Shown in pieces: positions 1 to 64,000 of a stretch of 64,000 nt of DNA (its first letter is position 1; the number at the start of each line of letters is the position of its first letter). Origin of the DNA: Candidatus Sulfurimonas baltica. Lineage in GTDB: Bacteria > Campylobacterota > Campylobacteria > Campylobacterales > Sulfurimonadaceae. The notes below the pieces were generated by a model. That model saw only the letters and a list, made by a program, of their open reading frames with translations, was not told the DNA's origin and ran no database searches. The stretch is taken from contig NZ_CP054492.1 in NCBI RefSeq assembly GCF_015265455.1, forward strand, positions 248,001 through 312,000, written 5' to 3'. The translations under genes were made by a program, and so were the position numbers.

Positions 1-1
1 G

Positions 2-979
2 GGGATTATAGACTATGAAGAGATGTTGAACCCTTTTGGGGGGATTTCTCGTGCATTTTATATAGTTGATGACATTCTTCAAAGCATTATTCATCCACAA
101 AAGAATAAAAAAGTCACAAGATTAAAACTCAATGCTCTGATAAATGAACAAGATATCTTTGAACTTGTAGAACCTACTACATCTTTAGATGACGTAGTCT
201 TGGCTACTGAGACAAAAGAGACACTAAATAATCTAATGAGACAACTCGATAAAGAGGTTGTTGGAAGACTTGTAGAGTGGGGAGTAAAAGATAAAAAAAG
301 CGGGATTGATGCCAGGATTATATTTTATGGTGCAGCAGGAACAGGTAAGACAATGACAGCTTATTCGCTTGCAAAATCATTAAAGCGCCAAGTGCTTGCT
401 TTTGATTGTTCAAAAATTTTATCTATGTATGTTGGAGAGAGTGAAAAAAATGTCCGTAAAATATTTGATACTTTTTATGACCTTTGTGAGAAAACAAAAT
501 CAGAACCAATATTGCTGCTAAATGAAGCAGACCAATTCTTAGGAGCGCGTTCAAGCGGCACAACATCAGGTGCAGATCAGATGCATAATCAGATGCAAAA
601 CATATTTTTAGAACAGATAGAAAAGTTTAGGGGTATGCTTATAGCTACGACAAACTTGTTGGAAAATATAGATAAAGCATTCTCAAGAAGATTTAACTAC
701 AAAATAGAGTTCAAAAAACCAAGTGAGCAACAAAGAGTAGAACTTTGGAAATTAATGCTCCCTGTTAATGCTCCGTATGAGGAAAAATTTGATTTAAAAG
801 AGTTGGCAACTTACGCTCTTACTGGCGGTCAAATAAACCTAATCATAAAAAACACTGCGTACAAAGTTGCAGTTAGAGATGAACCGCTCTTTAGATTGGA
901 AGATTTTGTTCAAGAAATCAGACGAGAAAAAGATGCAAGCTTTGACAGTGAAAAATCTATGGGATTTTTAACTAAGTAG
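2..979 (+). CDS. AAA+ ATPase, 3' part (5' end outside window)
   Basis: The frame is open to the left edge of the window, so the ATG at 23 is probably internal and the gene starts upstream. Counting from that ATG, a Walker A motif GAAGTGKT lies at residues 103-110 and a Walker B ILLLNEAD at 163-170, followed by a sensor-type ATTN and an arginine-finger-like SRRF. The Walker B has Asn where DE is usual, although NEAD is, as I recall, common in this cytosolic AAA subfamily. It probably remodels or unfolds a protein partner, but the substrate is unknown. A 207-base gap separates it from the nuo operon, so it is probably a separate unit. Confident on family, not on function. Confidence 0.8.
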   Translation, partial: GIIDYEEMLNPFGGISRAFYIVDDILQSIIHPQKNKKVTRLKLNALINEQDIFELVEPTTSLDDVVLATETKETLNNLMRQLDKEVVGRLVEWGVKDKKSGIDARIIFYGAAGTGKTMTAYSLAKSLKRQVLAFDCSKILSMYVGESEKNVRKIFDTFYDLCEKTKSEPILLLNEADQFLGARSSGTTSGADQMHNQMQNIFLEQIEKFRGMLIATTNLLENIDKAFSRRFNYKIEFKKPSEQQRVELWKLMLPVNAPYEEKFDLKELATYALTGGQINLIIKNTAYKVAVRDEPLFRLEDFVQEIRREKDASFDSEKSMGFLTK

Positions 980-1114
980 TTTTACAAACATAAACAGCAC
1001 TTAACATGTTACTAATATACGCATTTGACCTATTTGAATTTTTTTCTGTGTAGTATATAGTAACAACCACCACTGTAAGTTTCATCGTTTTCTTTTATTT
1101 AATACTCTTTTTGA

Positions 1115-1120
1115 TATACT
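1115..1120 (+). promoter_or_regulatory. Candidate -10 box for nuo cluster 1
   Basis: TATACT lies about 67 bases before the nuoA start within a T-rich stretch, the usual look of a Campylobacterota sigma-70 promoter, which lacks a strong -35 box. The rest of the 980-1186 gap is AT-rich and shows no gene. A second possible -10 (TATAGT) lies further upstream near 1055. Position inferred only from sequence. Confidence 0.4.
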
Positions 1121-1186
1121 CCAACCAACTGTTTTTTGTATAAATATTTAAAAAGCAAAAACAATAATAATATAAAGGTAGGTTAT

Positions 1187-1576
1187 ATGGAGCATATTAG
1201 TACTGCAAATCCGTATTTTGGGGTATTTGTACTTTTTCTTGTAACATTTGGTGCATTTACAGCAACAACAATCATTGCTCGTTTGGCGAGTCGTGCGCTA
1301 GCGGCTAAAGACAGCGAGAAAATTAAATTATCGGTATATGAGTGTGGACCTGAGGTTACTAGACAACCAAATAGAATTTCACCACAGTTTTACCTGTTCG
1401 CACTGCTATTTTTACTTTTTGATGTAGAGATAGTATTTATGTTTCCATGGGCAGTAGACTTTAAACTACTTGGCTGGTTTGGTTTTGCTGAGATGTTAAT
1501 GTTTATATTATTGTTAACAATCGGTTTCGTATATGCATGGAAAAAAGGAGCACTTGAATGGCACAGCATAAAGTAA
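1187..1576 (+). CDS. nuoA: NADH-quinone oxidoreductase subunit A (cluster 1)
   Basis: Membrane subunit of complex I with three predicted helices. The conserved loop YECGPE and the acidic motif [12 protein letters not shown] mark it as NuoA. The frame stays open upstream to 1136, but the start at 1187 is chosen because AAGGTAGG lies four bases before it and the 129-residue product matches family length. It overlaps nuoB by 19 bases and opens a fifteen-gene operon. The family forms part of the quinone-channel end of the membrane arm. Confidence 0.95.
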
Positions 1577-2067
1577 ATTATACACAAGATGGTGGCTTGC
1601 CTGTAGCACTTACAAGTATAGATAAAATCGTAAACTGGGGTCGTTCAAACTCACTTTGGGCACTTACTTATGGTCTTGCTTGTTGTGGTATTGAGATGAT
1701 GGCTTCAGGGGCATCAAGATATGACTTTGACCGTTTTGGAACAATATTTAGAGCATCTCCTCGTCAGGCAGATGTTATGATTGTTGCTGGAACTCTTACT
1801 AAAAAACACGCTGAGTTTATTAAAAGACTGTATGACCAGATGACTGAGCCTAGATGGGTAATCTCTATGGGTTCATGTGCAAATACTGGCGGTATGTTTA
1901 ACACTTATGCAACTGTTCAGGGTGTTGATAGAATTATCCCAGTAGATTTATATCTTCCAGGTTGTGCGCCTCGTCCTGAAACACTTCAGTATGGCGTTAT
2001 GCTATTACAGAAAAAAATCCGTGCTAATCACGCATCTAGAGCGCAAAAAGCAAAAAGGTTAATGTAA
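1558..2067 (+). CDS. nuoB: NADH-quinone oxidoreductase subunit B (cluster 1)
   Basis: This 169-residue peripheral subunit carries the terminal cluster N2 that hands electrons to quinone. The ligand motifs are visible: the adjacent cysteine pair in ACCGIE, the cysteine in GSCANTGG and the one in PGCAPRPE. The start overlaps the end of nuoA and the stop shares one base with the nuoC start, which indicates translational coupling. Cluster 2 has a paralogue of 172 residues at 33071 that differs clearly in sequence, so the two are not recent copies. Confidence 0.96.
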
Positions 2068-2873
2068 TGAGAACATATACACCTAAAGATAATGTACAGA
2101 AAAAAGCTTACTATACAGATAGATTTTACGTTTCTCCACAGGTTCCAAAAAGTCCTGTAGATAGTGATGAGGTTTTCAATTCTGACTTAGAAGCTATAAA
2201 AGCGAAATTTGACGTTCTTGATGCATATATACAAGTTGGTCAAATGGTTGTTTACATTAAACCAGAAGATAATTACAAAGTTTTAGAGCTTATGAAAAAT
2301 GTGCTTGAGTATACGCAGCTATCAGAGATGAGTGCTATAGACTGGCTTGCTAAAGATAACAAGTTTGAGATTTTCTACCAACTGTTAAGTATGAACAAGC
2401 GTAAACGTATTCGTATAAAAATGTTTATTGACAATGGAGAAGCTGTAAACTCTGTTGAGAAGCTTTTTAGAAGTGCTGACTGGTCAGAGCGTGAGATGTA
2501 TGACATGTTTGGAATCGAAGCTAATGGACACCCGTTTATGAAAAGAATCTTAATGCCTTACGATTGGCAAGGTCATCCACTTCTGAAAACTTATCCATTG
2601 CAAGGTGATGAGTTTGCTGCTTGGTACGAAGTGGATAAAATCTACGGAAAAGAGGCACGTGAGGCGATAGGACCAGAACTTAGAGATACTGCTAAAGTAG
2701 ACCGTTATGACTCTGAGAGATTTGCGCGCCTAGGACATGAAGTTCCTAAGGGGACAAAAATTACAGGTAATGAACCTAAGACAGAGCAAAACTATCAAGA
2801 AGACGGCGGAGTTTTTATGGTTAAAAAATTCGATAAAAAAGATTCGGTCGTAATTAACGACCCTCAAAGGTAA
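2067..2873 (+). CDS. nuoC: NADH-quinone oxidoreductase subunit C (cluster 1)
   Basis: NuoC is the 30-kDa peripheral-arm subunit that packs against NuoD near the quinone site. The signature is seen around residues 141-182, with [15 protein letters not shown] and a [10 protein letters not shown] segment. At 268 residues it is longer than usual because of an N-terminal extension of about 35 residues and a charged C-terminal tail. It is a separate gene here, whereas cluster 2 has C and D fused. It starts on the last base of the nuoB stop and is followed by nuoD after 11 bases. Confidence 0.94.
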
Positions 2874-2884
2874 GGTGGTAAGAT

Positions 2885-4126
2885 ATGGCACAAGTAAAAA
2901 ATAGATTAAATCCTTTCTTTGAGAATATCACTTTTGACAGAGAAGATAATGAGATGATATTAAACTTTGGTCCACAGCACCCTTCGGCGCACGGACAACT
3001 TCGTTTAATGCTTCACCTTCAACAAGAGCAGATAGTAAAAGCCCATCCAGACGTGGGATATCTTCACCGTGGAATGGAGAAGATGGCTGAGAATATGATT
3101 TATAATGAGTTTATGCCGACAACTGACCGTATGGATTATATTGCCTCATCTTCAAATAATTATGGTTTCGCACTTGCAGTTGAGAAACTTATAGGGTTAG
3201 AAGTTCCTAGACGTGCTAAAGTAATCCGTATGATGCTTTTGGAAATTAACCGCATCATGTCTCACTTATTTTGGTTGGCAACTACTGCGCTGGATATTGG
3301 AGCTATGACAGTTTTTCTTTTTGCATTCCGTGAGAGAGAGTACTTAATGGATATTATAGAGGGGTATTGTGGAGCGAGACTTACACATGCCTCTATCCGC
3401 ATCGGTGGTGTTCCTTTAGATATTCAAGATAGCTTTATAACTCAGCTTCGTATATTTTTAGATAAGTTACCTCAAAATATAAAAGATTATGAGGACCTTC
3501 TTGACACTAACCGTATCTGGTTAATGAGAATGGAAGAGGTTGGAACTATCTCAACTGAGATGGCACTTTCATGGGGTTGTACAGGTCCAATGCTTAGAGC
3601 ATCTGGTGTTGCTTGGGATATCCGTAAAGAGGAGCCATATGAGCTTTATGACGAAGTAGAGTTTAATGTTCCTTGGTCTGATAAAGGTGATAACTTTGCT
3701 CGCTACCGTATTTATATGGAAGAGATGAGAGAGTCTGCTAAGATACTTAGACAAACTATAACTATGTATCAACAATGTGTTAAAGATAATCAAACTGAGT
3801 TGATGGCTCATTCGCCAAAATACATATCAGCTTCTAAATTAGATATTATGACTCAAAACTACTCTTTAATGCAACACTTTGTGCTTGTAACACAAGGCAT
3901 GAGACCTCCTGTTGGAGAGGTGTATGTAGCAACAGAATCACCAAAAGGTGAATTAGGGTTTTACATAAACTCTCAAGGTGGACCATACCCTTACAGACTG
4001 AAACTACGTGCTCCATCTTTTTGGCATACAGGAATTTTAACTGACCTATTACCTGGTCACTATATTCCGGATGTTGTTTCTATTATAGGGACTACAAATA
4101 TCGTATTTGGAGAGGTTGACAGATAA
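2885..4126 (+). CDS. nuoD: NADH-quinone oxidoreductase subunit D (cluster 1)
   Basis: The 49-kDa subunit, 413 residues, forms the quinone-binding pocket with NuoB and is related to the large subunit of NiFe hydrogenases. [10 protein letters not shown] near residues 28-37, the GYLHRGMEK motif, and the C-terminal [14 protein letters not shown] are typical. The former nickel-binding cysteines are absent, as in all true complex I D subunits. A ribosome binding site AAGGTGG precedes the ATG. The stop overlaps the start of the next gene by one base. Confidence 0.96.
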
Positions 4127-4347
4127 TGAAAAGATATGATTTAAGACATCTAAAAACTGAGTTTGAGCCTAGAATGAAAGAGATACTTGGTGAGCATAAA
4201 GCTGGCGAAGTGGCAATATTTTTATTTGAAATTGGAGATTTTTCATCAGTTCAAAAATCAGCTGATTTAGTAAAAGAGTGTGGTTATGAGTTGATGAACT
4301 CTTTAAAGTTTAACGAAGTCGACTGGACTATCGTAGTTAAAAAATAG
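4126..4347 (+). CDS. Small E-position complex I protein (HP1264/Cj1575c type)
   Basis: A 73-residue soluble protein occupies the place of nuoE but has none of the four cysteines of a NuoE [2Fe-2S] domain. In Helicobacter and Campylobacter the same slot holds a short protein of similar length (HP1264, Cj1575c), and this is probably its counterpart. Visible elements are an amphipathic, charged N-terminus and a VDWTIVVKK ending. It presumably helps dock the electron-input module of cluster 1. The assignment rests mainly on position and length. Confidence 0.72.
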   Translation: MKRYDLRHLKTEFEPRMKEILGEHKAGEVAIFLFEIGDFSSVQKSADLVKECGYELMNSLKFNEVDWTIVVKK

Positions 4348-4360
4348 TTAGGGATATGAT

Positions 4361-6394
4361 GTGAGTAAAGTATATTTTTCTACTTGGAATGGAGAGCTGA
4401 TAAATAATATTGGCAAACCTGAAGAAGAGTGGGAAGAATCAGCTTATAATCTGCCTGCGCAATATGACAGTCACCGTGAATCTAAAGCTTTTATTGGCTG
4501 GGATGGTGTTTCGTTATTTAATGCAGATGTAGATGTAATCCGTTTAGCAATGGAGTATGCTGCACAGTATCAAGAGTATTCTGAGGCATGTGGAAGATGT
4601 GCACCTGGTAGATGGGGTGGACGAATCTTATATGATCAACTAGACAAGATTGCTCGCGGTGAAGGTGCTGTCGCTGATTTAGACCACTTGAAAGAGATCG
4701 GTAAAAGTATGCAAATTACTTCAAAATGTGAGATTGGAAAAACAGTTCCAACTCCTATCATTGATTTGATGAAGCATTTTGAAGATGTATTTATGGACTG
4801 TATTACTAACCAAAAACCATCTAAACATTACCATGAAGAAGTTGGCTACATTGCAAAAATTACTGCACCTTGTACGGATGCCTGCCCTTCGCATGTAGAT
4901 ATTCCTGGGTACATAGAGGGTGTAAGAGATTTAAAGATGGGTGATTCACTAAAAGCGACTCGTCAAACTATGCCACTGGCACATGTTTGCGGTCGTGTGT
5001 GCCCTCATCCCTGTGAAGACGCGTGCAGAAGAACTAACCTTGATTCTCCAATAGCCATAATGGAGCTTAAAAGAGTCGGTGCTGATTATGAGACTGACCA
5101 TGGTTTTAGTTTTTTTCATCCAATGAAGAAAAAGAAACCAATAGGTAAAAAAGTTGCTGTTGTCGGTTCTGGTCCTGCCGGTCTTACTACAGCTTATTAT
5201 CTTGCTGCTGAGGGTGTTGAAGTTGATGTTTATGAAGAGCTTCCGGTTCTTGGCGGTGAGGTTACTGTCGGTGTCCCTGAATATCGTATGCCATGGGATA
5301 AGTATCTTCAAGATATTGAGTGCGTTAGAGATATGGGTGTTAATTTTATACTAAATCATAAAGTATCTGCTGATGATATGCGTAAGTTTGAGACAGAGTA
5401 TGATGCAACAATGGTTGCTTCTGGCACTCGTATATCAAAAGCTGTACGTTGTAAAAATGAGAGACCTGAGATTACCGGTTATTGGGGAGCTATTGACTTC
5501 CTTGACCGTGTAAATTTATATGAAAAATTTGGGTTTACATTGACTCCAGAGCAAAAAATAGAGTATGCGATAGATGCTGATTTTGTTGATTTAACTGGTA
5601 AGACAGTTGCTTGTGTCGGCGGTGGGTTTACCTCAATGGACGTTGTCCGTTGTTCTATTCGCGCTGGCGCTAAACGTGTTATTATGCTATATCGTCGTGA
5701 TGAGAAAACAATTATACGTAACACAACTTATGAAGAGTATCACGAAGCAGTTGAAGAGGGTGTTGAATTTATATTTCACTCTGCAGTTGCTGAGATGAAA
5801 GATGAAGATAATATTTTAAAATCTCTTATAATTGACAAATTTGAATTAGTTGCAGATCCAAATGGAGGTCGTCCAGAGCTAGTGCAAATAGAAGGGGCTA
5901 GTGAACTGATAGAAGTTGACTATCTAATACCGGCTGTATCTCAAAGTGCAGATTTAGACTTCTTGCCAGAGGAGTGGGATATAGAGATGACTTCATGGGC
6001 AACTATTAAAACAAACGGTAAAGATTATATGACATCTCGCAAAGGTATTTTTGCTTCTGGGGATTGTGAATATGGTCCAATGACTATTGTTAATGCTGTT
6101 GGTCAAGCTAAACGTGGAGCTTCTGTTATGCTTAGATATATTCAAACAGGTGAAATCACTCGTAGTGACGATGAGATTATGGAAGATCACCTAAGCAAAC
6201 TCAAAGTCTATGATAAAAAAGAGAAAGTAACTGGATGGATGCCAGGAATTAAGCGCCAGAAGAGTGAAGTAGTCGGTGTTGATGATAGAAAATATAATAA
6301 TAGAGAAGTTAACTATGGTTTCACACAAGAACAAGCAATTTCAGAAGCGGAACGCTGTATGCGATGTTACTACATCGCTATGGTAGCAACATAG
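4361..6394 (+). CDS. F-position hybrid: NuoF C-terminal fragment fused to GltD-like FAD/NAD(P) oxidoreductase
   Basis: This 677-residue protein replaces NuoF. Residues about 60-140 resemble the C-terminal iron-sulfur part of NuoF: CGRC at 77-80 and Cys123, but the third expected cysteine is Gly83 (CGRCAPGR). Residues 165-225 form a GltD/DPD-type cluster domain with Cys171, 175, 210, 214, 218 and 222. A flavoprotein fold follows, with FAD motif VGSGPAG at 268-274 and a nucleotide site GGGFTSMD at 420-427 ending in YRRDE. Paired arginines there are typical of NADPH-binding GltD enzymes. CMRC lies at 666-669. The FMN/NADH domain of true NuoF is absent. Inference: it feeds electrons from NAD(P)H, ferredoxin or flavodoxin into cluster 1, or runs the reverse reaction. 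The start is GTG with the weak site AGGGAT upstream. Confidence 0.82.
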   Translation: MSKVYFSTWNGELINNIGKPEEEWEESAYNLPAQYDSHRESKAFIGWDGVSLFNADVDVIRLAMEYAAQYQEYSEACGRCAPGRWGGRILYDQLDKIARGEGAVADLDHLKEIGKSMQITSKCEIGKTVPTPIIDLMKHFEDVFMDCITNQKPSKHYHEEVGYIAKITAPCTDACPSHVDIPGYIEGVRDLKMGDSLKATRQTMPLAHVCGRVCPHPCEDACRRTNLDSPIAIMELKRVGADYETDHGFSFFHPMKKKKPIGKKVAVVGSGPAGLTTAYYLAAEGVEVDVYEELPVLGGEVTVGVPEYRMPWDKYLQDIECVRDMGVNFILNHKVSADDMRKFETEYDATMVASGTRISKAVRCKNERPEITGYWGAIDFLDRVNLYEKFGFTLTPEQKIEYAIDADFVDLTGKTVACVGGGFTSMDVVRCSIRAGAKRVIMLYRRDEKTIIRNTTYEEYHEAVEEGVEFIFHSAVAEMKDEDNILKSLIIDKFELVADPNGGRPELVQIEGASELIEVDYLIPAVSQSADLDFLPEEWDIEMTSWATIKTNGKDYMTSRKGIFASGDCEYGPMTIVNAVGQAKRGASVMLRYIQTGEITRSDDEIMEDHLSKLKVYDKKEKVTGWMPGIKRQKSEVVGVDDRKYNNREVNYGFTQEQAISEAERCMRCYYIAMVAT

Positions 6395-6406
6395 CAGGTA
6401 ATGTAT

Positions 6407-8647
6407 ATGAATAATTCAATTAATTTTAAAATAAACGGTACCTCTGTTGAAGCTAAGCATGGTGAATCAATCCTTCAGGTGGCTCGTCGCATGGGAGTGT
6501 ATATCCCTACGATGTGTTATTTGGCAAAAACTACACCTAATGCTTCATGTAGAATGTGTGTTGTTCAAGCTAAAGGGGTAGACGGTTTTATTCTCAGCTG
6601 TAATACTCCACCTATAGATGGTGTTGAAATAACAACAGACTCAGATGAGCTATTTAAAGAGCGCCAAAATATAATGAAACTTTACAATGTTAACCATCCT
6701 CTTCAGTGTGGTGTTTGTGACAAAAGCGGAGAGTGTGATTTACAAAATAAGACATTAGAATTTGAAGTAGCAGAGCAGACATTCGCTACAAAAGACCAAA
6801 AAAGAAAACAAAAAAAATGGGGCGTTCTTAGTTATGACCCAGGTCTATGTATTATGTGTGAGAAATGTACATCTGTATGTAATGAGGTAGTTGGTTCAGA
6901 AGCGTTATATATTAAGCCAGGCGGATATAAGTCAGAAATTGACAACCACTATTCAAAATGTATTCAGTGTGGAGAGTGTATCTCTGTTTGTCCAGTTGGG
7001 GCAATGGCTAGTTCTGATTTTAAATATAAGACAAATGCTTGGGAGCTTGATAAAATACCATCAGCATGTGCACACTGTAGTAGCGCGTGTAATTTAAACT
7101 ACGAAGTTAAAGATAGTAAAATTGGTTCCGTATCTGGTGATAGAGAGATATATAGAGTTACAAATGAAGATGATTATGATTCACTTTGTGGCGGCGGACG
7201 TTTTGGTTATGATTATGAAAACAGAGTTTCAGGCAAAGATACTGAGGCTTTTGAAAAAGTTTTGAAATCATTTCAAGATGCTAAATCTATTGCCTTTACT
7301 TCTATGATTACAAATGAAGAAGCATATACTCTTCAAGAACTTAAAAATAAGCATGGATACAATTTAATAAACACAGATGCAAAAGCATATCAAGAGTTTT
7401 TAAAAGCTTATAGCAGCGCTAGTGGAAACTCTCTGTATAGTGGTGATTTAACGGATGTGGCACATAGTGATTTTGTTATTACTTTAGGGTGCGCAATATC
7501 AAGAGATAACCCAATGGTTCGTTTTGCACTCTCAAAAGCTGTTAAGAGAAACAAAGCTTACGTAAGTGCTATACATCCAATCGAAGATGATACTATTCAA
7601 AATATTGTTACACAATACTTTAAACATGAAGTTGGCTCTGAAGAGGGGATTTTAGCACTGCTTTGTGAGTTGTTCGTTTCTGATGGAGCTAAAGATGAGC
7701 ATAAATCTTTCTTTGACTCTATTGACCATGGTTATATTTGTGGTGAGAGCAGTATTGGTGAAGAAGAGTTTGAACTATTGGCAAAAAATAAAAATCGTAA
7801 AAAAGCTCCTATATTAGTTTTAGGAGCAGATTTGTATAACCATCCTCAAGCAGAAAATATTGCAAAAATGGCCGGTATGCTTGAGAAGTATAGTGACTTT
7901 AAGACAGTAATAATACCAAGTGACACTAATACTCTTGGTGTATCACTTATTTGTGAGCTCTCTTCACAAGATACTTTAGCTGATATAGGCTATAACACAT
8001 ATGGAACAGTTACAATAGGTGCGCAAGGCGATGCAGATTTAGATATGCCTGCAATGAATCAGCAAGAGGGGACATTCACTACTATTAATAAAGAAGTTGT
8101 CCCTGTTAATGCTGCAATGGCGTTTAATGGATATGAGCTTAGCGATATAGCTAAAGAGCTTGGAGTGTATTGTAAAAATGTAATTGACTTTACCCCAAAA
8201 TTACCTTTGAGTAAAGGGTATAACGGCACAAAATTTGATGATTTAAAAAATTATTATCTTAATGATGGGGAACAAGTTCGTGGATATAAACTTGCTAACT
8301 CTTCAGTAGATATAGATTTTACTTTGGATGAAGTAGAAGAGATAAAAGAATTTAACGGAACTGTGATTTACAGTTGTAACCCAATTTCACAGTTTAATCT
8401 CTTTACTGACAAGGCACATCAGATTGTTGATAAAGCGGTTATTTTAGGCTCACAGCAGTTTGCAAATGCTGCAAAGATTAAGAGTGGTGATGATGTTAAG
8501 TTTACTGTTGACGGTGAAGAGCAAATTAGGCAATTTATAGTTGGCAATAAGCTAAAAGGGACAGTTGCATTTAATCCAAACTTTGATTCTATGCAAAACA
8601 GTGCATCGTATCGCTACAAGCAAGTTAAACTAGAGAGGGTACAATGA
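6407..8647 (+). CDS. nuoG: NADH-quinone oxidoreductase subunit G, first copy
   Basis: Iron-sulfur subunit of 746 residues. In order: [2Fe-2S] ligands Cys37, 48, 51 and 65; the His97-Cys101-104-110 cluster; a ferredoxin-like pair at 148-158 and 185-195; an N7-type CxxCxxxC at 221-228 with a further Cys in a LCGGGRFG segment; then a degenerate molybdopterin-oxidoreductase fold. The start at 6407 is preferred over 6401 because AGCAGG then sits at a proper distance. It overlaps the next gene, a second nuoG, by four bases. Having both copies in tandem suggests duplication within the operon. Confidence 0.93.
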   Translation: MNNSINFKINGTSVEAKHGESILQVARRMGVYIPTMCYLAKTTPNASCRMCVVQAKGVDGFILSCNTPPIDGVEITTDSDELFKERQNIMKLYNVNHPLQCGVCDKSGECDLQNKTLEFEVAEQTFATKDQKRKQKKWGVLSYDPGLCIMCEKCTSVCNEVVGSEALYIKPGGYKSEIDNHYSKCIQCGECISVCPVGAMASSDFKYKTNAWELDKIPSACAHCSSACNLNYEVKDSKIGSVSGDREIYRVTNEDDYDSLCGGGRFGYDYENRVSGKDTEAFEKVLKSFQDAKSIAFTSMITNEEAYTLQELKNKHGYNLINTDAKAYQEFLKAYSSASGNSLYSGDLTDVAHSDFVITLGCAISRDNPMVRFALSKAVKRNKAYVSAIHPIEDDTIQNIVTQYFKHEVGSEEGILALLCELFVSDGAKDEHKSFFDSIDHGYICGESSIGEEEFELLAKNKNRKKAPILVLGADLYNHPQAENIAKMAGMLEKYSDFKTVIIPSDTNTLGVSLICELSSQDTLADIGYNTYGTVTIGAQGDADLDMPAMNQQEGTFTTINKEVVPVNAAMAFNGYELSDIAKELGVYCKNVIDFTPKLPLSKGYNGTKFDDLKNYYLNDGEQVRGYKLANSSVDIDFTLDEVEEIKEFNGTVIYSCNPISQFNLFTDKAHQIVDKAVILGSQQFANAAKIKSGDDVKFTVDGEEQIRQFIVGNKLKGTVAFNPNFDSMQNSASYRYKQVKLERVQ

Positions 8648-11133
8648 GCGAAAATATTACTATAAACATTGATGGTAAAGATATTCAAACGCAAGAGGGC
8701 GAGTATATACTCAACGCTGCTCGAGCAAACAATATCTTTATACCGGCAATATGTTATTTAACAAGATGTAGTCCAACACTAGCTTGTCGTATCTGTCTTG
8801 TAGAGGCTGATGGCAAACAAGTTTATGCTTGTAATGCTAAGTCTAAAGATGGTATGAACATTACAACTTCGACTGAAAATATTGCAAAAGAACGCCGTGC
8901 TATTATGGAAGTTTACGATGTAAACCATCCTCTTCAATGTGGTGTTTGTGATCAGTCTGGTGAGTGTGAGTTGCAAAACTATACTTTAGAGATGGGTGTA
9001 GATTCTCAAAGTTACGCTGTTAAAGATGTAGCAAGAGAATCAAAAGATTGGGGTCATTTACATTATGATCCGGCTCTTTGTATAGTTTGTGAGAGATGTG
9101 TTACAGCATGTAAAGATATGATTGGTGACAATTCGCTTAAAACTGTAGCCCGCGGTGCAGATGCATTGGATGCAGAGTATAAAGAGAGTATGCCAAAAGA
9201 TGCTTATGCAATGTGGAATAAGCTTAATAAATCTGTTATTGGACTAACAAGCGGTGAAGAGATGCTTGATTGTACATCTTGTGGCGAGTGTGCTTCAGTT
9301 TGTCCTGTTGGCGCTTTAGTTGATACTCACTTTATGTATAAGTCTAACGCTTGGGAGTTAAATCAAATTCCTGCTACATGTGGACACTGTTCTGCTGGTT
9401 GTCAAATAACTTACGATGTTAAGCACACTAGTATTGAAAATGATGAAGATAAAATCTATCGTGTTATGAATGAGTGGAACTATGTTTCGCTTTGTGGCGC
9501 CGGAAGATATGGATTTGACTATCAAAACAGAGTTGAAGCTAAAGATGAGGCAGCATTTGCAAATGCAATTGAAGCTTTCAAAAAAGCTGATACTATTGAG
9601 TTTACATCTACTATAACTAACGAAGAGGCTTTTATACTTCAAAAAATAAAAGAGAAACTTGGAGTTAAGCTTGTAAATAGTGAAGCTAAATCATTCCAGA
9701 CATTTTTAAATAACTATAGTGAAATTAGTGGTACTAAACTTTATGGCAATGACCTAGAAGCTACTCATAACGCAAACTTCATTATCTCTGTTGGTACAGC
9801 ACTTAAGAGTGATAATCCAAATGCAAGATATGCCCTCAATAACTCAATGACTGTAAATAAAGGTGCAGGTTTATATTTTCATCCTGTAAAAGATCCAATC
9901 ATAGAGGGTCTTGGCAAAAGCATTATGACGGTTCAACATGCTCCGCTTCAAGAGGAAGCAGTTTTATACCTGATTCTTGACCTTTTTGCAGATAAAGAGA
10001 AACTTCCAGCTAGTATTATTGACTATTTGGCAACATTTCATTCTGAAAAAACCATTACAATAGAAGAGACAATTAAAGAAGAAATTACTGAAATAGTAAA
10101 CGTTATGAAGAAAAATGAAGAGACCGGTGAAGATGAAGAAGTAGAAGAAGAGAAGAAAAAAATGGTTCCTAAAAAAATCTCTAAAGAGGTTGTTGTTGAT
10201 GATAACAGACTTTTAGAGATATTAGGCGCAGACGGTAAGTTTATGGAGAGCTTGGAGAAAAATCTAGCTAAAAAAGATAGTTTTGCTCTGATTGCCGGAC
10301 CGGACCTATATACTCATCCAAACTCAAAAAATCTTGCTCGTCTTTTAGGACTAATTGAGAAGTATAGTGCATTTGAAATTACTATGATACCAACTCTTAC
10401 AAATTCATTAGGTGTTGCACTTATATGTGAGCTTGATGAAACAAGCGGCTCATTAAGTGTTGGGTACAATACTAAGGGTGACTTTACTCTCTGTGCTCTT
10501 GGTGAAGGAGACTTGGATATGCCGGCTATTAATCAGCAAGAGGGGACTCTTACAAGTGTTAACAAAAGAGTAAACCCTACAAATGCTGCTGTCGGATACA
10601 ATGGTTATACACTAAACGATATCGCAAACAAATTGGGTATTAAAGCGTATAATACTATTGATTATACTGCTTCTCTTCCAGTCGCATCAGGCTTTAAGGG
10701 TGTGAAATTTGACTCTTTACCAAATCATTACTCTAATGATGGAGTTGAGCATCGTGGATATCTTTTAGAGAATGTTAGTGCTAAAACAAGTTCTGATGAA
10801 TCAGTAGAAAAGTTTAGTGATTCAAAACTAGAAGGTACTATAATCTATCTTGCTAATCCAGTAAGACAGTTTACAGAGTTTACAAATAAAACTACTAATC
10901 TTAATGAGATTGGCGGACTCTACATGAGTGAAGAGTTCCTAAGTAAATCTGATTTAAGTGAAGGAGACAGTGTGAGAGTTAAGAGTGAGAGTGGTGAGCT
11001 TGTTGTTAATATCGTAAGTGATAATAAAATCAGTGGTGATATTGCACTTCTACCAACGTTTGATTCTAAAATAAATTCAGAGGTTCTTCTAAACGGTTAC
11101 CGTTTTGCAGTAGCTTCGATTGAAAAGGTGTAA
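8644..11133 (+). CDS. nuoG: NADH-quinone oxidoreductase subunit G, second copy
   Basis: The 829-residue paralogue of the preceding gene has the same cluster order: Cys38, 48, 51 and 63; His95 with Cys99, 102, 108; Cys146-156; Cys210-220; N7-type Cys246, 249, 253 and 284. It has a longer loop between the two ferredoxin-like motifs (about 160-205) and a highly charged Glu/Lys insertion at residues 468-520. Shared segments such as DLDMPA.NQQEGT show common descent with clear divergence. It may form a second branch of the cluster chain or serve a different donor protein. The start overlaps the previous stop. Confidence 0.92.
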   Translation: MSENITINIDGKDIQTQEGEYILNAARANNIFIPAICYLTRCSPTLACRICLVEADGKQVYACNAKSKDGMNITTSTENIAKERRAIMEVYDVNHPLQCGVCDQSGECELQNYTLEMGVDSQSYAVKDVARESKDWGHLHYDPALCIVCERCVTACKDMIGDNSLKTVARGADALDAEYKESMPKDAYAMWNKLNKSVIGLTSGEEMLDCTSCGECASVCPVGALVDTHFMYKSNAWELNQIPATCGHCSAGCQITYDVKHTSIENDEDKIYRVMNEWNYVSLCGAGRYGFDYQNRVEAKDEAAFANAIEAFKKADTIEFTSTITNEEAFILQKIKEKLGVKLVNSEAKSFQTFLNNYSEISGTKLYGNDLEATHNANFIISVGTALKSDNPNARYALNNSMTVNKGAGLYFHPVKDPIIEGLGKSIMTVQHAPLQEEAVLYLILDLFADKEKLPASIIDYLATFHSEKTITIEETIKEEITEIVNVMKKNEETGEDEEVEEEKKKMVPKKISKEVVVDDNRLLEILGADGKFMESLEKNLAKKDSFALIAGPDLYTHPNSKNLARLLGLIEKYSAFEITMIPTLTNSLGVALICELDETSGSLSVGYNTKGDFTLCALGEGDLDMPAINQQEGTLTSVNKRVNPTNAAVGYNGYTLNDIANKLGIKAYNTIDYTASLPVASGFKGVKFDSLPNHYSNDGVEHRGYLLENVSAKTSSDESVEKFSDSKLEGTIIYLANPVRQFTEFTNKTTNLNEIGGLYMSEEFLSKSDLSEGDSVRVKSESGELVVNIVSDNKISGDIALLPTFDSKINSEVLLNGYRFAVASIEKV

Positions 11134-11136
11134 TAT

Positions 11137-12123
11137 ATGGAAACAGCATATTTAATTGAAACGGTTATAAAAATCGTTGTAATTTTACTTGTCTTTTCTG
11201 CATTAGCAGGGATAGGTACTTATTTTGAGAGAAAGATTTTAGCATTTATGCAACGTCGTTTAGGGCCAATGAATGTTGGACCATACGGACTTTTACAAGT
11301 TGCGGCAGATGGAATAAAACTTTTTACTAAAGAGGATATTGTCCCCTCTAATGTAGTTGGAAGAATATTTAAAATTGCTCCTGTTATTACAGCTGCTACC
11401 GCTTTTATGGCAGCTGCTGCAATTCCTTTCTTGCCATCATTCACACTTTTTGGATATGAAGTTCATCCAATAGTTGCTGATATTAATATTGGTATTTTAT
11501 ATATATTAGGGATTATGGGAGTTGGTCTTTATGGTCCTCTTCTTGGTGGTATGGCATCAGCTAATAAGTTTGCATTACTCTCAGCTGCTCGTGGTGCTGC
11601 AGTATTTATCTCTTATGAGGTTGTTACAGGTTTGTCAATATTGGCTCCTATTATGTTAGTTGGCTCACTTTCACTGATTGATTTTAATGAGTATCAAGCT
11701 GGTGGATTTACAGATTGGATTGTATGGTCTCAACCTGTTGCATTTATTTTATTTTGGATTGCTGCATTTGCTGAAACTGGTCGTACGCCATTTCATCTTA
11801 TAGCAAATGATCATGAAATTATTGATGGTTTCGGTACAGAATACTCTGGTATGAGATGGGGACTTTTCTTTATTGGTGAGTATGCAAATATGTTCTTTAT
11901 CTCTTTTGTAATACCTCTACTCTTCTTAGGTGGATATGGTGATGGAAGTCTATTAGGTGCTTTAGGTTTACTTGGTAAAATGGCATTTTTCTTCTTCTTT
12001 TTCTTATGGACAAGAGCTGCATGGCCAGATGTTAGACCAGATCAATTGATGTGGTTATGTTGGAAAGTTCTAATGCCGATAGCAGTGCTAAATATCTTAA
12101 TCACTGCAATTGTGATGATGTAA
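11137..12123 (+). CDS. nuoH: NADH-quinone oxidoreductase subunit H (cluster 1)
   Basis: Membrane subunit of 328 residues with about eight helices that links the peripheral arm to the proton-pumping arm and lines the quinone channel. The ERKILAFMQRRLGPMNVGP loop, the AETGRTPFHLIANDHEIIDGF segment with its acidic cluster, and the RAAWPDVRPDQLM segment are hallmark NuoH sequences. Standard length, unlike the 420-residue paralogue in cluster 2. It lies three bases after the second nuoG and nine before nuoI. Confidence 0.96.
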   Translation: METAYLIETVIKIVVILLVFSALAGIGTYFERKILAFMQRRLGPMNVGPYGLLQVAADGIKLFTKEDIVPSNVVGRIFKIAPVITAATAFMAAAAIPFLPSFTLFGYEVHPIVADINIGILYILGIMGVGLYGPLLGGMASANKFALLSAARGAAVFISYEVVTGLSILAPIMLVGSLSLIDFNEYQAGGFTDWIVWSQPVAFILFWIAAFAETGRTPFHLIANDHEIIDGFGTEYSGMRWGLFFIGEYANMFFISFVIPLLFLGGYGDGSLLGALGLLGKMAFFFFFFLWTRAAWPDVRPDQLMWLCWKVLMPIAVLNILITAIVMM

Positions 12124-12132
12124 GGGGTGATG

Positions 12133-12747
12133 ATGAATAATGAACAATTTAACGACAGAGATGTCAGTAACGGATATTTCTTAGTAGATATAGAAGATTA
12201 TCCTACCACTGGTTGGGATAAGTTTAAAAGAACACTTAAAAGAAGTCTTAGAGGCGAGCTTTTTGTTGGTCTTTGGGTTGTATTGCGTGAGATGATAAGA
12301 TTTGACATACATACAATAAAATACCCTGAAGAGAAGATGCCAATTGGTCCAAGATATCGTGCAGTGCATGAGATGAAAAGACTTTGGGAGTCTGAGGCAG
12401 AGAGATGTATCGGTTGTGGGCTTTGTGAAAAAATCTGTATTTCTAACTGTATTAAAATGGATACTAAAATTGATGAAAATTCTCGTAAAGAGGTTTCTGA
12501 ATATAGTATTAATCTTGGAAGATGTATTTTTTGTGGTTATTGTGCTGAAGTGTGTCCAGAACTTGCAATTACGCACGGTGGAGAGTATGAAAATGCTAGT
12601 GATCAAAGAGAGCACTTTGTAATGTATGAAGATATGTTAACTCCAATAGATAAGATGAAGGCTGGAAAACAGCTGGAGTTCGAAGGTTTTGGTGCGATTA
12701 CACCACATGAAGATGAGCGTGTTAAAAAAACACCTCTATCATATTAA
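12133..12747 (+). CDS. nuoI: NADH-quinone oxidoreductase subunit I (cluster 1)
   Basis: Peripheral subunit with two [4Fe-4S] clusters (N6a, N6b) that pass electrons from NuoG to NuoB. The motifs are [11 protein letters not shown] and [12 protein letters not shown]; the first lacks the proline that usually follows the fourth cysteine. At 204 residues it has a longer N-terminus than its cluster 2 relative. Three in-frame starts (GTG 12127, ATG 12130, ATG 12133) are crowded together; AAGGGG at 12122-12127 is best spaced for 12133. Confidence 0.94.
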
Positions 12748-12758
12748 GGAGTTAGGTT

Positions 12759-13334
12759 ATGTTTGAAGCAATTGCATTTTATCTGTTTGCATTTTTAACA
12801 ATTTCTATGTTTTATATTACAGTAACAACGTCACAGGCGCTATATGCCCTTACAGCATTGGCAGCAGGGATGATTTTTATATCAGCATTTTTCTTTATAT
12901 TAGGTGCTGACTTTTTAGGTGCGATTCAAATCGTTGTTTATTCAGGTGCTGTGATGGCTCTTTATGCATTTGGTATGATGTTCTTTGATACTACCAGAGA
13001 GATAAAAGAGAAAAACGGTAACAAGTATATTGTTGTAGGATTAAGTATCATATCTGCAATATTGGTTGTTGCTATTTTTGCCGGTCCTATCGTAAGTGAT
13101 AACATTACTGCTCTTTATCCAATGACTCCAGGTGCAGGAAATACTCAAGAGGTAGGTATGGTTTTGTTTACTAAGTATCTTGTCCCTTTTGAAGTTGCCG
13201 CCGTAATGCTACTTGTTGCAATGGTTGCAGGTATTGTTCTTGCCGGTAAAAAAATGGATCTTTCTTTGACTCTTATGGATGAAGATGATATTAGAAAAAT
13301 GAGAGAAGAAAAAAATAAAAAGGTGCTTTCATGA
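12759..13334 (+). CDS. nuoJ: NADH-quinone oxidoreductase subunit J (cluster 1)
   Basis: Integral membrane subunit of 191 residues with five predicted helices. The GAIQIVVYSGAVMALYAFGMMFFD stretch (third helix) and the C-terminal KYLVPFEVAAVMLLVAMVAGIVLA helix are typical of NuoJ. A ribosome site AAGGAG precedes the ATG. The end overlaps nuoK by four bases. The family couples quinone chemistry to proton movement through the third helix; that role is family knowledge, not visible here. Confidence 0.94.
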   Translation: MFEAIAFYLFAFLTISMFYITVTTSQALYALTALAAGMIFISAFFFILGADFLGAIQIVVYSGAVMALYAFGMMFFDTTREIKEKNGNKYIVVGLSIISAILVVAIFAGPIVSDNITALYPMTPGAGNTQEVGMVLFTKYLVPFEVAAVMLLVAMVAGIVLAGKKMDLSLTLMDEDDIRKMREEKNKKVLS

Positions 13335-13639
13335 TGGAAATTGGACTAAACCATTATCTTGTTCTTTCAACAATTTTATTTGCTATAGGACTAGTTGGTG
13401 TAATGAGAAGAAAAAATCTGCTTATGTTGTTTTTTGCAACAGAGATACTTCTTAACTCTGTAAATATATCTTTTGCTGCGATTTCACATTTTTACGGTGA
13501 CTTAACAGGACAGATGTTTGCATTTTTCGTAATAGCTATTGCTGCTTCAGAAGTAGCTGTTGGGCTTGGTCTGCTAATTGTATGGCATAAAAAACATAAC
13601 AATATTGACTTAGACCAAATGTCAATGATGAGAGGATAA
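13331..13639 (+). CDS. nuoK: NADH-quinone oxidoreductase subunit K (cluster 1)
   Basis: Small three-helix antiporter-like (MrpC-type) subunit of 102 residues. The buried glutamates of helices two and three are seen in FATEILLNSVN and AASEVAVGLGL. The start overlaps the nuoJ end. Two ATGs lie back to back; the first has AAAAAGG at a good distance. Cluster 2 holds a 100-residue relative. Confidence 0.94.
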   Translation: MMEIGLNHYLVLSTILFAIGLVGVMRRKNLLMLFFATEILLNSVNISFAAISHFYGDLTGQMFAFFVIAIAASEVAVGLGLLIVWHKKHNNIDLDQMSMMRG

Positions 13640-13642
13640 CAG

Positions 13643-15565
13643 ATGGAATTATTTTTATATACTGCACTGTTTTCGCCACTAGTTGGTTCTTTGTTTGCAG
13701 CACTATTTGGTGCATCTCCTAGGACAAAAATAGCTGGTATCGTTCCAAGTATTTTGCTTGGTGTTTCTCTGCTGAGCAGTACAATCCTTCTTGTTTTGGT
13801 ACTTTCAACTGGTCATACACTACATGTAGAGATGATGACTTGGATGGCAACCGGAGACTTATATATTCCTTTTGGATTTGTAGTTGATCAAGTATCTGTT
13901 ACAATGATGATGGTTGTAACGCTAGTTTCAACTGTTGTACATGTATATGCAGTTGGTTATATGGATCACGATGCAGGTTTTAACCGTTTCTTTGCTTGGT
14001 TGTCTGCATTTGTTTTTTCAATGCTTGTTCTTGTTATGAGTGATAACTTTGCTGGTCTTTTTATTGGTTGGGAAGGTGTTGGTCTTTGTTCATGGGGTCT
14101 TATCGGTTTTTGGTATAAAAAAGAGTCTGCAACATGGGCTGCTAATGAAGCGTTCATTATGAACCGTATTGCTGACCTTGGAATGCTTATTGGTATTTTC
14201 TTAGTTTATTGGAATACAGGTACACTTCAGTATGATGAAGCATTCGCTGCTATGCCTTCTTTAGAGAGCGATGTTTTAACTTGGATGGGTATATTTTTGT
14301 TTATCGGTGCTATGGGTAAATCAGCTCAGTTTCCACTACATACATGGCTCGCAGATGCGATGGAAGGTCCTACTCCAGTTTCTGCACTAATTCACGCTGC
14401 TACTATGGTTACAGCCGGTGTTTATCTTGTAGTTCGTGCTAATCCGTTGTATGATTTAATTCCACATGTAGGGTTGTTTATAGCATCTCTTGGTGCTTTT
14501 GTTGCAATTTTTGCAGCATCAATGGCTCTTGTGAATCGTGACATTAAACGTGTTATTGCTTACTCAACTCTTTCTCAGCTTGGATATATGTTTGTTGCAG
14601 CAGGACTAGGTGCATACTGGGTTGCATTATTTCACCTTATGGCACACGCATTCTTTAAAGCATTACTATTTCTTGGTGCTGGTAATGTTATGCACGCTAT
14701 GGATAGTGAACTTGATCCATTTAAAATGGGTGGACTTGGCAAGAAGATGAAGGCTAGTATGATTATGATGACACTAGCATCAGTTGCTCTTGCTGGTATA
14801 TATCCATTTGCTGGTTTCTTTTCAAAAGATTTAATCCTAGAGGTTGGTTTTGTTGAACATCACTATATCATCTATACAGTGCTACTATTAACTGCTGGTT
14901 TAACTGCATTTTATTCATTTAGAATTATTGCTTTAATTTTCCATGGTGAAGAGAGATATAAACTATTTGGTTTTCATCCGCATGAAGCATACAAGTTTAT
15001 GCTCGTTGCTATGAGCCCACTTTTAATTCTTGCAATTATTGCAGGTTCGTTTAAAATGACATACTTTGAGATGGTTACATATGTACTTCCAGCTACAGAG
15101 TATCATGTTCATTCACAATTGACATATTGGATTATGACTATTGGTACACAACTTTTTGTTATTGCTGCAATTCTTTTTGCATATAAAAAATATACATCAA
15201 GAGATATAAAAGTACCTGATGGAACTTCTAAAATGGAAAAAAGTTTTGCATATAAACTTTTATTCAATCAATACTATATCCCTTATGCTTATGAAGAGTA
15301 TATTGTTAAGCCATACAGAGAGTTGTCTGATGCATGTTGGACAAAGATTGATGAAAAAGTTGTTGACGCAAGTGTTGATGGAATAGCACATATGTTCTAT
15401 TCAACTGGTGAAAACACAAGAGCAATGCAGAGTGGTAATCTATCAACTATGCTTAAATGGATGGTAGCAGGAACTGTTGTCTTGCTATCGTTAGCTGTAG
15501 TTTTTGGACTTGCAGTTAGATATTCTGGTGAAATCAAAACGATTTTATCAGGTTTAGGAGCTTAA
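13643..15565 (+). CDS. nuoL: NADH-quinone oxidoreductase subunit L (cluster 1)
   Basis: Antiporter-like subunit of 640 residues at the far end of the membrane arm, with about 15-16 helices and the C-terminal lateral helix region. Key segments include GWEGVGLCSWGLIGFWY, MGKSAQFPLHTWLADAMEGPTPVSALIHAATMVTAGVY and a YSTLSQLGYMF proton-path segment. Conserved glutamate and lysine residues of the half channels are present. Lies three bases after nuoK. It carries one of the six CTACATGTAG palindromes of the window (13820-13829), encoding Leu-His-Val. Confidence 0.96.
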   Translation: MELFLYTALFSPLVGSLFAALFGASPRTKIAGIVPSILLGVSLLSSTILLVLVLSTGHTLHVEMMTWMATGDLYIPFGFVVDQVSVTMMMVVTLVSTVVHVYAVGYMDHDAGFNRFFAWLSAFVFSMLVLVMSDNFAGLFIGWEGVGLCSWGLIGFWYKKESATWAANEAFIMNRIADLGMLIGIFLVYWNTGTLQYDEAFAAMPSLESDVLTWMGIFLFIGAMGKSAQFPLHTWLADAMEGPTPVSALIHAATMVTAGVYLVVRANPLYDLIPHVGLFIASLGAFVAIFAASMALVNRDIKRVIAYSTLSQLGYMFVAAGLGAYWVALFHLMAHAFFKALLFLGAGNVMHAMDSELDPFKMGGLGKKMKASMIMMTLASVALAGIYPFAGFFSKDLILEVGFVEHHYIIYTVLLLTAGLTAFYSFRIIALIFHGEERYKLFGFHPHEAYKFMLVAMSPLLILAIIAGSFKMTYFEMVTYVLPATEYHVHSQLTYWIMTIGTQLFVIAAILFAYKKYTSRDIKVPDGTSKMEKSFAYKLLFNQYYIPYAYEEYIVKPYRELSDACWTKIDEKVVDASVDGIAHMFYSTGENTRAMQSGNLSTMLKWMVAGTVVLLSLAVVFGLAVRYSGEIKTILSGLGA

Positions 15566-15568
15566 TAT

Positions 15569-17116
15569 ATGTTAGATCATATCTTATCGATTTTAATTTT
15601 CTTCCCGGCACTAGCAGCTGTGCTTGGATTCGTTGTTCATAAAGACAGTATGCGTTCATACGGTGTAGCAGTAGCTACAGTGGAGTTTGCGCTATCTCTA
15701 TGGCTTTGGTTTGCTTTTGATTCAAATGTTTCTGGCATGCAGTTTATGGAGCAGGTAGCTCTTGTTCCAGCATTTGGAATTAACTATATTGTCGGTGTAG
15801 ATGGTATATCACTATTTATTATTATATTAGCGTCATTTTTTACTATGATTGGGATTGCTTCGTTAACGGATACTAAAGATGTAAAAAATATGATAATCAC
15901 ACTTTTGTTTTTACATATGACAATGATAGGTGTATTTGTTGCTCTTGATGCTATTGTGTTTTATGTATTCTGGGAACTTTCACTAGTACCAATGTTATAT
16001 ATCATTGGTGCATGGGGTGGACCAAGAAGAATTTACGCTTCTGTTAAATTTTTCTTATATACATTTACAGGTTCACTTGTAATGCTAGTTGGTATGCTGT
16101 TTATGGCTTATTTTTACTATCAAGCAACAGGTCAATGGAGTTTTGCAATTCTTGATTGGTACCGTCTAATATTGCCTGAATCATTCCAGCTTTGGTTATT
16201 TGTAGCATTTTTCTTTGGTTTTGCAATCAAGGTTCCAATGTTTCCATTCCATACTTGGTTACCATACGCTCACGGTCAAGCACCAACTATTGGTTCTGTA
16301 ATACTTGCGGCAATTTTACTGAAAATGGGTACATATGCTTTTATCCGTTTTTCGCTGCCACTTTTTCCAGATGCGTCAGTTTACTTCATGTACCCAATTG
16401 CAGTATTGGCAATTATTATGATTATCTACACTGCGATGGTAGCATACGCACAAAAAGATATTAAGCAGGTTGTTGCATACTCATCTGTATCTCATATGGG
16501 TGTAATTATCCTCGGTACATTTGCACTTAATGTTGAGGGAATTACAGGTTCAGTATTTTTAATGATTGCTCACGGTGTTGTCTCTGGTGCTCTGTTCTTG
16601 CTTGTAGGTGTTATTTATGACAGACGTCATACAAAACTTATGAGTGAATTTGGTGGACTTGCAGCAGTTATGCCTAGATATGCGACAATTTTTGGAATAA
16701 TGATGATGGCTTCAGTTGGTATGCCGCTTACAATTAACTTTGTAGGTGAGTTTTTAAGTCTTATTGGTTTTTATCAGCAGTCTCATATCTTAACACTTTT
16801 AGCAGGTGTAGCAATAATCGTAGGAGCTATCTACATGCTAGCAGCTTACAAAAAGATGTTCTTTGGTGAAGTTACAAAAGAGGAAAATAGAAATCTCCCA
16901 GATGTAAACAAAAGAGAGCTAATAGCATTAATTCCTTTAGTTGCGATAACTATATGGCTAGGTATTTATCCTAAACCGCTCTTAGAGCCTATCAATAATT
17001 CAGTAGAAGCAGTTGTTCAGTTAATGCATGAAAAATCTACAACTGAGGAAGCAAAAAATAGAATACCAAATCTTAATATTCTAATTAATAAGACTTCTGT
17101 AAAGGAGGCACACTAA
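15569..17116 (+). CDS. nuoM: NADH-quinone oxidoreductase subunit M (cluster 1)
   Basis: Antiporter-like proton-pumping subunit of 515 residues with about 14 helices. The [18 protein letters not shown] segment, the [17 protein letters not shown] helix with the essential Glu, and the [22 protein letters not shown] segment with Lys and His are typical. It starts three bases after nuoL and shares one base with nuoN. The last 40 residues form a polar tail. Confidence 0.96.
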
Positions 17117-18624
17117 TGTTATCACCAGTAAATATTTCAATGGAGTCACTAAACTTAATGACTTTAGCACCAATGCTAATTCCAATAGTTGGTGCTCTTT
17201 TAATCTTAGTAATAGATCTGTTTAAAAGCGGACAAGATAAATCTTTATATGTAATGATAAGTTTACTTGTATTGGGAATTGATTTTGCTGCACTGTTAGA
17301 TTCAGCAGGTATATTTGCCCAAAACGGTACAGTTATGGGTGTTTTTGATGTAATGCTTATAGATGGTTTGGCAATTTTGTCGCAGTTCATTATCGTTGCA
17401 GCATCAATGCTTTTTATCCCATTGGCACTAACACATAAGAGATTCCATGAGTTCTCATACCCTGAATTCTTTGCATTATTCTTATTTATGATAGCAGGCT
17501 TCCAGTTTATGGTAGCAACTGATAATTTAATATTAATCTTTGTAGGGTTGGAGACAGCTTCTTTAGCACTGTACACTTTGATTGCTATGCATAACCGCGA
17601 TAAATCATTTGAGGCTGCTGTTAAGTACTTTACAATGGGTGCTTTAGCTGCAGGTTTCTTTAGTTTTGGTTCTATGGTGTTTTATGCACTTACAGGCTCA
17701 GTGGAGATAAATCAGATAGCAAGTGTTCTTTCTGCAAACAACTATGCTGATATAGGCTTTGTTCTTATTGGAGTTGTATTCCTTTTAGCATCGTTTGGTT
17801 TTAAACTTTCTATGGTCCCTTTTCATACTTGGACTCCAGATGTTTATGAGGGTTCTTCAGCTGCACTAGCTGGATACATGTCAATTGTTCCAAAAATAGC
17901 TGCATTTGTTGTTGCCATGAGACTATTTGAGTTTTTAATTCATAGTGGGATAGTTTGGTTAGAAGTGATTTTATATATTGGTGTAGTTCTTACTATGACT
18001 ATGGCAAATATATGGGCACTTGTTCAAACTGATGTAAAAAGAATGCTTGCATATAGTTCAATCTCACATGCAGGTTTTGTTATGGCAGCAATTTTAATAG
18101 GTACTACACAATCAAACAGTGCTCTATTTTTATACTGGATTTTATTTAGTTTCACAAACTTAGGATCTTTTTCTATGTTGTGGATAAGCAGACAGAAAAA
18201 TCTTCCAGCTCATCAGCAATCAGACCATAGTTATGACAAATTTGCCGGGATGGTTAAAACATCACCAATGGCTGCATCTATTATGGCTCTGTTTATGTTA
18301 AGTTTAGCCGGTCTTCCTCCCTTCGCTCTATTTTGGGGTAAGTTATATATGATTAGTTCAGCGATTACAGGAGGCTATACAGTATTAGCACTTATTATGG
18401 CACTTAACTCTGCTATAGCCGGTTACTACTACCTAAAACTTATAGTATATATGTTTATGAGAGAACCGGTGGTAGGTAATGATGGACATGTATATGTGTC
18501 TAATGCAACACTTCCACTTAAAACTATTATCGGTTTTGCAGCAATAGGAACTATATTTGCTTTTTTATTGCTAAACCCACTCTTAGAGTTTGTTACATCA
18601 TTCGTATACAATAGCGGATATTAA
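17116..18624 (+). CDS. nuoN: NADH-quinone oxidoreductase subunit N (cluster 1)
   Basis: Third antiporter-like subunit, 502 residues and about 14 helices. [16 protein letters not shown] carries the conserved Glu, [19 protein letters not shown] the lysine and histidine of the proton path, and [14 protein letters not shown] the second channel motif. It is the last gene of cluster 1; after 130 bases containing hairpins comes pflA. C. jejuni and H. pylori have the same nuoN-pflA order. Confidence 0.96.
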
Positions 18625-18652
18625 TAAATTTCTCTGCATTTATGCTAATGTC

Positions 18653-18728
18653 AACCAATAATAATATGGTTTGGCTTTAGTGTCAAGGTTGGTGCAACCT
18701 AGCGAAGCAATAGCTTAACTAGGTGTTG
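18653..18728 (+). other. Overlapping hairpins between nuoN and pflA
   Basis: Three inverted repeats fill this gap: AACCA (18653-18657) with TGGTT (18667-18671); AGGTTG (18686-18691) with CAACCT (18695-18700) around a three-base loop; and CCTAG (18698-18702) with CTAGG (18719-18723), enclosing AAGC/GCTT. The second and third share 18698-18700 and so exclude each other. There is no T tract as in a standard terminator. It may be an attenuator, an RNA processing site, or a small RNA. Confidence 0.45.
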
Positions 18729-18754
18729 TAAAAATTAATAATAGGGATAGAAAT

Positions 18755-21127
18755 TTGTTAAAAACCTTGCTCTTAGCCCTGTCGCTGCTACTCCTATTTA
18801 CTCAACCTATTTTTTCACTTGAAATATCTCTTCAAGGTGCAAAAGAGAATCATCAGGATTTCTCAACACTTCATTTAAGAGATGAAGATAAATTTTTATG
18901 CCAAGATATGAAAAATGATTTTGATGAAATTGTTAAAATAGTTTGCGCATTTTCAAAATCCCCATCTCAAAAGTTAAAAAAGATACAAAACAATTTTTTT
19001 GAGATAACTACTGAAGTAAAGAATAAAACTTTTTTTTTAATAATAAAACCATATGAAAGAATGAAACTTGTCCCAATAGTATTTGACTTAACTAAAGATG
19101 ATACTGTTTTTAGTTCCAATGTAAAACTCTCAAATCACTGGATGGTTATCGGCTATAGAAATGAATTACCTTTTATAAAGAAAAACGCTGAATTGGATGT
19201 ATCTATAAATTTTCCATTTACATTTGCAGAAGATAAATTTCCATATGTAGGAAGTTTAGATATGCAAGGAAACCCCGTACATGTAGAAAGAGTCGGGGAT
19301 GTTTCCCAGTATATAAAAATTAAAAAACTTTATGATGACAAGGAGTATGAGTTTACCTTGGAACTTATTGACGAAGTTATAAAAGAGTATCCAAATTCAC
19401 TATTCACAGCTGAATTACTGTTTTACAAGATGAAAGCATATTCTAAACTGATGTTGTACGACGAGTTGATAGATGTTGCAAAAGCCTATCTTAAAGAGTA
19501 TTCTTCAGATGAAAATATTGCTGAAGTCCTCTCGATGGCTGCTAAATCTTACTATAAAATAGGTTTGGGAACCGATGCTGATTACTTTTTTGACCGGCTT
19601 TTCACTGAACATGACAATACGGTTTATGCTCAGTGGGGATACATATATAAGGGTGAGATGTTGGATTCGTCCGGCAGTGCTACTCAAGCCAGATTGTTAT
19701 TTAAAAAAGCATTAGAACAAACTTCTGATATAGATGTAGCTTCAACTGCTGCATACAGATTAGCGCAAAATTTTATATTATCAGGTGATATCAAAGAGGC
19801 ATCTGTATATGCAGATAAAGTGGCAAAAGCTAAGCCTAGCTACTTTATTGAATCAATTCCAGAATCAATAGATATGATGTATGATTTCGTAGACAGCGAA
19901 GATTATAATACAGGAGCATCTATAGCACAAGCCCTCTTTAAGAGCCTAGAAGATACTCATGAGGAGTATGAGACACTCCTGAAGAATAGAGGAGTATGGC
20001 TTAGTAAAACAAAAAATAAAAAAGAATCACTTGAAGCCTTGAATCTATACCTAAAGCTATTCCCTGATGGTCTTTATGAACAAGAAGTAAAAGTTGCTAA
20101 AGATGGTCTATTTTTTGATGTAAGTGATGATAATGTAACAACAAAATTAACAAATTATGAGAAGCTTATTAATGAATACAGCGGGGACAGCATAGGGAAC
20201 AAAGCTATATATGAAAAAGCTAAACTCCTTATTCAAAATTCTAAATTCAGAGATGCTCTCGGTTTAGAGGAAAAACTTCTCAAGCTAGACACTGAAGAGT
20301 ATAAAGATGTTGGAAATATGATTAAATCGTCTGCAATAGGTACCATGAAACAGGCATTAGAGGTAAAAGAGTGTGGCAGTGTATTGGAGATAGCATCAAA
20401 ATATAAAATTGAACTATCAGATGAATGGGATGATGGGATATATGAGTGTGCCATGAAAGGTGCTGATTATGAACTTGCTAAAAAGATGGCAGACAAGAAT
20501 TTAAAATCAAAAGATTTAGATGAGAGAAAGAAGTGGTTATATAGATATATTAAAATTGATTTTGCTACTGGAAATTACAGTAATGTTATAGAAGCTTCAA
20601 AAGATTTAATAACCCTAATAGAGGATAAAAAAAATTCAGACTACAAAGATGTTTATAGGTACTTATTTGACACATACTCTAGATTAGAAAACAGTACAAA
20701 GATGATAGACACTATGGCAGAGATAGAAAAAGTTTATGGATTGGATTATTTAGATATCGAGAGATATGTATCGTTGATATCAGCTGGAAGTCAAAAAAAA
20801 GATAGTAATTTAGTAATATTATATGGCGAAAAGGTTATGAAAATACAAACAATTTCTAATTCAAACGCTCAGAGTCCTTTTGTTGAGTTTGCACTTTACG
20901 AGGCATATTCAAAAAAAGAAAATTACAATAGAGCACTAGAAGTCATAAAATCACTAGACAATATTGAGTTAAAAAAGAACACAAGAGCAAGACAAAAATA
21001 TCTTTTAGGCAGTATATACAGTAAGTTGTGGAGAGATGATGATGCAAAGGCAGCTTATCAAGACTCCATAAATGCAGACAAAGAGTCATCTTGGGCTAAA
21101 TTAGCCAAAGCTGCTCAGGAGATTTGA
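18755..21127 (+). CDS. pflA: PflA, periplasmic flagellar motor protein
   Basis: A 790-residue protein with an N-terminal signal peptide (hydrophobic 2-21), a beta-rich N-terminal domain and then helical TPR-like repeats from about residue 190 to the end. Length, architecture and position right behind nuoN match PflA of C. jejuni (Cj1565c, about 788 residues) and HP1274. In Campylobacterota PflA and PflB form spokes of the periplasmic scaffold that holds stator units of the high-torque flagellar motor. The start is TTG with AGGGATAG upstream. The 3' end overlaps miaA on the other strand by 13 bases. Identification is by synteny plus architecture. Confidence 0.85.
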   Translation: MLKTLLLALSLLLLFTQPIFSLEISLQGAKENHQDFSTLHLRDEDKFLCQDMKNDFDEIVKIVCAFSKSPSQKLKKIQNNFFEITTEVKNKTFFLIIKPYERMKLVPIVFDLTKDDTVFSSNVKLSNHWMVIGYRNELPFIKKNAELDVSINFPFTFAEDKFPYVGSLDMQGNPVHVERVGDVSQYIKIKKLYDDKEYEFTLELIDEVIKEYPNSLFTAELLFYKMKAYSKLMLYDELIDVAKAYLKEYSSDENIAEVLSMAAKSYYKIGLGTDADYFFDRLFTEHDNTVYAQWGYIYKGEMLDSSGSATQARLLFKKALEQTSDIDVASTAAYRLAQNFILSGDIKEASVYADKVAKAKPSYFIESIPESIDMMYDFVDSEDYNTGASIAQALFKSLEDTHEEYETLLKNRGVWLSKTKNKKESLEALNLYLKLFPDGLYEQEVKVAKDGLFFDVSDDNVTTKLTNYEKLINEYSGDSIGNKAIYEKAKLLIQNSKFRDALGLEEKLLKLDTEEYKDVGNMIKSSAIGTMKQALEVKECGSVLEIASKYKIELSDEWDDGIYECAMKGADYELAKKMADKNLKSKDLDERKKWLYRYIKIDFATGNYSNVIEASKDLITLIEDKKNSDYKDVYRYLFDTYSRLENSTKMIDTMAEIEKVYGLDYLDIERYVSLISAGSQKKDSNLVILYGEKVMKIQTISNSNAQSPFVEFALYEAYSKKENYNRALEVIKSLDNIELKKNTRARQKYLLGSIYSKLWRDDDAKAAYQDSINADKESSWAKLAKAAQEI

Positions 21128-22008
21128 GAAAGTATAATCTCCTCTAGCTCTTCAAGTGGAGCGCTGACAATGCCTTTAAACTGAGTGCGATTGAAAGTCT
21201 GCTGTCTCTTTGCCAACTGTGCCGTATGGGTTGATATATTATCAAGCATAACCTCTTTTGTAACTTTGCCGTCAAGGTACTCTAAAACTTCAACTATCCC
21301 TATAGAATTCATAGCATGTGGCGCTCTTGTATACTTTTTCTCCAAAGCGCAAACTTCATCTATTAAGCCAAGCTCTAACATCTTAGATGTTCTTTTAGAG
21401 ATTCGCTCTCGTAAAACAGCTCTATCTACATCTATATTGTAAATATTCAAGTTTTCTATAGTCGGTTTTGGTGAATTTTGTCTAAACCACTCTGAAGGTG
21501 TTAAAGTAGAAGCTTCATAAATAAGCATCGCCTTTTCAATTCTATAGCTGTCATTAGGAGAAATATCACTCATATATGGAGCATCCAAGTCATATAAAAA
21601 CCCATAACACTCTTTTAGATTTTTCAGTTTTAACTCTACATGCAGTTTTGTTTCATTACTAATATCAGGTAATTTTGAGAGCCCCTCAAGAAGCGATTTC
21701 AGATAAAAAGATGTTCCGCCAACAATAATAAGATTTTTATTTTCACCTCTACATGTAGAGAGTATCTTTTTGTACAAATCAATGAAAATGTCAACACTGA
21801 AGTACTCATCAGGATTAAGTAAATTTATACCAAAATGTTTCACAGAGTTTAGTTCGGCAGATGAAGGTTTTGCTGAGACTATATCAATCTCTTTATATAT
21901 ACTTAGTGAGTCGATAGATAATATGTGGGCATTTATCTTTTTGGCTATATTTATAGCCAGATCGCTCTTTCCAGATGCTGTTGGACCAATAATGGCAAGT
22001 TGTTTCAT
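21115..22008 (-). CDS. miaA: tRNA dimethylallyltransferase
   Basis: MiaA adds a dimethylallyl group to adenosine 37 of tRNAs that read UNN codons. GPTASGKS at residues 8-15 binds phosphate; SIDSLSIYKEIDIVSAKPS is the substrate motif with the catalytic Asp; GGTSFYLKSLLEG and the C-terminal AKRQQTFNR are typical. At 297 residues it is standard length. It follows dgkA by one base on the minus strand and converges with pflA. One CTACATGTAG palindrome (21749-21758) lies inside. Confidence 0.95.
   Translation of the reverse strand: MKQLAIIGPTASGKSDLAINIAKKINAHILSIDSLSIYKEIDIVSAKPSSAELNSVKHFGINLLNPDEYFSVDIFIDLYKKILSTCRGENKNLIIVGGTSFYLKSLLEGLSKLPDISNETKLHVELKLKNLKECYGFLYDLDAPYMSDISPNDSYRIEKAMLIYEASTLTPSEWFRQNSPKPTIENLNIYNIDVDRAVLRERISKRTSKMLELGLIDEVCALEKKYTRAPHAMNSIGIVEVLEYLDGKVTKEVMLDNISTHTAQLAKRQQTFNRTQFKGIVSAPLEELEEIILSQIS
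21117..21143. terminator. Bidirectional hairpin between pflA and miaA
   Basis: AGGAGATT (21117-21124) pairs with AATCTCCT (21136-21143) across an 11-base loop, over the overlapping 3' ends of two convergent genes. It probably ends transcription from both sides, though flanking T tracts are weak. Confidence 0.45.
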
Positions 22009-22009
22009 A

Positions 22010-22369
22010 TTATAGAATATCTATTAAAATTATTGCCCAGGTTACAGTAAAGACAAAGATGCTTAAAAAAACGATAGTGCTTCCAACATCTTTTGCTCGA
22101 CCGGCCATATGATTATGCTCAAGCGTTACTAAATCAACGACTCTCTCAATAGCACTGTTTGTAGCCTCTGCCAAAAGCATCCCCATTAGTGATATAAACA
22201 TCAAAGCTTTATAAACCAAAGTGGTTTCTATGAATATAATAACTGGCAATAAAATCAGAGCAAGTATGAGCTCAATTTTAAATGATGTCTCCGTCTGTAT
22301 TAAATCTTTTAGTCCGTTTAGAGCATACGTTGTGTTTTTAAAAAAATTATACTTCGGTTGATTCCTCAA
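22010..22369 (-). CDS. dgkA: Diacylglycerol kinase (prokaryotic DgkA type)
   Basis: Small three-helix membrane enzyme of 119 residues that phosphorylates diacylglycerol for phospholipid recycling. The active-site motif LLAEATNSAIERVVDLV (glutamates 68 and 75) and the following RAKDVGS are diagnostic. The start is TTG at 22369, with AGGAATAGAGA upstream; no ATG fits. It forms a two-gene unit with miaA. A TATAAT box on the minus strand near 22403-22408 could be the promoter. Confidence 0.92.
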   Translation of the reverse strand: MRNQPKYNFFKNTTYALNGLKDLIQTETSFKIELILALILLPVIIFIETTLVYKALMFISLMGMLLAEATNSAIERVVDLVTLEHNHMAGRAKDVGSTIVFLSIFVFTVTWAIILIDIL

Positions 22370-22404
22370 TTCTCTATTCCTATTAGTTATATTATGTAAA
22401 CGAT

Positions 22405-22410
22405 TATAAT
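22405..22410. promoter_or_regulatory. Back-to-back -10 boxes between dgkA and mqnP
   Basis: ATTATAAT around 22403-22410 reads as TATAAT on both strands, and TAAAAT at 22454-22459 is another plus-strand candidate nearer mqnP. The 115-base divergent gap holds no gene. Assignment by sequence only. Confidence 0.35.
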
Positions 22411-22484
22411 ATAATTTAGTTTAATAATCATACACATTTAAACCTAGTTTAGGTAAAATAAGCAAAAATACGTCAAGGTGAAAT

Positions 22485-23342
22485 TTGCAAAGATATATTA
22501 ATAAAATTAAAGATTTTAACGAACTGGTAATGTTTGAGCACTCTATATTTTCACTTCCATTTATATTTATCGCTATGATTGTTGCGGCAGATGGTTGGTT
22601 TGGTTTTACGCTGCTCATTTTAGGTGCTTTTGCAGCTATTAGTGCGAGAAATTTTGCAATGGGTCTTAACAGGTTTGCAGATAGAGATATAGACGCACAA
22701 AATCCAAGGACATCATCTCGTCCAAATGTTGATGGACGATTAGATGCTCCAAGCATTATGGTTTTTACTCTTGTAAATGCTTTTGTCTTTGTTGGGGTTG
22801 CTTATATTATAAATCCATTAGCATTTTATCTTAGTTTCCCAATACTCTTAATTCTTGGTTCTTACTCTTACTTTAAACGCTTCTCATCTCTAGCTCATAT
22901 AGTTTTAGGTATATCTCTTGGACTTGCACCAATAGCCGGTGTAGTTGCAGTTCTTGCAGAGATTACACCTTGGTCTGTAATGCTTAGTTTAGGTGTTATA
23001 TTTTGGGTTGCAGGGTTTGATCTGCTTTATTCACTGCAGGATATGGAGTTTGACAGACAGAATAATCTTCACTCTATTCCATCAAAATATGGCTCAGAAG
23101 CGACACTTCTGCTTTCAGCATTTTTTCATATACTGACAGTAGTTTTTTGGGCGCTGTTTGCTTGGATGGCAGAGCTTGGTATATTTGCATTTTTTGCAGT
23201 AATGTTAGGTGCGGTTATGCTTGGATATGAACACTATTTGGTGAGAAAAGATTTTACTAAAATAGATCGTGCATTTTTCACAGTCAATGGTTATCTTGGG
23301 ATTGCATTTTTTATTTTAATTGTTTTTGATAAGGTTCTATAA
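22485..23342 (+). CDS. mqnP: MqnP, menaquinone polyprenyltransferase of UbiA family
   Basis: Integral membrane prenyltransferase of 285 residues and about eight helices. The two aspartate motifs are visible: NRFADRDID at 62-70 and LQDMEFDRQ further on. In Campylobacterota, which make menaquinone by the futalosine route, this UbiA-like protein is taken to be MqnP, attaching the polyprenyl tail to the dihydroxynaphthoate precursor. The start is TTG with AAGGTG five bases before. It heads a run of nine plus-strand genes and shares one base with the next. The quinone feeds the complex I operons on either side. Confidence 0.85.
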   Translation: MQRYINKIKDFNELVMFEHSIFSLPFIFIAMIVAADGWFGFTLLILGAFAAISARNFAMGLNRFADRDIDAQNPRTSSRPNVDGRLDAPSIMVFTLVNAFVFVGVAYIINPLAFYLSFPILLILGSYSYFKRFSSLAHIVLGISLGLAPIAGVVAVLAEITPWSVMLSLGVIFWVAGFDLLYSLQDMEFDRQNNLHSIPSKYGSEATLLLSAFFHILTVVFWALFAWMAELGIFAFFAVMLGAVMLGYEHYLVRKDFTKIDRAFFTVNGYLGIAFFILIVFDKVL

Positions 23343-23863
23343 TGAATATCCGTCTAGTCAATGCTCCAATTAGTTTAACATTTAGTGAAGCAGAGATAGA
23401 TAATGAGGGGTATTTAAGAGAGTATCAGCAGTTGAGCGAGAGTGATGATGATCCAGTAAGTCAATGGCTTAAACTCGCGCGTGCAAAAGGTGAGAGTTCA
23501 GATACAGACCCGGTTTTGCTAAATCTTATGGTAGAGTTGCATAGAAAAATAGACTCACTTGAGAAGTTTTTAAAAAATGAAGAGCCAAAAAGATTGTCAT
23601 TAACGGATGAGGTGGCAATTGAGTCTATTGGTTTTGAGCATTTTAAACTCAAAGAAGATATTTTAGAAGAAGGGAAAGAATATTATGGCAGAGTTGAGAT
23701 GCCAGTTCACCCAAAAAGAGATGTGCCTATATTTTTTACCGCTATTGATAAATCACTTGCTAAAATTAGTAAAATTCATGATAGAGATGAAAAAGAGTGG
23801 GGCGCTTACCTGACTGCAAGAGAGAGAGTTTTGATCCGTGAAGCGAAAGAGAACAAGAGATGA
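23342..23863 (+). CDS. Uncharacterised 173-residue protein, possibly PilZ-like
   Basis: Not recognised with certainty. Soluble, with an acidic N-terminal half containing a helix at about 55-80 (LMVELHRKIDSLEKFLKN) and a C-terminal half rich in predicted strands, then a helix ending in ARERVLIREAKE. The strand pattern with LEEGKEYYGRVEMPV and a final RD.....Y...RER helix recalls divergent PilZ domains, but the RxxxR motif for c-di-GMP is not evident. It overlaps mqnP by one base and the next gene by four, so it is part of the same unit. Confidence 0.75.
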   Translation: MNIRLVNAPISLTFSEAEIDNEGYLREYQQLSESDDDPVSQWLKLARAKGESSDTDPVLLNLMVELHRKIDSLEKFLKNEEPKRLSLTDEVAIESIGFEHFKLKEDILEEGKEYYGRVEMPVHPKRDVPIFFTAIDKSLAKISKIHDRDEKEWGAYLTARERVLIREAKENKR

Positions 23864-24384
23864 ACTTAAACATAGAGTATATTAGCATTGAGTATCTTGT
23901 AGTCGCAATGGCGGCTATGATTTTATATCTTATTTACTATGTTTTTACAAAAGATTCCCAGTACAGTAAAAATATACGCTCTGTTGCGACTGTGGCCGAG
24001 GAGCTAAATAGAGAAATCTTCTATTTGAAAAAAAAACTTAGCGAAACACAAAAAAATATTACAAAAAATACCAGCCGAATGAGCGATGATGATATCTACC
24101 AAGAGGTTGAGAGAACAGTATATGATATGGTGAAACCTATCTCTTTGGGCTTGAAGAGATTGGAAGAGAGTGTTCAAAGCATTGATGAGCATATAGAATC
24201 CAGAATCGCATCTTTAGAGAACGGCGTAAAACAAATCTCTATCCCTACCTCTATTCATGGTAATGATGATGAAAAAATTATTTTACTTTTCAAGCAGGGT
24301 GTCACTCTTGAGACAATATCAAAAGAGTTGCATATATCTAAAGCAGAAGTTGAGTTTGTTCTAAAAATCAACAAAATCAAGTAA
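23860..24384 (+). CDS. Membrane-anchored coiled-coil protein with C-terminal helix-turn-helix
   Basis: A 174-residue protein of unknown function. One transmembrane helix (about 8-27) is followed by a coiled coil (roughly 38-65) and a second helical region, ending in a compact segment LFKQGVTLETISKELHISKAEVEF that reads as a helix-turn-helix (DUF2802/DUF6115-like as I recall). The domain may bind a protein partner instead of DNA. It overlaps the previous gene by four bases and precedes ftsW by six, so a role linked to the cell envelope is a guess from context. Confidence 0.75.
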   Translation: MNLNIEYISIEYLVVAMAAMILYLIYYVFTKDSQYSKNIRSVATVAEELNREIFYLKKKLSETQKNITKNTSRMSDDDIYQEVERTVYDMVKPISLGLKRLEESVQSIDEHIESRIASLENGVKQISIPTSIHGNDDEKIILLFKQGVTLETISKELHISKAEVEFVLKINKIK

Positions 24385-24390
24385 TGTTTT

Positions 24391-25554
24391 ATGGCAGATA
24401 GAAAACTATTCGCTCTCGTCTGCGCACTTATAGGGATTAGTATTATATTGACTTACACCCTCTCTGCATATACAACTATTCTTTTTGAGGTTAATGAATT
24501 TCACTTTGCTGTAAGACAGGCACTTTTTGGATTTATAAGTATATTTACAATATGGTTGCTTGCTCAGGGCGATCCAGATAAGCTTTTAGCCCCAATAGGC
24601 TTTACCCTTTTTATAGGCTCAGCTATACTTATGATAGCAATGCCGTTTCTGCCAGACTTTTTAGTTTCAGCAGTTGGGGGAGCAAAACGGTGGATAAAGT
24701 TTTTTGGATTCTCTATAGCACCTGTGGAGTTTTTCAAAATCGGATTTGTATATTTTTTATCATGGAGCTTTTCAAGAAAGTTAGGACACCATGGTGGAAT
24801 GGGGATAAAACAGGAGTATATACGGTTTGCTCCATATGGAGTAGTCTTTATCGGTGCTATGTTTGTTATAGCATTTGTACAAAATGACTTAGGTCAGGTT
24901 GTTGTACTTGGATTGACGCTTCTTTTTTTACTTATGTTTGCCGGAAGCAGTTTTAGATTTTTCTTGACTCTTCTCTTAGGAGCACTTATGTTCTTCTTGT
25001 TTTTCATTTTTACGGCTGAACATAGAATTCTTCGTATCAAATCTTGGTGGGCTTTGGCGCAAAACAGTGTATTGGAACTTTTACCAGATGCAATAGCAAA
25101 GCAGTTAAGAGTTCCTACGGAAGTTGAACCTTATCAAATCGGACACTCACTAAATGCAATTCATAATGGAGGCATATTTGGAACAGGTGTTTCAAACGGT
25201 ACATTTAAGTTAGGCTTTTTGTCAGAGGTACATACAGACTTTGTTTTAGCAGGATTAGCAGAGGAGTTTGGGTTTGTTGGTGTCTTGTTGGTGGTGTTTA
25301 TATTTATGTGGATGATTCAAAGAATCTTTAAAATTGCAAATAGATCAGATGACTCGACTATATATCTGTTTAGTTTGGGTGTTGGGTTGCTTTTATCATT
25401 TGCCTTTTTGGTAAATGCCTACGGGATTAGCGGTATTACGCCTATTAAAGGAATCTCAGTCCCTTTTTTAAGTTACGGCGGATCTTCTATTTTAGCGGCT
25501 TCTTTTGGTGTAGGAATGGTTTTGATGGCATCTAAAAAAGCGAAAATGAATTAA
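24391..25554 (+). CDS. ftsW: FtsW/RodA-type peptidoglycan glycosyltransferase
   Basis: SEDS-family membrane enzyme of 387 residues and about ten helices that polymerises lipid II. Signatures are GGAKRWIKF, the PVEFFKIGFVYFL helix, VQNDLGQ with the catalytic Asp, and PIKGISVPFLSYGGSS near the end. FtsW is preferred over RodA because murG follows six bases on, an arrangement frequent in division clusters. The product is expected at the septum. Confidence 0.88.
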   Translation: MADRKLFALVCALIGISIILTYTLSAYTTILFEVNEFHFAVRQALFGFISIFTIWLLAQGDPDKLLAPIGFTLFIGSAILMIAMPFLPDFLVSAVGGAKRWIKFFGFSIAPVEFFKIGFVYFLSWSFSRKLGHHGGMGIKQEYIRFAPYGVVFIGAMFVIAFVQNDLGQVVVLGLTLLFLLMFAGSSFRFFLTLLLGALMFFLFFIFTAEHRILRIKSWWALAQNSVLELLPDAIAKQLRVPTEVEPYQIGHSLNAIHNGGIFGTGVSNGTFKLGFLSEVHTDFVLAGLAEEFGFVGVLLVVFIFMWMIQRIFKIANRSDDSTIYLFSLGVGLLLSFAFLVNAYGISGITPIKGISVPFLSYGGSSILAASFGVGMVLMASKKAKMN

Positions 25555-25571
25555 TATATGTGGAAATTAAA

Positions 25572-26594
25572 ATGAAATTATGCATTACCGGTGGTGGAAC
25601 AGGTGGACATCTGATGATAGCTCAAGCTTTGGTAGAAGCTGCTGTCAAAGACGGACATGAGGTTGTTTTTATAGGCTCAAAACGTGGGCAGGATAGAAAG
25701 TATTTTGAGCATCACAGCTCATTTTCGCATGTGTATTTTTTGGACACCTCAGGTGTTGTAAATAAAAAAGGTTTAGAAAAAATAAAAGCACTTTTTAAAA
25801 TTTTTTTAGCATTTTTTAAATCAAGAAAACTACTAAAACAGCACAATATTGTGGCAACATACAGTGTGGGAGGGTTTTCTGCCGCTCCTGCTTCTTTTGC
25901 CTCTTTGAGTAAGTTCATTCCGCTTTTTATACATGAACAAAATGCAGTTGAGGGGAGGCTAAATTCACTTTTAAAGCCATTTGCTAAAAGGTTTATATCT
26001 GCATATGACAATAACTCTCCTATTTCAGGTTACCCGATTAAAGATGAATTTTTTAAACATGCAAGAGTCAGAGAGTCTCTAAGGAGTATCATTTTTTTAG
26101 GCGGCTCAAACGGTGCAAAGGCTATAAATGATTTAGCTTTAAGCGTAGCAAAACATCTAAAAAAGTTAAATATAAAAATAATTCACCAAGCCGGTGAGGC
26201 TGATTATGAGAGGGTGAAAAATAAGTATGAATCTCTACATGTAGAGGTTGAACTTTATGCTTTTACAAAGGAGATGGATAAGTTAATATCTAGTGCCGAT
26301 TTGGCTGTTAGCCGTGCAGGTGCGAGCACACTTTGGGAATTAACTGCTAATGGTTGTCCAGCTTTGTTTGTCCCATACCCATACGCAGCAGGCGACCATC
26401 AGTACCACAATGCTCAGTTTATAGTAGAGAACAACCTTGGATGGTGTGAGAGGGAGAGTGAAGATTTAAGAGTAAAACTGCTCTCTATATTAGATGAAGA
26501 GCTTGAGAGTAAAAGTAAAGCTCTATTGGAGTACTCATCCAAAGATGTCGCTTCTAAGATGATAAAAGATGTTGTCAAGGTGTTAAATGCTTAG
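25572..26594 (+). CDS. murG: MurG, lipid II-forming N-acetylglucosaminyltransferase
   Basis: MurG transfers GlcNAc from UDP-GlcNAc to lipid I at the inner face of the membrane. GGGTGGH at 7-13, HEQNAVEGRLN, GGSNGAKAIN and SRAGASTLWELTANGCPALFVPYP are the donor and acceptor site motifs. The ATG at 25572 is preferred over a GTG at 25560 because GTGGA then serves as ribosome site. The 340-residue length is normal. It overlaps the DedA gene by eight bases. The palindrome CTACATGTAG lies at 26235-26244. Confidence 0.95.
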   Translation: MKLCITGGGTGGHLMIAQALVEAAVKDGHEVVFIGSKRGQDRKYFEHHSSFSHVYFLDTSGVVNKKGLEKIKALFKIFLAFFKSRKLLKQHNIVATYSVGGFSAAPASFASLSKFIPLFIHEQNAVEGRLNSLLKPFAKRFISAYDNNSPISGYPIKDEFFKHARVRESLRSIIFLGGSNGAKAINDLALSVAKHLKKLNIKIIHQAGEADYERVKNKYESLHVEVELYAFTKEMDKLISSADLAVSRAGASTLWELTANGCPALFVPYPYAAGDHQYHNAQFIVENNLGWCERESEDLRVKLLSILDEELESKSKALLEYSSKDVASKMIKDVVKVLNA

Positions 26595-27189
26595 AGAATT
26601 AGCAGAAAGTTTAGTAGATTTAATTTTTGACTGGGGTTATTTGGGAATATTTTTGCTAATGGCTGTTGAGAGTTCATTTATACCTTTTCCTAGTGAGATA
26701 GTGCTTGTTCCTGCCGGATATTTAGCCTCAAAAGGTGAGATGAGTATTAGTCTTATAATGGCCAGTGCTTTGGGAGGCTCTATGGTTGGCGCATTTATAA
26801 ACTACTATCTTGCTCTTACACTAGGGAGAAAGCTTTTACGTAAATATGGGAAGTATTTTTTCATAAATGAGAATGCCATAGAGAAGATGGATACTTTTTT
26901 TGTAAAACATGGACATATATCCACTTTTACAGGAAGACTTATACCCGGTATTCGTCAGTTAATCTCTATCCCGGCAGGGCTCTCTCGAATGAACTTGGCC
27001 TCTTTTTCTGCTTACACTGCACTTGGGGCTGGTATTTGGGCTTTGATACTTGTAATGCTCGGGTATTTTATAGGAGAAAATCAAGAATTAATTAACAATT
27101 ATTTAAAACAAATTATTATTGTTATTTTAATTACCTTGGTTTTATTGATTTATTGGTATTATAGTGTTCAAAAAAGAAAGAAGGTTTAA
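26587..27189 (+). CDS. DedA-family membrane protein
   Basis: A 200-residue protein with about five helices. FIPFPSEIVLVPAGYLA and FTGRLIPGIRQLISIPAGLSRM are the two conserved DedA/SNARE-associated motifs, each with the acidic or arginine residues needed for activity. Family members move undecaprenyl phosphate or other phospholipids across the membrane; beside ftsW and murG, recycling of the undecaprenyl carrier is a reasonable inference. The start overlaps murG. Confidence 0.88.
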   Translation: MLRELAESLVDLIFDWGYLGIFLLMAVESSFIPFPSEIVLVPAGYLASKGEMSISLIMASALGGSMVGAFINYYLALTLGRKLLRKYGKYFFINENAIEKMDTFFVKHGHISTFTGRLIPGIRQLISIPAGLSRMNLASFSAYTALGAGIWALILVMLGYFIGENQELINNYLKQIIIVILITLVLLIYWYYSVQKRKKV

Positions 27190-27192
27190 TTA

Positions 27193-27657
27193 ATGAGTAA
27201 TCTAGAATATATGTTCCATCCTGGTTTTTTCGGCACACGGGCTCCATTTTTTATGGACTTAGTAACTCTTATTGTTGCACTTTTGCCTTTTTTGGTGGCA
27301 GGGGCAATTGCTCTGGCAAGAAATAAACACTATAAAGCACACTCATATGTTCAAATATTTATATTTGCTTTTTCAGTGATTGTAGTCTCATATTTCGAAT
27401 ATGGAGTAAGACTAAGCGGTGGCTTTAATGCCTTTATGGAGGAGAGTTCAGTCGCTCATAATTACGCATTTATAGTTTTGGTTTTTCATATAGCAGTTGC
27501 AGTTATAACACTGATAATATGGGGAACAACTATTTTTATGGCTAAGAAACAGGTGCAATTAAAAAAGCACAAAAAAGCGGGTCTTATTACATTTGTAGGG
27601 GTCATAGCGACTTCACTAACAGGGATATGGGTTTATTTTTTAATGTTTGTATATTAA
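27193..27657 (+). CDS. DUF420-like four-helix membrane protein
   Basis: A 154-residue integral membrane protein with four predicted helices and conserved histidines (HSYVQ, HNYAF, VFHIAV, KKHKKAG). The pattern resembles DUF420 proteins, some of which (CtaM) assist cytochrome oxidase assembly. It lies three bases after the DedA gene and is followed by a b-type cytochrome, which fits a respiratory or haem-linked role. Family call is moderate; function is unknown. Confidence 0.72.
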   Translation: MSNLEYMFHPGFFGTRAPFFMDLVTLIVALLPFLVAGAIALARNKHYKAHSYVQIFIFAFSVIVVSYFEYGVRLSGGFNAFMEESSVAHNYAFIVLVFHIAVAVITLIIWGTTIFMAKKQVQLKKHKKAGLITFVGVIATSLTGIWVYFLMFVY

Positions 27658-27672
27658 GATTTAGGGGATAAG

Positions 27673-28248
27673 ATGAAGTACACTGTAAAATTTAGAGTAT
27701 GGCACTGGCTCAATGCCATAGTAGTTATCGGTTTATTAGGTACTGTTTTTTTAAGAAAAACATTTCTTTCATGGAGAACTAACTCTGAAATTTTAATGAC
27801 TCAGCTCTCAGAGATGGGATTAGAGATAACAGCAGAACAAGCAAAGATATTAGCAAAAGCTGTTCGCGCAGGGATGTGGGAGTGGCATATTATATTTGGC
27901 TATGCTCTTGCATTTTTAATAATTTACCGAATACTCCTCTTTTTTAAAGACTCAAGTGTTACTGAGAGTTTTGCTTCGTTAACCCTTCATAAAAAAGCTG
28001 TTAAAATTTCATACTATGTGATTTATGCGACACTTATTTTTATGGCACTTAGTGGTTTGTCAATACACTTTTATAAAGAGCTACAGATGAGTAAAGAGCT
28101 TGCAGGAAGTATCAAAGATATTCATGAGATTGTTTTTTATGTTGTTATGATTTTTGTGCCACTTCATATCGCAGGTGTAATAATTGCAGATACTACAGAC
28201 GAAAACGGAATTGTCTCAACTATGATAAATGGAAAAAAAGCAGTTTAA
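27673..28248 (+). CDS. Cytochrome b/b6-type membrane protein
   Basis: A 191-residue protein with four helices and histidines placed as haem b ligands: His11 in RVWHWLNA, His72 in WEWHIIFGY, His132, and His151/His165 in the last helix. This matches the cytochrome b561/Ni-hydrogenase b-type family. No hydrogenase or dehydrogenase gene is adjacent, so its partner is unknown. The preceding AGGGGATAAG is a good ribosome site. Confidence 0.85.
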   Translation: MKYTVKFRVWHWLNAIVVIGLLGTVFLRKTFLSWRTNSEILMTQLSEMGLEITAEQAKILAKAVRAGMWEWHIIFGYALAFLIIYRILLFFKDSSVTESFASLTLHKKAVKISYYVIYATLIFMALSGLSIHFYKELQMSKELAGSIKDIHEIVFYVVMIFVPLHIAGVIIADTTDENGIVSTMINGKKAV

Positions 28249-28262
28249 ACTAAGGAATATAT

Positions 28263-28730
28263 ATGATAAAAATAGATGACAAAGCACCAGAATTTTGTCT
28301 TCCAAACCAAGATGATGTTGAGATATGTTTTAGAGATTTAAAAGGGAAGTGGATTGTTTTGTACTTTTATCCAAAGGACAATACTCCTGGATGTACAACG
28401 GAGGCTTGTGAGTTTACAGATGCGCTCCCTGACTTTAATGACCTTAATGCGATTGTATTGGGAGTAAGTGCCGATACAACTAAGAAGCATCGCCAGTTTA
28501 TAGAAAAGCATGAGATAGATGTAACACTTTTAAGTGATGAAGATACTTCTATGATGCAAGAGTATGGCGTTTGGCAGATGAAAAAAAATTATGGCAAAGA
28601 GTATATGGGGATTGTTCGCACTACTTTTATTATAGACCCAGATGGAGTTGTAAAAGCCGTGTTTGAAAAAGTAAGAGTTAAAGAGCATGTGCAAAAAGTT
28701 AAGAGTGAACTGGAGAGTTTGCAGGGTTAA
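28263..28730 (+). CDS. bcp: Bcp-type peroxiredoxin
   Basis: Thioredoxin-dependent thiol peroxidase of 155 residues that reduces hydrogen peroxide and lipid hydroperoxides in the cytoplasm. The motif PKDNTPGCTTEAC holds the peroxidatic Cys44 and the resolving Cys49, the Bcp/PrxQ arrangement. The later RTTFIIDPDG segment is also typical. It is the last gene of the run that starts at mqnP and converges with a porin-like gene across a palindromic repeat block. Confidence 0.93.
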   Translation: MIKIDDKAPEFCLPNQDDVEICFRDLKGKWIVLYFYPKDNTPGCTTEACEFTDALPDFNDLNAIVLGVSADTTKKHRQFIEKHEIDVTLLSDEDTSMMQEYGVWQMKKNYGKEYMGIVRTTFIIDPDGVVKAVFEKVRVKEHVQKVKSELESLQG

Positions 28731-28740
28731 TATATTTGAG

Positions 28741-28829
28741 ATCCTGAATCAAGTTCAGGATGACGTTTTTGTTTGACTATTCCGTCAGTTGGGCTTGAAA
28801 ATTCCGTCATTCTGGGCTTGACCCAGAAT
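28741..28829. repeat. Pair of inverted REP-like palindromes
   Basis: Two stem-loops in opposite orientation: ATCCTGAA-TCAAG-TTCAGGAT at 28741-28761 and ATTCTGGG-CTTGA-CCCAGAAT at 28809-28829, with a degenerate third copy at about 28780-28800. Both have an eight-base stem and the five-base loop CTTGA (or its complement). A relative lies at 45638-45658. Lying between convergent genes they may also act as a two-way terminator. Confidence 0.75.
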
Positions 28830-28834
28830 CTAGT

Positions 28835-30409
28835 TTAGTATCTATATCTGAGATAAAAGCGGATATCTTGCGCTTTGTCTACAACTTGAGAGGCCATAGC
28901 ACTGTTTGTAGGGATGTCAGAAATTCTCATTGAATTTCCTGAAGTGCTTCCAAAAAATCCATTACTTCCAGAGTAGTCATAATCTATATATGTATAACGA
29001 AGTTGTAAAGACAATATATCTTCTATAAGATACTCTGTAAAATATGCCTCATATGCATTACCGCGGGTTGCAACTTTTGAACCTATATTTGTATCTTCAG
29101 CGTAAGTTATACTTCTCCAGTATTTGCTACCGTGGTTAAATTCAAGACCCCATCTTCCGCTCTCTGTAAGAAGTGAAGGGAATTGTGTCCCTATCCAGTA
29201 AGATGTACCAGTCTCTTTATCAGTAGAGCCCAACATGCCATGTCCATCTTTAGGGTCCGTAACAGTAGCAGCAAGACTTACAAAAAATGTAGAATCATCT
29301 AAAAAGTTGCTCCACTCGTTCCCAATCCCCTTGGCAGTAAAATTGATGCTGGCGCTATGCAAACCGCCTACTGTATCGAAGCCAGCAGTTTGGTCATTAG
29401 GGTTGACTGCATCAATTAGATTGTTTGCATAGTAGTATTGGGTTGCTACAGAATACTGTTTGTTGTCAAAAGGGACAAATATCAATCCAGCCAAATCTAT
29501 ATTTGTGTTATCACTACTAACTTCAGCATAAGGAGTAGATGAAAATTTCGGAGCAGCATTACTCATCCCACGACCTGCACAAAACTTGACATATGTACCT
29601 GTATTTTTATTTATAACAAATTTTGAACTTAGTCCATCAAACTCAACATTGATAGCATGTCCTAGAGGAGAAGAAGCTTTATCATCATCTCTTAGGTTTA
29701 TAAGATGGCCGTTTGTTGATGGTCTGCGACCAATACTTATTGTCCATGGTATATCAAGACCCATAAACTCTGTGTTTCTGTAAAAGAAGTAAGCAGATCG
29801 GACTCTCAGTTTGTCATCATACGCATTTTCATTTGCTATCCAGTCGAAACCTTCAAATGAATTTGAAGCAGGAACTGAGGCACCTGAACGCTCCCCGAAA
29901 GCTTTGTTGTAAGCAAATTGAGCAGAGAAACTTAGATTGTTTGTTGCCTTATATGCGGTATTTATCCAAAGTCTGTTTGTCATAAAAGCATTGTTTTTAG
30001 CCTCACTACCATCAGCCATTGTGTAGTTCATGTTCTCAATTGCGAATCTGTAATCAACTTTAAATTTAAGATGAGAACCAGATGTACTTCTGTTTAGTTG
30101 TGAAACAGCCTCTTCAAGCTCATATATCCTGTCTTCATTAGTCGCAATCTCTTCTCCATCATCCTCTTCTTTGTCTTCTGCGACTGCCACTGTTTCATCT
30201 TCTGTAGATGTTACACTTGAAGCTACCTCTTCTTGTTCTTCTTCATCGGTCTTAGTAGAAGATTTGCTAGACTTTAAAGCAGAAAGCTCTCTTTTGAGCT
30301 GATTCATCTCTTTTTCCATTGCTTCAAATCGCTCATACATTGACTGTGCGCTTAAGTTTGTACTTAAGAGTGCAGCAGCAGCTAAAGATAGTAGTAGAGG
30401 CCTATTCAT
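28835..30409 (-). CDS. Outer-membrane beta-barrel protein (DUF3373-like) with coiled-coil N-terminus
   Basis: A 524-residue secreted protein: signal peptide at 1-22 ending LSAQ, a coiled coil at about 25-45, an acidic linker (about 50-95) and a second short coiled coil, then a long beta-rich region ending RFYLRYRY with terminal aromatic Tyr as in outer-membrane barrels. The layout resembles DUF3373 proteins of Campylobacterota. Possibly a porin; substrate unknown. The start at 30409 is chosen over 30436 because AAGGATC precedes it and the signal peptide then begins properly. Confidence 0.78.
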   Translation of the reverse strand: MNRPLLLSLAAAALLSTNLSAQSMYERFEAMEKEMNQLKRELSALKSSKSSTKTDEEEQEEVASSVTSTEDETVAVAEDKEEDDGEEIATNEDRIYELEEAVSQLNRSTSGSHLKFKVDYRFAIENMNYTMADGSEAKNNAFMTNRLWINTAYKATNNLSFSAQFAYNKAFGERSGASVPASNSFEGFDWIANENAYDDKLRVRSAYFFYRNTEFMGLDIPWTISIGRRPSTNGHLINLRDDDKASSPLGHAINVEFDGLSSKFVINKNTGTYVKFCAGRGMSNAAPKFSSTPYAEVSSDNTNIDLAGLIFVPFDNKQYSVATQYYYANNLIDAVNPNDQTAGFDTVGGLHSASINFTAKGIGNEWSNFLDDSTFFVSLAATVTDPKDGHGMLGSTDKETGTSYWIGTQFPSLLTESGRWGLEFNHGSKYWRSITYAEDTNIGSKVATRGNAYEAYFTEYLIEDILSLQLRYTYIDYDYSGSNGFFGSTSGNSMRISDIPTNSAMASQVVDKAQDIRFYLRYRY

Positions 30410-30602
30410 ATTGATCCTTTTTATGCAAAAAAACATAGTCAGTAATATAACTGTTTTTTATAATTTATGCATAACTATACCAAGATTATATAAATTTTAT
30501 TTTAAATAGTGCTATTTATATAGGTAAATACTAATATGCGACATATGCTGTTACTTAAAATTGATAAAACAATATAAAAGCAAAACTTAAATATATTTTG
30601 AG

Positions 30603-30608
30603 TATAAT
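30603..30608 (+). promoter_or_regulatory. Candidate -10 box of rpsB-tsf
   Basis: A perfect TATAAT after a T-rich stretch with no clear -35, as usual in this phylum. Transcription should begin near 30615, just ahead of the first leader hairpin. Confidence 0.6.
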
Positions 30609-30616
30609 TCGCGGAT

Positions 30617-30643
30617 TTTCTTTACTACATGTAGCTAAAGAAA
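30617..30643 (+). promoter_or_regulatory. rpsB leader hairpin containing CTACATGTAG
   Basis: TTTCTTTA (30617-30624) pairs with TAAAGAAA (30636-30643), enclosing the self-complementary CTACATGTAG. A second hairpin AGCTC-AAAA-GAGCT lies at 30732-30745, ahead of AAAGGACC. Ribosomal protein S2 operons are often controlled by S2 binding its leader RNA, so one of these could be the operator; that is inference. Confidence 0.45.
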
Positions 30644-30760
30644 CATTAACAGGTATGTATCAAAAGTCAGTGTAACTCGTTTTATTAGATGAGTATTACC
30701 CGATATTGCCAAAGCTAACTGATAAAACTCTAGCTCAAAAGAGCTCTTAAAGGACCTTAA

Positions 30761-31516
30761 ATGGTAACTATGAAAGACCTATTAGAATGTGGTGTACACT
30801 TCGGACACCAAACTCGTCGTTGGAATCCAAAAATGAAAAAGTATATTTTTGGTGTACGTAAAAATATCTATATTATAGATTTACAAAAAACTCTTCGTTA
30901 TTTCCGTAACACTTACCAAATCGTTGTTGATGTAGCAGCTGAAGGTAAAACAGTTTTATTTGTTGGTACTAAAAAACAAGCTCGTAACTCTGTAAGAGAT
31001 GCAGCAATCGCTTGTGGTATGCCGTATGTTGATAACAGATGGTTAGGTGGTATGCTTACTAACTTCCCAACTATTCAAAAATCTATCCGTAAACTTGACA
31101 TTATTTCAGAGATGCAAGAAAATGGTCAAATTGATCTTTTAACTAAAAAAGAAGCTTTAATGCTTTCTCGTCAAAAAGAGAAGTTAGAGTCATATTTCGG
31201 TGGTATCCGTGGTATGAAAAAACTTCCAGATATGCTTTTTGTTCTTGATGCGGTTAAAGAGCATATTGCTGTTTTAGAAGCTCGTTGTTTAGGTATTCCA
31301 GTTGTTGCTCCACTTGACACTAACTGTGACCCGGATTTAATCACTTATGGAATTCCTGGTAATGATGATGCAATTCGTTCAATTCAACTTTTTTGTCGTG
31401 AAATGACTGAAGCAATCAACGAAGGTAAAGCTCTTAGAGATGCGCCAGTTGAAGAAGAGCAAACTGAAGAAGTAGCTGAAACTGAAGAAGCTCCAGTAGC
31501 AACAGAGGAAGTATAA
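30761..31516 (+). CDS. rpsB: Ribosomal protein S2
   Basis: S2 of the small ribosomal subunit. The N-terminus ([19 protein letters not shown]), the central [12 protein letters not shown] and the [12 protein letters not shown] segment are unmistakable. The 251-residue product ends in an acidic tail rich in Glu. A ribosome site AAAGGACC precedes the ATG. It is followed after two bases by tsf, the usual pair. Confidence 0.98.
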
Positions 31517-31518
31517 TT

Positions 31519-32571
31519 ATGGCAGATATTACAGCAGCAATGGTAAGAGAGTTGCGTTCAGCAACTGACGCGCCAATGATGGATTGTAAAAAAGTTTTAG
31601 TTGAAGCTGATGGAGACATGGCAAAAGCAACTGAGCTTTTAAAAGAACGTGGTATCGCTAAAGTAGCTAAAAAAGCAGACAGAGTTGCTGCTGAGGGTCT
31701 TACTGGCTATAAAATTGCTGATGATTTTTCAAAAGCTACTGTAGTTGAAATTAACTCTGAAACTGACTTCGTTGCTCAAAATGAAGGTTTTCAAAATCTA
31801 GTTAAAACTACAACAGAAGAGATTTACAATAATCAACCTGCTGATGTTGCTGCATTAATGGCTTCTTCTTTTGGAGAAACTTTTACAGCTGCTGTTAGTA
31901 AAATCGGTGAGAAGATAGAAGTTCGCCGTTTTACTACACTTACAGCTGATGCAACTACGGCGCTTAACGGTTATATTCACTCGAACAACCGTATAGCTGT
32001 TATAGTATCAGCTAAGTGTGATAGTGAAAAAACTGCAGAGGGTATGAGAGCTATGCTTAAGCAAGTTGCTATGCATGCATCTGCGATGAAACCAACTACA
32101 CTATCTTATAAAGATTTTGATGCTGAGTATGTTGCATCTGAGACTGTAGGTAGAATCGAAGTTATCAAAAAAGAGAACGAAGAACTATCTCGTCTTAAAA
32201 AACCTCTTAAAAATGTACCTCAGTACATTTCTATGAGTCAATTGACTAAAGAAGTTTTGGCTCAAGCTGAAGCTGATATAAAAGAGACATTAAAGGCTCA
32301 AGGAAAACCAGAACAAATCTGGGATAGAATTGTTCCTGGCTCTTTAGCTCGTTTTATCGATGATAACACGACTTTAGACAAAGAGCAAGCTCTTCTAGAT
32401 CAAACTTATGTTCTAGATGACAGCAAAACAGTTGCACAAGCTGTTGAAGCTGCTGCTGCTGCACTTGGTGGTACTGCAACTATTACTGAATTTGTTCGCC
32501 TTGAAGTAGGTGAAGGAATTGAGAAAGTTGTTGGCGACTTCGCTGCAGAAGTTGCTGCGCAAATGGGTTAA
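31519..32571 (+). CDS. tsf: Elongation factor Ts
   Basis: EF-Ts exchanges GDP for GTP on EF-Tu. The N-terminal helical domain ([19 protein letters not shown]) and the core [10 protein letters not shown] motif are classical. At 350 residues it is longer than the E. coli protein, as is usual in Campylobacterota, through an enlarged C-terminal dimerisation part. Its stop codon lies inside a terminator hairpin. Confidence 0.97.
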
Positions 32572-32586
32572 GGATTTTCCTTACCC
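32565..32586 (+). terminator. Terminator hairpin at the end of tsf
   Basis: GGGT (32565-32568) pairs with ACCC (32583-32586) and AAGGA (32570-32574) with TCCTT (32578-32582), loop TTT, one bulged base, followed by GTTT. It includes the tsf stop codon and separates rpsB-tsf from nuo cluster 2. Confidence 0.6.
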
Positions 32587-32686
32587 GTTTAACTACTACT
32601 AAATTTACATACTTCTAGATATTCATACTTAAATTACTCATATCAATTCTTTTTCAAATCAAGGCAATAAATAAGTTTTTTTAGTT

Positions 32687-32692
32687 TATAAT
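32687..32692 (+). promoter_or_regulatory. Candidate -10 box of nuo cluster 2
   Basis: TATAAT lies 26 bases before the nuoA start, preceded by a T-rich run. Together with the tsf terminator it suggests cluster 2 has its own promoter with a very short leader. Confidence 0.55.
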
Positions 32693-32717
32693 TCCTCATA
32701 CTAAAAGGTCTTAAAAT

Positions 32718-33080
32718 ATGAATTATAATTTTTATCTACCATTAGCCGTAATATTAACTTTAACTGTTGCTATACCTTTCTTGTTTCATTTAAGCCGTTA
32801 TATTGGTGAAAAATCTAAGCAAGGTAATTCAATCAATCAAACGTATGAGAGTGGAATCAAAAAAACATATAAAGATAGTTTTGAGAGATTCAATATAAAG
32901 TATTATCTTGTTGCCATTATATTTGTGATTTTTGATGTGGAGATACTCTTTATGTTTCCATGGGCTGTAACATTGAGAGAGACTGGTCTTTTAGGTCTTT
33001 TTGAGATGTTTACATTTATGGCTCTACTTCTTGCCGGACTTATTTACATCTATAAAAAAGGTGCTTTGAGATGGAGTTAA
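32718..33080 (+). CDS. nuoA: NADH-quinone oxidoreductase subunit A (cluster 2)
   Basis: NuoA of 120 residues with three helices. [11 protein letters not shown] replaces the YECGPE loop of cluster 1, so the loop cysteine is missing, while [12 protein letters not shown] is kept. It starts cluster 2, in which every neighbouring pair of genes overlaps. AAAGGTC lies before the ATG. It overlaps nuoB by ten bases. Confidence 0.94.
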
Positions 33081-33589
33081 ATAATCCAAATCTTCCAAGC
33101 GACACTGTTATAGTAACAAAGTTGGATGAGGCTATTGGCTGGGCAAGAGAGTCGTCACTATGGCCTATGATTTTTGGAACTGCATGTTGCGCAATTGAGT
33201 TTATGAGTGTAGCTGCTAGCAAGTATGATATCTCCCGTTTTGGTGCAGAGGTTGTGCGTTTTTCACCGCGACAGGCTGATCTGATGATAGTTGCAGGGAC
33301 TATTACATATAAGCAAGCCCCGATACTTAAACAGATTTATGACCAAATGAGTGAGCCAAAATGGGTTGTAAGTATGGGAGCATGTGCATGTAGTGGCGGT
33401 TTTTATGACAACTACTGTACTTTGCAGGGAATTGACGAGATTATCCCGGTAGATATGTATGTTGGTGGCTGTCCTCCAAGACCTGAAGCTCTTCTTGATG
33501 CACTTCTTTGCATACAAAAAGATTTGAGAACCAATAAATACAATCCTGACAGACATAAAGATTTTAAAGGTTTGCTTGATGAGTCATGA
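33071..33589 (+). CDS. nuoB: NADH-quinone oxidoreductase subunit B (cluster 2)
   Basis: N2 cluster subunit, 172 residues. Ligands are seen in [18 protein letters not shown] and [10 protein letters not shown]. The sequence is closer to the general bacterial NuoB pattern than the cluster 1 copy. It overlaps nuoA by ten bases and nuoCD by eleven. Confidence 0.96.
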
Positions 33590-35228
33590 ATACATAACTG
33601 TTGCACCTTCAGAGCTTCACTCTGTTATATACAACAGATATAAAGAGGGTTTTAATTATCTATTAGACATTACGGCGATAGATTACACTGAACATATAGA
33701 CTCTCATGATGAAGATTATGCAGTAGTTTATATTATTCGCCATAAAGATTTTAAGCTACATGTAGTTATTAAAACATATTTGCCAACTCTTGAGATAGAT
33801 ACAATTACAGATATTTTTAGTGGTGCAAACTGGCTTGAAAGAGAAGTTTATGATCAGTACGGCATTAAATTTATCAACCATCCAAACCTTAGACGAGTTC
33901 TAAATCATAAAGAGTTTGTTGGGCATCCCCTAAGAAAATCCTACCCTATAACTAAGGGTCAGCTTCTTTATGAGGTAGATGATTTAATTGATGAGATGAA
34001 CAATAGACTACTTAGTAAAGAGGTTGTCTGCTCATTAGAAGATGGTTCCTTTAGTGATTGTAACAAAGATTTAATGTTTCTAAACCTTGGACCATCTCAC
34101 CCAGCTAGTCATGGAACAATTAGAACTTATGTTGCTCTTGATGGAGAGACTATTGAAGCAGCAGTATCAGAGATTGGTTATCTGCACCGCGGGTTTGAGA
34201 AGAGTTGTGAGAACCACACTTATAACCAGATAGTTCCGTATACAGACAGACTTAACTACTGTTCAGCTATTAGCAATAACATCGCTTTTGTGAAAACAGT
34301 TGAAGATATGCTCGGTGTTACTCTAAGCGAGCGGGCTCAGGCAATCAGAGTAATGCTTTTAGAACTTTCCCGCATTGAGGACCATGTTGTTTGTTTAGCA
34401 GCTGTTTTGGTAGATATGGGCGGACTTACAAACTACTGGTACATGTACAATCCTAGAGAAGATATTTATGACTTACTCTCTAAGCTGACTGGAGCGAGAC
34501 TGACAAACTCTTTTATGAGAGTTGGTGGCATGGCAAATGACTTGTATGATGGTTTTGAAGAAGAATTAAAAGAGGTTATAAAAAAAGTCCAGTATGGTGT
34601 CCAAGAGACATTGGCTCTTATAAAGCACAATAGAATCTTTCATGACAGAACACAAAATGTTGGTGTGATAAATGCGCAAGATGCTATCAATGCTTCTATG
34701 ACCGGTCCAAATTTACGTGCATCTGGAGTCTCATTTGATATGCGTAAAGATACACCCTATTATGGTTATGAGAAGTATGAGTTTGATGTTATAGTCGGAA
34801 GCGTAGGCGATGTATATGACAGAGTTATGGTTCGCTTTGGAGAGATAGATGAGAGCATTAAGATTATTGATCAAGTTATGCAAAACTTACCTGATGGTGA
34901 GGTGAATATAAAAGATGCTTCTATAACTCTGCCGTCAAAAGAGGCTGTTTACACCACTATTGAGGGTGCTATGAATCAGTTTAAACTCACTTATGAGGGT
35001 GTAAAAGTACCCTCTAAAGAGTATTACGGTTCAATCGAAGCAACCAATGGAGAACTTGGCTTTTTTATAGTTAGTGATGGTAGCGGAACGCCATATAAGG
35101 TAAAAGTAAAAGCTCCATCTTTTACAGCCATGAGTGCATACCCTCAAATGGTTGAAGGTTCACAACTTGCAGATGCTATTTTAACACTTGGTAGTCTAAA
35201 TATTATTGCAGGAGAGATGGATAGATGA
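33579..35228 (+). CDS. nuoCD: Fused NADH-quinone oxidoreductase subunit C/D (cluster 2)
   Basis: A 549-residue fusion. The N-terminal NuoC part (about 1-140) carries [15 protein letters not shown] and GHPLRKSYP; after a short linker, NuoD begins at about 165 with [13 protein letters not shown] and GYLHRGFEK and ends in [13 protein letters not shown]. The fused form is known from E. coli and others, while cluster 1 has separate genes. ATG 33579 is preferred over TTG 33576 by spacing from AAAGG. A CTACATGTAG palindrome lies at 33756-33765. Confidence 0.96.
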
Positions 35229-35668
35229 GTTTTTCATATAACATCCAAAACAGTTCAAAAATAGAGCTTTTAAAAAAACGTTATCCTGATAATAGAGCTT
35301 TAATACTTCCCCTCTTATGGTTGGCGCAAAAACAGGAGTCATACATTCGAGAAGATGCAATGGAGCATATTTCTGAAATTGTGCAATTGCCATATATGAA
35401 TATTTACAGTGTTGCAACTTTTTACTCAATGTTTAGGCTTGAAAAAACCAAGAAGCGAATCGTTGAGGTTTGCAGAACACTCTCATGTGAGTTAAATGGA
35501 AGTGAAGATATTAAAAAACATTTAGATGATAACTATAGTGATAATTTTGAGATTATAGAAGTTGAGTGTATGGGTGCATGTTCAGGTGCTCCAATGTGTA
35601 CACTTGATGGAAAATACATAGAAAATTTGACACCGCAGATGATTGATGAGGTTTTAAATGCAAACTAA
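35225..35668 (+). CDS. nuoE: NADH-quinone oxidoreductase subunit E (cluster 2)
   Basis: Canonical 24-kDa-type subunit, 147 residues, carrying [2Fe-2S] cluster N1a. The ligands fit C-x4-C (VCRTLSC) and C-x3-C (ECMGAC). The N-terminal helical part includes YSVATFYSMF, a standard NuoE segment. It overlaps nuoCD by four bases and nuoF by eleven. Its presence shows that cluster 2 has a complete NADH module, unlike cluster 1. Confidence 0.95.
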   Translation: MSFSYNIQNSSKIELLKKRYPDNRALILPLLWLAQKQESYIREDAMEHISEIVQLPYMNIYSVATFYSMFRLEKTKKRIVEVCRTLSCELNGSEDIKKHLDDNYSDNFEIIEVECMGACSGAPMCTLDGKYIENLTPQMIDEVLNAN

Positions 35669-36890
35669 GATAGTAAGTAAAAATTTTGAAATACCACTCT
35701 CTCATACTATTGATGTGGCACTTGAGAATGGGCGTTATTCATCTTTAGAGGCAACTTTTTCAAAAAAGCCCCAAGAGATAATAGATATTATCAAGCAGAG
35801 TAATCTTCGAGGCAAAGGTGGCGGTGGTGCACCAGCAGGGGGAAAATGGCAGTTGGCATCTGACTACGAAGGTACAAAGTATCTTGTAGTAAACGCTGAT
35901 GAGAGTGAGCCGGGAACATTTAAAGACAGACGCATCCTTTCATTGGACCCACATCTGTTAATTGAGGGAATTATTGCTACATGTTATGCAATTGGCTCTC
36001 ACACTTCATATATATATGTTAGAGGTGAGTATGAAGAGTTTAGCGATATTACGCAAAGTGCAATAGATGAAGCTTATGAGAGAAATTTTTTAGGAAGCAA
36101 CGCGAAATACCGAGTTGATATCACTATTCATCGTGGTGCAGGGGCATATATCTGCGGTGAAAAATCTGCTCTTTTAGAGTCTCTTGAAGGAAAACGTGGT
36201 CATCCAAGACTAAAGCCAAAATCTCCAGAACCGGAATTTTATTTTGGTTCGCCGACACTTGTAAACAATGTTGAGACAATCGCATCAGTCCCTTTTATTG
36301 TAAAAAATGGAGCAGATGCTTACAGAGCTTACGGGACTGAACAGTCTCCAGGAACTCTCCTTTTTGCAATAAGCGGAAACGTAAACAGACCTGGTGTTTA
36401 TGAGGCTGAATTTGGTGTAAGCATGATTGATTACATACAAAAACTTGGCGGTGGTGTAAAAAACGGCAAAAAGCTAAAAGCTGTAATTCCAGGCGGTGCT
36501 TCAACTCCAATACTTCCGGCAGATATGGTCGAGAGTGCAAGACTCGATTATGAGAGTCTGCGCGGTCTTGGTTCATCACTTGGTACTGGAGGCATGATAG
36601 TTTTAGATGAAGATGCTTCTATGGTTAAAGCTCTGAAAAATCTACTTAGATTTTATCACCATGAGTCATGTGGGCAGTGTACACCTTGCAGAGAAGGTAC
36701 TTCTTGGGTTGATAAAATTATGAATAAGTTTGTAGAAAAACGTGCTACAAAAGAGGATTTGCAAATTTTAAAGTCTGTTAGTAAAACTATGAACGGAAAA
36801 ACGATATGTGTGTTTGCACCGGCAGCCAGTGGTGTAATCGACGGCTTTTTAAAACACTTTGAGAGTGAATTTTTGGAGTGTATAAAATGA
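35658..36890 (+). CDS. nuoF: NADH-quinone oxidoreductase subunit F (cluster 2)
   Basis: NADH-oxidising subunit of 410 residues with FMN and cluster N3. Motifs: LRGKGGGGAPAGGKW for FMN/NADH, DESEPGTFKDR, GAGAYICGEKSALLESLEGKRG, and HESCGQCTPCREG with all three cysteines plus a later Cys in GKTICVF. The canonical site GxGGxGFPxG is changed to GGGGAPAGG. Together with nuoE it forms the NADH input module of cluster 2. The stop overlaps the nuoG start. Confidence 0.96.
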   Translation: MQTKIVSKNFEIPLSHTIDVALENGRYSSLEATFSKKPQEIIDIIKQSNLRGKGGGGAPAGGKWQLASDYEGTKYLVVNADESEPGTFKDRRILSLDPHLLIEGIIATCYAIGSHTSYIYVRGEYEEFSDITQSAIDEAYERNFLGSNAKYRVDITIHRGAGAYICGEKSALLESLEGKRGHPRLKPKSPEPEFYFGSPTLVNNVETIASVPFIVKNGADAYRAYGTEQSPGTLLFAISGNVNRPGVYEAEFGVSMIDYIQKLGGGVKNGKKLKAVIPGGASTPILPADMVESARLDYESLRGLGSSLGTGGMIVLDEDASMVKALKNLLRFYHHESCGQCTPCREGTSWVDKIMNKFVEKRATKEDLQILKSVSKTMNGKTICVFAPAASGVIDGFLKHFESEFLECIK

Positions 36891-38230
36891 AAATCATAGT
36901 TAATGATATTCCAATAGAGTGTGCAGAAGGCGATTTATTAATGGATGTGTTGCTTGACAACAACATTAAAATCCCTCATTTTTGTTACCATCAGGATTTG
37001 GGTGCTGATGGTAACTGCAGAATGTGCATGGTTGAGATAAAAGGGCAAAAACGTCCTCAAATTGCATGTGACACCTTTGTAACAGAGAATCTTGAAGTCT
37101 CAACAATCAGCGAAAAAATCAATGAGGTTAAGCGCTCTATATTAGAGCTTGAACTTCTGAACCATCCGGTTGACTGCCCTATATGTGACCAAGCAGGAGA
37201 GTGTAAACTTCAAGACTATTATATGGATTTTGGTCTCTATGAGAGTCATCTAAGTACGCCTAAAACAAAAAAAGGCAAAGCAATTGATCTTGGATGCAAT
37301 GTTATCCTTGATCAAGAGAGATGTGTTTTGTGCACAAGATGTATCCGCTTTACAACAAATATTACAAAAAGTGGTGAGCTTGGGATTATTGGACGCGGAG
37401 ACAATGCTAGAGTTGCAGTAGCGCCAGGACATGAACTAGATAATGACTATGCTATGAATGTTGCAGAGCTATGTCCTGTTGGAGCACTGACATCAAAAAA
37501 TTTTAGATTTAAACAGCGTGTATGGTTTTTAGACTCTACAAAGAGTGTTTGTCACGGCTGTTCACGCGGGTGTAATATTCATATAGACTATAATGAAACA
37601 AAATATTCAGCTGAGAAGGTTCACCGCTTTCGCTCAAGAAGAAACAGAGATATAAACCAATCTTTTTTATGTGATTATGGAAGACTAAGTTACCAAGAGT
37701 TAAATAAGGAGTTTACTGGTGAAGTCTCACACGTAGAAGATTTAAAAGAGCTACTTAAAGTTGATAAAAAAATTGCACTTGTCTCACCATCTATGAGTCT
37801 TCAACAGCTCTCTGCTGTAAAAGAGTTCTGTAGAAATAATAACGTAGAGCTTTTTTCTCTGCCATATATTGATGAGAGTTTTGGCGATGATTGGCTAAAA
37901 ACTAACGATATGAGTGCAAACTTTGCAGGGGTAAAAGAGCTTGGTATAAACAGCAGTGAGGAAGAGTTTAATGCCTCTTTACAAGAGTCACATGTAGTTA
38001 TTAACTTTGACCATAAACTTCTCAGAGATAGAGTCTTGAAAAATAAAAAAGTAGTCCATTTTACAACTTCAAATATTGAGACAAACTATGAGCTTGTTTT
38101 TGCAATTGCCAATTTTGCCCATGACAGTGGGACAATAATTAACTGCGATATGATAAAACAGGACTTTTATGCAACAAAGTACGAAAGTGTTCACCCTAGA
38201 CTAGTAGAACTTTTACAGGAGCTAAGATGA
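36887..38230 (+). CDS. nuoG: Short NADH-quinone oxidoreductase subunit G (cluster 2)
   Basis: NuoG of only 447 residues. It has [2Fe-2S] ligands Cys33, 44, 47 and 61; His93 with Cys97, 100, 106; Cys146, 149, 152 and 196; and N7-type Cys222, 225, 229 and 262. The molybdopterin-like region that fills the rest of a normal 700-900-residue NuoG is reduced to about 170 residues. The frame is clean and coupled at both ends, so this is a short form and not a broken gene. Start 36887 places GGAG eight bases upstream; the longer frame from GTG 36878 is unlikely. Confidence 0.92.
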   Translation: MKIIVNDIPIECAEGDLLMDVLLDNNIKIPHFCYHQDLGADGNCRMCMVEIKGQKRPQIACDTFVTENLEVSTISEKINEVKRSILELELLNHPVDCPICDQAGECKLQDYYMDFGLYESHLSTPKTKKGKAIDLGCNVILDQERCVLCTRCIRFTTNITKSGELGIIGRGDNARVAVAPGHELDNDYAMNVAELCPVGALTSKNFRFKQRVWFLDSTKSVCHGCSRGCNIHIDYNETKYSAEKVHRFRSRRNRDINQSFLCDYGRLSYQELNKEFTGEVSHVEDLKELLKVDKKIALVSPSMSLQQLSAVKEFCRNNNVELFSLPYIDESFGDDWLKTNDMSANFAGVKELGINSSEEEFNASLQESHVVINFDHKLLRDRVLKNKKVVHFTTSNIETNYELVFAIANFAHDSGTIINCDMIKQDFYATKYESVHPRLVELLQELR

Positions 38231-39489
38231 ATACGGTTTTAATCTTACTCCCTCTTGTTTTGACTATTTTATTCTCACTTGCAACTGTCCCTATTTTGGT
38301 ATGGATGGAGAGACGTATCGCCGCTTTGATTCAAGATAGACTCGGACCTAACAGATGTCACATAAACGGAATTAGACTAGGCGGGATTATCCAATCAGTT
38401 GCAGATATGATGAAGCTTGTCTTTAAAGAGGAGTTTTTACCTTCTCATATAAAGAATAAGTTTTATTATCTGGTTGCTCCCTCTCTTGCTTTTATGAGCG
38501 CGTTTTTAACTTTTATGGTTATCCCGTATGCAGATAATATTACAATTAATGAGAAAACATACTACATGCAGGCATTGCCGACAGATTTAGGTGTTCTTTG
38601 GTTTTTGGCATTTGCTGGTCTTGGTGTATACGGAATTATTTTAGGTGGTTGGGCAAGCCACAATAAGTACGCAATGTTAGGTTCAATGAGAGCTACTGCA
38701 CAGGTTATAGGATATGAAGTTGCGATGGGTTTATCGTTGGTCTCAATGCTAATCACCTATGGAACAATAAGTTTAAATGAGATGGTTACCTACCAGTCAC
38801 AAAGCTTTTTTATTATCCCGGCATGGGGAATCGTTATTCAACCTATCGCTACTATTATTTTTATAATAACTGCTTTTGCAGAAACAAACAGAGCACCGTT
38901 TGATGCAGCAGAGGGAGAGAGTGAGATTGTAGCCGGTTACCATACCGAGTACGGCGCTATGAAATTTGGTCTTTATTTTGTTGCTGAGTATATTGCTATG
39001 GCGGCATCTGGTGCATTGATAGTTACTATTTTCCTTGGGGGTTATCAGCTTCCATATCTAAACACAAATGATCTAATAAACAATTTTGAGCTGGTTTTAT
39101 GGCTGATAATTGCTTTTGCTGCTGTTACCTCTATAATATTTTTTAAATGGATGAAAAAGCACAATATATTTGAAATGCCAGGCTTAGATGAGAAAAAAGT
39201 ATATGCAACTTTAATTATTGGATTTACAGCTTTTGCAATAGTGGTAATGTCTTATTACGCTCTTGGGTTTAGCGAGGGGAGCAGTGTCGGTGTTATGATT
39301 TTACAGTTTGCCATCTTTACGGTGAAGCTTTTCTTTTTACATTTTGTATTTATCTGGGTTAGATGGACTCTGCCTCGCTTTAGATACGATCAAACTCAAA
39401 AACTAGGGTGGAACATATTGCTTCCTCTATCTTTGGTGAATATATTTATAACAGCTATTGTTGTGGTGGGGGTAAATTATGGGAGTTAA
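38227..39489 (+). CDS. nuoH: NADH-quinone oxidoreductase subunit H (cluster 2), long form
   Basis: Quinone-channel membrane subunit of 420 residues. WMERRIAALIQDRLGPNR and FAETNRAPFDAAEGESEIVAGYHTEY are typical; the end RWTLPRFRYDQTQKLGW is the last conserved loop. Compared with the 328-residue copy in cluster 1, an extra segment of roughly 80 residues with about two helices (near 290-365) lies before the last loop. Such long NuoH forms occur in other phyla. It overlaps both neighbours. Confidence 0.95.
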   Translation: MNTVLILLPLVLTILFSLATVPILVWMERRIAALIQDRLGPNRCHINGIRLGGIIQSVADMMKLVFKEEFLPSHIKNKFYYLVAPSLAFMSAFLTFMVIPYADNITINEKTYYMQALPTDLGVLWFLAFAGLGVYGIILGGWASHNKYAMLGSMRATAQVIGYEVAMGLSLVSMLITYGTISLNEMVTYQSQSFFIIPAWGIVIQPIATIIFIITAFAETNRAPFDAAEGESEIVAGYHTEYGAMKFGLYFVAEYIAMAASGALIVTIFLGGYQLPYLNTNDLINNFELVLWLIIAFAAVTSIIFFKWMKKHNIFEMPGLDEKKVYATLIIGFTAFAIVVMSYYALGFSEGSSVGVMILQFAIFTVKLFFLHFVFIWVRWTLPRFRYDQTQKLGWNILLPLSLVNIFITAIVVVGVNYGS

Positions 39490-39997
39490 AGTCGTAGAGC
39501 GTCATGGAAACACTTTTAAAGAAAAACTGTATCTCCCCGCAATATTTTCGGGTATGCGCTCAACACTTAAGCATTTTACAAAAAATTTAAGTGATGCATC
39601 AAATATACCTACAATATGTTATCCGGAGGAGAAGCCGACAGATATCACCCCTCGTTACAGAGGTGTGCATAGACTTACTCATAGAAAAGAGGATGACTCA
39701 ATTGCCTGTGTTGCCTGCTTTATGTGTGCAACCGCTTGTCCTGCAAATTGTATAGAGATAGTAGCGACCCCTAGAGAAGATGGTATTGATGAGAAGATGC
39801 CGGCTATTTTTAATATTGACTTACTAGAGTGTGTATTTTGCGGCTACTGCGTGGAAGCTTGTCCATGTGACGCAATAAGAATGGATAGCGGAATATACTC
39901 GGTAATAGGTGAACTCAGAGAAGATTTTATTTACAATAAAGCAAAACTTCTGAGCATTAAAGGTATATCAAAAGAGGAGTACAGTCTTGGAAAATGA
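39479..39997 (+). CDS. nuoI: NADH-quinone oxidoreductase subunit I (cluster 2)
   Basis: Ferredoxin-like subunit of 172 residues with two [4Fe-4S] motifs, CVACFMCATACP and CVFCGYCVEACP, both complete with the trailing proline. N-terminal amphipathic segment for membrane contact. A GGGGGT ribosome site lies in the nuoH end. It overlaps nuoH and nuoJ by eleven bases each. Confidence 0.95.
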   Translation: MGVKVVERHGNTFKEKLYLPAIFSGMRSTLKHFTKNLSDASNIPTICYPEEKPTDITPRYRGVHRLTHRKEDDSIACVACFMCATACPANCIEIVATPREDGIDEKMPAIFNIDLLECVFCGYCVEACPCDAIRMDSGIYSVIGELREDFIYNKAKLLSIKGISKEEYSLGK

Positions 39998-40487
39998 GAT
40001 AATATTTACAATACTGGCACTAGTAGCAATAGTTAGTTCTATAGTTATGATAAGTGCACATAGACCGATTGATTCTGCACTTAGTTTTATTGTAACGCTT
40101 GTCAGTATTGCGGCACTATTTGCACTGGTCAATGCAACATTTTTATTTGTTGTGCAAATAATAATATACGCAGGTGCAATTTTATCTTTGATACTTTTTA
40201 TCATAATGTTTTTAAATATAAAAGATGCAAACTTACCTGATGAGAAACATAAAAACAAGTGGTTAATGGGAACATCTCTGATAGTTGCACCATTTTCGTA
40301 CATATTAATAGATTTGATTATGAGAAGTGACATAGCCGTAAACGGTATAGCAGCTGAAAATTTTGGAACAATTAAAGATGTTGGATTGACACTCTTTAGT
40401 AAATGGATACTCCCTTTTGAGTTAGTATCTATTCTTCTGCTTGTTGCCCTTGTCGGTTCAGTAACTCTGTCGAAAAAGGAAGATTGA
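39987..40487 (+). CDS. nuoJ: NADH-quinone oxidoreductase subunit J (cluster 2)
   Basis: Five-helix membrane subunit of 166 residues. VVQIIIYAGAILSLILFIIMFL is the key third helix and KWILPFELVSILLLVALVGSVTL the last. The start is TTG, with GGAG seven bases upstream inside nuoI. Its stop shares one base with nuoK. Confidence 0.93.
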   Translation: MENEIIFTILALVAIVSSIVMISAHRPIDSALSFIVTLVSIAALFALVNATFLFVVQIIIYAGAILSLILFIIMFLNIKDANLPDEKHKNKWLMGTSLIVAPFSYILIDLIMRSDIAVNGIAAENFGTIKDVGLTLFSKWILPFELVSILLLVALVGSVTLSKKED

Positions 40488-40789
40488 TGTTAAAAGCATA
40501 TATGGTACTCTCAATCATACTCTTTTCAATAGGAGTCGTCGGTCTTGTAAGCAGACGAAATATTATTGTAATGTACATGTCGGTGGAACTTCTACTAAAT
40601 GCGGTGAATCTCTCCTTGATAGCTATTAGCGCAGATTTAGCGGACTCTTCAGCTCAAGTAATCTCTCTTGTGATTATCGCTATAGCGGCATCTGAAGCTG
40701 CACTTTTTATGTCCTTGTTTGTTGTCCTTTTTAGAAATAGAGCCTCTCTTGATGCAAACCTGTTTGATATGTTAGGGAGTAAAAAATGA
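40487..40789 (+). CDS. nuoK: NADH-quinone oxidoreductase subunit K (cluster 2)
   Basis: Three-helix subunit of 100 residues. The essential glutamates are in MSVELLLNAVN and AASEAALFMSL. ATG 40487 is favoured over TTG 40484 since AAGGA then sits six bases upstream. Overlaps nuoL by four bases. Confidence 0.94.
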   Translation: MLKAYMVLSIILFSIGVVGLVSRRNIIVMYMSVELLLNAVNLSLIAISADLADSSAQVISLVIIAIAASEAALFMSLFVVLFRNRASLDANLFDMLGSKK

Positions 40790-42663
40790 GTGATAATATG
40801 TTACTAAACACTCTGCTTTTAGCACCTTTTGTAAGTGCATTTCTGATTTTTATAATTAATATTTCATCTCTACATGTAAAGCAGTATGTTTATACATTTT
40901 TAGCTCTCGCAGGTTCGGGTGTAAGCGCTTTTATTGCTTTGTATATAAGTTATTACAGTTACTTTGAAAAGAAACTTTTTACTTCACACCTTTTCACTTG
41001 GCTGGATATTGGTGATTTCTCTGTTGAGGTGGCTCTAAGAGCAGATTCACTTGGCGCTTTTATGGTTTTGTTTGTTGCACCAGTTAGTTTTTTAATTCAT
41101 GTTTATGCAACTGGATATATGGACAAAGATAAAAGCTATGGTAGATTTTTTGCCTACTTTAATATATTTATATTTTTTATGTTTTTGCTAGTCCTTGGGG
41201 ACAATCCGATTATTATGTTCATCGGTTGGGAAGGGGTAGGACTCACCTCTTACGCTCTGATTGGTTTTTATTTTGAAGATATTAAAAACACCTATGCAGG
41301 CAATAAAGCTTTTATAGTAAACAGAATAGGGGACTTTGGGTTACTTAGCGCCTTGATGTTGTTGTTTGTAGAGATAGGAAGTAAAGGATTTACATTTGAA
41401 TCTATCTTTTTAAATATTGCTACAATTGAGCCATCTATGCTGACTCTTATAGCATTCTTGCTTTTTGTGGGAGCTATGGGTAAATCTGCTCAAGTACCTC
41501 TTTTTGTTTGGCTGCCTGATGCGATGGCTGGACCAACACCCGTTTCAGCATTGATTCATGCCGCGACTATGGTAACAGCCGGTGTTTATATGGTTGCCCG
41601 TTTTGCACCTGTGTATAATATAGCAGTTGATGTCTCTCTCTTTATATCCTACATAGGAGCTATTAGTGCACTTTTTGCAGCAATTGTAGCAATAAGACAA
41701 TATGACATAAAAAAGATTCTTGCATACTCAACAATGAGCCAGTTAGGTTTTATGTTTATGGCACTTGGAGTAGGGGCTTACTCAACGGCACTTTTTCATA
41801 TGTTCACTCATGCTTTTTTCAAAGCACTACTGTTTATGGGTGCTGGAGCTATTATCGTTGCCTTTCACCACAAGCAAGACATAAGAGAACTTCGCGGAAT
41901 TCGAGAGAGTGCGCCGATGATATTTATAATGATGATGATTGGTACGCTTACCATAAGTGCTATTCCACCACTATCTGCATTTTTCTCTAAAGATGCAATT
42001 ATAAGCTCTTTATATGCAAGCGGACATGTAGATATATTGTTTATAGCTCTAACAGCTTCTCTTTTAACTGTTTTTTATATGTTTAGAATGATATTTGTTC
42101 TCTTTTTTAGTAAAAGTAAACTTTTAGGAGATAAAAGCAGTGCTTCTATGATTTACCCTATGGTTGCTTTAGCACTTCTCTCTATAGTTACTGGTTTGCT
42201 TAATTTACCTGAAGTTTTCGGCGGGAATTCAAACATCTCAAAGTGGCTACATGTAGAGGACAAAGTTTTTATTATAGCCCACTCTACAGAGTATATTTTA
42301 ATGTCAGTTAATACTCTGCTTATTTTAGGGGTTATTTTTTATACATATAAAAAATATGCATATACAAATGCTATAGAACTTGAGAATGACAAGGGTATTA
42401 TTGCAAATAAATTTTATATTGATGAGATAAATAATATTATGATTGTTAAACCTATTTACTACATATCAAGCTTTTTAGATAAAAACATCAGTAATATTCT
42501 TATTGATAACAGTATTAATTTTATGGCGCTCTTTTATGCAAAAGCAGGAAGATTCTTCTCTTATATAGAAAATGGAAATATCCGTTTTTATGCACTCTAT
42601 ATGATGATAGGGGCAATGCTGGGGACAGTTTATCTATATATTCTTTTAAGGGTTGCTATATGA
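40786..42663 (+). CDS. nuoL: NADH-quinone oxidoreductase subunit L (cluster 2)
   Basis: Distal antiporter-like subunit of 625 residues. GWEGVGLTSYALIGFY, GKSAQVPLFVWLPDAMAGPTPVSALIHAATMVTAGVY and AYSTMSQLGFMF are the conserved channel segments; the histidine of the HTWL motif seen in cluster 1 is replaced here (FVWL). The C-terminal helix region is present. A CTACATGTAG palindrome lies at 42247-42256. Overlaps both neighbours by four bases. Confidence 0.96.
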   Translation: MSDNMLLNTLLLAPFVSAFLIFIINISSLHVKQYVYTFLALAGSGVSAFIALYISYYSYFEKKLFTSHLFTWLDIGDFSVEVALRADSLGAFMVLFVAPVSFLIHVYATGYMDKDKSYGRFFAYFNIFIFFMFLLVLGDNPIIMFIGWEGVGLTSYALIGFYFEDIKNTYAGNKAFIVNRIGDFGLLSALMLLFVEIGSKGFTFESIFLNIATIEPSMLTLIAFLLFVGAMGKSAQVPLFVWLPDAMAGPTPVSALIHAATMVTAGVYMVARFAPVYNIAVDVSLFISYIGAISALFAAIVAIRQYDIKKILAYSTMSQLGFMFMALGVGAYSTALFHMFTHAFFKALLFMGAGAIIVAFHHKQDIRELRGIRESAPMIFIMMMIGTLTISAIPPLSAFFSKDAIISSLYASGHVDILFIALTASLLTVFYMFRMIFVLFFSKSKLLGDKSSASMIYPMVALALLSIVTGLLNLPEVFGGNSNISKWLHVEDKVFIIAHSTEYILMSVNTLLILGVIFYTYKKYAYTNAIELENDKGIIANKFYIDEINNIMIVKPIYYISSFLDKNISNILIDNSINFMALFYAKAGRFFSYIENGNIRFYALYMMIGAMLGTVYLYILLRVAI

Positions 42664-44132
42664 GTACTTTAAGCATAATAATATTTTTACCCATTATAGC
42701 AGCACTGTTTTTATTTTTTACACGACCAAGTATTGCAATTGTTAAAACAGTATATATGATTGTAACGCTGAGTGTCTTGTATTTGGCAGTTGGATTATAT
42801 ATTGATTTTGATCCTGCTAAATCAATGCAGTTTATTGAATATCACCCTTGGATATCAGAGTACGGAATCAACTACCATGTGGGAGTTGATGGAGTTTCTC
42901 TGGGTATAGTTATGATGAATGCCATTATAATGCCGCTAGTCACTCTTGCTCTGCATAAACTTAGGGATAAAAACGGGTATTGGATTAACCTGCTGTTTGT
43001 TCAAGGTGGTATTATGGGGGCGGTTCTTTCACTTGACTTAATGCTCTTTTACCTATTCTGGGAGTTAATGTTGTTGCCAATCTTCTTTATGCTCGGACTC
43101 TTCGGCTACGCTAAGAAGAACTATGTAGCGATGAAGTTTAACATGTATACAATCTTTGGCTCACTTATGATGTTAATTGCCATTTTATATATTGCAGTTC
43201 AATACAAAGAGCAGTTCGGTTCATACTCTTTTGATTTAGATGAACTTAAAAAATTGACTCTCTCAACAAGAGAATCACTACTTGTATTTAGTGGCTTTAT
43301 GCTCGCATTTGCAATCAAAATTCCGATTTTTCCATTTCACACCTGGCTTAGCGACACATACAGAAGTGCACCAACAGGGATAGTTATTGTTATGTCAGCG
43401 CTTATGGCGAAACTCGGTGTTTACGCTATTTGGAGATTTTTATTTACTTTATTTAATGAAACATCACATGCAGTGGCACCGTTTTTTATCGGTATTGGAC
43501 TTTTCGGGCTAATATATTTTGGATTTTCTGCTATGACTCAAACGCATATAAAAAGGATGTTTGCATTTTCATCAGCCTCGCATTTGTCACTGATTGTTGT
43601 CGGGTTTTTTATATATGATGTGTATGGACTTATCGGCTCATCGTACCTTATCGTAGCTCACGCTCTCTCATCTGCAGCTCTTTTTTTGATGGTTGGTATT
43701 ATGTTTGAGAGAACAAGGGCGTATAGAATAGATGATCTTGGTGGTATAGCCAGAGTAGCACCTAAATTTGCACTATTATTCGTATTTTTTTCTCTTAGTA
43801 TTGTTGGCGTTCCTTTTACAGCCGGTTTTGTTGCTGAGGTTTTAATTATCCTAGGAGCGTTTAAGTACAATATATACATAGGATTATTGACGACGACTAC
43901 AATTTTAATTGCAATGTTGTTTATGTTTAAAACTGTAAGCAAAGTTTTATATGGTGAGCTAAGTGAGGCGACAAAAGATTTTAAAGATTTACGCCTGCAT
44001 GAGCTTGTTGCCCTTGTTCCGTTGGCGCTGCTTATTTTAGCGATGGGGATTTTTCCGAACTATTTTATTAAAAAGATTGAGCCTACGGCTGAGTCTTACT
44101 CACAAAAGATTGGGGTGATATATAATGACTAA
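42660..44132 (+). CDS. nuoM: NADH-quinone oxidoreductase subunit M (cluster 2)
   Basis: Antiporter-like subunit of 490 residues and about 14 helices. NYHVGVDGVSLGIVMMN, LFYLFWELMLLPIFFMLGLFG with the essential Glu, and AIKIPIFPFHTWLSDTYRSAPT are typical. Slightly shorter than the cluster 1 copy, which has a longer polar tail. It overlaps nuoN by eight bases. Confidence 0.96.
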   Translation: MSTLSIIIFLPIIAALFLFFTRPSIAIVKTVYMIVTLSVLYLAVGLYIDFDPAKSMQFIEYHPWISEYGINYHVGVDGVSLGIVMMNAIIMPLVTLALHKLRDKNGYWINLLFVQGGIMGAVLSLDLMLFYLFWELMLLPIFFMLGLFGYAKKNYVAMKFNMYTIFGSLMMLIAILYIAVQYKEQFGSYSFDLDELKKLTLSTRESLLVFSGFMLAFAIKIPIFPFHTWLSDTYRSAPTGIVIVMSALMAKLGVYAIWRFLFTLFNETSHAVAPFFIGIGLFGLIYFGFSAMTQTHIKRMFAFSSASHLSLIVVGFFIYDVYGLIGSSYLIVAHALSSAALFLMVGIMFERTRAYRIDDLGGIARVAPKFALLFVFFSLSIVGVPFTAGFVAEVLIILGAFKYNIYIGLLTTTTILIAMLFMFKTVSKVLYGELSEATKDFKDLRLHELVALVPLALLILAMGIFPNYFIKKIEPTAESYSQKIGVIYND

Positions 44133-45618
44133 TGAGTTTATTGCATTGGCCGTTCCGGCACTACTTCTGTTTAGTGCTATTTTTATTTTGCTTTTTGGGC
44201 TTAGTTCGTACTATACAAAAGCTAGAGGTTATTATATAACCCTCGCAACTCTTTTTGTAACTTTGCTTATTTCAGCTAATGCTTTAAGTGAAAAACACTC
44301 TGTAGATTTACTTCCTGAGCTTTTCAACTCAATGGTAGTTTATGATACTTTCAGCGCTACGTTTATATCGTTGTTTTTATTTGGTGGTTTTTTGACTTTG
44401 GCAATAGCAAAGTCATTTATTTATAATACAACGTATTTCACTTTTGAGTCATTTGTTCTACTTCTTTTTTCACTGTTTGGGATGGTAGTCCTTAGCATGT
44501 CAAATGAGCTTCTAACTGCCTTTATCTCCCTTGAAATAGCTTCTATGTCTGTTTATATCCTAGTAGGTCTAAACAGAAACTCTTTAAAAGCTTCGGAAGC
44601 ATTTTTTAAATACCTCCTTTTAGGCTCGTTTGCAGCCTCTTTTTATCTGCTAGGAATGATGCTTATCTATGCGCAGGCAAAAAGTACAAATCTGGAGGTA
44701 ATTGCTGAGTACATGTTGAGAACAGACTTAAATTCACAGCTTTTAGTTATCGCCGGCGGTCTGCTTATTATGATTACAATTTTATTTAAAATAGCAGCAG
44801 TCCCTTTTGGTGCGTGGGTAATAGACGTTTATGAAGGTGCTTCACTCCCTATAACAGCTTATATGGCAGGTATATTTAAAATTGCAGTTTTCGCTTTTGC
44901 CCTTAGACTGTTTTTAGGAAGCTATATATCTTTGAGTGATTTATATGCTCCTTTAATTTTGGGAGCGTCAGTTGTTACAATGTTTGGCGGTTCAATTTTA
45001 GCTGTTATACAAACAAGTGTTAAAAAAATGTTGGCAGCTTCATCAGTTGTTCATAGCGGATATATACTAATAGCATTTGCCGCTGCCGGCTCAGGAACAG
45101 TTAGCTCTTCAAGTGCTATTTTGTTTTATCTCTTTGCATATTTCATCAGTGCCATAGGAGCATTCGGAGTTTTAAGCTACATCAGCAGAGGAAGCGAAAA
45201 AGTTATTAACTTTGATGACTTGAACGGACTAGCTGCGACCAATCCTATTATTGCGGCATCTCTTACAGTTTTTTTACTCTCTCTTGCAGGTTTTCCATCT
45301 ACCATAGGATTTATCGGTAAGTTTTATATATTTACTTCAGCTATTGAGTCAGGGTACACGCCATTTGCTATTTTTGGTGCAGTAACCGCATTTATCTCTA
45401 TTTACTACTATTTTAAAGTAATTGTTCACATGTACTTTGAAGATAGTATTCATGAAAAAATAGATTATGGGCATAAGCTCTCATTCTCTTTTATAATTGT
45501 CTGTAGTGTGATAATTTTATGGGGAGGAGTGGGGACAACACTGCTGTTTAACATACCAGGGATAGATGAACTAAACCAATTAAGTAAATATGCTATAGAG
45601 TCCCTTTACTTGGAATAA
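44125..45618 (+). CDS. nuoN: NADH-quinone oxidoreductase subunit N (cluster 2)
   Basis: Antiporter-like subunit of 497 residues. ISLEIASMSVYILVGLNR carries the conserved Glu, FKIAAVPFGAWVIDVYEGAS the lysine, and KKMLAASSVVHSGYILIAF the second channel. The histidine of the FHTW motif is replaced (FGAW), as also seen in NuoL of this cluster. Last gene of cluster 2; it converges with the DUF389 gene across a palindrome. Confidence 0.95.
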   Translation: MTNEFIALAVPALLLFSAIFILLFGLSSYYTKARGYYITLATLFVTLLISANALSEKHSVDLLPELFNSMVVYDTFSATFISLFLFGGFLTLAIAKSFIYNTTYFTFESFVLLLFSLFGMVVLSMSNELLTAFISLEIASMSVYILVGLNRNSLKASEAFFKYLLLGSFAASFYLLGMMLIYAQAKSTNLEVIAEYMLRTDLNSQLLVIAGGLLIMITILFKIAAVPFGAWVIDVYEGASLPITAYMAGIFKIAVFAFALRLFLGSYISLSDLYAPLILGASVVTMFGGSILAVIQTSVKKMLAASSVVHSGYILIAFAAAGSGTVSSSSAILFYLFAYFISAIGAFGVLSYISRGSEKVINFDDLNGLAATNPIIAASLTVFLLSLAGFPSTIGFIGKFYIFTSAIESGYTPFAIFGAVTAFISIYYYFKVIVHMYFEDSIHEKIDYGHKLSFSFIIVCSVIILWGGVGTTLLFNIPGIDELNQLSKYAIESLYLE

Positions 45619-45637
45619 ATCTGTTAATAAATTCATT

Positions 45638-45658
45638 ATTCCGTGCTTGACACGGAAT
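45638..45658. repeat. REP-like palindrome with CTTGA loop
   Basis: ATTCCGTG-CTTGA-CACGGAAT: eight-base stem, the same loop and the same trailing ATCTAGTTT as the copy at 28809-28829. It lies between convergent genes and may also end transcription. Confidence 0.7.
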
Positions 45659-45670
45659 CTAGTTTAAAAG

Positions 45671-46519
45671 TTATTTGAAAATTATTTTAGATGTAACTTT
45701 TAAAACTACATTTTTCTCTATTTTATCCTCTATTAAATTTTTTATTACTTGCAAATCTTTATTTGTAATCGCATCTGTTGAGAGTACCTCAAGGTCAATC
45801 AAAACTGAATCGTCTTGTGTCTGTATATGTAAAATATTGAGCTCTATTTTTGTATTACTCAGCTCCATATATCTGAAGGCTTCAATCTTTTTATAATAAT
45901 CATTCTTTTCAACCATATGAATAAAAGAGATTAGAAGTGGAATAGCTATAATAAACATCATGACAGATGTGTAAATTATCCCTTTTTGTGCTCTTTTTAT
46001 GGGTGCATAACCAAGCACAACAAATGTCATAGCCGCACTTAAAGTTATACCAACAAGGTTTGTTATAAAAAGTAAAAAAGAGCCGTAAATCACATCAACA
46101 TTGCCAAGTCCTATTCCAATGCCCGTAACACTAAGAGGAGGAACTAAAGCGACAGCAATTGCTACGCCGGCCAAAGATTTTGCAATCTCCTCTTTTGCAT
46201 TTGCATAAGCACCTGCAATCCCAGAAAATATAGCAACCATTAAATCTAGTAAATTAGGATTTAGTCTCCCTTGCATCTCAGGTGTTATCTGCTGTAGCGG
46301 TATAAAAAATGTAAACAAAGCCGAAAAAGTAAGGGCTGTTGCAATCCCGTAAATAAGTGTCCTTACGCTATCTTTCATCAAAGACTTTTCAGCTCTTATG
46401 ACTCCCATAGACAAAGACACAATCGGTGCCATAGGTGGTGCTAAAATCATAGCTCCGATTATTACAGGTGCTGAGTTTGCGAAGAGTCCAGTTGTTGCAA
46501 GAAGAGTACTTAAAACCAT
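45671..46519 (-). CDS. DUF389 membrane domain, downstream half of a gene split by an in-frame stop
   Basis: A 282-residue product if translated from the ATG at 46519. PVIIGAMILAPPMAPIVSLSMG and ALVPPLSVTGIGIG are DUF389 hallmarks, in a protein of about six helices plus a C-terminal soluble domain. The ATG falls in the middle of the first helix: the same frame upstream (46520-46600) reads on as typical family sequence (KELFISLKSSAKLSYVFL) with no ATG, GTG or TTG, up to the TAA at 46603-46601. It thus looks like the rear half of one protein with the kinase-like gene behind it. Read as disrupted, or dependent on stop readthrough. Confidence 0.7.
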   Translation of the reverse strand: MVLSTLLATTGLFANSAPVIIGAMILAPPMAPIVSLSMGVIRAEKSLMKDSVRTLIYGIATALTFSALFTFFIPLQQITPEMQGRLNPNLLDLMVAIFSGIAGAYANAKEEIAKSLAGVAIAVALVPPLSVTGIGIGLGNVDVIYGSFLLFITNLVGITLSAAMTFVVLGYAPIKRAQKGIIYTSVMMFIIAIPLLISFIHMVEKNDYYKKIEAFRYMELSNTKIELNILHIQTQDDSVLIDLEVLSTDAITNKDLQVIKNLIEDKIEKNVVLKVTSKIIFK

Positions 46520-46600
46520 CAGAGTTAAAAATACATATGAGAGTTTTGCGCTGCTTTTTAGACTTATAAATAACTCTTTAAAGTCATCATCACTAGCTTT

Positions 46601-47590
46601 TTAAAAAAGGGGGAGTTTACCACCTATAAGAATACTACTTAATTCACCTCTTGGCAAAGTACTCAGATGAACAATATCTTTCTCTTCTATATGATTATCA
46701 TCATTTTTAACTTTTTGAAGTAAAACTCTTCCTAGGTGTATATTTATAGAATCTTGCAACACTTCAAGTTCAAGCTCTTTTGCACTTAATAAATTGTTGT
46801 CAAGCATGTAATCTATTGGTTGGTTTGAGCAAACTGTAAGTTTAGAAGTTTGTATAAAACCTAAACTTTTTGGCAAAGTTGCTATTGAAACTCGTTGATA
46901 AATAAATATTGACAATAGGTACCAAATGTACGATAAAAGTGAAGTCGGCGCCAAAACAAAAGCATTTAATTTTCCATCATGAATTGAGAGTTCATCGCTT
47001 ATTGCTGAATTTTCACCTGTGATAGTATGCTCAAGTATTGTTATTCCTGATGCGACCGTTTCTATTTTTTGATCTTTGGACGTAGTAAGTGTATAGTTTT
47101 TGAACTCTAGGTTTATTAAATTTCGAAAAAATATTTTTATTTTATTCCATATGTTATTCTCATTAAAATCAAGTCTATTCATACCATGCATATCACCGAT
47201 AATTACACGGCTTAAAGCTATGTTTTCATTACACTTGAGTATATCCACTTTGCTTAAAAGTTCATCATTAAAAGCATCATCAATAGCCTCATAAATATCT
47301 TTAGATATTGCATAGTTTCTTATAGTATTGGGAGAAGTGTGATTTGGAATTATTCCAATTTTTATACCTATGTTTAAATGATTTTTAAAAAATATCTTAA
47401 TCTCATCATCGCTAAGGTAGAGCAAAAAGAGTTCACTACTATTAAGCTCATTAAATATTTCCTTTGATGAGTGAATAGTAGGTATGATATCGTAATGTGC
47501 TTTTAAATGCTCGATTATACTACTAAGTATATCTGCACTTTTTAGCTCTTCTGCAACTATTTTTATATTTTTATATTTTGTTTCTAACAT
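46601..47590 (-). CDS. Diacylglycerol/lipid kinase-like domain, upstream half of split gene
   Basis: A 329-residue protein whose fold looks like the DAGK/YegS kinase family: an N-terminal alternating region with IGIIPNHTSPNTIRNY, recalling the GGDGT-type region but lacking the glycine-rich core, then a strand-rich part with IHDGKLNAFVLAP. It is followed in the same frame, right after its TAA stop, by DUF389 sequence. A combined product of about 640 residues is likely ancestral. GGAG precedes the ATG; TATAAT on the minus strand at 47622-47617 is a likely -10. Kinase activity is uncertain because the core motif is degenerate. Confidence 0.65.
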   Translation of the reverse strand: MLETKYKNIKIVAEELKSADILSSIIEHLKAHYDIIPTIHSSKEIFNELNSSELFLLYLSDDEIKIFFKNHLNIGIKIGIIPNHTSPNTIRNYAISKDIYEAIDDAFNDELLSKVDILKCNENIALSRVIIGDMHGMNRLDFNENNIWNKIKIFFRNLINLEFKNYTLTTSKDQKIETVASGITILEHTITGENSAISDELSIHDGKLNAFVLAPTSLLSYIWYLLSIFIYQRVSIATLPKSLGFIQTSKLTVCSNQPIDYMLDNNLLSAKELELEVLQDSINIHLGRVLLQKVKNDDNHIEEKDIVHLSTLPRGELSSILIGGKLPLF

Positions 47591-47724
47591 AAATCTCCAG
47601 GTAAAATAATAATATTATTATATACTTTTTTTTGGTACATTTTACGTTAGCGGTGTGGAAATCAATTTAATAAAATTTGCGTACGGTTTCATTTAAAATT
47701 ATATATATAGTACTCATTCTTTGC

Positions 47725-47730
47725 TATAAT
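47725..47730 (+). promoter_or_regulatory. -10 box directly before the ABC ATPase start
   Basis: TATAAT ends seven bases before the ATG at 47737, so transcription would begin at or near the start codon. No ribosome site is present, which points to a leaderless message. Divergent gap to 47591 otherwise AT-rich and empty. Confidence 0.5.
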
Positions 47731-47736
47731 CCATGT

Positions 47737-48381
47737 ATGAATTTATTATCTGCAAAAAACTTATCACATACCTTTGAGTATCAATTATTTTCTAATGTTA
47801 GTATAGAGTTGAACGAAAAAGAGTCTATAGCAATAATTGGCACATCAGGAAGTGGAAAATCCACACTGCTTAATATTTTATCAACACTCTTGACTCCTGA
47901 TGAGGGTTCATTATCTATTTTTGGTGAAGATGTCTTAAAAATGAGTAAGAAAAGATTATCTCAAATAAAAAGAGATGAGCTTGGACTTGTTTTTCAATCT
48001 CACTATCTTTTTAAAGGCTTTAGCGCTTTAGAAAACCTTGAAGTAGCGGCAATGCTTTCAAGTCAAAATATTGATGATGAACTTCTAAAAAAACTTAATA
48101 TTTTAGATGCAATAAATCAAAAAGTTACAGAACTCTCCGGAGGACAGCAGCAGAGAGTCTCAATAGCTAGAGTTTTAACAAAAAAACCCCGTATTTTATT
48201 TGTTGATGAACCAACTGGTAATCTCGATAAAGCTACTGCAAATGATGTCATGGACATTTTTTTTGAGTATATCAATAAAAACAGTGCAGGGATGATACTT
48301 GTGACTCATGATGAAGAGCTTGCTCACAGATGTCACAAAGTATATAGAGTGCACAATAAAGAATTAAAGTTACTAAAGTAA
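47737..48381 (+). CDS. LolD/MacB-type ABC transporter ATP-binding protein
   Basis: A 214-residue ATPase subunit. Walker A GTSGSGKST at 35-43, signature LSGGQQQR, Walker B ILFVDEPTGNLD and switch VTHDEE are complete. The class fits LolD (lipoprotein release) or related exporters, but no permease gene is adjacent. In C. jejuni the counterpart Cj1180c lies between fliR and tsf; here cluster 2 intervenes. A start at 47677 is possible on frame alone, but the ATG at 47737 begins the domain and follows a -10 box. Confidence 0.9.
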   Translation: MNLLSAKNLSHTFEYQLFSNVSIELNEKESIAIIGTSGSGKSTLLNILSTLLTPDEGSLSIFGEDVLKMSKKRLSQIKRDELGLVFQSHYLFKGFSALENLEVAAMLSSQNIDDELLKKLNILDAINQKVTELSGGQQQRVSIARVLTKKPRILFVDEPTGNLDKATANDVMDIFFEYINKNSAGMILVTHDEELAHRCHKVYRVHNKELKLLK

Positions 48382-48415
48382 TGTTTAATAAATTTAGATT
48401 ATTTGAGCTTTAATA

Positions 48416-49180
48416 ATGGCATGGACACAAGTTTTCAGCGATGCTTACATAGTTGGATTCATTCTTCTATTCTTTAGATTTGCCGCTCTTTTTATGGCTG
48501 TTCCGATATTCTCTCACCAAAGTATTCCTATTACGCTAAGAGCTGCAATGGCTTTTTTCTTTGCAATTGTTTTTTACTCATCTATGCCACCTTTAGCAAT
48601 ACCAATAACAGTACCAAGTATTGTAATGGCAATATTAAGCGAGCTGTTTTTTGGTTTGGCAGTAGGACTGATGCTCCAAATTGCATTTAATGTTATAACC
48701 TTTGCCGGCGGACAGATATCTTTTATGATGGGTTTTTCAATGGCAAGTGCAATTGATCCGCAGTCTGGTATATCAATGCCTATTATCTCACAATTTCTCT
48801 CCCTTATGGCACTAATGGTTCTATTTGTAATAGACATGCACCACTGGGTACTTCTTTTTGTTGATAGCTCTTTACAGAATATTCCTCTGGGTGGTTTTTT
48901 AATGAGTGAAAATCTTTTTAACTACATTATCAAAGCAACATCCAATATGTTTATGGTTGGTTTTATGATTGCATTTCCAATCATTGCTCTATCTTTATTG
49001 GCAGATGTGATCTTTGGAATGCTAATGAAAACTATGCCTCAGTTCAACCTTCTTGTTATTGGTTTTCCAATAAAAATTATGGTCTCGTTCGTTGTATTGA
49101 TAGTAACATTCAGTGCAACAATGCTTATTTTAAAGACGCAAATGCAAGAAGCTTTTAATCTGTTAGAGATACTTTTTTAG
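48416..49180 (+). CDS. fliR: FliR, flagellar type III export protein
   Basis: Membrane component of the flagellar export gate, 254 residues, six predicted helices. RFAALFMAVPIFSH, FFGLAVGLMLQIAFNVITFAGGQISFMMGFSMA and DPQSG are standard FliR. It joins FliP and FliQ in the export pore. It sits between the ABC gene and an acidic repeat protein, the same order as in C. jejuni (Cj1179c). The ribosome site is weak. Confidence 0.95.
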   Translation: MAWTQVFSDAYIVGFILLFFRFAALFMAVPIFSHQSIPITLRAAMAFFFAIVFYSSMPPLAIPITVPSIVMAILSELFFGLAVGLMLQIAFNVITFAGGQISFMMGFSMASAIDPQSGISMPIISQFLSLMALMVLFVIDMHHWVLLFVDSSLQNIPLGGFLMSENLFNYIIKATSNMFMVGFMIAFPIIALSLLADVIFGMLMKTMPQFNLLVIGFPIKIMVSFVVLIVTFSATMLILKTQMQEAFNLLEILF

Positions 49181-49229
49181 TTTTTTTTGATACAATAATG
49201 GCAAAAGAGCTTCCAAGAGGGAACATGTA

Positions 49230-50792
49230 ATGAAAATATTACTTTTAAATGATAATCCAGTAGTTAATAAGCTAGTTACACTAAGTGCACAGAAGACTTC
49301 CGATGAGCTGGATGTTGTTAGCAACGTAGATGAAATAGAGTCTAATAATTATGATCTTTTAGTGGTTGATGACGCTAAATATAGTGAAGAAATTATGCAA
49401 GAGCTTAACGATAAAATAGTATATAGTAAATCTTTATATTTATGCGTTAAAGATGCCCAAAAAGTAGAGAGTTTTACTTCAATCTTAAAAAAACCTTTTT
49501 TACCAACAGATTTAGTTGAGCTATTTGCAGTTTTAGGAAAAGAAGAAGAGAATATAGAAGATGAAGGGGATATACAATTGGATTCACTAGATGAAACTGG
49601 TGATGAATTTGATTTTGATGGTCTTGATGATTTGGATGAAATTGACGAAGACGATGAAATAAATATTGGAGCAGAAGTTGTTAATCTAGAAGAACTAGAA
49701 TTAGATGATTTGGATAGCTTAGAAGATGATGAAGAAGAAGAACTTGATTTTGATGAGTTAGATGATTTTGATGAAGAAAGAGGGGAGAGTATTCTCGATA
49801 AAGATGATATTCAAGAGATTGAAGGTCTTCTAGAGATGGATGATGAACTCGAAGAGCCCGAAGAAGAGCTAGGACTTGAAGATGAGCTTGAAATCGAAGA
49901 GCCAGAAGAAGAGCTAGGACTTGATGATGAGCTTGAACTCGAAGAGCCCGAAGAAGAGTTAGAACTTGAAGATGAGCTTGAAATCGAAGAGCCAGAAGAA
50001 GAGTTAGAACTTGAAGATGAGCTTGAAATCGAAGAGCCAGAAGAAGAGCTAGGACTTGATGATGAGCTTGAACTCGAAGAGCCAGAAGAAGAGCTAGGAC
50101 TTGATGATGAGCTTGAACTTGAAGAACCAGAAGAAGAGTTAGAACTTGAAGATGAGCTTGAACTTGAAGAACCAGAAGAAGAGTTAGAACTTGAAGATGA
50201 GCTTGAACTTGAAGAACCAGAAGAAGAGTTAGAACTTGAAGATGAGCTTGAAATCGAAGAGCCAGAAGAAGAGTTAGAACTTGAAGATGAGCTTGAAATC
50301 GAAGAGCCAGAAGAAGAGCTAGGACTTGATGATGAGCTTGAACTTGAAGAACCAGAAGAAGAGTTAGAACTTGAAGATGAGCTTGAAATCGAAGAGCCAG
50401 AAGAAGAGCTAGGACTTGATGAAGCAAAAGATCTTGAAGTCAAGATACAAAATGCTGTTGATGAGTTGAGTGAAGAGGATTTGCAAAGTGAAATTGATGA
50501 AGATATTTTATTTAGCATAGACTCCATAACAAGCAGAGATATAAAAATGGCGATTGGTGAGGAAGTTTCAGAAGAGAGTGTTGTTGAACCTGCTCAAAGT
50601 ACAGAAATAGAGGTAGAGTCTGAATTAAGCTCGGAAGAAGAGGAAGTAGACGAAAAAGTGACTAATTCTTTGGAGAATAATGACGGAGTAGAAGCTTTAA
50701 AAAAATTGCTTAAAGCTCTTTCAGATAAAGATGTTGCAGCTTCATTAAAAGGTATGAAAATAAATATTAATATAACATTAGGTGACAAGTAG
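49230..50792 (+). CDS. Receiver-like protein with acidic tandem repeats
   Basis: A 520-residue, extremely acidic protein. Residues 1-100 look like a degenerate response-regulator receiver: Asp8 in LLNDNP, YDLLVVDD with Asp47/48 and KKPF with Lys88. Then an acidic stretch and thirteen copies of a 15-residue unit, EEPEEEL[GE]L[DE]DELE[LI], and a conserved-looking end (ALSDKDVAASLKGMKININITLGDK). C. jejuni has a highly acidic protein (Cj1178c) in the same place between fliR and gmk. Function is unknown; proximity to fliR hints at a motility or envelope role. AGAGGG precedes the ATG. Confidence 0.85.
   Translation: MKILLLNDNPVVNKLVTLSAQKTSDELDVVSNVDEIESNNYDLLVVDDAKYSEEIMQELNDKIVYSKSLYLCVKDAQKVESFTSILKKPFLPTDLVELFAVLGKEEENIEDEGDIQLDSLDETGDEFDFDGLDDLDEIDEDDEINIGAEVVNLEELELDDLDSLEDDEEEELDFDELDDFDEERGESILDKDDIQEIEGLLEMDDELEEPEEELGLEDELEIEEPEEELGLDDELELEEPEEELELEDELEIEEPEEELELEDELEIEEPEEELGLDDELELEEPEEELGLDDELELEEPEEELELEDELELEEPEEELELEDELELEEPEEELELEDELEIEEPEEELELEDELEIEEPEEELGLDDELELEEPEEELELEDELEIEEPEEELGLDEAKDLEVKIQNAVDELSEEDLQSEIDEDILFSIDSITSRDIKMAIGEEVSEESVVEPAQSTEIEVESELSSEEEEVDEKVTNSLENNDGVEALKKLLKALSDKDVAASLKGMKININITLGDK
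49851..50420 (+). repeat. Array of 45-bp coding repeats
   Basis: Twelve full units of exactly 45 bases (49851-50390) and a partial thirteenth. Two main versions alternate: one with CTAGGACTTGATGAT (GLDD) and one with TTAGAACTTGAAGAT (ELED); the end is ATC, CTC or CTT. The order E-E-G of units 3-5 recurs in 9-11, as if by block duplication. The in-frame unit length allows copy number change without loss of reading frame. Confidence 0.95.
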
Positions 50793-51418
50793 TGAATAAT
50801 AATACAGGCGCAATCTTAGTACTCTCAGGTCCAAGCGGAGCAGGTAAAAGTTCATTGTTGAATGAAGTTATAAATGATATCGGTGAATGCTACTTCTCTA
50901 TATCTACAACAACTAGGGCTATTAGAAATGGAGAGGAAAATGGCGTACATTATCACTTTGTAACTGAAGAAGAGTTCAAAAAAGACATAGAAGAAGATAG
51001 TTTTTTAGAGTACGCTTTTGTGCATGGAAACTACTACGGCACATCACTAAAGCCTGTTAAAAAAGCTTTAAGTGAAGGTAAATTAGTTTTATTTGACATT
51101 GATGTTCAAGGAAATACGTTAGTAAACAATAGATTAGGGGATATTTCTACTTCAGTTTTTATTTCTCCTCCAACATTGTCAGAACTGAGAAAACGCTTGC
51201 AAGATCGCTCCACTGACACTCAAGATGTTATACAGCGCCGTCTTGAGATGGCAAAAAAAGAGATTCAGAGAATTAGCGAGTATGATTATTTAATAATTAA
51301 TGATAACCTCAAGGAATCAGCAGAGATTTTAAGAACAATTGCCAAAGCCTCAAGACTCAAGATTCCAGATAATGAAATAAATGAATTTGTGCAAAAATGG
51401 GAAAATATAGACCTATAA
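50792..51418 (+). CDS. gmk: Guanylate kinase
   Basis: Converts GMP to GDP with ATP. P-loop GPSGAGKS at 13-20, STTTRAIRNGEENGVHYHFV (GMP site), FLEYAFVHGNYYGTS and the DIDVQG motif are standard; 208 residues. The start is GTG, overlapping the previous stop, with AGGTG eight bases before. Same neighbours as in C. jejuni (Cj1177c). Confidence 0.95.
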   Translation: MNNNTGAILVLSGPSGAGKSSLLNEVINDIGECYFSISTTTRAIRNGEENGVHYHFVTEEEFKKDIEEDSFLEYAFVHGNYYGTSLKPVKKALSEGKLVLFDIDVQGNTLVNNRLGDISTSVFISPPTLSELRKRLQDRSTDTQDVIQRRLEMAKKEIQRISEYDYLIINDNLKESAEILRTIAKASRLKIPDNEINEFVQKWENIDL

Positions 51419-51499
51419 CAGTAATATATTTATTTGATAAGAGAATTTACAGCAAATAGTAGATACAATTCTAGACTTTAATTTACAAAAGGAATATGC

Positions 51500-51736
51500 A
51501 TGGGAATGCCTGGTGGAACAGAACTATTAATAATATTAGCAATCGTAGTACTATTGTTTGGTGCGAAAAAAATACCTGACTTAGCAAAAGGTCTTGGTAA
51601 AGGGATCAAGAACTTTAAAAGTGAAATGAAAGAAATAGATGAAGTTGAAACAGCATCTACAGAAGCTCCAAAAAAAGTAGAAGGCAGCGAAGAAACTGCA
51701 TCTACAGAAGCTCCAAAAAACACTACACAAGCATAG
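51500..51736 (+). CDS. tatA: TatA, twin-arginine translocase subunit
   Basis: Single N-terminal helix followed by the hinge [21 protein letters not shown], the classical TatA/E form, 78 residues. It forms the pore for folded proteins. The C-terminal tail contains a near-perfect direct repeat of [14 protein letters not shown] precedes the ATG. tatC is not in this window. A weak -10 (TACAAT) lies near 51464. Confidence 0.92.
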
Positions 51737-51739
51737 ACC

Positions 51740-53335
51740 TTGAAACAACGAGTATCGGCGCTTTTGCGCGAAAAGTTTGGTCGTGAAGTTGTTTTAGAGA
51801 AGCCAAAAGATCGCTCTTTTGGCCATTTTGCTACCCCAATAGCTTTCTCTTTAGCGAAGGAACTTAGACAGTCTCCTATGAAAATTGCTGAAGAGCTAGC
51901 ATCTTCTTTTGATAAATCAGAAATATTTAGCAGTGTTGAATCAGTAAAAGGTTATCTGAATTTTCGCCTTAGTGAAAACTTTTTAAGTGAATATGCTACT
52001 TGGGCACTTGATAATGAATCAGAGTTTGCAAAACAAGAGAAAAAAGAAAAAATTCTTTTAGAGTTTGTTAGTGCTAATCCAACTGGACCTCTTCACATAG
52101 GCCATGCTCGCGGAGCTGTTTATGGAGATACTCTTTACAGATTAGCAAAGCACTTGGGTTACGATATTACAGCTGAGTATTATGTAAATGATGCTGGTAA
52201 TCAAATAGACCTACTTGGTCTTTCGATTGCTCTTTATGCTCGTGAAAATATTCTTAACGAAACAGTGGAGTACCCTGAGTCTTACTATCGTGGTGATTAT
52301 TTAGAGGGATTAGCAAAAGGTGCAATGGAGAAGTTTGGTAAGGAGATCTTTACTGATGAGTCTCGCTATAAAGAACTTGCATTATGGGCTAAAGATGGTG
52401 TAATGGAAATAGTTATTGATTCTTTGGCAAACTTAAACATTCACTTTGATACATTCGTAAATGAGTCATCTCTATATAATGACTGGGATAGAGTTATGGT
52501 CAAGATGGGTGATGGTATCTATAAAAATGATGATAAAGTATGGATAGCATCTGAAGCCAAGGGCGATGATAATGACAGGGTTGTTGTACGTGAAGATGGC
52601 CGTCCAACTTACTTGGCAGGAGATATAGTTTACCACAATCAAAAATTTGAGCGTGGGTATGATCACTATATCAATATTTGGGGAGCTGATCATCACGGCT
52701 ATATTCCTCGTGTAAATGCTGCTATTGAGTATTTAGGCTATGACAGCAATAAGCTCGAAACACTTCTTTCTCAGATGGTTAGCCTTCTTAAAGATGGTGA
52801 GCCATACAAGATGAGTAAGCGTGCAGGTAACGTCATTCTAATGAGTGATATTGTTGAAGAGATTGGTTCTGATGCACTCAGGTTTATTTTTGCATCTAAA
52901 AAGAGCGATACGGCCTTAGAATTTGACTTGGCAGAGTTTAAAAAACAAGACAGTTCAAACCCTATTTTTTATATTCAATATGCACATGCAAGGATTAAAA
53001 CAATACTTGCTAAGAGTGACTTGAGTGAAGAAGAGATTATGTCGGCAACTTTAAAAAATCTAGAAGAGAATGCAGATATTTTGCTATTTGATGCACTGCT
53101 TCTGCCTGAAATAGTAGAAGATGCTTTTAGTTCAAGACAGGTTCAAAAACTTCCTGATTATTTAAAATCACTTGCTGCATCTTTGCATAAGTTTTACTAC
53201 GACTGCAGAATTATAGGAACACAAGATGAAGCGAAACTTCTGAAGCTTCTTATGGTTGTGGGACTATCACTAAAAACAGGTTTATCTCTTATGGGGATAG
53301 CTGCAAAAGATTATATGAGTAAAGAGGAAGAGTAG
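51740..53335 (+). CDS. argS: Arginyl-tRNA synthetase
   Basis: Class I synthetase of 531 residues. HIGH at 119-122 in ANPTGPLHIGHARGA and a KMSKRAGN motif further on; the N-terminal Add-1 domain and C-terminal anticodon-binding helices with a QYAHARI segment are present. The start is TTG, three bases after tatA. The stop codon lies in a hairpin and only five bases separate it from the convergent gene. Same order as in C. jejuni (Cj1175c). Confidence 0.97.
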   Translation: MKQRVSALLREKFGREVVLEKPKDRSFGHFATPIAFSLAKELRQSPMKIAEELASSFDKSEIFSSVESVKGYLNFRLSENFLSEYATWALDNESEFAKQEKKEKILLEFVSANPTGPLHIGHARGAVYGDTLYRLAKHLGYDITAEYYVNDAGNQIDLLGLSIALYARENILNETVEYPESYYRGDYLEGLAKGAMEKFGKEIFTDESRYKELALWAKDGVMEIVIDSLANLNIHFDTFVNESSLYNDWDRVMVKMGDGIYKNDDKVWIASEAKGDDNDRVVVREDGRPTYLAGDIVYHNQKFERGYDHYINIWGADHHGYIPRVNAAIEYLGYDSNKLETLLSQMVSLLKDGEPYKMSKRAGNVILMSDIVEEIGSDALRFIFASKKSDTALEFDLAEFKKQDSSNPIFYIQYAHARIKTILAKSDLSEEEIMSATLKNLEENADILLFDALLLPEIVEDAFSSRQVQKLPDYLKSLAASLHKFYYDCRIIGTQDEAKLLKLLMVVGLSLKTGLSLMGIAAKDYMSKEEE

Positions 53336-53342
53336 CCTCTTC
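53327..53342. terminator. Hairpin at argS 3' end
   Basis: GAAGAG-TAGC-CTCTTC, six-base stem with four-base loop, spanning the argS stop and the last bases of the convergent gene. It may serve both directions; no T tract. Confidence 0.35.
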
Positions 53343-54027
53343 ACTCATCAAGTTTCAACTCAGGATACAACTCTTTTATCTGCTTTAGCTTAGACTCTGG
53401 AACTTGAATAAGAATCGGATTTTTGCTTTTATCTAGCCAACTAACAATCTTTTTCATGTTTTGCAAACTCATAGAGGTGCAACCTGCAGTTGGTTCATCT
53501 TTAGCTTTTTCAACATGTAGAAATATACAAGAACCTCTATTTTTGAGTTGTTTTGGATTATGAGCTACAACAACACCTAACTCGTACTGACTATCATCTC
53601 TCTTCATATACTCAAAACTTTTAGGTTTTTCATCTTTTATATTGATTATTTTATTATAGTAGCCTGAATTAGAATCATCTACACAAATTAATTCTTTTGT
53701 TGCATGAAGATATTTCATCGTTAGGTTTTCATTTTTCTTATAACCGAAAGTTGAGTCAAGTGCAAATATTCCAATTGGCGCTTTTTTGTCTCCTTCATAT
53801 TTTACAGGCTCTGAATCTTCCTGTTTTAGGGCTATTTTTCCAATTCCCCATCCAAGACCATTTTTTCCAATATTGACTTTGAAAGAGTTAAATACCTTTT
53901 TTCCATCCTCAAAAGTTCTTAAGCTAGCAACGCTTGAATTGAAATCATTACTAACAACTAAAATTATCTGTTCACTAGAAAACAAGAATATTTGAATACT
54001 TATTACAATTAAGAAACTTTTTACCAT
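53341..54027 (-). CDS. L,D-transpeptidase-like exported protein
   Basis: A 228-residue protein with an N-terminal signal sequence or anchor (residues 1-18) and a YkuD-type catalytic region: KVNIGKNGLGWGIG, APIGIFAL, then HVEKAKDEPTAGCTSM with the catalytic His and Cys. The GCTSM form departs from the common SxGCIRM. The enzyme class cross-links peptidoglycan or attaches proteins to it in the periplasm. The frame is open upstream to 54258, but that part overlaps the GNAT gene; the ATG at 54027 begins the signal sequence. No clear ribosome site. Confidence 0.8.
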   Translation of the reverse strand: MVKSFLIVISIQIFLFSSEQIILVVSNDFNSSVASLRTFEDGKKVFNSFKVNIGKNGLGWGIGKIALKQEDSEPVKYEGDKKAPIGIFALDSTFGYKKNENLTMKYLHATKELICVDDSNSGYYNKIINIKDEKPKSFEYMKRDDSQYELGVVVAHNPKQLKNRGSCIFLHVEKAKDEPTAGCTSMSLQNMKKIVSWLDKSKNPILIQVPESKLKQIKELYPELKLDE

Positions 54028-54086
54028 AAAGTATGTTACTATTACTAAAATATGAAACAGATTAATATTTATATATGGATAGGGTG

Positions 54087-54710
54087 ATGAGCATAATAAT
54101 AAGAAAAGCGACCAGTGAAGATGCGGCATTTTTGGCACAGATGATTTTACAAAGTTCAAGAGCTGGAAAAAAGATTTGTATATATGATTTAATATTTGGT
54201 ACAAACAATGATAAAGATACTTTAGCGAATTTAGAAAAATTGACAACAACAGTAGCAAAAAGCAGTTGCCACTATACTAACTTTTTAATTGCCGAGATGG
54301 ATGGTAAAAGTGTAGGATCTCTTTGTAGCTATGAGCCAAGAATATCAACAAGAGAGTCATTCTTCGATGCACTAAAAGAGATAGGTGTTGATAGTGAGGA
54401 CAGCGAGTATGAAGAGATACTTAATTATTGTAATTTTGATATCAACACAAGGACTCTAATCTTTGATTTTATGGAAGAGTTAGAAGGTTTTATAGATGTC
54501 GGTGTTTTAAAAGCATTGATGCATAAGAGCCTTCTTACCGCAAGACTAAAAGGCTATAGGATAGCTCAAACGGTAGTAGAAATAGGTTCTTTGGAAACTT
54601 TACTTTACTACAAAAAACTTGGATTCAAAGAAGTTAAACAAAAAGAGTGTGAATTATATAGAGAAAAGTTTGGTAGAGCAGGTTTTGTTTTATTAGCATA
54701 CGAATTTTGA
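54087..54710 (+). CDS. GNAT-family N-acetyltransferase
   Basis: A 207-residue acyl-CoA-dependent acetyltransferase. The N-terminus IIIRKATSEDAAFLAQMI and the C-terminal pattern ARLKGYRIAQTVVEIGSLETLLYYKKLGFKEV show the GNAT fold; the acceptor is unknown. The start is uncertain: ATG 54075, GTG 54084 and ATG 54087 are in frame, and GGATAGGG fits the last. Divergent from the transpeptidase-like gene with a gap of about 60 bases. Confidence 0.82.
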   Translation: MSIIIRKATSEDAAFLAQMILQSSRAGKKICIYDLIFGTNNDKDTLANLEKLTTTVAKSSCHYTNFLIAEMDGKSVGSLCSYEPRISTRESFFDALKEIGVDSEDSEYEEILNYCNFDINTRTLIFDFMEELEGFIDVGVLKALMHKSLLTARLKGYRIAQTVVEIGSLETLLYYKKLGFKEVKQKECELYREKFGRAGFVLLAYEF

Positions 54711-54756
54711 TTGGTTTAACATAGAAATTTCTGCACTTTCTCTTCTTCCTTCTTTT

Positions 54757-56094
54757 TTGGCTATTGCTTTAGCCCTATATTCTAAAAATGTTCTTTTGTC
54801 TCTTTTTGGAGGTGTAGTTTTAGGGGTGTTGGTATTAAATAACTTCGCTTTAGCTACATCTTTTGAATCTACATATTCACTTTTTCTTTCCCTACTATCA
54901 GAAGCATGGATACTTAAAACTTTGGCTTTTGCTATTTTAGTTGGAAGTATCATGGCTTTGGTTGAAAAGTCTGGCGGAATTGAGGGTTTTATAGAGTTTA
55001 TACAGAATAAAAAGGCTTTTGTAACATCTGCTCGCTCATCACTAATGTTAAGTTATATCGTAGGTGTTGTTATTTTTATTGAGTCGTCTATTACGGCACT
55101 TATATCGGGTGCAGTTGGAAAGAAACTTTGTGATAATTACAAAGTGCCTCGTGCAAAGTTAGCATATGTTTGTGATTCAACATCAGCGCCAGTTTGTTCA
55201 TTATTATTATTAAATGGATGGGGGGCACTTTTACTTGGTTTAATATCTACTCAAATATCACTTGGTATGATAGATGAAAATGCAGTTGATATTTTAATAG
55301 ACTCTGTATTTTATAATTTCTATGCAATGAGTGCTTTAGTGGTGACATTCTTAACAATATGGTTTAGTATAGATATTGGAGCTATGAAGCACAGTAAATA
55401 TGTACATCTAGAAGAACAAAAAAGTAAAAACAGTAAAGTTTCTAGCATGTACTACATGATTTTGCCAATAGTATTAATGGTTTTTTTAGTATTTATTTTT
55501 TTATATATAACAGGTAATGGAAACATAACAAAAGGTAGTGGCTCGAGTTCCATTTTTTATACAATGATTGTTACATTGCTTTTTACTCTTGTTCATTATG
55601 TTGGTACAAAAAATATGACTATGTCGCTGTGGAGTAAAACTACCCTTATAGGGGCTAAAAAGTTAATTCCAATAGCATCTATACTTTTGCTAGCATTTGC
55701 GATAGGAAAGGTTACTAGTGAGCTTAAAACAGGTTTGTACTTAGCATCTTTAGTGAGCGATACTTTAAGTGTATATCTTTTAGCGGCTGTTATATTTTTA
55801 CTTAGCTCAATTATGGCATTCTCAACGGGAACAAGTTGGGGAACATTTAGTATTATGATTCCTGTCGCGGTTCCAATGGCAGTTGCTATGGATGCAGATG
55901 TAGCTCTTTGTATCGGTGCTGTGATATCAGGCGGTGTATTTGGTGATCACTGTTCACCAATATCAGACACGACGATTATATCTTCAATGGCTACGGAGTG
56001 TGATGTCGTAGAGCACGTAAAAACGCAACTCCCTTACGCTTTGATAAGTGGAGCAGTTGCTTTGATTTTGTTTGTGGTTTTTAGTATAGTTTAA
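54757..56094 (+). CDS. NhaC-type Na+/H+ antiporter-like membrane protein
   Basis: A 445-residue protein with about 11-12 helices. VGVVIFIESSITALISG, YVCDSTSAPVCSLLLLNGWGA and FGDHCSPISDTTIISSMAT are conserved in the NhaC/YuiF antiporter family, which exchanges sodium or an organic substrate for protons. The TTG at 54757 is the only standard start in the frame, yet the preceding codons (54724-54756, IEISALSLLPSF) read like genuine family sequence, so translation may begin earlier at ATA or ATT. The 3' end overlaps the exonuclease gene by four bases. Confidence 0.8.
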   Translation: MAIALALYSKNVLLSLFGGVVLGVLVLNNFALATSFESTYSLFLSLLSEAWILKTLAFAILVGSIMALVEKSGGIEGFIEFIQNKKAFVTSARSSLMLSYIVGVVIFIESSITALISGAVGKKLCDNYKVPRAKLAYVCDSTSAPVCSLLLLNGWGALLLGLISTQISLGMIDENAVDILIDSVFYNFYAMSALVVTFLTIWFSIDIGAMKHSKYVHLEEQKSKNSKVSSMYYMILPIVLMVFLVFIFLYITGNGNITKGSGSSSIFYTMIVTLLFTLVHYVGTKNMTMSLWSKTTLIGAKKLIPIASILLLAFAIGKVTSELKTGLYLASLVSDTLSVYLLAAVIFLLSSIMAFSTGTSWGTFSIMIPVAVPMAVAMDADVALCIGAVISGGVFGDHCSPISDTTIISSMATECDVVEHVKTQLPYALISGAVALILFVVFSIV

Positions 56095-56834
56095 GAACTT
56101 AAAACAGAGTTTATAGAATATTTCATATCTTCATCTAGATTTTCCATAGAGCTTAACATCCATCTTAAGTAGCCTGCATCACTAGTTGCTACCTCCTGAA
56201 GAGTTTTACCTTTATGTTTTCCAAATCTAAATGATTTTACAAGAATTGGTGTATTTGTTAAATCAACCATTTTCTCAACAGGATTTTCACCTGGAAATTG
56301 CTTAGATACTTCATCTTTAAGTCTGCTGAGTAGCAGTTTTAAAACCAGAACATCACCAATCGCATCGTGAGCTTTAACAACAATACCTAAGGCGTCAGCC
56401 TCTTTTTGCTCTTCTTTGTAAAGTTCCATCTTGTAACGAAAGTATTGAAGTCTATGAGCATCTTCATCAGGTAAAATATGCTTTGCAACTCTTAGTGTGT
56501 CTATTACTTTCATTTGAGTGTTAAAACCCTCTTTTTCAAGCATGCCCAAATCAAATGGGGCATTATGAATAATCATATAATTGTCTGCTATATTTAACTC
56601 TTGAAGTCTTTTATAAGATGCAGAGTCTTTACATGTAGGTTTTCCTTCAATCAAATCTGGAGTTATTCCATGAACTTCCATAGCTCCAAAACTAATGGGA
56701 ACGTCAGAGCTAAAAAACTCGTTTTGCACCTCCACTATTTTTTCTCCTAGAACTACATACCCTAGCTGAATAACCCTGTCCAAATCCCCAGTACCTGTTG
56801 TTTCCGTATCTAAAATTATGTATCTTTTTGCCAA
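56091..56834 (-). CDS. DnaQ-like 3'-5' exonuclease
   Basis: A 247-residue DEDDh exonuclease. All five catalytic residues are visible: Asp9 and Glu11 in LDTETTG, Asp95 in HNAPFD, His156 and Asp161 in KAHDAIGD. A C-terminal extension FRFGKHKGKTLQEVATSDAGYLRWML is of DUF3820 type and often accompanies such exonucleases. It may proofread or trim DNA or RNA; whether it is the replicative epsilon subunit is not clear. It lies ten bases after the gene at 57222 on the same strand. Confidence 0.88.
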   Translation of the reverse strand: MAKRYIILDTETTGTGDLDRVIQLGYVVLGEKIVEVQNEFFSSDVPISFGAMEVHGITPDLIEGKPTCKDSASYKRLQELNIADNYMIIHNAPFDLGMLEKEGFNTQMKVIDTLRVAKHILPDEDAHRLQYFRYKMELYKEEQKEADALGIVVKAHDAIGDVLVLKLLLSRLKDEVSKQFPGENPVEKMVDLTNTPILVKSFRFGKHKGKTLQEVATSDAGYLRWMLSSMENLDEDMKYSINSVLSS

Positions 56835-56844
56835 ATATTTTCCC

Positions 56845-57222
56845 TTAACTATTTAAAAATGTGTCTAACATATATTTATCGTGAGCATGTAAATACTCTG
56901 GACTTAACCTAACTTGTATGGTTTCTTCTCCAATTTCATAGTTGCAAAATTGAATAAATTTTAGTTGGTGCGTCTTACCTTGAAATTCAAAGTTTTTAAC
57001 AGCCAACGGTTCATTTAACTCTTCTAGCAGATTTCTAATATCTCTTATTGAATCTGTACAAGGATGAAGATTTAAAAGTTTGAAGAAAGTCGTAAACTTT
57101 ATATTCATATCAAAATCATCATATGTAATATAAGTATTATACAAACCACGAGCCAACTTAAGCGCATTCTCGCTGAGTGGTTCTGACATTAATCTTTGCT
57201 TCTTTATCTCATTGCTAATCAT
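56845..57222 (-). CDS. Uncharacterised 125-residue protein
   Basis: Not recognised. Soluble; an N-terminal helical part (LKLARGLYNTYITYDD), a helix with RDIRNLLEELNEP and then strands, ending IQVRLSPEYLHAHDKYML. The helix-plus-strand pattern might be a winged-helix domain of replication-initiator type, but no diagnostic motif is present. It is cotranscribed with the exonuclease by position. Confidence 0.65.
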   Translation of the reverse strand: MISNEIKKQRLMSEPLSENALKLARGLYNTYITYDDFDMNIKFTTFFKLLNLHPCTDSIRDIRNLLEELNEPLAVKNFEFQGKTHQLKFIQFCNYEIGEETIQVRLSPEYLHAHDKYMLDTFLNS

Positions 57223-57304
57223 ACTTGTATATTATATTTTTTCGTATTAAGACTGCATAAATGCAGTTAATTATGTTACACTTTTAAAAATACAGGACTC
57301 TTTT

Positions 57305-57958
57305 GTGCATAAACCCTTTTTATTATTAGTGTCTTTAAGTATCCTCTTGTCTGCGATAGAAATTAGACAAACACCAATAAAATTTACAAAATTTAGGTAT
57401 CAACTTACGAAAGAGTATATTAAAACTCACTACGGGATAGATGCAAAAAACATAAATATAACTCCAAAAATAGTAGTTGTGCACCACACTGCCATAGATG
57501 ATTATAAAAAATCATTAGGAAGATTTACGGATGAACGACTCCCAAGTGATAGGCCCGATTTAGACAATGGAAGTACTAGCGTGAATGTGTCTACACATTT
57601 TATGGTTGAAAGAGATGGCACCATACATCAACTTATGCCGCTAAAGTATATGGCGCGGCACGTTATAGGACTAAACTACAACTCAATAGGGATTGAAAAT
57701 GTTGGTGGTGAGAATTCTATAGATAACCTAACAGAGGCACAACTTGAAGCAAATGTAGAGATTATAAAATATTTGCAACAAAAATACGCAAGCATTAGGT
57801 ATGTTATAGGTCATTATGAGTATAGATGTTTTGAGGGTGATGATCTATGGCTTGAAAAGGACAAAGGTTATAGAACAAAAAAAGATGATCCATCAAAAAG
57901 ATTTATGGATGATTTATTTGGTAAATTAGACTATTTTACAAGAGCACCATGTGATTAG
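57305..57958 (+). CDS. N-acetylmuramoyl-L-alanine amidase (Amidase_2 type)
   Basis: A 217-residue exported zinc amidase that cuts the bond between MurNAc and L-Ala. Signal peptide at 1-17; zinc ligands in VVHHTAID (His60/61) and a later ARHVIG histidine, with SIGIENVG and the KKDDPSKRF segment completing the site. The start is GTG with AGGAC upstream. It overlaps the DUF819 gene by eight bases; with the dipeptide epimerase that follows it suggests use of muropeptides. Confidence 0.9.
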   Translation: MHKPFLLLVSLSILLSAIEIRQTPIKFTKFRYQLTKEYIKTHYGIDAKNINITPKIVVVHHTAIDDYKKSLGRFTDERLPSDRPDLDNGSTSVNVSTHFMVERDGTIHQLMPLKYMARHVIGLNYNSIGIENVGGENSIDNLTEAQLEANVEIIKYLQQKYASIRYVIGHYEYRCFEGDDLWLEKDKGYRTKKDDPSKRFMDDLFGKLDYFTRAPCD

Positions 57959-59081
57959 TTCACCCCTTATATACCTTTTTGCACTTGCTTTGGTTGCAAC
58001 TTTTTTTAGTCTGCTAGAGCAAAAAACAAAATTTAGAATATTTAAGTTTGTTCCGGCAGTTGTTATGATTTACGCTTTTAGCATGACTTTAGCAGGTATG
58101 GGAGTTTTCGAGCAAAATGAACACATTGATGAGATATATAAAAATACAAAAAAAAATCTTCTCCCTGCAATGCTGTTTTTAATGCTCTTGCAAGTTGATT
58201 TCAGACACTTTTTCAAGCTTGGACGCTCTTTGCTTATTTCATATGTTTTAGCAGTTTTATCTTTAGCTTTTTCCTTTGTGGTTGTCTCTTTAGTTTTCAA
58301 TTTTAACCAAGATATGGCATCTGCTTTTGGAGCATTGGCCGGTAGTTGGATGGGAGGAACTGCCAATATGATTGCCGTCGGTTCAGCTCTAAATGTAAGT
58401 GATGTTGCATTTGGATTTGCTCTAATTGTTGATAGTGTTAACTACACAATATGGGTTATGTTTTTGCTATTTTTGGTCCCATTCGCCTCTTATTTTAATA
58501 ACTTTACTTTATCACAGCAAAGCACTGCTTATTTGGCAGAGATAGGTTGTGCTTGTAATATTGGGGCAAAAAGGTACTGGCTTTTTGTGTTTTTATCAAT
58601 CGGAGTCGCACTCTTTGTAAATACAATAGCCTATAAATTTCAAATATTAAACTATACAACCACAACTGTTATAATTGCGACAATTTTTGGAATTTTAGGC
58701 TCTTTTACAAAACTAAAAAATATAAACGGCTCTAGCGAAGTCGCAACTACTATGCTTTATATTCTTATTGCGCTCATTGGCTCACATGCAATTTTTGATA
58801 GTTTCACTGATGTCGGTTATTATGTTTTTGCAGGTTTTATGATTTTAGTAGTTCATGCAATCATAATGGTTATAGGGGCTAAAATATTTAAGCTTGACCT
58901 CTTCTCTATCGCCATAGCATCACTCTCTAACATTGGGGGAGTCGCTTCTGCTCCGATACTTGCAGCAACTTACAACAAGGCACTTGTTAGTGTTGGAGTC
59001 TTAATGGCAATTATGGGATATATTATTGGAACTTTTGGCGGCTTGGTTGTTGGAAATATTTTAATTGGACTTGCAAAATGA
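57951..59081 (+). CDS. DUF819-family membrane protein
   Basis: A 376-residue protein with about 11 helices. FGALAGSWMGGTANMIAVG and SNIGGVASAPILAATYN are DUF819 hallmarks, with a two-fold repeat organisation like that of carriers. In several genomes DUF819 genes are next to dipeptide epimerases, so it may take up muropeptide-derived dipeptides or amino acids; no transport was shown for this protein. The start is GTG. It overlaps both neighbours. Confidence 0.85.
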   Translation: MISSPLIYLFALALVATFFSLLEQKTKFRIFKFVPAVVMIYAFSMTLAGMGVFEQNEHIDEIYKNTKKNLLPAMLFLMLLQVDFRHFFKLGRSLLISYVLAVLSLAFSFVVVSLVFNFNQDMASAFGALAGSWMGGTANMIAVGSALNVSDVAFGFALIVDSVNYTIWVMFLLFLVPFASYFNNFTLSQQSTAYLAEIGCACNIGAKRYWLFVFLSIGVALFVNTIAYKFQILNYTTTTVIIATIFGILGSFTKLKNINGSSEVATTMLYILIALIGSHAIFDSFTDVGYYVFAGFMILVVHAIIMVIGAKIFKLDLFSIAIASLSNIGGVASAPILAATYNKALVSVGVLMAIMGYIIGTFGGLVVGNILIGLAK

Positions 59082-60082
59082 AGATAGCTAAAATAATTAC
59101 AGAAGTTAAATATATAGAGTTAAAAACACCATTTAAAACTGCTCTTAGAGAAACTTCACATGTAGAGTTTGTAAGAGTACATGTAGAGCTTGAAAATGGT
59201 TTGGTCGGCATAGGAGAAGCTCCAGCAACAAAGGCTATAACAGGTGAGGGTATTGAAGATATTTTAAACTCTATTAATAGCGTAAAAAGAGATTTTATAA
59301 ATTTTGATATTATAGGCTCAAGTGCAAAAGCCGCTCTTGATATGGCCTATGTCTCTCTACAGGCAAAAAAAGAAAAGCAAACTTTTATAGAGTATTTTAA
59401 TACAACAGATTTGAGCCCCCTAAAAACAGATGTAACAATAAGTTTAAATTCCATGGATGTTATGCTAGAAGATGCAAAAAAAGCTTATGCAGAGAATATG
59501 TCAATACTCAAAGTAAAATTAGGCAAAGATATAACTCATGCTATACATGTAATAAAAACAATATCTAAAGAGCTCCCTTATGTAGAGATAATAGTAGACG
59601 CAAATCAGGCATGGAGCTTAAACGATTCACTAAGATTTATAGATGCCATGAAAGGTGTAAATATAGAACTCATAGAGCAACCCGTAGTCGCTTCGGACTT
59701 AGAGAGTTTAAAGAAGATTACAGAGTATTCACACATACCAATACTTGCAGATGAATCAGTGTTTACACTAGAGGATGCTAAAAAAGTCATAGAGTCTAAA
59801 AGTGCAGATATGATAAATATAAAACTTATGAAGTGCGGAGGGGTGACAAAAGCAGTAGAGATTTTAGAGTATGCTAGAAAAAATGATGTTATATGTATGT
59901 TAGGCTCTATGCTCGAAGGTCCGTATTCTATAAATATTGCTTTGCATTTAGCAATGGCATACAGAGATGTTGTTAAATATATAGATTTAGACAGCCCTCT
60001 ACTTTATAAAGAGCCCTCAAGTGAGCTTGATTTTGAGTTTAAAGGCTGTGAGATAATTTATAACCAACACCTGCAATATTAG
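59078..60082 (+). CDS. L-Ala-D/L-Glu-type dipeptide epimerase
   Basis: Enolase-superfamily enzyme of 334 residues. KVK at 145-147 and Lys249 are the two catalytic lysines; metal ligands are Asp174, Glu200 and Asp225. This residue set is that of the muconate-lactonising/dipeptide epimerase subgroup, which converts L-Ala-D-Glu from murein to L-Ala-L-Glu. It overlaps the DUF819 gene by four bases and its 3' end overlaps the convergent regulator by 44 bases. Exact substrate is inference. Confidence 0.88.
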   Translation: MKIAKIITEVKYIELKTPFKTALRETSHVEFVRVHVELENGLVGIGEAPATKAITGEGIEDILNSINSVKRDFINFDIIGSSAKAALDMAYVSLQAKKEKQTFIEYFNTTDLSPLKTDVTISLNSMDVMLEDAKKAYAENMSILKVKLGKDITHAIHVIKTISKELPYVEIIVDANQAWSLNDSLRFIDAMKGVNIELIEQPVVASDLESLKKITEYSHIPILADESVFTLEDAKKVIESKSADMINIKLMKCGGVTKAVEILEYARKNDVICMLGSMLEGPYSINIALHLAMAYRDVVKYIDLDSPLLYKEPSSELDFEFKGCEIIYNQHLQY

Positions 60083-60713
60083 TAAGAAATTCAGCATCAA
60101 TTTTTTTGCGCAGTCTCAAGACAAGATTTTTTATAGCAGAGTCACTCATTTGTTTGTTTTGCCAAACATTTATTTGAATCATTTCATGAGTTACAATCTC
60201 AGTGTTGTTTTTCAATAAAAGCTCTATAAAGAGTATCTCTTTTTTTGTCAATGCTATTGTTTTGTCATGAAGTATAAACTCTTTTTTTCTGGTGTCATAC
60301 TTTATTTTACTAGATAAGCAAACAATTCCTTTAGGTTCAAATACATGTGATATTTTTTCAAGAAGTGACATAAAATTGTCGTAGCTAATTGGTTTTATCT
60401 CATACGAGAGTAAATTTAACGGTATCGCTTGAAGTAAAATCTCCTCGTTTTTGAAAGCACTAAGAATAACTATATGTACGTTATTGCCATTTCTTCTAAT
60501 ATTTTGTATAAACTCTAAACCGCTGCCATCGGAAAGTTTCACATCAGTTATTATCACATCTATTTTATTGTCAGCAAGAATACTAAGAGCATTTTTTATA
60601 GAGCTAGAATGAAACACTTGTCTAAAGTAGATATTTAAAAACTCAGTTATGTTTTTTGCAAACTCTTCATTGCTCTCTAAAAATAGTAAATTTAACCCGC
60701 TTAGATTATCCAT
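60039..60713 (-). CDS. OmpR-type response regulator
   Basis: A 224-residue regulator. The receiver (1-120) has phosphoacceptor Asp57 in VIITDVKLSDG and Lys107 in YEIKPI; the acidic pair is Glu13/Glu16-17 in place of two Asp. The C-terminal winged helix (about 130-222) includes LTKKEILFIELLLKN and NLVLRLRKKID and ends in VGYKL. It overlaps the kinase gene upstream by 13 bases, so the two are a likely cognate pair. Targets unknown. Confidence 0.9.
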   Translation of the reverse strand: MDNLSGLNLLFLESNEEFAKNITEFLNIYFRQVFHSSSIKNALSILADNKIDVIITDVKLSDGSGLEFIQNIRRNGNNVHIVILSAFKNEEILLQAIPLNLLSYEIKPISYDNFMSLLEKISHVFEPKGIVCLSSKIKYDTRKKEFILHDKTIALTKKEILFIELLLKNNTEIVTHEMIQINVWQNKQMSDSAIKNLVLRLRKKIDAEFLTNIAGVGYKLSHSL

Positions 60714-61819
60714 GTTATAAACTCAATTGTAAACTTTGCGCCATCATTGGTGTTTGAAGCGGTTATTACTCCACTGTTTTTTTCAACTATCTCTTTAGAT
60801 AAGTACAGACCAGTTCCAGCTCTGTTGTGACTACTTACGAATGGCAAAAATATGTCATCAATAAGATCTTCGTCTATTCCTCCTCCATTATCACGAATAG
60901 ATATTTTCTTGTTTTCTATTGCTATGTGAATCTCCGGATCTTTTGTCCCTCTTATTTTAAAGATTTCTCTTGCATTATTTAAAATAGAAAAAACAACTTG
61001 TGAAAACTCATTTCTATTACCAAAGGTTTCTTCTTCTTCATGGGAAATAATATATATTTTAATATTGTCAAAATAGAAGGTTGCTTCAATAATAGATAAA
61101 ACATCCAAAATACATTCGGAAATTAAAAAATTCTTATCTACATGTGATGGTTGGTAGAAATGTTTAAAAGTTTCAATGGTGTCTGACATAAACATAATCA
61201 ATTCTTCAGATTTTTTAACAGACTTTATTAGCTCTTTGTTGTCAGCAGAGCTATCTGCTTCTAGTTTTAGTTTGTTGAGAAGATTTATTGAGCCCAAGGT
61301 TGCCAAAGGCTGCTTCCATTGATATGCGATATGCATAAGAAGTTCACCTGGCACCGCCTGTTTTGACTGCTGGTATATCATCTGCTCTTTTAGCTTGTTT
61401 TTTGCAATTTCGTCTGCTACTCTTTTTTCTAGATTTTTCTCATAGGCTCTTAGTTTAAGGTGTGTATTGGTGCGAGAGATAAGCTCATTTGGATTGAAAG
61501 GTTTGGTTATATAGTCTACCGCTCCAAGCTCAAACCCTCTTTGGGTATCTTCTTGTTTACTCTTTGCGCTTAAAAATATAATTGGTATATGCTTGGTTTT
61601 GGAAGAGTTTTTCAATATCTTGCATACTTCAAATCCATTCATCTCAGGCATCATTATATCAAGAAGTATAAGGTCAATATTCTCTTCTGCATTAACTATA
61701 TCTAAGGCAGTTTGACCGTCCAATGCTGTTATTAGGTCAAATTCACAAAGCAGTTCCATAAGCACATCAATGTTCTCTTTTGTATCGTCAACTATTAGGA
61801 TTGTCTGTTTTTTTTGCAT
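60701..61819 (-). CDS. Receiver-histidine kinase hybrid
   Basis: A 372-residue cytoplasmic protein. N-terminal receiver with Asp11/12, phosphoacceptor Asp54 in LLLDIMMPEM and Lys106 in YITKPF; a coiled linker; then a kinase with His163 in HIAYQWKQPL, an N box NNAREIF, DNGGGID and GTGLYLSKE. The HxxxQWKQPL form is common in Campylobacterota. The receiver at the front suggests it takes phosphate or a signal from the sensor kinase upstream and passes it to the OmpR-type regulator. ATG 61819 has GGAG seven bases before; it overlaps the upstream gene by 32 bases. Confidence 0.9.
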   Translation of the reverse strand: MQKKQTILIVDDTKENIDVLMELLCEFDLITALDGQTALDIVNAEENIDLILLDIMMPEMNGFEVCKILKNSSKTKHIPIIFLSAKSKQEDTQRGFELGAVDYITKPFNPNELISRTNTHLKLRAYEKNLEKRVADEIAKNKLKEQMIYQQSKQAVPGELLMHIAYQWKQPLATLGSINLLNKLKLEADSSADNKELIKSVKKSEELIMFMSDTIETFKHFYQPSHVDKNFLISECILDVLSIIEATFYFDNIKIYIISHEEEETFGNRNEFSQVVFSILNNAREIFKIRGTKDPEIHIAIENKKISIRDNGGGIDEDLIDDIFLPFVSSHNRAGTGLYLSKEIVEKNSGVITASNTNDGAKFTIEFITWII

Positions 61820-63998
61820 GTAGCAACTCCTTCGCTTCATTGAATTTATATTTATTTACTAGTTTTTTTATCTCTTCAAAAAGTTCTTTATCTTCTTGGC
61901 TTAAATGAGAGTTTTGCATCTGTTGAATAATCGGTTCACAAAGATGAGGTCTTCTTGAGGCAACTGCAACTTCAAGTTTGTTAAATAGCTCTTTGCTATC
62001 ATCATATGCCAATTTTTCACTTGTGATGCCTAGCTCAGAAATATTTACCGCATTATCAGAAAAAGTTTTCTTCTTCTCTGTGATATCACTTCTCTCTAGT
62101 GGCACTTCAAATATAAATTTACTTCCTTGATTTACTACGCTTTCAACCCAGATTTTGCCATTCATAAGTTCTGCAAGTTGTTTGCTGATGCTTAGACCTA
62201 GTCCGGTTCCGCCATATCTTCTTGTCGTGCTTGTATCGGCTTGCGTGAATGATAAAAAAACTTTATCTATCTCTTCTTGCGTTAATCCGATTCCGGTGTC
62301 ACAGACCGAAAATCTAAATATTCCGTCTAACTGTTCTACAATCAACTCGACTTTTCCGTTATCTGTAAATTTGATAGCATTTGAGAGCAGATTAGTGAGT
62401 ATTTGAGAAAGTCTTTGAGAATCTCCATGCAGATGAATAAAGCCATCTTTGTCATAATCGATTTTAAAATCTAAACCTTTTTCATCAGCTTTTATTTTTA
62501 GAATGTTTGAAATATTATCAAGTAGTTCAATTAGATTAAAATCACTGTTGTCAAGCTCTAGCTTTTTTGCTTCAATTTTTGAATAATCTAAAATATCGTT
62601 AAGCAGCGTTAGCAAGCTGTTTGAAGCAGTTTGTATATTTTTAATATATCTTTTTTGCATCTCGTTGAGTTTGGTCTGCTCTATCAGGTAGACCATGCTT
62701 ATAATTGAGTTCATCGGAGTTCTAATCTCATGTGACATATTTGCCAAAAAATTAGATTTTGTCAGTGTTGCTTCTTCTGCCTTGTTTTTTGCTTTTTTCA
62801 GGGCTATATTTAGGGTTGATAATTTTCTATTCCAAAATGAGATAATCAACAATATAATAATTGAAATAAAAATAATTTTCCAAACTAACTTATAATCAGC
62901 AATATTTTCATACTTGATGGAGATCCATTTATTGAGTATTTCTCTATGCTGAGTCTCTTTAATGCTTTGGATTATTTTTTCAAATATTTCTAAAAGTATT
63001 TTGTCATCATTTCTGACACCAACACCTAAAGTCCATTTATCATCAAACTTGCCGGCAATTTTAAGCTCGCCCGTAAACTCGGTTTGAAGCATATACCCAA
63101 CGCTGGCAAGTGTCCCAATATAACCGAACAACTTCCCTTCTTTAACTTTAGTAAGACCATCTTTTATATTTTTCACTTCTACTATATTTAGGTTTGGATA
63201 TTTATCTTTAAGTATCTCTACAAATGCATATCCTGTCGGAATGCCTAGTTTTTGATCTGTTAAAGTGCTGAAATCTGAAATAAACGACACATCGCTCTTA
63301 GTCGCCAAAACAAGAGGGATACTCAGATAAGGTGATGTGAAATTTAGATACTCTTTTCTACTTGAGGTTGCCATTGCAAGAGATAAAATATCACATTTTC
63401 TTTGCTTGGCAAACTCCAAAGACTCACTCCAAGTACGTGTTTTAAGTAGAATAAACGGAGTCTCTATTTTAGTTTGAAATATTTTAAAATAGTCTGCCGT
63501 AAGTCCCACATGCTTCCCTTTTTTAAAGCTCTCAAATGGCATCCACTCCGGGTCGATACATATAGTTATTTTTTTCTTATTTGTTAAATATTTTTTTTCT
63601 TCTATTGTTAAATTGATTTTCTCATCTTCTTGTGTATTGGATAGCCATTTTGCCTTTAGTTTGATTATCTCATCTTCAGGTATTGTTGATTTTACTTTTT
63701 CCAGTATATTTAAAAGAGTCGTGTTACTCTTGTGGGTGGCGAAATGCAACTTTAAGCTAAACCCGTCTTCTTTTACCTCAAATATTGGTTTTATATTTGT
63801 TATGGTGTGCTCGGCAATTAAAAAATTATATATAGCAAAATTACCTATCGTCGCATCAGCTTCAGAATATGCGACTGCCTTTAAGGCCTCCACAGGTGAT
63901 TTTACTAAAAGTATTTTTATGTTCGGGTATAAGTTTTTGATAAGTTCCTCTTGATAGAACCCTTTTGATATTGCTAAAGTTTTGTTATTTAAATCTGA
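61788..63998 (-). CDS. Sensor histidine kinase with periplasmic solute-binding domains, 5' end outside window
   Basis: The frame runs past the right edge of the window; a GTG at 63893 is internal, since the sequence before it continues the fold. Counting from that GTG: end of one solute-binding (SBP_bac_3) domain at 1-85, a complete second one at about 105-330 (ITICIDPEWMPFESF), a transmembrane helix at about 338-355, HisKA with FLANMSHEIRTPMNSI, and HATPase with NLLSNAIKFTDNG, DTGIGL and YGGTGLGLSI. The C-terminal 100 residues are helical without a receiver. It probably senses a small solute such as an amino acid; ligand unknown. Confidence 0.88.
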   Translation of the reverse strand, partial: SDLNNKTLAISKGFYQEELIKNLYPNIKILLVKSPVEALKAVAYSEADATIGNFAIYNFLIAEHTITNIKPIFEVKEDGFSLKLHFATHKSNTTLLNILEKVKSTIPEDEIIKLKAKWLSNTQEDEKINLTIEEKKYLTNKKKITICIDPEWMPFESFKKGKHVGLTADYFKIFQTKIETPFILLKTRTWSESLEFAKQRKCDILSLAMATSSRKEYLNFTSPYLSIPLVLATKSDVSFISDFSTLTDQKLGIPTGYAFVEILKDKYPNLNIVEVKNIKDGLTKVKEGKLFGYIGTLASVGYMLQTEFTGELKIAGKFDDKWTLGVGVRNDDKILLEIFEKIIQSIKETQHREILNKWISIKYENIADYKLVWKIIFISIIILLIISFWNRKLSTLNIALKKAKNKAEEATLTKSNFLANMSHEIRTPMNSIISMVYLIEQTKLNEMQKRYIKNIQTASNSLLTLLNDILDYSKIEAKKLELDNSDFNLIELLDNISNILKIKADEKGLDFKIDYDKDGFIHLHGDSQRLSQILTNLLSNAIKFTDNGKVELIVEQLDGIFRFSVCDTGIGLTQEEIDKVFLSFTQADTSTTRRYGGTGLGLSISKQLAELMNGKIWVESVVNQGSKFIFEVPLERSDITEKKKTFSDNAVNISELGITSEKLAYDDSKELFNKLEVAVASRRPHLCEPIIQQMQNSHLSQEDKELFEEIKKLVNKYKFNEAKELLHAKKTDNPNS

Positions 63999-64000
63999 AA

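Follow-up and report, generated by a model that had tools for sequence, protein, structure and literature searches.

ChePep of a Sulfurimonas species: an atypical receiver domain, a repetitive acidic linker, and retention of the gene in Campylobacterota genomes without flagellar and chemotaxis genes

Introduction

ChePep is a chemotaxis regulator of the Campylobacterota which, according to published reports, localises CheZ; its H. pylori gene HP0322 was first annotated as coding for a "poly E-rich protein". In H. pylori, these reports say, CheZ is polar only in the presence of ChePep, the two proteins depend mutually on each other for their polar localisation, the loss of ChePep leads to frequent reversals with a clockwise bias, and gland colonisation requires ChePep; a C. 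jejuni chePep mutant is likewise described as hyper-reversing. The gene order cheZ-trhP has also been published. A survey reported that Sulfurovum/Nitratifractor and a Campylobacter subclade are devoid of flagella and have lost all chemosensory genes, and in Nitratiruptor the flagella and chemosensory genes have been replaced.

Two other kinds of proteins are useful for comparison. The CheY-type receivers, represented here by T. maritima RR468 (PDB 3dge) and CheY (PDB 6azr), share a homologous fold with the N-terminal domain of ChePep. PopZ of Caulobacter crescentus is a polar protein with an N-terminal client region, an acidic disordered linker whose length sets condensate fluidity, and a conserved C-terminal module; it resembles ChePep in its way of working and serves as an analogy, not as a family member, no sequence relation being shown.

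The chePep locus and its neighbours

The locus lies in a stretch of 64,000 nucleotides from Candidatus Sulfurimonas baltica, hereafter the window:

48416-49180, plus strand: fliR, the 5' neighbour of chePep (PF01311, E=1.2e-59)
49230-50792, plus strand: the chePep open reading frame, 520 aa, ATG start, calculated pI 4.05
50792-51418, plus strand: gmk (guanylate kinase), the 3' neighbour of chePep (PF00625, E=2e-46), GTG start

A gap of 49 bp separates the end of fliR from the start of chePep, and the chePep stop codon shares one base (50792) with the GTG start of gmk. The open reading frame, its coordinates, the neighbouring fliR and the repeat array were all confirmed as an earlier reading of the letters (the sequence-only reading) had described them. 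Two minus-strand open reading frames running across the array (49681-50427 and 49811-50527) merely mirror the repeated sequence and were not accepted as genes.

A Pfam search of the product matched no family, and its identity was established from gene order, family-wide homology, acidic character and the literature. A ChePep profile finds homologous sequences throughout the Campylobacterota, with one main locus per genome, and the place directly upstream of gmk (and of tatA and argS) is occupied in the window and in nearly all relatives, chePep and gmk overlapping or nearly touching in nearly all genomes. Among 110 Sulfurimonas loci, some of which share one genome and are not all independent, fliR was found 5' of chePep in 109 of the 109 with enough room upstream and gmk 3' of it in 63 of the 64 with ample room downstream; the complete order ABC - fliR - chePep - gmk - tatA - argS is present at 65 of these loci and recurs across the order. 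The sequence-only reading had placed an acidic gene at the same position in Campylobacter, and ABC-fliR-chePep-gmk was indeed found (L166) in a genome of f11, a family behaving as Campylobacteraceae. More generally, chePep lies next to gmk in the genomes of g32, which are H. pylori-like, and in those of f11, which are of Campylobacter type; HP0322 and Cj1178c adjoin gmk as well. The centre of the protein is highly acidic (poly-E), with 123 acidic residues and 1 basic residue in its 195-residue array.

The genome of the window also encodes a CheZ-like protein, showing weak similarity to PF04344 (E=0.0015) and lying beside trhP (U32 peptidase). Because a profile search found no solved relative of this CheZ, its identity rests on the weak Pfam similarity, the gene order and a conserved QDIHRQ region. 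Taken together, sequence and gene order make the window gene almost certainly an orthologue of the chePep genes of H. pylori (HP0322) and C. jejuni (CJJ81176_1193), and thus a member of an already known family: what had been suggested to be a linker in the motor or export region is instead the published chemotaxis regulator that partners CheZ. A CheZ-linked role of ChePep in chemotaxis is likely in this Sulfurimonas species too. As a separate observation, both termini of the CheZ of the phylum consist of a nearly invariant peptide resembling FliM, namely MTQEELDALM at the N-terminus and D-I-E-A-L-[LI] at the C-terminus (L051 1405-2112, minus strand; L133-L162).

Structure of the window protein

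The protein can be divided into five segments, all on the plus strand:

49230-49565, plus strand: atypical receiver domain, residues 1-112 (PDB profile search, AF2, Foldseek and residue counts)
49566-49787, plus strand: acidic non-repetitive linker, residues 113-186, with 40 acidic residues and 1 basic residue in 74, predicted disordered
49788-49847, plus strand: conserved helical motif SILDKDDIQEIEGLLEMDDE, residues 187-206, with the family pattern VLDxxEIxxVKxLL and an AF2 helix at 191-206
49851-50435, plus strand: 45-bp repeat array, residues 208-402, with 12 complete units of 15 residues followed by a 13th that diverges, pLDDT ~35, predicted disordered
50436-50789, plus strand: C-terminal module, residues 403-520, with predicted helices (396-442) containing ITSRDIKMAIGEE, then the tail GVEALKKLLKALSDKDVAASLKGMKININITLG (alignment and AF2)

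The N-terminal domain had been called a degenerate receiver, with the receiver fold in structure prediction proposed as the check, and this description held: its profile matches receivers of the PDB with E=5e-6, and its AF2 model (pLDDT 83) matches receivers in Foldseek with E=1.7e-5. Conservation of the phosphorylation site was counted in 123 distinct homologous sequences outside the flagella-less set described below. Like the CheY-type receivers, ChePep keeps the phospho-acceptor Asp (Asp47, invariant in the 123) and a Lys-Pro-Phe (K88-P-F in the window protein, position 88 being K or R in all 123); in Sulfurimonas ChePep, a KPFLP motif is constant at residue 88-89. In contrast to these receivers, the first residue of the acidic pocket is Asn or Ser/Cys (116 of the 123 homologues have Asn at position 7, and none has an acidic residue there; N7 in the window protein), the second is not fixed, helix alpha4 is missing in the AF2 model and shortened in the alignment, and the domain is fused to a disordered linker without known output domain. 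No fixed Thr/Ser was found in the C72, Y70 and K74 columns of the 123 homologues. Since the site made of an acidic pair, Asp, Thr/Ser and Lys is thus incomplete, with Asp47 and Lys88 kept, we use the label atypical receiver; judged from its sequence, the domain should bind Mg poorly.

Beyond this domain, the full-length AF2 model (mean pLDDT 55.6) predicts order at residues 1-112 and three helices further on, at 191-206, 396-442 and 485-505, with no structure at 208-397, so that the proposed polyanionic linker finds support as a predicted disordered spacer. TRF places the 45-bp array at 49844-50419, with 12.8 copies, 93% matches, 0% indels and a score of 928. Thirteen near-identical units in register had been announced; twelve full ones were found, with a mean pairwise nucleotide identity of 92.5% and 7 variable columns out of 45, and the thirteenth stays in register for about ten residues and then diverges. 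The suggestion that the array grew by block duplication, based on a triple of unit types (E-E-G) seen twice, was dropped because, when the order of the units is shuffled, the recurrence of some triple of amino-acid unit types is not above chance (p=0.46); among the DNA unit types of the array, no recurring pairs of adjacent units were found either.

The pattern VLDxxEIxxVKxLL is conserved more widely than the repeats and was found in 66 of 68 Sulfurimonas proteins and in most orthologues of the flagella-less group f6. In contrast with the window protein, the H. pylori-like and Campylobacter-type ChePep examined do not show the strict pattern. Only the lineage of the window has the array of 15-residue EEPEEELELEDELEI units, whereas H. 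pylori-type repeats are of the ETPQE kind; what the window protein shares with ChePep of H. pylori and C. jejuni is the homologous N-terminal domain, the acidic linker, the C-terminal tail, the gmk neighbour, the same phylum and a CheZ in the genome. The tail, conserved and of helix-strand type, is retained even in orthologues of 140 aa. A profile search with the C-terminal module for a solved relative found none, the best match having E=0.44.

Turnover of repeats and linker length

Tandem arrays were found in 60 of 103 ChePep orthologues, with units and periods that differ between species, and linker length across the phylum ranges from 0 to 549 aa. An old gene carrying young repeats, as the sequence-only reading had it, is borne out by these orthologues, and so is the keeping of the reading frame: the periods of 159 of the 164 arrays in the 103 orthologues are divisible by three. 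The change of copy number that had been expected among strains was seen between relatives. The nearest relative of the window protein (G032, with 86% identity in the N-terminal domain) carries 4.3 copies of a different 45-bp consensus. Four Helicobacter-type (g32) genomes whose N-terminal domains are 88-92% identical encode proteins of 442-558 aa, a spread of up to 116 residues, and ETPQE-type units number 15 in one of the four but 5 in each of the remaining genomes. These differences in length, unit number and consensus between sequences point to a copy number that changes fast between close relatives. One Sulfurimonas ChePep of 279 aa (L070) has a short linker; throughout the 68 Sulfurimonas proteins, the net negative charge is 0.43 +/- 0.05 per residue.

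Several unusual forms of the gene were also encountered. An Hpt (phosphotransfer) domain is inserted after the conserved motif in two Sulfurimonas ChePep, at residues 232-279 in L016 (G007; Pfam E=4.7e-4, below its cut-off) and at residues 190-267 in L021/L106 (G020; E=7.7e-9), and is lacking in the close relative L019; the insertion hints at a recruitment of ChePep into a phosphorelay. In a single-cell Sulfurimonas genome (L092 3501-4040), chePep ends after 180 aa within a repeat array, possibly through an out-of-frame repeat change or an assembly error. Another single-cell assembly, which may be a chimera, contains a 1012-aa open reading frame in which the N-terminal half of ChePep is followed by a histidine kinase carrying HAMP and HATPase_c (L097 3495-6530). 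Finally, in one flagellate genome (L170/L191, G192), a frameshift near codon 28 splits chePep, making it a pseudogene or the product of a sequencing error.

chePep in genomes without flagella or chemotaxis genes

The survey of 220 near-complete Campylobacterota genomes showed that chePep is kept in genomes without FliM, CheW domains and CheZ. FliM is absent from 21 of the 220; no CheW domain was found in these 21 genomes, so CheA, CheW and CheV are gone, and the CheZ of the phylum was not found in them at E<=0.1. The ChePep profile matches in all 220 genomes, a count not taken at face value because at about E=1e-5 the profile also picks up ordinary receivers; gene order served as a check on the flagella-less cases, while the other low scorers were checked in part. 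Of the 21 flagella-less genomes, 20 keep a ChePep match, and the open reading frame is intact in about 19 of the 21, the copy of G250 being truncated. In the regions fetched from these genomes, gmk immediately follows chePep in 18, chePep immediately follows the ABC gene in G263, and fliR was detected in none. The exception is G134, with no ChePep match beyond an ordinary receiver. In that genome (L273 2165-2680), fliR and chePep are missing, and a small gene judged by eye to encode a phospholipase-D-like nuclease stands between the ABC gene and gmk. The literature searched, which does not include the two primary ChePep papers, gave no description of the retention of chePep without chemotaxis, a finding that is tentatively new.

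The retained copies fall into four groups: f6, g34, g27 and the single genome G263, of which f6 and g34 fit the surveyed lineages without flagella (Sulfurovum/Nitratifractor and the Campylobacter subclade). Proteins of f6 have a short linker or none, and the smallest of them, at 140-146 aa, are made of the receiver and the tail only. The linker is mostly long in g34, where one genome (G221, L252) carries a 183-bp array with 100% matches in TRF, and the N-terminal domain has drifted, with profile E-values of only 2.5e-10 to 2.7e-6. In the retained copies, P-F is present in 20 of 20, K88 in 19 of 20 and D47 in 17 of 20. The only close flagella-less pair (G223/G242) shows a dN of 0.056 and a dS of 0.303. 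The ChePep profile also matches in ten more genomes, six of f18 and four of g31, which do have flagella (FliM is present) although CheZ was not detected in them, the match being strong in the six f18 genomes (E about 1e-34 to 1e-38); f18 resembles Nitratiruptor, with one protein containing three CheW domains in G053.

Possible roles of ChePep

That chePep survives the loss of flagella, of CheA, CheW and CheV, and of CheZ makes it probable that the protein has a core role outside chemotaxis. The explanation that we lean towards as a whole, if by little, is that of a scaffold having such a core role and CheZ as a client. In this Sulfurimonas, ChePep would concentrate the phosphatase CheZ at the pole, where CheY-P would then be removed; the repeats would form a self-repelling, length-tolerant spacer, whose units may be gained, lost and homogenised in frame; and CheZ would be a client in some lineages of the phylum only. 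We give even chances to the wider proposal that ChePep is at heart no chemotaxis protein but a phylum-specific scaffold with a core function outside chemotaxis. On this view, it outlasted some four apparently independent losses of flagella together with all chemosensory genes, as well as the replacement of the entire flagellar and chemosensory set of the Nitratiruptor type, and CheZ would have been recruited to it as a client.

The likeness to PopZ bears on how such a scaffold may work. The plan of ChePep would correspond to that of the Caulobacter protein, with a client-binding N-terminal domain, an acidic disordered spacer and a C-terminal assembly module, and by this analogy ChePep is tentatively seen as a polar scaffold of the PopZ kind, with a polyanionic spacer that tolerates changes in length. 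The two proteins differ in several respects: the N-terminus is a short helix in PopZ and a receiver domain in ChePep, proline amounts to 29% in PopZ versus 0-8% in ChePep, and linker length stays in a narrow range in PopZ versus 0-549 aa in ChePep. PopZ forms condensates by oligomerisation of its C-terminal module; in ChePep the corresponding module is conserved and has predicted helices. A PopZ-like compensation of linker length by charge was looked for in ChePep and not seen.

An unlikely alternative to a core role outside chemotaxis is that ChePep is purely chemotactic, the flagella-less copies being either decaying relics or an upstream frame needed for the translation or transcription of the essential gmk. 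The CheZ link published for H. pylori agrees with a purely chemotactic protein, and the overlap or closeness of chePep and gmk in nearly all genomes agrees with a leader. Slow decay would also fit the gene loss in G134, the truncation in G250, the f6 copies without long linker and the drifted N-terminal domains of g34; the dN/dS comparison comes from one pair. Against decay, dN is well below dS in that pair, most of the open reading frames are intact, and flagella-less lineages of family rank retain the receiver core as well as the C-terminal tail; a role as leader would leave KPFLP and the tail free to change, and the f18 genomes still match although their flagellar and chemosensory set was replaced.

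Two further alternatives concern parts of the protein. The motif VLDxxEIxxVKxLL might be a CheY-binding peptide like the N-terminus of FliM or the ends of CheZ, with which ChePep would hold CheY-P beside CheZ. By eye, it resembles the FliM N-terminus of the phylum (ILSQEEIDALL) and the CheZ ends (MTQEELDALM, DIEALL); however, 7 of 10 f6 genomes and G237, all without FliM, CheW domain and CheZ, retain it, and its strict pattern was not found in the examined proteins of f11 and g32, groups in which chemotaxis depends on ChePep. Since genomes with no chemotaxis still have the motif, we consider this improbable. As for the array, it is quite possible, if doubtful, that it is a neutral filler, any acidic disordered stretch being sufficient and its length having no functional effect: the range of linker lengths, the units and periods varying by species, the short-linker Sulfurimonas version and the young array of the flagella-less G221 all agree with that, but pure neutrality does not predict that a strong net negative charge is kept despite the turnover of the sequence.

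ChePep is described as a chemotaxis regulator, yet its gene is in place where the survey reports that all chemosensory genes are lost. In flagella-less strains, other functions of ChePep can be sought without motility confusing the phenotype, and the family, whose linkers range from nothing at all to about 550 residues, offers a ready-made length series for studying acidic disordered spacers in polar assemblies.

Other features of the window

Upstream of the locus, a 329-aa open reading frame without Pfam match (46601-47590, minus strand) directly precedes a DUF389 gene (45671-46519). A short AT-rich tandem repeat of ~24 bp is present at 63569-63628.
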